A DNA stretch of 32,015 nucleotides, from assembly GCA_949292205.1 (NCBI GenBank), contig CASEYR010000006.1, positions 1 through 32,015 on the forward strand, read 5' to 3'. This DNA is from an uncultured Alphaproteobacteria bacterium. Lineage in GTDB: Bacteria; Pseudomonadota; Alphaproteobacteria; CAAHEQ01; UBA3637. The notes beneath the pieces were generated by a model. It did not search any database, was not told the DNA's origin, and was given only the letters and a program-made list of their open reading frames with translations. The position numbers and the translations under genes were made by a program. Each line of letters begins with the position of its first letter. The stretch's first letter is position 1. Positions 1 to 32,015 of the stretch are shown piece after piece.

Positions 1-515
1 ATGAAACTTGGAGTGAAGAAAAGCAGGCTTGTATCTCAGAGGGAACTCCGTGTTCTTCTCAGGCTGATTGTGGCGATTTTATTTGCACGCCGGAGAATAT
101 TTTAGAGCATGGACAAGATCATACTTGGGATACAGAGGTATTGCCTCCCCACTGTTGTCCGAAAGATAAACCTTTCTGGCGTAATGGCGTGTGTACGGAT
201 CGCTTTGATTTGGAAAAGGGATATGGTTATCGAGAATGGGGAAATTGGAATTCACGTATATTCTTCTTAGGAAAATATCCGGAATCATATACTTTGGATT
301 GTAGCCTCAAGTTTGATGATGGTGTGCTAATGTACTTTGATGGTAACTGGGATAGATCTGTTTTTAAATGTTTGTCCCGAAAACAAAAAACGATTCACGT
401 TAATAAAGATCAGACGTTTGAAATGAAAGTATGGAATCATGAAAGCGGTGGTTTTGGATGCACCTATAACAACTGCTCCGGGAATCACTGTATTATTCGG
501 TTGAACTCACAATAA
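1..515 (+). CDS. Cysteine-rich protein of unknown function, 5' partial
   Basis: The frame read from base 3 is open from the window edge to the TAA at 513-515, giving about 170 residues with the real start outside the window. The first internal ATG (141) is probably not the start, because the residues before it have the same cysteine-rich character. There are about 12 cysteines in this fragment, spaced as C-x5-C-x5-C-x4-C near residues 10-27 and then CC, suggesting a disulfide-bonded exported protein. The C-terminal half is rich in aromatic residues and Gly/Asn and has no membrane segment. I do not recognise a family. A secreted or surface role is inferred from the cysteines only. Two in-frame stops later the same frame encodes a short hydrophobic stretch ending in KKKDN (531-601), treated separately as a finding. 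Confidence 0.6.
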   Translation, partial: ETWSEEKQACISEGTPCSSQADCGDFICTPENILEHGQDHTWDTEVLPPHCCPKDKPFWRNGVCTDRFDLEKGYGYREWGNWNSRIFFLGKYPESYTLDCSLKFDDGVLMYFDGNWDRSVFKCLSRKQKTIHVNKDQTFEMKVWNHESGGFGCTYNNCSGNHCIIRLNSQ

Positions 516-676
516 TTTTTTATGGGCTGATTATGGCGTGTAGGAATATGTCTTGGTTTTTTAGTCGGGATAGGGATTTTTGTTGCTAAGAAAAAGGATA
601 ACTAAGCGTGTTCTTCTTGATAGATTAAGCGATATATTACGCCATAATCCGACCCTATATTGCTCTTGATTGTATC

Positions 677-725
677 ACAAGCTGTCTTTTGACCGGAACA
701 TAAGTAAAAAAAAAGAGTAGCTTGT
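677..725. terminator. Imperfect hairpin between convergent genes, possible bidirectional terminator
   Basis: ACAAGCT (677-683) pairs with AGCTTGT (719-725), and CTTTT (686-690) can pair with AAAAG (711-715). The A-run at 706-714 gives a T-tract on the minus strand, inside the hairpin rather than after it. It lies between the end of the cysteine-rich gene and the end of rnd. Apart from this, the 257-bp gap 516-772 shows no gene with a start codon. Confidence 0.3.
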
Positions 726-772
726 TTAAGTTTCTTTCTGTGTGGGGTGCTTATTGGTTTTTATGAGGATAA

Positions 773-1936
773 TTATTTTCTGGGGTGGTCTGGGATAATT
801 TCCGGCTTGTGTGTTTGGGGGTTATAACGAATTGATAAACGACCTTGTTTAAATAGAAGAACTTTTTCTCCAAAAACTTCACGACGCCAACCCGTCATAC
901 ACGGAACTTGATTGTTGCCTCGAGCTAATTGTGCTAAATCTTCATGTGTGGCTATAATCTTGGGGGCAACACCCAAATCGGTTGCTATGACGGATAATAG
1001 CAGCTGGAATAAATCTTGGACCGTTCGTTGGGTTGCTGTTGGCTGTTTTGGTGGTGCCCAGTCCTTAGGCCACGCAGAAGAAGGATCAGCTTCTGCTTTT
1101 GTGATGACTTCTAATATCTCGTGCCCTAATTGACTGTTCTCAAAACCGTTCGGTATATGACGAAGTTGAGATAACTCCTCTGCCGTCTTGGGCTTTGTCG
1201 CAACAAGCTCAATCAAAGCATCATCTTTCAAAATATGACGACGCGGCTTGTTTTTTTCTTTTGCCGTTTGTTCTCGCCAAGCACAAAGACGCGAAAAAAG
1301 ATGTATCTGCGCCGGCTTTTTAAAGGGCGTCTTTATCTTCTTCCAAATCATATCATTATCAACTTCATACGTTGCAGGATCGTTTTGAATGGCAATTTCT
1401 TCCGATAACCATGATGTACGCTCTGTCTTTTGAAGCGTTTGATGAAGGCTTTTATAAACGTCTCGCAGGTATGTTACGTCATGCAGTGCATAGTCTATTT
1501 GTTCCTCTGTTAATGGACGATGACTCCAGTCCGTAAAACGAAGCGATTTATCCAAAACCGTCCCCGTTATGTCCTGTACCAGTTGTTGATAGCCGATGTT
1601 TTCTCCATAACCGCAAACCATGGCTGCTATTTGGGTATCAAAAAGTGGTGCCGGAACTTTTTGGGTCAGATGATAAAAAATTTCAATGTCTTGACGGGCT
1701 GCATGAAATACTTTGACTATATTCGGCTTTTCAAGCAAGTTAAACAGGGGACTTAAATCTAAATCCGGAGACAGCGGGTCTATGCAAGCGGCTATATTAT
1801 CCGTCGCAATTTGAATCAGGCATAAAACCGGATAATACGTCTTTTCGCGAATGAATTCGGTATCCAGTGTGATATAAGAAGCTTGTGAAAGTGTTTGACA
1901 CAGCTGAGACAATTTTTCGGTCGTTGTAATAATCAT
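773..1936 (-). CDS. rnd: Ribonuclease D
   Basis: This is a 3'-5' exoribonuclease of the DEDD superfamily that trims tRNA precursors. Counting from the ATG at 1936 (387 residues, near the usual 375), the DEDD-y residues are visible: LDTEFIRE (D25, E27), HAARQDIE (D83) and DYALHDVTYL (Y149, D153). A C-terminal HRDC-type region follows at about 205-285. The frame extends upstream to an ATG at 1996, but that start would leave 1 bp to the divergent cca gene and adds 20 residues the family lacks. A good promoter (TTGCAA, 17 bp, TATGAT) ends exactly 7 bp before the ATG at 1936, so I choose that start. No Shine-Dalgarno sequence is present, which fits a leaderless mRNA. Divergent from cca, another tRNA 3'-end enzyme. 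Confidence 0.93.
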   Translation of the reverse strand: MIITTTEKLSQLCQTLSQASYITLDTEFIREKTYYPVLCLIQIATDNIAACIDPLSPDLDLSPLFNLLEKPNIVKVFHAARQDIEIFYHLTQKVPAPLFDTQIAAMVCGYGENIGYQQLVQDITGTVLDKSLRFTDWSHRPLTEEQIDYALHDVTYLRDVYKSLHQTLQKTERTSWLSEEIAIQNDPATYEVDNDMIWKKIKTPFKKPAQIHLFSRLCAWREQTAKEKNKPRRHILKDDALIELVATKPKTAEELSQLRHIPNGFENSQLGHEILEVITKAEADPSSAWPKDWAPPKQPTATQRTVQDLFQLLLSVIATDLGVAPKIIATHEDLAQLARGNNQVPCMTGWRREVFGEKVLLFKQGRLSIRYNPQTHKPEIIPDHPRK

Positions 1937-1943
1937 TTTTGGA

Positions 1944-1972
1944 ATCATACAGTTTTTTTCATTGCATTGCAA
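1944..1972 (-). promoter_or_regulatory. rnd promoter, predicted leaderless
   Basis: On the minus strand: -35 TTGCAA (1972-1967), 17-bp spacer, -10 TATGAT (1949-1944). Seven bases separate the -10 from the ATG at 1936, so transcription should begin at or next to the start codon. The -35 hexamer is its own reverse complement and shares base 1967 with the cca -35. Confidence 0.55.
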
Positions 1973-1990
1973 GTGATTATTCGTTAAACT
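1962..1990 (+). promoter_or_regulatory. cca promoter, predicted leaderless
   Basis: -35 TTGCAT (1962-1967), 17-bp spacer, -10 TAAACT (1985-1990), then 7 bases before the cca ATG at 1998. Only a weak AGG precedes the start. The geometry mirrors the rnd promoter on the other strand. Confidence 0.5.
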
Positions 1991-1997
1991 AGGCAAT

Positions 1998-3152
1998 ATG
2001 ATTGAATTGTGGACTCCTTCTGTTTTGACAATAAATAAGGCACTGGGCGGACGTATGCGTTTGGTCGGGGGGTGTGTGCGCGACTTTTTATCTGATAAAA
2101 GGCCTCATGATTGGGATATCGCAACACCGATTGAGCCGAATGAAGTGTCTGTGTTGCTTAAAAAAGAGGGAATTCGTGTTATACCGACCTCATTAAAGCA
2201 TGGGATTATGACGGCTTTTATCGACAATCAATCGTATGAAATTGCAACTCTGCGAGAGGATGTTATGACTGATGGCAGTCAGGCAACAATTCGTTATACA
2301 GATAGCTATGAGACGGATGCCAGACGGCGTGACTTTACCATTAATGCACTATCTATGGATCTGGACGGAAATGTCTATGACTATTTTGGGGGCATCGCGG
2401 ATTTGAAAAACAAAATTGTTCGGTTTATTGGGGATCCTGCCGATCGTATTCCGGAAGATTTTATTCGTATTTATCGCTATTTCCGTTTTTGGTCCGTCTT
2501 CGGCGGACCTGAGCCAGATCCGAAAATCGTTGATTTGTGTCAGAAACATCGTCAGGGCTTGTCTTGCGTATCTAAAGAACGTCGAAAAAAAGAGTTCCTT
2601 AAAATTTTAATGAGCCCGCGTGTTATAACAACTTTGGAATGGATGACTCGTGTCGATGTTTTGAGATATATTTTACGCTCTCCGGATATTGCCGGACTTA
2701 AAATGTTGTTGGATTTGTATCCGGATGCCGGTCTGTTAGAACGTTTGGCTATCGTGAGTCGTGGAGTGGATTTGTCTTATCTGAACTTAGAGCGAAATCA
2801 AAAATCGTTTTTGGAACAATTAGATCAGCCTGTCGCTTTTCAAGATGAGCATGCTTTGAAGCTGATTCGCGGATTTAAAGGGGAGCGCGTTTTTCGCTTC
2901 TTGTTATGTCGCGGATTGATTCAAGGTAAAATATCTAAAAATCAATATGATGCTTGTATGCAGTTACAGGTGCCGGAAATGCCTGTTACACTGTCGGATA
3001 TTCAGCTAATGCCGGGAATGAAAAAAGAAAGAAAACGTCAAGAGGCTATGCAAATCTTATGCCGTTTATGGGTTGATTTGGACTTTCCCGCTGATAAAGC
3101 TTTTTTAATGCAACAATATACTAACTATTTGAAATCTATTAGGAGGTTATAA
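1998..3152 (+). CDS. cca: CCA tRNA nucleotidyltransferase
   Basis: This class-II nucleotidyltransferase adds or repairs the CCA end of tRNAs using CTP and ATP. Its 384 residues carry the expected head domain. The GG motif is in LVGGCVRDF (22-30), the metal-binding DxD in HDWDIAT (D38, D40), the nucleotide-selecting region in RRRDFTINAL (109-118), and the neck motif in FIRIYRYFRFW (155-165). The rest is the helical tRNA-binding tail. No HD domain is evident, so it is the short form typical of alphaproteobacteria. The start at 1998 is the only ATG that leaves room for the promoter. Its stop overlaps the ATG of the prepilin gene (TAATG). A poly(A) polymerase role is possible for this superfamily but less likely at this length. 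Confidence 0.93.
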   Translation: MIELWTPSVLTINKALGGRMRLVGGCVRDFLSDKRPHDWDIATPIEPNEVSVLLKKEGIRVIPTSLKHGIMTAFIDNQSYEIATLREDVMTDGSQATIRYTDSYETDARRRDFTINALSMDLDGNVYDYFGGIADLKNKIVRFIGDPADRIPEDFIRIYRYFRFWSVFGGPEPDPKIVDLCQKHRQGLSCVSKERRKKEFLKILMSPRVITTLEWMTRVDVLRYILRSPDIAGLKMLLDLYPDAGLLERLAIVSRGVDLSYLNLERNQKSFLEQLDQPVAFQDEHALKLIRGFKGERVFRFLLCRGLIQGKISKNQYDACMQLQVPEMPVTLSDIQLMPGMKKERKRQEAMQILCRLWVDLDFPADKAFLMQQYTNYLKSIRRL

Positions 3153-3631
3153 TGGCTATTTCTCAAAATGAATCCGGACGAAGCCTGATTGAAATGTTGG
3201 CGGTTATCAGTGTGATCTCAATGATAACTATCGGCTCTATCTCGGCAATGAATTACGGAATGCAGACTTATCGCGCTAATGCAAGCTATGATTTGGTTGA
3301 ATCTACGGCTCAACGTGTGTCGGATTTATATTCTTGGGTGCGAACATATCCTTCTGCCGATAAAATGAAAACCCAAATCTGTGAAAATGACATTTTTGAT
3401 GGTGGTTGTATTGAAGGAGAGTCTGTCGCAACGGCTGCCGCGCCATGGGGACAGATTAAAATTGATCGTGAGGATGATGCGACTTTTAGAATTACATTGA
3501 CAAATGTGCCTCAACGGGGATGCGAACTTTTGAAACAAATGGGATGGCAATATGTGCAACCTTTGAACGGAACCTGGCGTGACTATTCTTGTCCCGAGGG
3601 AGCGGCCGATATTATTATGACATCTTATTAA
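3152..3631 (+). CDS. Orphan type IV prepilin-like protein
   Basis: A 159-residue protein with a class III-like prepilin signal. A nine-residue leader ends in Gly, followed by RSLIEML and a hydrophobic helix (about 12-32); Glu at +5 of the mature chain is kept. The +1 residue is Arg rather than the usual Phe or Met. The globular part has four cysteines (in QICEND, GGCIEG, RGCELL, YSCPEG), so up to two disulfides are possible. It resembles PilS-type pilins at the N-terminus only. A strong AGGAGG lies just before the ATG, which overlaps the cca stop (TAATG), so it is translated with cca. No pilus assembly genes are nearby. It could be a minor pilin or pseudopilin, or a DNA-uptake or surface protein. 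Function not determined. Confidence 0.8.
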   Translation: MAISQNESGRSLIEMLAVISVISMITIGSISAMNYGMQTYRANASYDLVESTAQRVSDLYSWVRTYPSADKMKTQICENDIFDGGCIEGESVATAAAPWGQIKIDREDDATFRITLTNVPQRGCELLKQMGWQYVQPLNGTWRDYSCPEGAADIIMTSY

Positions 3632-3640
3632 CGTTAGTCG

Positions 3641-3677
3641 CACAAAAAAAGCGGAGATTAACCTCCGCTTTTTTGTG
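3641..3677. terminator. Strong bidirectional rho-independent terminator
   Basis: An A-rich left arm ending in GCGGAG (3641-3656) pairs with CTCCGC plus a T-tract (3663-3677), a near-perfect stem with a short loop. The A-run on one side and T-run on the other let it stop transcripts from both the prepilin gene (+) and the 1020-aa gene (-). Confidence 0.9.
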
Positions 3678-3711
3678 TCCCTTGAAAGAGATGTATTCTG
3701 TTGACCAGATA

Positions 3712-6700
3712 TCAAGAGCGTCCTTGCAGTTGATTTTTTAGTCGCCACTGTTGCAATGCATTGTTATCAGGTGCATTGGTAGAAGAACCTTGTGTCTTGA
3801 CGATTTGTGCCTCCCGATGGCGAGTCAAAACTTGATATCCGATCAAAGATAGGGATTTATTTTCCGGATGAAGGTTTCTAAAATCAGATAATGCCCCAAC
3901 GGTTGCATCAAACAAAGACAAATTCGGATTAGATAAACGTCTGTCCTGAATATCTTGAGAAATAGTCTTAAGTGCTAATGCCGTTTCATTCGGGTTCATA
4001 GCCTGCCAAGTTTCTTGCTGTTGCGTTGAGAACCCAATAGATGGTCCAACCGCTTCCATATAGCGTATTTGTTGGGCTGGAGTCATGCCTGATAAAACGG
4101 ATTTCATGTTATGTCTGTAATTATCAATCATATCGGCACAAGCAACCATATTATCAACGGTAAATCGATCAATAACAATTCCGTCCACAGTATATACGGA
4201 AATACGTGGTCCCGCTATTTGATTGCGTGCTAATTTATTTCCGATGGCATCGCTGATTCCGACATTATTTCGCTTCATCGTTTCCAAGAAAAAACTATAT
4301 TCATTTTGAATAATAACTTGGTCTTTTCCGCCGACGGGAATATGTCTATTCCGACCTGTTAACGGAAATGCCGTCCAATTGGCTTGCACTAAGCGGGTGC
4401 CTGACATACGAGGCATAGGTGTCCATGCGCGTGCTGTCGTCGGATTGCTGTATCGGATTGTTCCCGAGGGAGTGGGTGATGCAACCCGAGTGATCGGTTT
4501 TGTAACACGAACAACTTCCGGTGCCGGTTTTGTTTCGTCTTCTTGTTCCTTGTCTGCATCGGCAACCATATGAACGGGAGGTAATTGGGTAGATTGATTA
4601 TCTTTCCTATCTTTTTTACCAAATCCAAAAAAGGCTACCAATGTAGATAAGCCGATTATACCTGCCGCAGTAGAAAGTGCGGCAAATTTCATTAAAGAGC
4701 TTCTTTGATTCAACGGAACACTTAAAATAATGTCCCCCATTGTTTTATCATAGTTCTTGTGGAATGCTACCGGTCCTAATATGGAGGGGCTTTTTCCGCG
4801 GAGTAGATCGTTTAACTTGACCAGCGACTTATCATTGTAGGCATCTCGTTCGGTTGTCCCAATCTGTTGTTCCGATAAATATGTCTTGAACGGTTTTTTC
4901 CAATAGTGGCAAAAGTGTTCAAAATCTTGTTTGTCATCTCCTTCAGATTCATAATCTGTTGCTTTGAATAACGCGTTACGATAGATTTCCGTTTCATAAT
5001 ACTGACGTAACGTTTCATCAGCATATTGTATTTGATCTTGTTCGGGCTGAGGTTCCGGTTGTGGCTCGGGCTGAATCTCTTGCTGTGGCTCGGGCTGAGG
5101 TTCCGGCTGTGGTTGAACGCTATCCTGTCTTTGTTGCACTTTTCTCTTTAAGGCTTCCTCTATATCCTGATAGTCGTGAATATTGCGGAACTCTAAACTT
5201 GTCAGATTTTGAGCGGCACTTTCCGGAACAATGGTTTGATTATTTAATTCATCAATCCGTTTGTTTAATGCTTCTTCTTGATCCATTTCTGCCCAAACGG
5301 CATCTAAATCAAAGCGTCCGTCATCCATGGCATTCGGAATGAAATCCATCATATCATGATTGTCCCGTTCTTGTTCCATTGCGGATAAACGTGCTTGTTC
5401 TTCCTCTTGATCCATCTCTGCCCATGTCGTATCAACATCAAAGACTGTCGGCATGCCGGCAGGAATATAGGAGGATGGTGTGTGATTATCACGATTTTCC
5501 TCTAAAAAGCGAATCTCTGCTTGTTTCTTATTGACTGCTTCCTTTTCATTCTTATGAACGATAGAGCGTACAATTCCTTGTTGTGCTTTATTTAATGTTT
5601 CTTTCAGTGTCGCATTTTCCGCTTTCATTTCGGCAATGGTTGCGTTTTTACCCTGCTTGACAGATGGCTGATTCAGCTGTTGTCGAAGCATATTATTTCG
5701 CTGTGCCCAAACGGCTTTCTCCGTTTCTGTTCGATCTTGAAGAGCCGCATTTTCTTCCATTAATTTTTTAAGCGTCTTGCCCCCCGCTGTTGTCGGAATT
5801 GGCTTGAACAACTGTTCTCGCAACTCTTTATTATCTTGTGTCCACTTGGATTTTTGTTCATTTAGATCCGCCATCTTGCGACGCATTTCTTGTAGACTTT
5901 CATCCGATTGTAATGCCGGTTTTAAGACAACTTGGGAAATGGGGGTGTTCCAATCCTCTTTAAAAGCTTGCCAGCTTTGTTCTATTCCTTGTCCGTTGAT
6001 TCGACGCAAAGCCCGATAATAGCGTTGAACCTCTACATCATGAAAAACCGCTTCTATATCTTGAGCCTCTTTGCCGGCATGCCGTTTCCGATAAATGTTG
6101 GAAAACAAGTTTTGTGGTGTTGTTTCCAATAATTCTTGAACTTCCTCAATCAGGATAAAGCGAGCCGGAATCCCCTTGATTTGTGATACGGCGGTCAACC
6201 CCCGAGATTCTGCCGAGGATAAATCGGCGCGAATCAAAGGACGGCGTTCAACCAGTTCAAATAATGATTCATTCCAGTCTCGTCTTAAAACCGATGTCGG
6301 AACTTTTTGTCCGGACGGTAGACGGTATAGTGTTTGCACCGCTTGTAGGAATAAGTCGTTTGTTGCTGCCTTTGTTATTGATTTTTCATGTGTCAGAGCA
6401 TAAGCCAATGTCGCCAATGTTTTTGTGTGTGCGAAATCAGACACATCCGAAATATCAACCGCACGACCGACTGTTCCGTGTGTCAGGTTGAAAATCTTGG
6501 TTAATCTCTGTTGATCGGGTGTTTTGAGTGACGGCAAGCGCGGCATCCGTTGACGTCGTTCTGTTGTTTCGTTTTGGGTTGGCGGTAAGGAAGCCGTTGT
6601 CGTATCTTGAGTTGACTCTGAAGAAACAGTCCTGACGGATGTTGCATCAACAATCAATGGATCTTCCCCTTGGGTCAAACTAACCTCGGGATTGGCTGTG

Positions 6701-6774
6701 CGTTGAACGCGTCTCCGATGAATGATTGTTTCCTCCTCAATGATTTCCTCTGCATTGAATTTATTGTCGCTCAT
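3712..6774 (-). CDS. Large orphan bitopic membrane protein with coiled-coil and internal repeats
   Basis: I do not recognise a family. The frame begins at 6792, but AAGGAGG lies just before the ATG at 6774, so the real protein is 1020 residues (residue numbers below count from that ATG). Residues 1-90 are polar and disordered-looking. About 90-290 is a mixed globular region. About 308-398 holds two copies of a 45-residue coiled-coil unit (each with a W-x-Q core and an L-R-x-Q-L motif). About 425-505 holds two copies of a 42-43-residue acidic unit (RDNH, then FIP or YIP, then WAEMDQEE). A PQPEP-rich linker spans about 554-579. One membrane helix lies at about 697-719, followed by KK. The remaining 300 residues start with a Pro/Thr-rich linker and end in a globular domain. 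There is no signal peptide, so the large N-terminal part is predicted cytoplasmic and the C-terminal part periplasmic. It follows the antiporter by 21 bp in one operon. A structural, tethering or cell-envelope scaffold role is a guess from architecture. Confidence 0.85.
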   Translation of the reverse strand: MSDNKFNAEEIIEEETIIHRRRVQRTANPEVSLTQGEDPLIVDATSVRTVSSESTQDTTTASLPPTQNETTERRQRMPRLPSLKTPDQQRLTKIFNLTHGTVGRAVDISDVSDFAHTKTLATLAYALTHEKSITKAATNDLFLQAVQTLYRLPSGQKVPTSVLRRDWNESLFELVERRPLIRADLSSAESRGLTAVSQIKGIPARFILIEEVQELLETTPQNLFSNIYRKRHAGKEAQDIEAVFHDVEVQRYYRALRRINGQGIEQSWQAFKEDWNTPISQVVLKPALQSDESLQEMRRKMADLNEQKSKWTQDNKELREQLFKPIPTTAGGKTLKKLMEENAALQDRTETEKAVWAQRNNMLRQQLNQPSVKQGKNATIAEMKAENATLKETLNKAQQGIVRSIVHKNEKEAVNKKQAEIRFLEENRDNHTPSSYIPAGMPTVFDVDTTWAEMDQEEEQARLSAMEQERDNHDMMDFIPNAMDDGRFDLDAVWAEMDQEEALNKRIDELNNQTIVPESAAQNLTSLEFRNIHDYQDIEEALKRKVQQRQDSVQPQPEPQPEPQQEIQPEPQPEPQPEQDQIQYADETLRQYYETEIYRNALFKATDYESEGDDKQDFEHFCHYWKKPFKTYLSEQQIGTTERDAYNDKSLVKLNDLLRGKSPSILGPVAFHKNYDKTMGDIILSVPLNQRSSLMKFAALSTAAGIIGLSTLVAFFGFGKKDRKDNQSTQLPPVHMVADADKEQEDETKPAPEVVRVTKPITRVASPTPSGTIRYSNPTTARAWTPMPRMSGTRLVQANWTAFPLTGRNRHIPVGGKDQVIIQNEYSFFLETMKRNNVGISDAIGNKLARNQIAGPRISVYTVDGIVIDRFTVDNMVACADMIDNYRHNMKSVLSGMTPAQQIRYMEAVGPSIGFSTQQQETWQAMNPNETALALKTISQDIQDRRLSNPNLSLFDATVGALSDFRNLHPENKSLSLIGYQVLTRHREAQIVKTQGSSTNAPDNNALQQWRLKNQLQGRS

Positions 6775-6795
6775 AGAATCCTCCTTAATCATAAT

Positions 6796-8616
6796 TTATT
6801 CTTCAATTATATCAGATTTGCTTGCTTTGTCAATATTTTTATGAAGTTCGGTTTTCATAATGCGTGTTTTGGCGTAGAATGAGCGTTGGCGGGTCGGGTC
6901 AATATCCAGGCCCAAGCTGGTCGGAAGACCTTCTTTCAAGCCACGAACAACAAGCTCGACTTTGTCTACCGCAAGACGATCTCCGACTTCTATGTCTGTG
7001 AATTCTTGTTTCATAAATGCAGAGATGGCGGTGCTCAACAAATCTTTTGGAACGTGAATGCCGTATAAGGAGACTAACTCTCCAAATGTCGTTTCGGGCG
7101 ATATCGGAAAATCGCCGAATATATCTCGCGGATCAACCGTATCCGTATCGTTTCCGTCGCCATAAAGATGATCTAATTCTAATCGGCGACTGGCTGAGGG
7201 GAGAAAAACATATACTTTGTCCCCTTCTTTGAGCTGTTTGCGAATGGTTCCCGAAGAATAGGCTATGCCGTTACGCACAACCAAAGCGGGGTTCGCCCAA
7301 CGGGGAACGGGAGTGCCGAGGACTACCGGACTTTGTGCTGTTAGTTGATACAAAACCAGGGAACTGTCGGCAAGTCCGGGTAAATCTACCTCGGCAACCG
7401 CCGGCGGGAGTGTTGTTTGCGGAACGGTTACGTGGCACAGGCGTGCTACTAGCGGTATTAAAAAACCTTGCAAAGACAGACTGAGCAAAACCATCACAAA
7501 AATAGTGTTGAAAAATTGATCCGCAAACGGTAGTCCGTAGACAATCGGGGTTAGGGCTAATAAAATAGAAGTGGCTCCGCGTAGACCGACAAACGAAATA
7601 AAGTTTTTTTCGGTGCTTGAATAGCTCTTGAAAAATGATAAGATACTCCACACCATAACCGGTCGTGCAACAAGCATTAAAACAAATCCTAAAAGAAGTG
7701 CCGGCTTCCAATATTGCTCTAGTCCCGATACGGTGACAAAGAGTCCGAGGCAGGTAAACATGGTGATTTGAGAAAGCCATGTAATTGTTTGTTGAAACTT
7801 GGATATTTGATTGTGCACTTGTATCGTGCTGTTCCCGCTTAGTAAACCGGCAATATAGACGGCTAAAAATCCGGAACCGCCCAGCATATTTGTTAAAGCA
7901 AATCCGAATAGGGTCAGACTGAGAACAAATATAGGATATAGAGCGGTTTCCAGTTTGACATGATTGACGCAAAAAGGTATCGCTTTTCCGAGTAGATAGC
8001 CTACGCCGCCACCGATTAGCAGTTGTCCCAAAAATAAAAGCGTCAACATCCAGTAAGATGTTGGGGTGCCACTGGCTTGGTGTTGAATCAAGGTAATGCA
8101 CGAAACGGTTAGGAAAATTGCCATCGGATCGTTGGCTCCGGATTCTACCTCTAGAATTGCCTTGACTTTTTCTCGTAATCTAATCCCTTGTGATCGTAGC
8201 AGAAAAAAAACAGCGGCCGAGTCGGTGGAGCTGATGATGGCGACAAGTAAAAAAGCCGGCAACCATCCGATTGAGAGAACCTCTTTTGCAAACGGTGTCG
8301 TTAAAAGCGCTGTTAAAACAACGCCGACTGTTGCTAGTAAAATGGCGGGACGGTTGGCTAATCTGTAGTTCTTCATCTTTGTTTGAAAACCACTGTCAAA
8401 TAAAATTAAGGCTAACGCCAATGAACCGATAAAAAAGCAAATGCGGGGTCTTTGTAGGGTTTCTAACATATCAAAACCACCAATGCCCGCTATGACACCG
8501 ATACACAAAAATATCAAAATTAAAGGTATGCCGATTCGGAGAGAAACTAAACTGGTCAGAACACTGACTCCGAGTAAAAGTCCAAAAAGCAGTATCGGCA
8601 AATTAACAAAGTCCAT
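6796..8616 (-). CDS. nhaP2: K+/H+ antiporter, CPA1 family (NhaP2/CvrA type)
   Basis: A 606-residue inner-membrane antiporter that exchanges K+ (possibly Na+) for protons and helps volume and pH control. The first about 395 residues are strongly hydrophobic with some 12 membrane helices. The transport core motifs are visible: SSTDSAAVF (T131, D132) and ESGANDPMA (N162, D163), the ND pair typical of electroneutral CPA1 exchangers. A cytoplasmic TrkA_C/RCK_C-like segment follows (about 405-480), then a CorC/HlyC-type transporter-associated domain (about 490-575). This order is that of NhaP2/CvrA, and the length agrees. It starts 5 bp after the LOG gene stop, preceded by an AAGGA-type site, so the two are co-transcribed. 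The RCK part suggests control by a nucleotide ligand; this is family knowledge, not seen here. Confidence 0.88.
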   Translation of the reverse strand: MDFVNLPILLFGLLLGVSVLTSLVSLRIGIPLILIFLCIGVIAGIGGFDMLETLQRPRICFFIGSLALALILFDSGFQTKMKNYRLANRPAILLATVGVVLTALLTTPFAKEVLSIGWLPAFLLVAIISSTDSAAVFFLLRSQGIRLREKVKAILEVESGANDPMAIFLTVSCITLIQHQASGTPTSYWMLTLLFLGQLLIGGGVGYLLGKAIPFCVNHVKLETALYPIFVLSLTLFGFALTNMLGGSGFLAVYIAGLLSGNSTIQVHNQISKFQQTITWLSQITMFTCLGLFVTVSGLEQYWKPALLLGFVLMLVARPVMVWSILSFFKSYSSTEKNFISFVGLRGATSILLALTPIVYGLPFADQFFNTIFVMVLLSLSLQGFLIPLVARLCHVTVPQTTLPPAVAEVDLPGLADSSLVLYQLTAQSPVVLGTPVPRWANPALVVRNGIAYSSGTIRKQLKEGDKVYVFLPSASRRLELDHLYGDGNDTDTVDPRDIFGDFPISPETTFGELVSLYGIHVPKDLLSTAISAFMKQEFTDIEVGDRLAVDKVELVVRGLKEGLPTSLGLDIDPTRQRSFYAKTRIMKTELHKNIDKASKSDIIEE

Positions 8617-8621
8617 ATAAC

Positions 8622-9632
8622 TTATCCTTTTCGGCGGACAGAACGTCTTTTGAGAGAGCTTAATTTGTAACTGACGGCTGCTGTATCCCGTCCCGATTTG
8701 GCGAGACGATTATACATGCGTTCAATTTCCTTATTGAGGTATGCGCTTTCTATTTGTTGAGTCAGTTTTTGCTTCCTTGTTTTTCCCGTCCCTTGTAAAA
8801 TCATATCTTTTTCATCTAAAATATCGGAAATACTTTTGTGCGGGCATATCGTCTTTTGTTCAATAACATAGGGTAGGTCGTAAATGATGTGTTCAACGGT
8901 TTCACGTGCCTGCATTTTATCCATTTTGTGATAGTATCGTCCCAGCATCTCAAAGGCTATGCCTGCTTCCAGACTATTATCTACAACAATGAACGGCATC
9001 GGATCGGAAAAGCCTTTTTGATGAATGTCTTTTAAATACTCTAACAGATGATGAAAAAAGCCCTCTGTATTGAAAAGAATAAATGGCTTGAAATCCAAAA
9101 AACCATCTTGCATGGCTACACAGTCATAGGATAATTCATCTAGTGTTCCGACACCGCCGGGAGTAAAAATAACAAAATCGGCATTTAAAAGCTGTTGTTT
9201 TCGTTCTTCCAGTGTGTGAGCTACAATGATGTCAGAAACCTGATCTATGACTTCGTCACTTTGGTAAAGTGCAAGATATTCTTTTGTCGTAACAGCATGT
9301 ATCGGGGTTTGTGAGCGACGCCCTTTTCGCGCCCATGTATCTAAAACACCTCGTGCAACGGCCCCCATAATGCCTCGGGATGAAAGTCCGAAGTCAAGTC
9401 GGTAATTATGACGGCCGATTTCTTGTCCTAAGCGAAAGGCTTCTTGCTCATAAACTTTTCTGTTTCCGGAGCGAGAGCCTCCGGCAACAAAGACGCGTGT
9501 CGTTCCTTGTTCGTTTTCGGACAAAAATGCCGAGGCGACTTTGCCGGGCTTTGTTGAATTCAGTTGATATTTTTGCTCTCGCTCCAGAAGGCCGGATCCT
9601 CGTTCTAGCGAAATTTCAATCGGTGAACTCAT
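8622..9632 (-). CDS. LOG family protein (TIGR00730-like, Rossmann-fold)
   Basis: A 336-residue protein with the LOG/lysine-decarboxylase-like core. It has VFVAGGSRSGN (47-57), an ERK segment near 142, and the catalytic nucleotide-binding PGGVGTLDE (158-166, matching PGGxGTxxE). Family members cleave nucleoside 5'-monophosphates to base and ribose 5-phosphate (LONELY GUY activity); the name lysine decarboxylase in databases is historical. Two things are odd. The usual GGGxxGLMG loop reads FGLSSRGIMG (81-90), and the N-terminus (about 45 residues) and a basic C-terminal tail (from about 240) exceed the short 180-200-residue LOG form. It heads the operon with the antiporter and the orphan membrane protein. 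AAAGGA lies before the ATG. The exact substrate cannot be told. Confidence 0.82.
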   Translation of the reverse strand: MSSPIEISLERGSGLLEREQKYQLNSTKPGKVASAFLSENEQGTTRVFVAGGSRSGNRKVYEQEAFRLGQEIGRHNYRLDFGLSSRGIMGAVARGVLDTWARKGRRSQTPIHAVTTKEYLALYQSDEVIDQVSDIIVAHTLEERKQQLLNADFVIFTPGGVGTLDELSYDCVAMQDGFLDFKPFILFNTEGFFHHLLEYLKDIHQKGFSDPMPFIVVDNSLEAGIAFEMLGRYYHKMDKMQARETVEHIIYDLPYVIEQKTICPHKSISDILDEKDMILQGTGKTRKQKLTQQIESAYLNKEIERMYNRLAKSGRDTAAVSYKLSSLKRRSVRRKG

Positions 9633-9668
9633 GCTTCTATTCCTTTATAATTTAAGCCTGTTTTCTTT

Positions 9669-9725
9669 AATATAGCATCTTTTTTTGAAAAAATGCTAGC
9701 ATTTATTTAAAAAAAATGCTATACA
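9669..9725. promoter_or_regulatory. Symmetric divergent promoter with central operator palindrome
   Basis: Two extended -10 elements face outwards: TGC-TATATT on the minus strand (9677-9669) for the LOG operon, and TGC-TATACA on the plus strand (9717-9725) for the efflux pair. Between them, centred on the same axis, is the perfect 14-bp palindrome AAATGCTAGCATTT (9691-9704), which covers where both -35 regions would lie. This looks like an operator through which one repressor could silence both directions. No regulator gene is present in the window. Confidence 0.5.
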
Positions 9726-9763
9726 GTGAAAGATTAACAAATTATTAAGTAAAGGAGCGTTGT

Positions 9764-10885
9764 ATGAAGAAAAGTATTCTTTGGGGCGTGGCTGCTCTGG
9801 TTTTAATCGGGGGCGGATATGTCGGGTATCAGTATTGGATCTCTACCCAAAATCAAACACAGGCGGAAAGACCAACTCAAGCGGTTGATGTTATTACTGT
9901 GAAAATGCAAAAAATCAATCCTGAGGCCAGTTTCGTCGCTAAAATTGAATCTAAAGATAAAGTTGGCTTGCGCGCTCGGGTAACGGGCTTTTTACAGGAA
10001 CAGCTGTTTGAAGACGGCGATATGGTCAGTAAGGGACAACCGCTTTTCTTAATCGAAAAGGTTAACTTTGAGGCTCAAGTTCGTCAGGCTGAAGCTAATT
10101 TGGAAAAAGCAAAGGCCAGCGCCGTTAATGCAAAGGCTCAATATGATAGAACAAAAACGCTGTTTAAGACGAAAGATGTATCAGAGGCAAAATTGGATGA
10201 GGCAAAGGCTGCTAATGATTCTGCTGTCGCAACGGTTGCCGAAATGAAGGCTTTGCTTGATTTGGCTAAAAAGGATTTGGAATATACAACGATTGTTGCT
10301 CCGATGAATGGTAAAATCGGTGAAACGACTTTTTCTGTCGGCGAGTTAATTGGTCCCGAATCCGGTGTTTTGGCTGAAATCGTTTCCATTGATCCGATTG
10401 ATGCTGTCTTTTCGGTCAGTGAAAATCAGTTGTTGATGTTGCAGAATTTATTTGGAAAGGAAACGGATACAGAGGCTGTCTTTATTGCTGCAGATGGTCG
10501 GGTTTATCCCAATAAGGGTCAAATTAACTTTATTGACGTCGCTTTGGATGAAGCTATGAATACCTTGAAAATGAAAGCTTCTTTCCCGAATCCGGATCAT
10601 CGCTTAATCTCAGGACAGTATGGACGTGTCAATTTGAAGGGAATTAATCCGATTGATAAAATTGTCATTCCGATGAAAGCCGTTCAACGGGATATGTCCG
10701 GTGCTTTTGTTTATTTGGTTGATGCCGATAACAAAATTGTTAAGCAAGCTGTTCAAACAGGATTGGAACTGCCGAATTTTGACGTGGTTATCGAAAGTGG
10801 GTTGACAGGCGGAGAAACGTTGGTCGTGGCGGGTTTCCAAAAAATAGCCCCTCAAATGACGGTTGATCCCGTTCCGGTTCAATAA
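9764..10885 (+). CDS. RND efflux periplasmic adaptor (membrane fusion protein)
   Basis: A 373-residue HlyD/AcrA-family adaptor linking an inner-membrane RND pump to an outer-membrane TolC-type channel. It has a single N-terminal membrane helix (about 5-24) and no lipobox cysteine, so it is helix-anchored, not a lipoprotein. After it come the first lipoyl half (about 65-100, [10 protein letters not shown]), an alpha-hairpin of heptad-like Ala/Lys/Glu repeats (about 105-165), the second lipoyl half (APMNGKIG, about 180-200) and the beta-barrel and membrane-proximal domains. AAAGGAG precedes the ATG. The pump gene begins 14 bp after its stop. No outer-membrane factor follows, so the channel must be encoded elsewhere. 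Likely controlled by the operator at 9691-9704. Confidence 0.92.
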
Positions 10886-10899
10886 GGAGAGGTTGTAGT

Positions 10900-13800
10900 A
10901 TGATTGCAGACGCTTTTATTAAACGGCCTCGCTTGGCGACGGTGATCTCTCTGGTCATCGTTATGGCCGGTATGTTGGTTTTAAGTTCTATGCCGGTGGA
11001 GCAGTATCCTGATATTGTTCCGCCTTCCGTATCTGTAAAGGCAACCTATCCCGGCGCTAGTGCCGATGTTGTCGAGTCTTCGGTGGCTCAACAAATCGAA
11101 TCGGCGATTAACGGCGTGGAAGATATGCTTTATATGAGCTCGACCAGCTCGGATGATGGATCATATGATTTGACGGTTACTTTTGAGGTCGGTACGGATC
11201 CGAATATCGCTGCCGTGAATGTTCAAAACCGCTTGAAAACCGTTGAGAGCTTGTTGCCGGATGAAGTGATTCAACAGGGTGTGACCGTTCGTTCTAAAAC
11301 CGGTTCTATGTTACAGGTTTATACGATTTCGTCCCAGAATCCGGAGCACGATTCCGCTTATCTGACGAACTATGTTTTGATTAACGTCAAAGATGAGTTG
11401 GCCAGAACGCATGGCGTGGGTGATGTGTTCGTGTTTTCTACCCAAAATTACAGTATGCGTATCTGGTTGAACAATGACAAATTGAAAAGTTTGAAGTTGT
11501 CAACGAATGATATTTTGAACGCTATTAAAAGTCAAAACTTACAGGCTTCCTTGGGACGTATCGGTGTTATGCCCACCACGGACGATCAGGAATTCCAGTT
11601 CTCTTTAACAACGGATGGTCGTTTGACGACTCCTGAAGAATTCGGAGAAATCGTTATTCGGGCTAATACAGACGGATCCTTCTTGTTATTGAAAGATGTG
11701 GCTAGGGTTGAATTGGGGGTGAAGTCTCAGGCAATGGAAGCTTCTTATAACGGGCATCCGGCTGTTGGTTTTGCTATCTTCCAGACGCCGGGGTCTAACG
11801 CTATGGACGTTGCCGCCGGTGTTTCGGCTAAAATGGTTGAACTGCAGAAAAAAATGCCTTCCGACTTCCATGTCGCTGCCATGTTTAATACCGCTCAATT
11901 CGTTGAATCCTCTTTGCAGGAAATTTTCCAGACGATTATTGAGGCTTTCATCTTAATCGTTCTGATTACATACCTGTTCTTGGGGACTATGCGGGCTACG
12001 ATTATTCCGACATTGGCTATTCCGGTTTCTTTAATCGGCGCTTTCATCGGAATGGGTTTGTTCGGCGTGACGGCGAATACTATTTCTCTGCTCGCCTTGG
12101 TTCTGGCTATCGGCGTCGTGGTTGATGATGCTATCGTTGTCGTCGAAGACGTTGAAACAATGATGCAGGAACATCCGAACTTGAAGCCGGCCGAGGCTGT
12201 TAAAAAGTCTATGGATCGAATTACAGCCCCCATTATCGCTATTACAATGGTGTTGTTGGCTGTGTTCGTTCCGGTCGCTTTTACCCCCGGTATCTCCGGT
12301 TTGCTGTATCGCCAATTCGCTATTGCTATCGCTGCAGCTATGGTTATCTCGGGGATTAACTCGCTGACATTAAGTCCTGCTATCGCTACAATCGTTATGC
12401 GACCGAATCAAAAGCCTTTCCGTATTGTTCAAATCTTTATGGAATGGATTGACAAGGCCAGAAATGTGTATTCGGGTTCCGTAAAACGGATTATTCCTTT
12501 TTCAAAAGGTATTTTGGTCGTGATGGCTTTGTTTGCCTATATGTCCTATTGGCTGATTAACAATACGCCAAGTGGCTTCTTGCCCGCAGAAGATCAGGGG
12601 GCCTTTATGATGGAGGTTCAACTGCCTTCCGGAACGTCTTGGAATCGGACAAATGAGCTGATGAAAGTCGTTGCCGAGCGCGTTAAGACCATTCCGGAAA
12701 TTGATGCCTACATGGCGATTACAGGATATGGTATTATGTCCGGTGTTCAGTCGTCCAGTAACGGCTTTTTCGTGTTGCACTTAAAACCGTATGAAGAACG
12801 TCAGGGAAAAGGGCAAGATGTGAACAGCATCATTTCAAAATTGTATGCTAAAACAGCGGATATTAAAGAGGCTAGAATCTTCCCCTTTAATATGCCGGCT
12901 ATTTCCGGTATTAGTATGACCTCGGACTTTGAATACATCTTGCAAAGCACGCGGGGAGATTCTCCGGAGCAAATTTTGAGCGTTGCTAATCAGCTGATTG
13001 CAGAGGCCAATAAAGATCCCAGATTGCAACGCGTTATGACGTTCTATACGGTCGATTCGCCCCGCGTTAAGCTGAATATTGATCGAAAGAAGGCGTATGC
13101 TTTGGGCGTGTCTATATCCGATATCTTTGCGACAATGCAAACAATGTTGGGCGGAACGTATGTTAATGACTTTAACCTGTACGGACGGGTCTGGGAGGTG
13201 AATGTTCAAGGGGACGTTATGGAACGTCGGACTTTGGATGATATCTTTAAAATCAATATCCGAAATGATAAGGGTGAAATGGTTCCGTTGCGGTCTTTGG
13301 TGACGGTTGAACGAACTATCGGAGCTCAATCCATTCAACGGTATAATAATTATCGCTCTGTCAAAATCACAGGCTCTCCCGCTGACGGACAGGGATCCGG
13401 AACGGCTATGGCCGCAATGGAGGAAATATCTGCCAGAATGTTGCCGGACGGATATCAATATCAGTGGACCGGTATGGCTTTACAGGAGCAAGAGGCTGGT
13501 AACACGATTATCTTGCTGTTCGGCATGGCTTTCTTGTTTGCTTACCTGTTCTTGGTCGCCTTGTATGAAAGCTGGATGTTGCCGCTGTCGGTGATGATTT
13601 CAATTATCGTCGGTTTCTGTGGCGCTATTGCTATGCTCTTCTTTAGAAACATTACCAATGATTTGTATGCTCAGGCTGGCTTAATCGTGCTAATCGCGTT
13701 GGCGGCTAAAAATGCTATCTTGTTGGTTGAGTTCTCAAAAGATCAGCATGAAAAAGAGGGCGTTCCTATTCGAGAGGCTGCCGTGAACGGTGCTCATATG

Positions 13801-14031
13801 CGGTTCCGCGCGATTATGATGACGGCGTTTTCGTCTTTGATGGGATTCGTTCCGTTGGTTACTGCAACGGGGGCCGGTGCTATGGCCAGACAAGCTATCG
13901 GTTCGTCTATCTTTGGCGGATTGGCTACTGCATCGTTCATCGGTATCTTCTTTGTTCCGTTGCTATATGTGTTCTTCCAAGAAGTGTTGGAGTATTTTTG
14001 GGGAGCTCGCAAAAAAGACGATATTGAATAA
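10900..14031 (+). CDS. RND multidrug efflux pump, HAE1 (AcrB-like) family
   Basis: A 1043-residue proton-driven inner-membrane exporter, the usual length for hydrophobe/amphiphile efflux RND pumps. It begins with the typical [17 protein letters not shown] helix and has two matched halves of six membrane helices, each with a large periplasmic loop. The proton relay is intact: [14 protein letters not shown] in TM4 carries the Asp pair, and [12 protein letters not shown] in TM10 carries the Lys. The periplasmic [11 protein letters not shown] segment is also typical. Substrates are probably drugs, bile salts or other amphiphiles, but sequence alone cannot name them. AAGGAG precedes the ATG. Transcribed with the adaptor gene and ended by the hairpin at 14047-14079. 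Confidence 0.94.
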
Positions 14032-14046
14032 ATACTGATGTCTTTG

Positions 14047-14079
14047 AAAACACGCTGATTCTTATCGGCGTGTTTTTTT
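14047..14079 (+). terminator. Rho-independent terminator of the efflux operon
   Basis: AACACGC pairs with GCGTGTT, extended by a G-U and three more pairs around a TCTT loop, followed by a run of Ts ending at 14079. It begins 15 bp after the pump stop. Confidence 0.85.
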
Positions 14080-14085
14080 CAGATC

Positions 14086-14115
14086 TTGACTTTGTTTGTG
14101 CGTGTGTGCTATCTT
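14086..14115 (+). promoter_or_regulatory. Promoter of the second prepilin gene
   Basis: -35 TTGACT (14086-14091), 18-bp spacer, -10 TATCTT (14110-14115), predicting a leader of about 28 bases before the ATG at 14150. It lies directly after the efflux terminator, so the gene is independently transcribed. Confidence 0.5.
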
Positions 14116-14149
14116 GAAGACTATCTGATAGGTAAGAAAGGTCAATAAC

Positions 14150-14602
14150 ATGATGGAGCAACAAATTATTTATAGGAAAAGCGAGGGAAAACAAAATGAG
14201 GCCGGACGGACAATGGTTGAAATGTTCGGTGTTGTTGTGATTATTAGCGTCTTGGCTTTAGTTGGTTTGGGGGCCTTTGGTATGGCATCCGACTATTTTC
14301 AGGGAAATCGCATTTCTCAAGCCGTTTTGCAGGAAAGCGCTTTGTTCTTATCCCGCAGAAATTATGCTGATTTAAAAGGCAGTTCCGAATCGGCTACCGG
14401 TATTCAGGATTTATTGCCGAGCAATGCCGGATGTCAAGTGACTCAACAAACAGTGAATGGATATCGTGCTATTCATATTAAATTAACGGGATTGAAAGAA
14501 GGTGTATGCCGTCGTGCCGCATCCTTATCTGCTAACCATATAGAAGTGTTGGAAACGTGCGATACCGGAACGGTTGAATACACCGTCAGTAAAGGATTAT
14601 AG
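14150..14602 (+). CDS. Orphan type IV prepilin-like protein
   Basis: A 150-residue protein with a basic 19-residue leader ending in AG, then RTMVEMF and a long hydrophobic helix (about 23-45). As in the prepilin gene after cca, the mature chain would start with Arg and keep Glu at +5. The globular part is short and has three cysteines (AGCQVT, GVCRRA, ETCDTG). An ATG three bases downstream (14153) is an equally possible start; AAAGG lies 8 bases before the first. It has its own promoter and converges on murA with a 6-bp gap. The two prepilins share the N-terminal pattern and little else that I can see. Likely a minor pilin or pseudopilin of a system encoded elsewhere. Confidence 0.78.
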   Translation: MMEQQIIYRKSEGKQNEAGRTMVEMFGVVVIISVLALVGLGAFGMASDYFQGNRISQAVLQESALFLSRRNYADLKGSSESATGIQDLLPSNAGCQVTQQTVNGYRAIHIKLTGLKEGVCRRAASLSANHIEVLETCDTGTVEYTVSKGL

Positions 14603-14608
14603 ATAGGG

Positions 14609-15865
14609 TTATAATTTAATGCGTTTAATGTCGGCACCCAGTGATGATAGCTTTGTTTCCAGATGATCATATCCCCGATCAATGTGATAGATTCGTTGAA
14701 CAATGCTTTCTCCCTTTGCCGCTAAGGCTGCTAATACTAATCCAACACCCCCACGTAAGTCAGATGATGTTACAATCGCTCCGGATAATTCAGGAACACC
14801 TGTAATTAATACACTTTGATTATTAACTATTTGAATATGGGCACCCATACGAATCAGTTCGGGGACATGCATAAAGCGGTTTTCAAAAATGTGTTCCGTG
14901 ACTAAGGCTCGGCCATCGGCTAAAGATAAAAGAGTCGTCATGAGCGACTGATCATCTGTCGGAAATCCAGGGTATTCTGCTGTCTCAATCGGTGTGCTCT
15001 TTAAAACAGCGTGCTCGGCATTCACTTCTAATCCGCGCTCTGTCTGCCGAAGTATAACATTGCTGAGCCGTAGTAAATCGGCTACGGATTCCATTAAGTT
15101 GATGTCGCCACCTTGAATGAAAATCTTTCCCTTTGTGACGGCTGCCGCAACCGCAAATGTTGCCGTTTCAATTCTATCCGGAATAACTGTGTGAACGGCT
15201 CCGTGTAATTTCGAAACACCTGTAATTGTTAATGTCTTTGTCCCAACCCCTTGAATGTTGGCTCCCATCTTTCGCAATAAATTGATTAAATCAATCGCTT
15301 CGGGTTCTAATGCCGGATTATGAATAATCGTTGTTCCCGGTGTTAAAACGGCCGCCATAATCGTGTTGTGTGTCGCCCCGACGGAGATTTTCGGAAAAAA
15401 GATTTCGGCTGCATGCAGTGGTCCGGTCGCGTGAACGTAGCCGTTTTCAATATGCGTTTCCGCCCCCATCTCTTGTAGCGCTTTGATATACAAATCGACC
15501 GGTCGCGCTCCAATCGCACATCCTCCGGGAAGGGATACACTGGCTTGTCCAAAGCGTCCCAGTAACGGGCCGAGAACCCAAAAGGCTGCTCGCATCTTGG
15601 ACACATACTCATAGGCTGCCGTTGTTCCGGTTAAGGCGTTCGCTTGAATAACCAATGTGTCCGAAGCGTGGGTGACAGATGCCCCCATACTGGCCAATAA
15701 CTCGGACAGGACAACCACATCGGATAGATAAGATATATTATGCAGAACGACCGGTTCGTCTGTCAGCAATGCTGCTGCCATCAGCGGTAAAATCGCATTT
15801 TTGGCCCCTTTGACTTGAACCGTTCCCGAGAGCTTTTTACCCCCGTTTATCTTGAATGCATCCAT
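14609..15865 (-). CDS. murA: UDP-N-acetylglucosamine 1-carboxyvinyltransferase
   Basis: This enzyme makes the first committed step of peptidoglycan synthesis, joining enolpyruvate from PEP to UDP-GlcNAc in the cytoplasm. The 418-residue length is standard. The N-terminal KGAKNA has the conserved Lys22-Asn23. The flexible loop SLPGGCAIGARPVDLY contains the catalytic Cys116 (equivalent to Cys115 in E. coli), so fosfomycin sensitivity is expected from family knowledge. FPTDDQS carries the conserved general-base Asp. The start codon lies inside the end of the 63-aa ORF (29-bp overlap), and only a weak GGAAAG-type site precedes it, so translation is probably coupled to that ORF. Confidence 0.96.
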   Translation of the reverse strand: MDAFKINGGKKLSGTVQVKGAKNAILPLMAAALLTDEPVVLHNISYLSDVVVLSELLASMGASVTHASDTLVIQANALTGTTAAYEYVSKMRAAFWVLGPLLGRFGQASVSLPGGCAIGARPVDLYIKALQEMGAETHIENGYVHATGPLHAAEIFFPKISVGATHNTIMAAVLTPGTTIIHNPALEPEAIDLINLLRKMGANIQGVGTKTLTITGVSKLHGAVHTVIPDRIETATFAVAAAVTKGKIFIQGGDINLMESVADLLRLSNVILRQTERGLEVNAEHAVLKSTPIETAEYPGFPTDDQSLMTTLLSLADGRALVTEHIFENRFMHVPELIRMGAHIQIVNNQSVLITGVPELSGAIVTSSDLRGGVGLVLAALAAKGESIVQRIYHIDRGYDHLETKLSSLGADIKRIKL

Positions 15866-16028
15866 TTTCTTGTCTTTCTTTCCGTTGTTTCTGACGTAGT
15901 TTTAAATTGCGGCGTAGGGCTTGTGCCTGCTTTAAAAATGTTGCCATCTTTTTGGGGGATAGCGACAGATTTTCCCGTGCTTGCTTTTCAAAAGCAGACA
16001 TATCTGATGATATTTCGTTTTCCGTCAT
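15837..16028 (-). CDS. Small basic protein coupled between dtd and murA
   Basis: A 63-residue ORF whose ATG overlaps the dtd stop (ATGA) and whose end overlaps murA by 29 bp. The N-terminal 20 residues are acidic (EISSDMSAFEK). The rest is helical and strongly basic, rich in Lys, Arg and Gln (ALRRNLKLRQKQRKER). There are no membrane segments. I do not recognise a family. The tight overlaps on both sides argue that it is translated, perhaps chiefly to feed ribosomes into murA. A nucleic-acid- or protein-binding role would fit the composition but is only a guess. Confidence 0.6.
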   Translation of the reverse strand: MTENEISSDMSAFEKQARENLSLSPKKMATFLKQAQALRRNLKLRQKQRKERQENGCIQDKRG

Positions 16029-16471
16029 TTTTGAGCGCTTTCCAAAATAAATGTTGCCGGCCCATCATTCTCTATGGACACAAGCATATCCGCCCCGAAT
16101 ACACCATGAGCTACGGGAACACCATAAGCGGCAACTTTCGTTAAAAATAAATCATATAATTCCTGTGCTTTGATAGGATCTCCTGCACCCGTAAAGGACG
16201 GGCGTCGACCGGTTGAACAATCTGCTAACAATGTGAACTGCGAAACAATTAAAGCAGAGCCTTGGATATTCAGTAGGGATAAGTTCATTTTTCCGGCACT
16301 GTCTTCAAAAACACGCAGATGTGTTAATTTGTCGGCCATTTTATCCAAAATCTGTTCCGTATCATCAGGGGCTATACCGACAAGAACACAAAAGCCTTGC
16401 CCGATTTCTCCGACAACTTGACCGTTGACGGTAACAGATGATTTTTTGACGCGTTGTATTACTAATCTCAT
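16025..16471 (-). CDS. dtd: D-aminoacyl-tRNA deacylase
   Basis: This homodimeric enzyme hydrolyses D-amino acids (and glycine) mischarged on tRNA. From the ATG at 16471 it has 148 residues, the family size, and begins MRLVIQRVKKSSVTV, as family members do. The frame runs upstream to 16540, but those 23 residues have no family counterpart and lie over the divergent PBP1A promoter region. The catalytic motifs are SQFTLLAD and the Gly-cis-Pro motif NDGPATF near the C-terminus. No clear ribosome-binding site precedes the start. The stop overlaps the next ORF (ATGA). Confidence 0.93.
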   Translation of the reverse strand: MRLVIQRVKKSSVTVNGQVVGEIGQGFCVLVGIAPDDTEQILDKMADKLTHLRVFEDSAGKMNLSLLNIQGSALIVSQFTLLADCSTGRRPSFTGAGDPIKAQELYDLFLTKVAAYGVPVAHGVFGADMLVSIENDGPATFILESAQK

Positions 16472-16550
16472 AACGAAAATCATCATAACAATTTTCCCGA
16501 AAACTGTCAAGAACCGAATATCATCGGGTGCTTTGTGCATTAAAAAAAAC

Positions 16551-16579
16551 TTGAATTTTTCAGAAAAAAAAGGTATCTT
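16551..16579 (+). promoter_or_regulatory. Promoter of the PBP1A operon
   Basis: -35 TTGAAT (16551-16556), 17-bp spacer with an A-tract, -10 TATCTT (16574-16579). Predicted start about 16586, with a leader of about 21 bases before the ATG at 16608. Confidence 0.5.
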
Positions 16580-16607
16580 AAAAACAGTTTGAAATATAGG
16601 GATAAAA

Positions 16608-19001
16608 ATGCGTTTACTGTCAACGTTGATGAGTTTGTTCTTTTTCGGTTGCTTTTTGATGGCCGCCGTTGTTTTTGTTGTCGTATTACACTATTCAATG
16701 GATTTGCCTGACTATCAACAATTAGCCGTTTATCAACCCCAAATTACAAGTCGTTTGTATGCTGCAGATGGCTCTATGCTGGCGGAATATGCTACGGAAA
16801 AACGTATCTTTGTCCCCGTCAATAAAATACCCCCAATGTTACGTTCCGCTTTTATCGCTGCGGAAGATAAAAACTTTTATACGCATGGCGGAATTGATTT
16901 AACCGGCTTGGCCAGAGCCGTTCTGATCAATATCAAAAATATCGGAAAAGGGCGACGAATGGTGGGTGCTTCAACAATTACGCAACAAGTGGCTAAGAAC
17001 TTTTTGTTGACGTCGGAACAATCTTTGTCGCGTAAAATAAAAGAGGCTTTGCTGGCTCGTAAAATGGAGCAGACCTTTACAAAAGACCATATTTTAGAGC
17101 TCTATCTGAATGAAATCTATCTGGGTATCGGATCTTACGGTGTTGCCAGCGCTGCTTTGAACTACTTTAACAAATCGATGGATGAGCTGACAATCGGTGA
17201 AATGGCTTTCTTGGCGGCTCTCCCAAAAGGACCGAATAATTACCACCCCGTTCGGCGTAAAGAGGCAGCTATTGAACGTCGGAACTGGGTTTTGGGCCGA
17301 ATGGCTGAAGAGGGATATATTACTTATCAAGAGGCTGCTACCGCTTCTCAAGAACCCATTCAAATGGTGGCTCGGGAAAATGATGTCTTGGCTGGTGCCG
17401 GCTTTTATGCCGAGGAAGTTCGTCGCTTCGTCGCCGCTAACTATGGTGATGAGGCTATGTATAACGGCGGCTTGTTCATCCGAACCTCATTAGATCCCGT
17501 TCTTCAAAAGGCAGCAACCGAGGCTCTGCAAAACGGATTGCTGGCTTATGATCGGAAACATGGTTGGCGAGGACCGGTCGGAAAGTTTGAAACCATTGAG
17601 GCCGGACAAGCATTTTTAACTTCTCATGAAGTGCCGGCTTATGTGCCCGAAGGGTGGCAATACGCTTTAGTTCGTGAGCTTAATGACAAAGAGGCAATTC
17701 TGCTTTTAAAGGACGGAAAAACAGGAACCATTTCTTTGGCCGATTTGTCTTGGGCAAGACATGCCTTGGGTGAGGGGCGAATCAGTAATCAGAAAGTTCA
17801 AAAGCCGGCCGATGTCTTGGCTGTTCATGATTTGATTTATGTCGAACCAAAGAAAAAAGATGGCTCTTACTTATTACGACAGGTGCCTGAGGCGGAAGGG
17901 GCTCTGGTCGCCTTAGACCCTCATACCGGTCGTGTCTTGGCTATGGTGGGCGGTTTTTCTTTCCAAAAAAGTCAATTTAATCGCGCTATGCAGGCTCTGC
18001 GGCAGCCGGGGTCGTCCTTTAAACCGTTCGTTTATCTGGCTGCTTTGGATTCCGGATATACACCCTCTAGTTTGATTTTAGATGCTCCCTTGGTGATGGA
18101 AAATCCAGACGGTACAAAATGGAAGCCCAGAAACTACAGCAAGATTTTCTATGGCCCGACCACACTGCGAGTCGGTATCGAAAAATCAAGAAACTTGATG
18201 ACCATCCGATTGGCTCAGGCTATCGGTATGCGTAAAATCTTGGCTTATGGTGAAAAGTTCGGTATCTCGGACAAATTAGAACCGGTTCTGGCGACCGCTT
18301 TGGGCGCCGGTGAAACGACTCTGATGCGGTTGACTGCTGCCTACGGTATGCTTGTCAACGGCGGTAAAAAAATAACTCCCTCTTTGATTGACCGAATTCA
18401 AGACAGAGATGGAAAGACTATTTATAAAAAAGATACGCGGGTTTGTTCGGGGTGTGTCGGTGAAACGGCTTCTCCGGATATGAAGCCGGACGTTCCCGAT
18501 GAGCGAGAGCAAATTCAGGATCCGGCCAGTGCTTATCAAATGGTCAATATCTTGTCGGGTGTTGTGGAACGCGGAACCGGTCGTGTGGCTAAAAGCTTAA
18601 AGAAAACATTGGGAGCAAAAAGCGGAACAAGTAACGATAGTTTTGATGCTTGGTTTGTCGGATTTTCTCCTGACCTGGTCGCCGGTGTTTGGGTCGGCTT
18701 TGATACACCCAGAACTTTGGGCCCGAACGATACCGGTGGTGTTGTCAGCGGTCCTATCTTTAGAGATTTTATGAAAGAGGCTTTGAAAGATAAAGCCGAT
18801 ATTCCGTTCCGTATCCCGCCTTCCGTTCAACTGGTTCGGGTGAATGCAACAACCGGAAAGCCGGCTGAACCAGGGGATAAGAATGTAATTATGGAGGCTT
18901 TCCGACAAGGAACGGATTTAAGTCGGCCGACAAAAATCGTCGGTCAGGATATTACCATCCGAGAAGATGATGATGCGCCGGATATGGGCGGTTTATACTA
19001 A
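16608..19001 (+). CDS. mrcA: Penicillin-binding protein 1A, bifunctional class A PBP
   Basis: A 797-residue inner-membrane peptidoglycan synthase. One membrane anchor lies at about 7-28. The glycosyltransferase 51 domain (about 50-230) shows AAEDKNFYTHGGID with catalytic E86, TQQVAKNFLL (125-134) and KIKEALLA with E146. An OB-like insert lies around 315-425, typical of PBP1A. The transpeptidase has SxxK as S469-S-F-K472, SxN as S527-R-N529, and KSGT at 671-674 where KTGT is commoner. A CxxC (C613, C616) precedes the last motif. Synteny with prfB 21 bp downstream supports the assignment. The ATG is placed directly before the membrane anchor. Confidence 0.95.
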   Translation: MRLLSTLMSLFFFGCFLMAAVVFVVVLHYSMDLPDYQQLAVYQPQITSRLYAADGSMLAEYATEKRIFVPVNKIPPMLRSAFIAAEDKNFYTHGGIDLTGLARAVLINIKNIGKGRRMVGASTITQQVAKNFLLTSEQSLSRKIKEALLARKMEQTFTKDHILELYLNEIYLGIGSYGVASAALNYFNKSMDELTIGEMAFLAALPKGPNNYHPVRRKEAAIERRNWVLGRMAEEGYITYQEAATASQEPIQMVARENDVLAGAGFYAEEVRRFVAANYGDEAMYNGGLFIRTSLDPVLQKAATEALQNGLLAYDRKHGWRGPVGKFETIEAGQAFLTSHEVPAYVPEGWQYALVRELNDKEAILLLKDGKTGTISLADLSWARHALGEGRISNQKVQKPADVLAVHDLIYVEPKKKDGSYLLRQVPEAEGALVALDPHTGRVLAMVGGFSFQKSQFNRAMQALRQPGSSFKPFVYLAALDSGYTPSSLILDAPLVMENPDGTKWKPRNYSKIFYGPTTLRVGIEKSRNLMTIRLAQAIGMRKILAYGEKFGISDKLEPVLATALGAGETTLMRLTAAYGMLVNGGKKITPSLIDRIQDRDGKTIYKKDTRVCSGCVGETASPDMKPDVPDEREQIQDPASAYQMVNILSGVVERGTGRVAKSLKKTLGAKSGTSNDSFDAWFVGFSPDLVAGVWVGFDTPRTLGPNDTGGVVSGPIFRDFMKEALKDKADIPFRIPPSVQLVRVNATTGKPAEPGDKNVIMEAFRQGTDLSRPTKIVGQDITIREDDDAPDMGGLY

Positions 19002-19022
19002 CGATTCAAATAGGAGAAATTA

Positions 19023-20139
19023 ATGAAATCCGAAGTTTTGACTCTACATGATAAATACAAAAAAGCAGTTCATCTGCTGAAGGAGCGTCTTTGACTGGGA
19101 TAATGCCTGTTTAAGACGTGAAGAATTAGATGCTTTGACCGCTGATCCGAATTTATGGGATAATCCTGAAAAAGCTCAAAAACTAATGACAGAGCGAAAT
19201 ACTCTTGTTGCCGCTCTGGATCGCGTTCGGGATTTGGAAAGGCAAATCAACGATACTTACGAAATGATAGAGCTTGCCGAAGCAGAGGGGGAATCTGATC
19301 TGGCTGAAGAAGCTACCGCCGCTTTTGAGGCGTTGGCTGAAGACGTGGAACGGGCCGAATTGGAAAGCCTTTTGTCTCAAGAGGGAGACAAAAATGATGC
19401 CTTCTTGGAAATTCACGCCGGTGCCGGTGGAACAGAGTCTCAGGATTGGGCAGATATGCTCTTGCGCATGTATATGCGTTGGGGGGAGCGAGCCGGTTAT
19501 AAGGTTCAGCTCTTGGAACAAAGTGAAGGTGAAGAAGCCGGTATTAAATCGGCTACAATTAAGGTCGTGGGACTAAATGCTTACGGTTGGTTGAAATATG
19601 AATCCGGTGTTCATCGCTTGGTGCGGATTTCTCCTTTTGATGCAAATGCCAGACGTCATACCAGCTTTGCCTCGGTGTGGGTTTATCCCGCCGTTGATGA
19701 TTCGATAGATATCAATATCAATCCTGCTGATTGTCGTATTGATTTGTATCGTGCTTCCGGTGCCGGTGGGCAGCATGTTAACCGAACCGAAAGTGCTATC
19801 CGTATTACTCATATCCCGACCGGTATCGTTGTGGCTTGTCAAACACAACGCAGTCAATTTGCTAACAGAGATGAAGCTTGGCGAATGTTAAAAGCGCGCT
19901 TGTATGAACGGGAATTGCAAAAACGTCGCGAGGTTCAGGGCGCTGTTGAGGCGGCTAAAGGAGATAACGGTTGGGGAAATCAGATTCGTTCCTATGTCTT
20001 GCAACCGTATCAGATGGTCAAAGATTTGAGAACCGGTTTTGAAACATCGGATACGGCCGGTGTTTTGGATGGAAATCTAGATGGATTTATGCGGGCCTCT
20101 CTGGCCGGATTGGCAAACGGAAACAAGGAGGAAGAATGA
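19023..20139 (+). CDS. prfB: Peptide chain release factor 2, made by programmed +1 frameshift
   Basis: RF2 reads UAA and UGA and releases the finished peptide. Translation starts at the ATG 19023 (GGAG upstream), runs 23 codons to CTT TGA (TGA at 19092-19094), and must slip +1 to continue GAC TGG GAT to the stop at 20139, giving 371 residues. The slip site CTTTGAC is canonical, and AAGGAG sits three bases before CTT, in the same position as the stimulatory Shine-Dalgarno-like element in E. coli. The codon-recognition tripeptide SPF (203-205) and the GGQ motif (248-250) are present. The autoregulation is known for the family: low RF2 raises frameshifting. The last bases overlap the DUF47 gene (ATGA). 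Confidence 0.96.
19083..19095 (+). promoter_or_regulatory. Programmed +1 frameshift site of prfB
   Basis: GAG-CGT-CTT-TGA-C, with the SD-like AAGGAG ending at base 19085 and the slippery CTT at 19089-19091 followed by the in-frame UGA. After slipping one base (19092), reading resumes at GAC 19093. Confidence 0.93.
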
Positions 20140-20789
20140 GCGAGCTTGTCCTGTTTAAAAAAACGCGGGAATTAGAGGGTAAAATTACAACCTTTCTGAT
20201 GAATATTATTCAAAGCGGCTTTTTGTTTACACGGGCTTTGGAAACGTATTTTGCCAATGGGGTCAAGGATGAGTTTTTAGATTTGAAAGCTAAAGTAAGT
20301 GCTTTGGAAGCCGAAAATGACAGTTTGCGTCGTGATGTTGAAAGCCAGCTCTATGTTCAAATGTTGTTGCCGGATATGCGGTCGGATATTTTACGTATGA
20401 TTGAGGGATGTGATAAAATTATCAATAAGTATGAAACAGACTTGATTTTAATGTCTGTTGAACGTCCGAAAATACCGACTGCTCTAAAAGAAAACTTAGA
20501 GCAAATGATCCGTGTCAACATTGACTGCGTCAGTGCAATGATGTCTGGTTTAAAGGCTGTTCTGGGGGGGATGTCTGCTTCTGATTTTATCCAACAGGTG
20601 TATGTTTTAGAGCATCAGGTCGATTTATTGGCTATGAATTTAAAGCAACAAGTCTTTCAAGAGTTGAAATTACCGCTGGCTAGGCAGTTGCAATTAAAAG
20701 AGTTTATTTATAGTATTGAAAAAATATCTGACATGGCCGAGGATATGGCTGATGTCTTGTCTGTTTTTGTGGTGAAACACGAGATATGA
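20136..20789 (+). CDS. PhoU-like DUF47 family protein
   Basis: A 217-residue all-helical cytoplasmic protein resembling the DUF47/TIGR00153 group of PhoU-like proteins, which are usually encoded next to PiT transporters and thought to control them. It begins [11 protein letters not shown]; a heptad-like segment (about 50-70, [13 protein letters not shown]) and a C-terminal helix with [15 protein letters not shown] match the family pattern. The ATG overlaps the prfB stop (ATGA) with AAGGAGG upstream, and its own stop overlaps the transporter ATG in the same way. This arrangement strongly implies a complex or regulatory pair with the transporter. The assignment is by pattern and context rather than by a diagnostic motif. 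Confidence 0.78.
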
Positions 20790-21769
20790 GCTTAATCTTT
20801 TTTATCGGAGCGTTGTTTTTGGGCTGGAGCTTGGGACGAAATAACCTAAGTAATTTGTTCGGAACTGCTGTCGGAACCCGAATGATATCATTGAAAACAG
20901 CAATTATATTATCTATTATCTTTATTTTTTTGGGCGCTTTTTTTAGCGGGCAGGCAACAACTTCCAGTGTTCTTCGCTTGAGTGAATTGACTTCAGTGTC
21001 AGATGCTTTTATTGTGTGTTTATCTGCTGCTGTTGTTTTGGAGTTGTCATCTCGATTAGCTATACCGGCTTCTATTGCTCAAACGACTATTGGCTCTTTA
21101 ATCGGTTGGAATCTGTATTCGGGACGTGATATGGATTTGTATGTTATTCAAAAAATGGTTGGATCATGGTTTATTGCTCCCTTTTTGGCGGCTTTTATCG
21201 GATGGGGCGTTATGAGACTATTTCGCACGATATTGAGAAGATATCCCATCTCTTTATTTACGCGTGATGCTTTTGTTCGTGTTGGGTTGATTGGCGCGGG
21301 GATTTTGGCTTCATATTCGCTGGGGGCAAATAATATCGGGACGATTACTGCACCTTATCTTTCCGTGGTGGAGGGGGTGCCAAATAAGTTGGTTTTGATC
21401 GTTTGTTTGTTCGTGGCTTTGGGGTGTTGGATGGCGGATAAAGCCGTTATTAAAACCGTGAGTAATGGCTTATTTCCTTTGTCTCCGAGCGAGGCTTTTG
21501 TTGTTATGACGGGAACAGCTTTGACGATGTTTCTTTTTACGTCACAATATTTGCGACATATGATGACATTACTTCATTTCCCTTTATTTCCATTGGTTCC
21601 GATTCCGATATCAAGTACGATTATTGGATCTATCGTCGGAATTTCTTTGTCCAAAGGTGGTTATGGCTTGCGATTTTCTGTTTTAGGACGTATTATTTTG
21701 TCATGGGGTATTGTTCCGATTTTATCGGGATGTATCTGTTTCTTTATTATGATGGGAGTAGCCGAGTAG
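20786..21769 (+). CDS. PiT-family inorganic anion (phosphate) transporter with altered signature
   Basis: A 327-residue inner-membrane protein with about ten hydrophobic helices, close to the short bacterial PiT form. The inverted-repeat signatures are recognisable but changed. The first reads GRNNLSNLFGTAVGTR (17-32) where GANDVANAFGTSVG is usual, and the second reads GANNIGTITAPY (179-190). In both, the Asp of the GxND motif, which contributes to phosphate and cation binding, is Asn. The two halves, the conserved GTAVG and the coupled DUF47 gene all support PiT membership. The substrate could be phosphate with altered ion coupling, or another oxyanion such as sulfate (CysP is a PiT-family sulfate permease). 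Translation is coupled to DUF47 by an ATGA overlap. Confidence 0.8.
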   Translation: MSLIFFIGALFLGWSLGRNNLSNLFGTAVGTRMISLKTAIILSIIFIFLGAFFSGQATTSSVLRLSELTSVSDAFIVCLSAAVVLELSSRLAIPASIAQTTIGSLIGWNLYSGRDMDLYVIQKMVGSWFIAPFLAAFIGWGVMRLFRTILRRYPISLFTRDAFVRVGLIGAGILASYSLGANNIGTITAPYLSVVEGVPNKLVLIVCLFVALGCWMADKAVIKTVSNGLFPLSPSEAFVVMTGTALTMFLFTSQYLRHMMTLLHFPLFPLVPIPISSTIIGSIVGISLSKGGYGLRFSVLGRIILSWGIVPILSGCICFFIMMGVAE

Positions 21770-21776
21770 AGGTTGT

Positions 21777-24700
21777 ATGTTAAGGCGAGCGGGACGATTT
21801 TCAAAAGGAACCTTAAAAGTTATCATCCGCACGGTTGAAACGGTTATTGCTTTTGTTATTGTTGTCGGCGGATTGGCTTTCTGGAGATTATATACCGAAC
21901 CGATTGAAATGAAGGATATGTTGCCGGAGTTGGCTGCTCGTATCATTCCTGCTGAGTCTGGATTGGGAATTCAAGCAGAGTCGGTCGTGTTGAGTGCGGA
22001 ACTGCGAGATGAAGGATTGATTCATATCAGTATTCGTAATTTGACTATAACTCGCGGAGATGGCGTCGTTGCCGTTCGCTTGCCGAATGTTGAGATATCT
22101 TATGGTCTTTGGCATATTGTAACTTTGAATTATATGCCGGATAATTTAAGTATTCGAAATCCTTTTTTACAATTGATTATCGGAAAAGATGGGCGGATCT
22201 ATGTGCGAAATGATGATTCGTCGGCAGAGTTAAGTGAATATCAAACGGAACCAGCAGAGTCAGAGAATCAAATTGGGCTAGATACTACGGTTATAAGAGA
22301 AAGGCAATTGGCGGCTATTCATTCATTTTTAAGGTATCTTTTATCTTTTAACGTGATGTCGTTAAATGATGCCAGTGTTGTTATTGATGATCGTCAAAAA
22401 GGGGAAAAATTAAGTATTCCCAATTTGGATTTGGTTCTGGAACGACAATTCGGATTTAATCACGCCTTGAAAGCTAAAGCGGTTCTGTTGGTTGATACGG
22501 ATTTGATGAACATATCCGTTGAGGCTCAATTAAACAGATTGACCCGCCGAATGAGCTTTGAGATTGATTTTGATGATGTTGTTTTGAAAAAGTTGGGACG
22601 AGTTTTTTCTGTTTTGCATGAAGCTGATTTAGTTGTTAAAGGGCATTTGAATGGTCTTTTTGATTTTTCAGATGATAATCGTGATATTCTGTCCTGTTGG
22701 CAGGAAGGGGCTTTTCAGATTAAAGTTGAAAAGCCGGGGCAGTTGATTCTTCCCGCTCCTTTGACGAATGTTTATCCGATTCAATCGGCTGTTGTTAACG
22801 GTGCTATCGGTGAGGGCATCGGGCAAATTAAAATTGCCAGATCTAAAGCTGTCTTGTCCGGTGGACCTTCGGCCGATATAGAGGTTGATGTAACCGGAAT
22901 TGATGATTTTTGGAAAACCGGAGAGTTATCTAAAGTGAAAACTACTTTGATGGCGACGGTATCAGAGTTGCCGATAGAGCAAGTCCCTAGCGTTTGGCCG
23001 GCGTCATTGGGCCCTGATGCACATGCTTGGGTACAATCAAATCTGACTCAAGGTCGTGTTGTTCAGGCCGATTTTAAGCTCTTTTTTGCCGGATCGGATT
23101 TGGTGGATTTGTTTGGAAAAGTTCCGGTGGAAGGGGTTCGTGTGCGATATTTGGATGACATGACTCCGGTTGATCAGGTCGGGGGAACGGTGTTGCTCTA
23201 TCCGGATAAAGTTTCAATAACCGCAAATAAGGGATTTATCGGTGATTTACAACTTGTTAAGGCTGATATTGACTTAACTGAATTGAATGATGATATTTCA
23301 AAGGCTCATATTGTGATTCAGGCACGTGGTCCCGTTCAAGATGGTATGCGGTTAATTGCGATGAAACCCTTGGAGTTTCCTCAGGTCTTTGGTCTAAATC
23401 CGGAACAAACAGGCGGATATGCTACCGTATCCGTTGACTTGAAGTTTCCGTTGATTGAAACGTTGACTCAGAAACAGGTTCAAGCCGATGTTACTGCCGA
23501 TATTGTTGATGGTGTCTTTGCGACGCCTATTCGGGGAATGACTTTAAAGAACGGAAAGTTGAAGCTGAATGTTACAAATAAAAAATTAACTTTATCCGGA
23601 AACGGAAATATCGGATCAATCCCTTTGACTTTGACATGGAGTGAGTTTTTTGATGCTGTTAAAAAATCAGATCTTCAATCTGTTTATGATATAACGGCAT
23701 CTGTATCAGCCGAACAGATAGGTGCTTTTTGGACAGAGGCCAATCAGTTTTTATCCGGACATATCCAGGGAACCGCTGTTATTGAAAAATTGGTTTCCGG
23801 TCATATGCGGGGACGTGTTCGTGCCGATTTAAATCAGTCCGGTATTAAAATCTATCCGGTTTCTATTGATAAACCGATCGGCGTGCCGGCGATTCTTGAA
23901 ATAACAGGGGATATTGGCGAAAGTGCTTTGTCGGGAAATTTAAATATTCATTTGACCGGAACCGCAGATAAATTGGGTTTAAATCCTTTAAAGTTTTTGG
24001 GGCGTGCCTCGTGGGGCGATGGGTTCAGGGTTGTTGTTGATCGCTTCCAAAGTATCGGAACAGATATTTCCGGAGAGATTCAGATGAATCCGGGTGCTTT
24101 GTTTTCTGTTAAATTAAAAGGAGCATCTTTGAATTTAAGTGGCTTGTATGATATGCCCGAGTCAAACAGTCAAGAGAACAAAGAAGAGTCTGGATATATT
24201 CCGAATGTGCAACAAATTCCGCCAGAAATTATTTTGGATATTTATTTGGATTCTTTAATACTTAATCAAAATAAACCGTTTGGAAGTGTTCGTGTTAACG
24301 GGCAACGAAAAGGATATTTTTGGCAGAGCTTGGCGGTTAATGCTGAAGCGGCCGTGCCATTTTCTCTTCTTTTTAATCCGGTTACGCGTTCGGTTGGAGC
24401 AGAAACCGATGATTTAGGTGATTTTTTAGAGCGATTGGGCGTGTCTCGGCGATTTGAGGGAGGAAAGCTGTCTTTACAGGCAGATCAACCGGCAACCGGT
24501 GGGTTTGTCGGAACGATTAGTGCTACTGATTTTTCATTGAAAGATCCGGGATTTTTGGTTCAAGCCGTTACAATCTTGGGTATTGTTGATGCTATTCGCG
24601 GAAAAGAATTATCTTTTAGCAAGGCTAATGTTCCTTTTGAGTTGACACCTCATTTGACTTTGTATTTGAAAGAAGGATATGCTTATGGAACAACATTGGG

Positions 24701-24944
24701 CTTGACCTTTAAAGGACGTATTCGTTCAGATGCTGTGGATTTGGTCGGTTCGGTTATTCCGGCTTATGCTTTGAATAGTTTGCCGGGTAAAATACCGTTA
24801 ATCGGACGATTGTTCACTGATGGAGACGGAGGGGGGCTGATGGGCGTTAAATATGAGGTTAAAGGAGAACCGGCAAAGCCTTCTATTCATTTTAATGCTT
24901 TGGGATCTATTGCTCCGGGGATTTTTGGAAACTTCTTTCAATGA
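21777..24944 (+). CDS. YhdP/AsmA-like envelope protein (DUF3971-AsmA_2)
   Basis: A 1055-residue protein with one N-terminal membrane helix (about 18-38) followed by a long periplasmic, beta-rich repeat region. This is the layout of YhdP/AsmA-like proteins, bridge-like lipid carriers implicated in phospholipid transport to the outer membrane. The middle and C-terminal parts have the family pattern: DGVFATPIRGMTLKNGKLK, then FSLKDPGFLVQAVTILGI, then a Gly-rich segment and a final conserved-looking PSIHFNALGSIAPG near the end. AGAGG lies before the ATG, 7 bp after the transporter stop, so it is the last gene of the operon. Function in this organism is inferred from the family. Confidence 0.8.
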   Translation: MLRRAGRFSKGTLKVIIRTVETVIAFVIVVGGLAFWRLYTEPIEMKDMLPELAARIIPAESGLGIQAESVVLSAELRDEGLIHISIRNLTITRGDGVVAVRLPNVEISYGLWHIVTLNYMPDNLSIRNPFLQLIIGKDGRIYVRNDDSSAELSEYQTEPAESENQIGLDTTVIRERQLAAIHSFLRYLLSFNVMSLNDASVVIDDRQKGEKLSIPNLDLVLERQFGFNHALKAKAVLLVDTDLMNISVEAQLNRLTRRMSFEIDFDDVVLKKLGRVFSVLHEADLVVKGHLNGLFDFSDDNRDILSCWQEGAFQIKVEKPGQLILPAPLTNVYPIQSAVVNGAIGEGIGQIKIARSKAVLSGGPSADIEVDVTGIDDFWKTGELSKVKTTLMATVSELPIEQVPSVWPASLGPDAHAWVQSNLTQGRVVQADFKLFFAGSDLVDLFGKVPVEGVRVRYLDDMTPVDQVGGTVLLYPDKVSITANKGFIGDLQLVKADIDLTELNDDISKAHIVIQARGPVQDGMRLIAMKPLEFPQVFGLNPEQTGGYATVSVDLKFPLIETLTQKQVQADVTADIVDGVFATPIRGMTLKNGKLKLNVTNKKLTLSGNGNIGSIPLTLTWSEFFDAVKKSDLQSVYDITASVSAEQIGAFWTEANQFLSGHIQGTAVIEKLVSGHMRGRVRADLNQSGIKIYPVSIDKPIGVPAILEITGDIGESALSGNLNIHLTGTADKLGLNPLKFLGRASWGDGFRVVVDRFQSIGTDISGEIQMNPGALFSVKLKGASLNLSGLYDMPESNSQENKEESGYIPNVQQIPPEIILDIYLDSLILNQNKPFGSVRVNGQRKGYFWQSLAVNAEAAVPFSLLFNPVTRSVGAETDDLGDFLERLGVSRRFEGGKLSLQADQPATGGFVGTISATDFSLKDPGFLVQAVTILGIVDAIRGKELSFSKANVPFELTPHLTLYLKEGYAYGTTLGLTFKGRIRSDAVDLVGSVIPAYALNSLPGKIPLIGRLFTDGDGGGLMGVKYEVKGEPAKPSIHFNALGSIAPGIFGNFFQ

Positions 24945-25028
24945 TTTTTGAACGAAAGTCGGTATACGCTTTGCTTTATTTTTGATTGAAATGATCTTAT
25001 ATCAAATGCTATGATGTGGGAGGATTAA

Positions 25029-26273
25029 ATGAAGCGAATTTTATTATCGGGAATCTGTTTAATGGGTGTTTTGGGATATGCGGATGCTTATGCAATACCC
25101 ATTCAATCTGAAATCACACAACAAGTTAGTTCTCATCGTAACGGTTCGGATAGGCGAAAGTATGATCTGTTTCGTCATCTGCAAGTTGATGAGCAGACTG
25201 CTGAAAAAAAATATGCCGATTTTAAAAGTTGGTTGAATGATAAAACCGGTCTGACTTATTCTTTGGATATTTCCTTCTTGGGACAGCGTGGGGCTCCGAA
25301 CGGTAAAGGAACTTCTTGGCAAACACAATACTATGGAACGGCAAATTGGGATGCTTTTCAATCAGATGTCTGGGGAAGTGGCTCTGTTCAAATTGCTTAT
25401 ACCGCTGTTCGGTATTGGGGAGTGAATGCTCGGGTGTTAAGTAATAGAATCGGTGTTATCTCTCCTATTAATGATTATACGACAAATACAAATAGTTTTG
25501 ATCAATTGAGCTATACGCATCAACTGCCGGGGAAGCTGGATGGTGTATCTGTTACTATCGGTCAATTCCCCATTTATAACTTTGACGGGGGATCGTATGA
25601 TTCAAACCAGCAGATTAATTTTTTGAACTATTCTTTGTCTCAGAATGGATCATCAACTTATCCGACCGCAAGTTTGGGCGGTTATGTGACTGTTTCTCCG
25701 AATGATATATGGAGCTTTTCAGTCGGTTTTCAGGATGCTAATAATGTATCCGGAGAAACAATCAGTCTTCACAAATTCGGTAAAGGACGATTTACAAGTT
25801 TTGGAAGCGTGACATATAGTCCAACAATAGACGGTTGGGGTGACGGGAGTTATAGCCTTATGGTTTATAATCAACCCGGCGTGTGGGAACAGCCGGGAAC
25901 AAGTACCGGTTGGAGTTTGAATCTGCAACAATCTTTGGGAGATAAGTTAACTGTTTTTGCCAGAATGAACGGAGCTGCTAACTCGCCGGAAACAATACAA
26001 CAATCTTATGTGTTGGGCATTGTTTATAACAACCCGTTTAATAGAAACGCTTTGGATCAAATCGGATTTGCCGGTGCGGTGAATAAATTAAATAAATCCG
26101 TAGACGGATCCGGAACACGATCGGTTGAAAACGTGTTGGAGGCTTATTGGGCTTGGGGAATATCAAACTTTATGACAATTACGCCCGATATTCAATTCTA
26201 TATTAATCCGGGTGCCGATACTGACCAAACAACAGCAACGGCTGCCTCTGTCCGAATGACTTTAATGTTTTAA
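25029..26273 (+). CDS. Outer-membrane porin, OprB (carbohydrate-selective) family-like
   Basis: A 414-residue protein with a signal peptide ending near AYA-I (about residue 22). A beta-barrel follows, with alternating aromatic/hydrophobic strands and a C-terminal phenylalanine (RMTLMF), the outer-membrane insertion signal. The segment GWSLNLQQSLGDKLTVFARMNGA and the late FAGAVNKLNKS and EAYWAWGISNFMTITPDIQF strands are typical of OprB-type porins, which pass sugars. A periplasmic helical region (about 30-75) precedes the barrel. GGAGG lies before the ATG. The closest -10-like match (TATGAT, 25010-25015) would give a leader of only about 7 bases, so the promoter is uncertain. The 84 bp before the gene and the 34 bp after it hold no other feature that I can support. 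Confidence 0.82.
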   Translation: MKRILLSGICLMGVLGYADAYAIPIQSEITQQVSSHRNGSDRRKYDLFRHLQVDEQTAEKKYADFKSWLNDKTGLTYSLDISFLGQRGAPNGKGTSWQTQYYGTANWDAFQSDVWGSGSVQIAYTAVRYWGVNARVLSNRIGVISPINDYTTNTNSFDQLSYTHQLPGKLDGVSVTIGQFPIYNFDGGSYDSNQQINFLNYSLSQNGSSTYPTASLGGYVTVSPNDIWSFSVGFQDANNVSGETISLHKFGKGRFTSFGSVTYSPTIDGWGDGSYSLMVYNQPGVWEQPGTSTGWSLNLQQSLGDKLTVFARMNGAANSPETIQQSYVLGIVYNNPFNRNALDQIGFAGAVNKLNKSVDGSGTRSVENVLEAYWAWGISNFMTITPDIQFYINPGADTDQTTATAASVRMTLMF

Positions 26274-26307
26274 TATATCCTAAAAAAGGTTGAATCGAAT
26301 TGATACC

Positions 26308-29300
26308 CTATACCTGACGATACTCTATGCCGGGGAGGTGTTGTAATGCTTCCATCGTTTCCGGCAGTAGTGTATAGCGCTTGGGTAAAGCGATTTCAAC
26401 TTCGTGCCCCTTAATATGTGCCAGTATGAATACTTGACTTTTGCCGGGCTTGTCTTTTGATAGCAAGCGTCCTAAAGATAAAGCTTGCTCCGGTTGCGTC
26501 AACGTTACCAACAGCGTTGAGGCGGTCTTGGACATAACCTCCGAAAGATACTCAACATTATTCAGACTCATCCGTATTTCATCTTCCTCACCCCGCTTGT
26601 CCGCCGTAATACTTAACAGTAGCGGTTGTCCGGATTTGAGCTTGTCTCGGTTGGCTGTCAGTGTGTCCGAAAAACACATAAATTCAAAACTGCCCGCTTT
26701 GTCGCTGGCCGATATAAAGGCAAATTTGTTCCCTTTTTGGCTAATCCGTTCCCGAACCGAAGCAACAATCCCCGCTATTTGAACGCGTGCCGCTCCGGCT
26801 AATTTGACCATGTCCGCAATGTCCCCTGAGGAAACAACGCGTAATCGTTCAAAGACAGCATCAAAGCTATCCAGCGGATGTGCGGATAAGTAAAAACCTA
26901 AAGCCTCTGCCTCGTGCTCCAGTCGCTCAACATGTGGCCAATCCGGACAATCATCCAGTTTTAAGCGGGTCACCGCCGGATCCGATCCGAACAATCCTAT
27001 CTGGGCACTGTTACGCGCCTCGGTTGCTTGAGACGCAAAGGCAATCATCTTTTCAATGTTGTTGAAAATCTTGGCACGATTTTTATCCAAGCAATCAAAT
27101 GCACCGGCTTTTGCCATATTTTCTAAATAACGTTTATTAAGCGCGGACGCATTTACCCGTTTTAAAAAGTCTTCCAGTGAACGAAACGGTCCGTTCTTGT
27201 CCCGCTCGGCCACAATGGCTTTCATCCCCGCTTCACCGACGTTCTTTATCGCCGACAGCGCATAGCGAACGGCTCCGTTTTCAACCGTAAAGTTGACCTC
27301 GGACTTGTTGATGTCCGGTTGAAGCACATCTATCTTCATCTTGTGCAGATCGTTTTTGAAAAACGCCAGCTTGTCCGTGTTGATTTTATCCAGCGTCATC
27401 GTTGCGGCCATAAATTCAACCGGATAGTGGGCTTTTAAATACGCGGTTTGATACGCGACATAGGCATAAGCCGCCGCATGCGATTTGTTGAACCCGTACT
27501 CCGCAAACTTTGCCATCTTGTCAAAAACTAACTCGGCCGTTTCTTTCTGAATCCCGTTCTTTGTCGCACCCTCAATGAAAATACCGCGTTGACGAACCAT
27601 CTCTTCCTTAATCTTTTTTCCCATCGCACGGCGTAATAAGTCGGCTCCGCCTAAGGTGTACCCTGCCATCACTTGCGAAATTTGCATCACTTGCTCTTGG
27701 TAAATCATGATGCCGTAGGTCTCTTTTAAAATCGGCTCTAAACAAGGATGCATATAGTCAGGCTCTTCTTGCCCTTTCTTGCGGGCAATGTAGCTGGGGA
27801 TGCTATCCATCGGTCCGGGACGATACAGTGATACCAACGCGACAATGTCTTCAATCTTGTCCGGCTGCATGTCATGCAGAATCTTTTTCATTCCCGTCGA
27901 TTCTAATTGGAAAACTCCCGTCGTATTTGCTGATTTTAACAGCTTGAACGTTTCTTCGTCATCTAACGGTAAATTGCCCGCATCAACGGTTATGCCCCGT
28001 TTTTGAATCAGCTCGACCGTCTTGGCAATCGTTGTCAGCGTCTTTAATCCTAAAAAGTCAAACTTGATTAAGCTTGCCGATTCTACAAACTTCATATTAT
28101 ACTGAGTAACCGGCATGTCCGATGACGGATCTTTGTAAATCGGGACGATTTGATCCAGCGGCTTGTTCCCAATCACAACGCCGGCCGCATGCGTGGATGA
28201 GTTCCGATACAGCCCTTCTAACTTTAACGCTATTTCCAATAACTGCTTAATCGATTCATCGCCGGCAGCTTCTTTTTCAAACTCGGGCTCTTGCTCTAAC
28301 GCCTCTTTCAACGTAATCCCCAGAGTGTTGGGAACCAGCTTGGACAGTCGGTCTACCACCGGATACGGAATCTGTAAAACACGTCCGACATCCCGGATAA
28401 CCGCTTTCGCTTGCAACTTTCCAAACGTGATGATTTGGGCAACATGATCAAATCCGTAATGATTTTGAACATACTCTATCGTTTTTTGACGCTTTTCTTG
28501 GCAGAAGTCAACGTCAAAGTCCGGCATGTTAACTCGCTCGGGGTTCAAAAAGCGCTCGAAAAGCAAATTAAAACGGAGTGGGTCTATGTCCGTAATCGTT
28601 AAACACCATGCAACAACCGAACCGGCACCCGAACCACGTCCAGGACCGACCGGAACACCATGCGCTTTGGACCACTGAATGAAATCCGCCACAATTAAAA
28701 AATAGCCCGGAAAGCCCATTTGCTTGATGACGCTTAATTCATACTCCATCCGCTTGCGGTATTTTTGACGCTCCTCCTCTGAACGACCTTGCATACGCAT
28801 TTCAAACCCTTTTTCCGCCATCTCACACAAGATTTCATCCTCTGTCTTGCCATGACAGTCATAGTTCGGAAACGCCGGCTTTTTATTCTCGGCCATAAAC
28901 GCACACCGCTTGGCTATTTGAACCGTGTTTTGAATGGCCTCCGGAATGTCTGCAAAAAGCGTTTTCATCTCGTTCGCTGTTTTTAAATAATGCTCGGGCG
29001 TGACGCGTCGTCTGTTCTGTTCGGATACAAATGTCTTTTCCGCAATACATAACATGGCGTCATGTGCTTCATACATGTCCGGACTGATGAAAAAGGCTTC
29101 GTTCGTCGCAACTAACGGCACGTTTTGTGTGTAGGCTAAATCTAAGAAAAACGGTTCGGCTTGCTCCTCAGCCGGCAAACCGTGGCGTTGCAATTCAATA
29201 TACGTTCTGTTTGGGTAGGCTTGGGTTAGACGCTTGAGTAAATCAGCCGCAAAATCAGAATGTCCGTTTACTATCGGACGTCCTAAAATCCCTTCTATGC

Positions 29301-29724
29301 CCCCTGTTAGTAAAATTAAACCCTCTGTTTTCGTTAATAGCTCGTCAAACGTTAAGTGGGGCGTTTCTTGCTTGTCCGCCCCCATGTAATACTCGGAAAA
29401 ATGCAACAGCAGGTTTTTATAGCCTTGCTCGTTTTGAACAATTAAAACTACTTTGTCAAATGTCGGTTTGTCCGTTGAAAAAGCGTTTTGTTCCCGCACC
29501 GGTGTTTTGATGAGCAGTTGACACCCTAAAATCGGTTGAATCCCAGAATGAGAGGCTTCCTTTGCCAGCAACATCGCCCCGAATATGTTGCCACTGTCCG
29601 TCATGGCAATCGCAGGCATTTTTTGTTCGGTTGCCCACTTGACCAATTTCGCTGTCTTGATGGCTCCTTCTAAGAGCGAGTGTTCCGTGTGAACTCGGAG
29701 ATGAATGAATTCGGGGTCTGTCAT
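26308..29724 (-). CDS. dnaE: DNA polymerase III alpha subunit
   Basis: The replicative polymerase, 1138 residues from the ATG at 29724, which has AGAGGATATT before it and begins like the family (FIHLRVHTEHSLLEGAI). The frame continues to an ATG at 29778, but that extension overlies the promoter. The PHP domain is N-terminal (about 1-270). The polymerase core has GPGRGSGAGSVVAW and the catalytic PDFDVDF (D402, D404 of the palm triad); the third Asp is in KFDFLGLKTLT. A helix-hairpin-helix region follows, then QIGLF, a clamp-binding-like motif, then an OB fold (VQIAGIVASVRERISQKG). It is the DnaE1 type, with its own promoter and an upstream terminator separating it from the HTH-like gene. No gene symbol other than dnaE fits. 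Confidence 0.97.
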   Translation of the reverse strand: MTDPEFIHLRVHTEHSLLEGAIKTAKLVKWATEQKMPAIAMTDSGNIFGAMLLAKEASHSGIQPILGCQLLIKTPVREQNAFSTDKPTFDKVVLIVQNEQGYKNLLLHFSEYYMGADKQETPHLTFDELLTKTEGLILLTGGIEGILGRPIVNGHSDFAADLLKRLTQAYPNRTYIELQRHGLPAEEQAEPFFLDLAYTQNVPLVATNEAFFISPDMYEAHDAMLCIAEKTFVSEQNRRRVTPEHYLKTANEMKTLFADIPEAIQNTVQIAKRCAFMAENKKPAFPNYDCHGKTEDEILCEMAEKGFEMRMQGRSEEERQKYRKRMEYELSVIKQMGFPGYFLIVADFIQWSKAHGVPVGPGRGSGAGSVVAWCLTITDIDPLRFNLLFERFLNPERVNMPDFDVDFCQEKRQKTIEYVQNHYGFDHVAQIITFGKLQAKAVIRDVGRVLQIPYPVVDRLSKLVPNTLGITLKEALEQEPEFEKEAAGDESIKQLLEIALKLEGLYRNSSTHAAGVVIGNKPLDQIVPIYKDPSSDMPVTQYNMKFVESASLIKFDFLGLKTLTTIAKTVELIQKRGITVDAGNLPLDDEETFKLLKSANTTGVFQLESTGMKKILHDMQPDKIEDIVALVSLYRPGPMDSIPSYIARKKGQEEPDYMHPCLEPILKETYGIMIYQEQVMQISQVMAGYTLGGADLLRRAMGKKIKEEMVRQRGIFIEGATKNGIQKETAELVFDKMAKFAEYGFNKSHAAAYAYVAYQTAYLKAHYPVEFMAATMTLDKINTDKLAFFKNDLHKMKIDVLQPDINKSEVNFTVENGAVRYALSAIKNVGEAGMKAIVAERDKNGPFRSLEDFLKRVNASALNKRYLENMAKAGAFDCLDKNRAKIFNNIEKMIAFASQATEARNSAQIGLFGSDPAVTRLKLDDCPDWPHVERLEHEAEALGFYLSAHPLDSFDAVFERLRVVSSGDIADMVKLAGAARVQIAGIVASVRERISQKGNKFAFISASDKAGSFEFMCFSDTLTANRDKLKSGQPLLLSITADKRGEEDEIRMSLNNVEYLSEVMSKTASTLLVTLTQPEQALSLGRLLSKDKPGKSQVFILAHIKGHEVEIALPKRYTLLPETMEALQHLPGIEYRQV

Positions 29725-29749
29725 AATATCCTCTGTCTTAAACCCCGCC

Positions 29750-29778
29750 AGTTTATCCGAAAGATGCCTAAAAGTCAA
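29750..29778 (-). promoter_or_regulatory. dnaE promoter
   Basis: Minus strand: -35 TTGACT (29778-29773), 17-bp spacer, -10 TAAACT (29755-29750). The start site would be near 29743, giving a leader of about 19 bases. It follows directly on the terminator at 29797-29828. Confidence 0.65.
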
Positions 29779-29796
29779 GAAATGGAAACCCGATTT

Positions 29797-29828
29797 TAAA
29801 AAGCCCGCCCCGATTTTTTCGGGACGGG
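29797..29828 (-). terminator. Rho-independent terminator of the HTH-like gene
   Basis: On the minus strand CCCGTCCCGA (29828-29819) pairs with TCGGGGCGGG (29813-29804), 10 bp with one T-G pair around a short A loop, followed by CTTTTT. It ends the HTH-like gene 14 bp after its stop. Confidence 0.88.
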
Positions 29829-29841
29829 AAGGTGCTTGGCG

Positions 29842-30129
29842 TTAAGTGGTTTCCGCTTGCGGTCCCGATATGAATTCAATTTGAACGCGACGGTTTAAAA
29901 CCAGACCTAATGCAATTATCAGAGATAACGGTAGGTTTTGAATGCGCTCAAGCTCTATACGTTCCAGCGTCTTGGACGTTAGGACTCCGCCACTGTTAAT
30001 CGCAACGACTTCGGATAAAATACCTTCGGCAGCCCGAATCCGCCGACTTTGGGTAGCAATATCGCGACATAAACGACGTTGTTCTTGAATGACTTGTTTT
30101 AAAAGTTGATCTTTGTTGATGTTTAGCAT
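29842..30129 (-). CDS. Small HTH-like (XRE-type?) protein upstream of dnaE
   Basis: A 95-residue protein when started at the ATG 30129, which has GGAG 8 bases upstream; the frame's earlier ATG at 30180 lies inside the terminator hairpin and is rejected. The first 40 residues are helical and charged (DQLLKQVIQEQRRLCRDIATQSRRIR). The middle and end, LSEVVAINSGGVLTSKTLERIELERI then NLPLSLIIALGLVLNRRVQIEF, recall the layout of Cro/CI-type HTH proteins, in which a short helix set is followed by a line ending in an L-x-R-x-V-x-I strand. This is a weak match by eye. It is preceded by a structured RNA element with a terminator and followed by its own terminator, then dnaE. A DNA-binding regulator or antitoxin-like protein is possible; no toxin gene is adjacent. 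Confidence 0.7.
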   Translation of the reverse strand: MLNINKDQLLKQVIQEQRRLCRDIATQSRRIRAAEGILSEVVAINSGGVLTSKTLERIELERIQNLPLSLIIALGLVLNRRVQIEFISGPQAETT

Positions 30130-30153
30130 ACTAAAGCTCCATTTTTCAAAGTT

Positions 30154-30185
30154 AAAAAAACCACCTTGACAAATTGCCAAGGTGG
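30154..30185 (-). terminator. Strong terminator at the end of the small RNA / leader
   Basis: On the minus strand CCACCTTGGC (30185-30176) pairs with GTCAAGGTGG (30170-30161), a 10-bp stem with one G-U and an AATTT loop, followed by seven Ts (30160-30154). It stands 24 bases before the ATG of the HTH-like gene, so it either ends a small RNA or acts as an attenuator for that gene. Confidence 0.9.
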
Positions 30186-30265
30186 GCGGAGCTACAAAAC
30201 TGAAAACACACAGCTCGGGTTATTCAACCAGATGGTTTTATTCCCCGACATCCGCCCGAAATGGA
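30180..30265. repeat. 86-bp structured repeat, copy 1
   Basis: This copy is 78/86 identical to copy 2 at 30375-30460, same length, no gaps. GGGCGGA near one end pairs with TCCGCCC near the other. Inside, TCGGG pairs with CCCGA, capped by AACC/GGTT, and a third arm closes with GCT/AGC. The result is a compact three-way junction on either strand. Confidence 0.85.
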
Positions 30266-30322
30266 CAGACTTGTGTTTTAGAGGTTGTAGCCTCTTGCAG
30301 GCACCTTGCCTTGCAGGGACAG

Positions 30323-30351
30323 ATTGTAACAAATTGTCTGTTTGTTGTCAA
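30323..30351 (-). promoter_or_regulatory. Near-consensus sigma70-type promoter of the small RNA
   Basis: Minus strand: -35 TTGACA (30351-30346, perfect consensus), 17-bp spacer, -10 TACAAT (30328-30323, 5 of 6). It is the best promoter match in the window. Predicted start about 30316. Confidence 0.75.
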
Positions 30352-30374
30352 ATGAAAACATTGTAATCATATGT

Positions 30375-30460
30375 AGGTGGGCGGAGCTACAAAACTGATC
30401 AAACACAGTTCGGGTTATTTAACCGAATGGTTTTATTCCCCGACATCCGCCCAAAATGGA
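30375..30460. repeat. 86-bp structured repeat, copy 2
   Basis: Same orientation as copy 1, 195 bp away. The outer stem and TCGGG/CCCGA stem are unchanged, and the eight differences fall mostly in loops. One difference changes a stem base pair from G-C to G-T on the plus strand (A-C on the minus strand). Unlike copy 1, it is not followed on the minus strand by a terminator. Confidence 0.85.
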
Positions 30461-30496
30461 AGCATCACCCAAGAGAGGTAACAGACTTATTAAAAC

Positions 30497-30525
30497 AGTC
30501 TAATTCAAAAACAGAAAAACATCAA
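30497..30525 (-). promoter_or_regulatory. Possible promoter upstream of repeat copy 2
   Basis: Minus strand: TTGATG (30525-30520), 17-bp spacer, TAGACT (30502-30497). Weak. If real, it would give a transcript through copy 2 and copy 1 to the terminator at 30154, about 337 nt. The rest of 30461-30562 shows nothing else. Confidence 0.3.
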
Positions 30526-30562
30526 TTGAAAAGAGCCTTATTCACGTCAGCATTTTTTTGAT

Positions 30563-30591
30563 TTGACATTTTCGGGCTTTTGCCTTACGTT
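30563..30591 (+). promoter_or_regulatory. lgt promoter
   Basis: -35 TTGACA (30563-30568), 17-bp spacer, -10 TACGTT (30586-30591). Predicted start about 30598, leader about 28 bases, with AAGGA before the ATG at 30626. Confidence 0.7.
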
Positions 30592-30625
30592 CATAAAAAA
30601 CACATCAGAAAAAGGAATGTAAACA

Positions 30626-31459
30626 ATGTATGCAGGTTTGCCTTATCCCGATATTGATCCCGTGGCTTTTCAGCTGGGATGGGTCGTTATTCGGTGGTAT
30701 TCGTTGGCTTATATCTTTGGCTTAGTCGGGGCTTGGCTGTTGGCTCGGCAGATGTCTCAAAAAGCGAAAAGTACTTTTACCGTCTTGAAAATAGATGACT
30801 TTTTACTCTGGGCTACCTTTGGCATCATTCTGGGCGGTCGATTGGGGTATGTCTTGTTTTATAATCTGCCCTATTATTTGGAGTTTCCGGAAAAAATCCT
30901 TGCTGTCTGGGAGGGCGGCATGTCTTTCCACGGCGGTTTGTTGGGCGTTGTTTTGGCTGCCGTTCTGTTCGCTTGGAAAAAACAAATTTCTTTGTTGGCT
31001 ATGGGCGATATTTTGGCCTGTGTCGCCCCTATCGGTTTGTTTCTGGGACGATTGGCAAACTTTGTTAACGGCGAGTTGTTCGGACGTGTTACTCAGTCCG
31101 TTCCTTGGGCGATTGTTTTTCCGAACGGTGGCCCCTTGCCAAGGCATCCCAGCCAATTATACGAGGCTTTTTTTGAAGGGCTTGTCCTATTCATCGTCTT
31201 GAATACGCTGTGGTGGTTTGTCCCGAGATACAGAAATCGTCATGGCTTTATGTCCGGTTTGTTCTTTTTATTGTATGGGCTCTTCCGATTCGGAATCGAG
31301 TTCTGCCGTGAGCCTGATGCTAACCTTGGCTTTGTTGCCGGCTCTCTGTCCATGGGGCAACTGTTGTGCGTCCCGATGATGTTGTTCGGTATCTGGCTTA
31401 TCTTGAAAAGCAGTCCCGCGACTGTTCTGAAAAAAATAAAGGATAGTGATATCTCATGA
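30626..31459 (+). CDS. lgt: Prolipoprotein diacylglyceryl transferase
   Basis: An inner-membrane enzyme that moves diacylglycerol from phosphatidylglycerol to the lipobox cysteine of prolipoproteins, the first step of lipoprotein maturation. The 277 residues give about seven membrane helices. GGRLGYVLFYN, the HGG motif in SFHGGLLGV, and the signature GRLANFVNGELFGR followed by PRHPSQLYEA are all present. AAGGA lies before the ATG. Its stop overlaps the DUF2062 start (ATGA), so the two are co-translated. Confidence 0.96.
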   Translation: MYAGLPYPDIDPVAFQLGWVVIRWYSLAYIFGLVGAWLLARQMSQKAKSTFTVLKIDDFLLWATFGIILGGRLGYVLFYNLPYYLEFPEKILAVWEGGMSFHGGLLGVVLAAVLFAWKKQISLLAMGDILACVAPIGLFLGRLANFVNGELFGRVTQSVPWAIVFPNGGPLPRHPSQLYEAFFEGLVLFIVLNTLWWFVPRYRNRHGFMSGLFFLLYGLFRFGIEFCREPDANLGFVAGSLSMGQLLCVPMMLFGIWLILKSSPATVLKKIKDSDIS

Positions 31460-32015
31460 AAAAACATCATTCCTTTTGGGAAAACTTGAAACGAATAACA
31501 AAAATGCGCTTGGTCGTGCCGTTGCTGCGGTCGCCTCATCCGCCGGAATATAAAGCTCGCGGTGTCGCCGTCGGCTTGGCTTGGGCGATGACGCCTCTGG
31601 TCGGAATTCAAATGTGGACCGTCTTTATGACTTGGATCGTTGCCAGAAAGGTTTTTAAATGGCACTTTTCTTTGGCTTTGGGTATCGCTTGGACTTGGGT
31701 AACCAACGTCTTTACTATGATCCCTTGCTACTACATCTTTTATGTCACCGGTCAGCTGATGCGTTGGCGGGTGGAATCTATCAGCGGTTATCAGAACTTG
31801 TCTCGCATTATCCAAAATACTTTTATGAGTGATCTGACTTTTGGGGAAAAATGGACCCTCTTCTTTAAACTGCTGTTGGAAGACTGGGGACTTTCTATGG
31901 CTATCGGTTGCTTGCCCTGGGCCGTTCTGTTCGCCGTTCTGGGATATCGAATGACTCTGCGTTTTGAAAAGGCCAGACTTGCCAGACGAAAGCGTAAAGC
32001 CTTAATGAATAAAAA
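31456..32015 (+). CDS. DUF2062 family membrane protein, 3' partial
   Basis: Begins at the ATG 31456, overlapping the lgt stop, and stays open to the window edge (186 codons seen). The segment SPHPPEYKARGVAVGLAWAM then TPLVGIQMW is the hallmark pattern of DUF2062 proteins. Three or so hydrophobic helices follow, including one with TWVTNVFTMIPCYYIFYV. The tail is basic (EKARLARRKRKA). The family's function is not well defined; it is often found near envelope or glycolipid genes. Coupling to lgt suggests an envelope role. Confidence 0.82.
   Translation, partial: MKKHHSFWENLKRITKMRLVVPLLRSPHPPEYKARGVAVGLAWAMTPLVGIQMWTVFMTWIVARKVFKWHFSLALGIAWTWVTNVFTMIPCYYIFYVTGQLMRWRVESISGYQNLSRIIQNTFMSDLTFGEKWTLFFKLLLEDWGLSMAIGCLPWAVLFAVLGYRMTLRFEKARLARRKRKALMNK

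Follow-up and report, generated by a model that had tools for sequence, protein, structure and literature searches.

Gene organization at the locus

The window, that is, the whole stretch of 32,015 nt from an uncultured alphaproteobacterium analysed here, carries on its minus strand a gene for a large bitopic protein with one membrane helix (Table 1). The longest open frame covers 3712–6792 and encodes 1026 residues, while the ATG at 6774 (MSDNKF) gives a protein of 1020 residues and is preferred over the start at 6792 because AAGGAGG lies 5 nt upstream of it. The initial annotation had placed the gene at 3712–6774, which is correct, and the strand, left unstated there, is minus. The gene lies 21 nt from the end of that for a K+/H+ antiporter, whose product matches NF003715 (E 2.6e-181), and the first gene of the operon encodes a LOG-like protein identified by PF03641; the operon described earlier is borne out by these two matches.

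Beyond the bitopic-protein gene, a convergent gene (3152–3631) encodes a small pilin-like protein with the prepilin-like N-terminus GRSLIEMLAVISVISMITIGSIS, for which a Pfam search was empty; this pilin-like gene adjoins a CCA gene in five genomes. The inverted repeat between the two convergent genes is probably a bidirectional terminator.

Table 1. Features of the bitopic-protein locus. Residue numbers of the repeats, linker, FxxxW modules, membrane segment and C-terminal domain follow the 1026-residue frame.
Feature	Position	Strand	Residues	Basis or remark
Inverted repeat with A/T tracts	3645..3674	unstranded		between bitopic-protein gene and convergent pilin-like gene
Bitopic protein coding sequence, 1020 aa	3712..6774	minus		start ATG at 6774; same-slot homologues
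C-terminal helical domain, predicted periplasmic	3805..4332	minus	821–996	alignment, AlphaFold2, leave-one-genus-out
Single transmembrane segment	4627..4683	minus	704–722	hydrophobic segment
Degenerate FxxxW module 4	4708..4836	minus	653–695	
Degenerate FxxxW module 3	4861..4998	minus	599–644	
QPEP linker	5038..5118	minus	559–585	cytoplasmic side of membrane helix
Acidic WAEMDQEE repeat, copy 2	5272..5400	minus	465–507	self-comparison
Acidic WAEMDQEE repeat, copy 1	5401..5529	minus	422–464	self-comparison
Helical repeat, copy 2	5599..5721	minus	358–398	self-comparison
Helical repeat, copy 1	5734..5856	minus	313–353	score 69 against shuffle maximum 44
Degenerate FxxxW module 2	5911..6039	minus	252–294	
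Degenerate FxxxW module 1	6232..6357	minus	146–187	
Shine-Dalgarno AAGGAGG	6780..6786	minus		5 nt ahead of the 6774 ATG
K+/H+ antiporter (CvrA/NhaP2 type)	6796..8616	minus		directly upstream, same operon
LOG-like (lysine decarboxylase-like Rossmann) protein	8622..9632	minus		first gene of the operon

Membrane topology and the C-terminal domain

One late membrane helix had been claimed at about residues 697–719, and a single hydrophobic segment is indeed seen, at 698–716 in the 1020-residue numbering of that account (704–722 in the longer frame). Each of the nine homologues has one clear hydrophobic segment at this junction, and across the homologues that occupy the same genomic slot 57–703 residues precede the helix and 297–469 follow it. 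The further claim of a large cytoplasmic part and a periplasmic end draws its support mainly from the relatives, since of the 13 slot proteins 12 have the more basic flank on the N-side of the helix and only the window protein itself does not. From this we infer that the N-terminus lies in the cytoplasm and the C-terminus in the periplasm of the cell. In the proteins of G001, G003, G008 and G017 the C-terminus, read by eye, is also formed by a weakly hydrophobic segment and a basic tail.

The portion common to all nine homologues is the part of ∼300 residues after the membrane helix. Within it, a C-terminal domain of ∼175 residues is predicted by AlphaFold2 (pLDDT 80, pTM 0.78) to consist of helices and one small hairpin. 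Sequence searches with this domain gave no match in Pfam, NCBIfam or PDB, and fold searches with Foldseek, VIA-align and BFVD gave none among the matches listed; the best structural scores were a Foldseek E of 0.3 and a VIA-align Z of 7.2 over 67 residues, and the rows for spider-silk C-terminal domains and ExbB/TolQ (Z 4–7, ∼70 residues) are regarded as helical arrangements of a common kind. With the window protein, too, Pfam and NCBIfam gave no curated family and PDB sequence searches were empty, consistent with the earlier statement that no known family is evident, and the sole Pfam match at E ≤ 1 in the 1026-residue protein is compositional and lies over the QPEP stretch. No obvious set of catalytic residues was seen in the conserved columns and, because these are mainly hydrophobic or occupied by G, P, L and N, a binding rather than a catalytic domain is favoured, one that would be devoid of enzyme activity.

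Repeats in the cytoplasmic part

The two internal duplications proposed for the cytoplasmic part are real. In ungapped self-comparison, spacings of 45, 43 and 42 residues scored 69, 65 and 57, respectively, whereas 20 shuffles preserving the local composition reached 44 at most, and the acidic copies are still recognisable in the DNA (44 nt, 80%). Both duplications look specific to the species of the window, because neither the 45-residue nor the acidic repeat rises above shuffle level in the relatives, apart from a marginal score in G003 (48 against a maximum of 46). The description of the helical stretch as a coiled coil is supported for its first third only: heptad periodicity is significant in residues 296–332 alone (p 0.008), whereas the remaining stretch gives p 0.3–0.5.

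A second repeat type, absent from the earlier account, is formed by four degenerate units of ∼43 residues with an FxxxW core, also in the cytoplasmic part; G002 likewise has four such units and G013 has five. Their profiles detect each other weakly across groups (window-genus modules find those of G013 at E 0.011 or 0.0015, and the reverse comparison gives E 0.13) and the units were picked by eye, so that they are suggestive of a repeat older than the recent duplications. The acidic regions reach a net charge of −8 per 30 residues. A full-length model is too poor to use (pLDDT 44) and gives no confident prediction for the cytoplasmic part.

Homologues and their genomic position

The protein is less strange than it first appeared, because it has a family. 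A single-sequence search matched three other genomes of the window's genus, and the slot directly behind the antiporter is occupied by a positional homologue in all four genomes analysed from this genus and in five more, from three other genera; instead of the lack of homologues that had been considered, the gene is carried by nine genomes, from four related genera whose members have small genomes. The survey of this slot took in the position behind the antiporter in the 30 genomes of the bacterial family that have the antiporter. The slot proteins of G013, G008, G017, G025 and G019 align with those of the window's genus after the membrane helix, and leave-one-genus-out models recover g13 (E 4.5e-6), g6 (E 1e-3) and g11 (E 0.035). 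When the window's genus is set up as one group and the remaining three genera as another, a model built from either group gives about 0.14 as its best E; by hhalign, g11 matches g6 and g13 together at E 3.7e-5 and the window's genus finds nothing significant. It is likely that the proteins form one family spanning four genera, with the link to the window's genus leaning on position and topology, and likely too that the C-terminal domain is common to the homologues.

The profile of the shared domain gave no further match inside the bacterial family, and outside it nothing in 289 genomes of the class and 398 of the phylum. Slot proteins of genus g3 (G005, G026, G031, G039) have a membrane helix and were left out of the homologue count because the shared domain is not matched; these slots (L042, L045, L051, L054) hold other membrane-helix proteins, some of them Ser/Thr/Asn-rich, that are not recognisably related. 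The single match in a named genome, from SAR324 (L007), extends over no more than the helical stretch and is attributed to composition, and that in G057 is confined to the QPEP stretch. A phage origin was set aside, the window protein being unmatched in phage records, IMG/VR and PHROGs; one weak match to a PHROG of unknown function (E 0.001) was obtained with the G025 relative only.

The divergence of the bitopic protein is extreme. Its identity within the genus is 22–26%, against 70–73% for the antiporter and the LOG-like protein, with 70–79% for the membrane-fusion protein, 47–53% for the CCA gene and 38–49% for the pilin-like protein among the other neighbours. Conservation of the antiporter neighbourhood, a check suggested by the initial annotation, extends to all nine carriers, in which the gene directly follows the antiporter on the same strand while the opposite flank varies between genera (three members of the window's genus have a CCA/pilin-like gene there, G013 has lgt-type and other genes, G008 and G017 have an RsmB-like gene, and G025 and G019 have another gene). 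As the antiporter stays upstream while the downstream neighbour changes, a link between the bitopic protein and the antiporter operon is favoured. The slot is empty in G006 (genus g4, L055:7221–7226), where 5 bp separate the antiporter gene from a convergent RsmB-like gene, and the antiporter occurs without the bitopic protein in g2, g4, g5, g8 and g9, which means that the latter cannot be an obligatory antiporter subunit. The fixed same-strand position could still mean that the protein assists or regulates the co-transcribed antiporter, sensing the periplasm and acting on the antiporter's cytoplasmic regulatory part; however, both the genera that keep the antiporter alone and a rate of change that is odd for a dedicated partner, given the identities above, make such a role rather unlikely.

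As a separate observation, type IV secretion loci are present in genome G000 on C10 (L092), C14 (L084:9108–11549) and C1 (L093:7222–9414), with VirB8, CagX with a weak SPOR match, a VirB11-like ATPase, two VirD4-type ATPases, a separate VirB4 and a VirB10-type domain within a 2282-residue frame. The same genome encodes an ankyrin-repeat protein of 387 residues (L084:18433–19596).

Discussion

Starting from the gene structure, repeats, shared position and divergence observed at this locus, we tentatively propose, with a confidence just short of evenly balanced, that the protein is an adaptor or scaffold anchored in the inner membrane, with a conserved periplasmic core and a lineage-specific cytoplasmic tail, co-expressed with the K+/H+ antiporter. 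In such an arrangement the N-terminus would be in the cytoplasm and the C-terminus in the periplasm, and the conserved core would be the ∼300-residue part past the helix, including the helical domain of ∼175 residues. The tail, specific to individual lineages, would be an extension that is short in some genera and reaches ∼700 residues here, where it consists of helical stretches, degenerate FxxxW modules and acidic units of recent duplication. Produced together with the LOG-like protein and the antiporter, the protein may act non-enzymatically, its periplasmic domain holding a putative envelope partner and its tail gathering putative cytoplasmic partners. It is the outer part that is retained and the inner part that varies, so the periplasm is the most likely seat of the core function, and the tail would be a scaffold added to it.

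The locus thus presents a membrane anchor whose two sides may follow different evolutionary rules, the outer domain being retained and the inner tail free to grow within an operon that is otherwise conserved. Should the tail be a scaffold, the set of nine homologues would offer a natural series on the effects of repeat gain, and the unmatched C-terminal domain joins the structures worth solving. The broader view is unlikely when taken as a whole: it would make these proteins a new family, apparently limited to a single bacterial family and linked to the antiporter operon, whose periplasmic helical domain would have a fold not yet described and whose tail would be repeatedly rebuilt from new repeats while the core stays.

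The nearest layout on record is that of PodJ, the polar scaffold of Caulobacter crescentus. This protein, 974 residues long, combines coiled coils in the cytoplasm and a charged disordered region with a single membrane anchor and a portion in the periplasm (PMC8980812). A functional counterpart of PodJ, whose cytoplasmic regions would gather signalling clients at the pole while its periplasmic domain anchors there, would account for the helical and acidic regions, the one helix and the ∼300 residues after it, and a DUF2497/PopZ-type gene is present in the window's genome and in most of the bacterial family (DUF2497 matches among the 14 control genomes occur in Caulobacter only, which points to an alphaproteobacterial affinity). 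However, the periplasmic Sel1/TPR repeats of PodJ have no Pfam match in the 1026-residue protein, nor has its peptidoglycan-binding domain a Pfam or NCBIfam match in the window protein, and because two of the domains that define PodJ are thus absent the protein is not classed as PodJ. The cytoplasmic part of the g13 proteins, moreover, is just 57–68 residues, too little for a scaffold that depends on it, and we regard a PodJ counterpart as rather improbable.

As a type IV secretion system occurs across the bacterial family (two VirD4-type ATPases in all nine genomes checked, a VirB10-type domain in six of the nine, and VirB4 in 41 of 42 family genomes), we also considered that the protein might be a secretion substrate, a membrane-anchored effector acting in a putative host. 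Such a substrate would carry a C-terminal signal for the coupling ATPase. This is in keeping with the fast evolution of the protein, its restriction to one lineage and the basic C-termini of all 13 slot proteins (net charge of the last 20 residues +2 to +6, background mean +0.9), but this is ranked low and is very unlikely given the fixed position in a housekeeping operon, the one copy per genome and the fact that 46% of 136 background ORFs reach +2 or more.

The adaptor or scaffold proposed here can be set against two known systems. The QPEP linker had been likened to the spacer of TonB, and both are Pro-Gln-Glu-rich stretches. The TonB-type Pro-rich spacer, however, is periplasmic and follows an N-terminal membrane helix, whereas the stretch in the window protein (559–585) precedes the helix (704–722), which would place it in the cytoplasm, on the wrong side of the membrane for a periplasm-spanning spacer. 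The window protein also lacks a detectable TonB C-terminal domain, and its match to the TonB model (E 0.077; 12.9 bits, where the cut-off is 315) is compositional, so that the comparison is not upheld. The second system, PodJ, differs in that some relatives of the window protein have almost no counterpart of its cytoplasmic part, and in that the C-terminal domain of the window protein is helical with a small hairpin and found no match. The likeness to PodJ, as read from sequence, lies in the overall plan: both proteins are of ∼1000 residues, with N-terminal helical and charged disordered regions, one anchor and a C-terminal part of a few hundred residues, and the window protein, with its single helix and long N-terminal cytoplasmic part, would likewise place its C-terminus in the periplasm.
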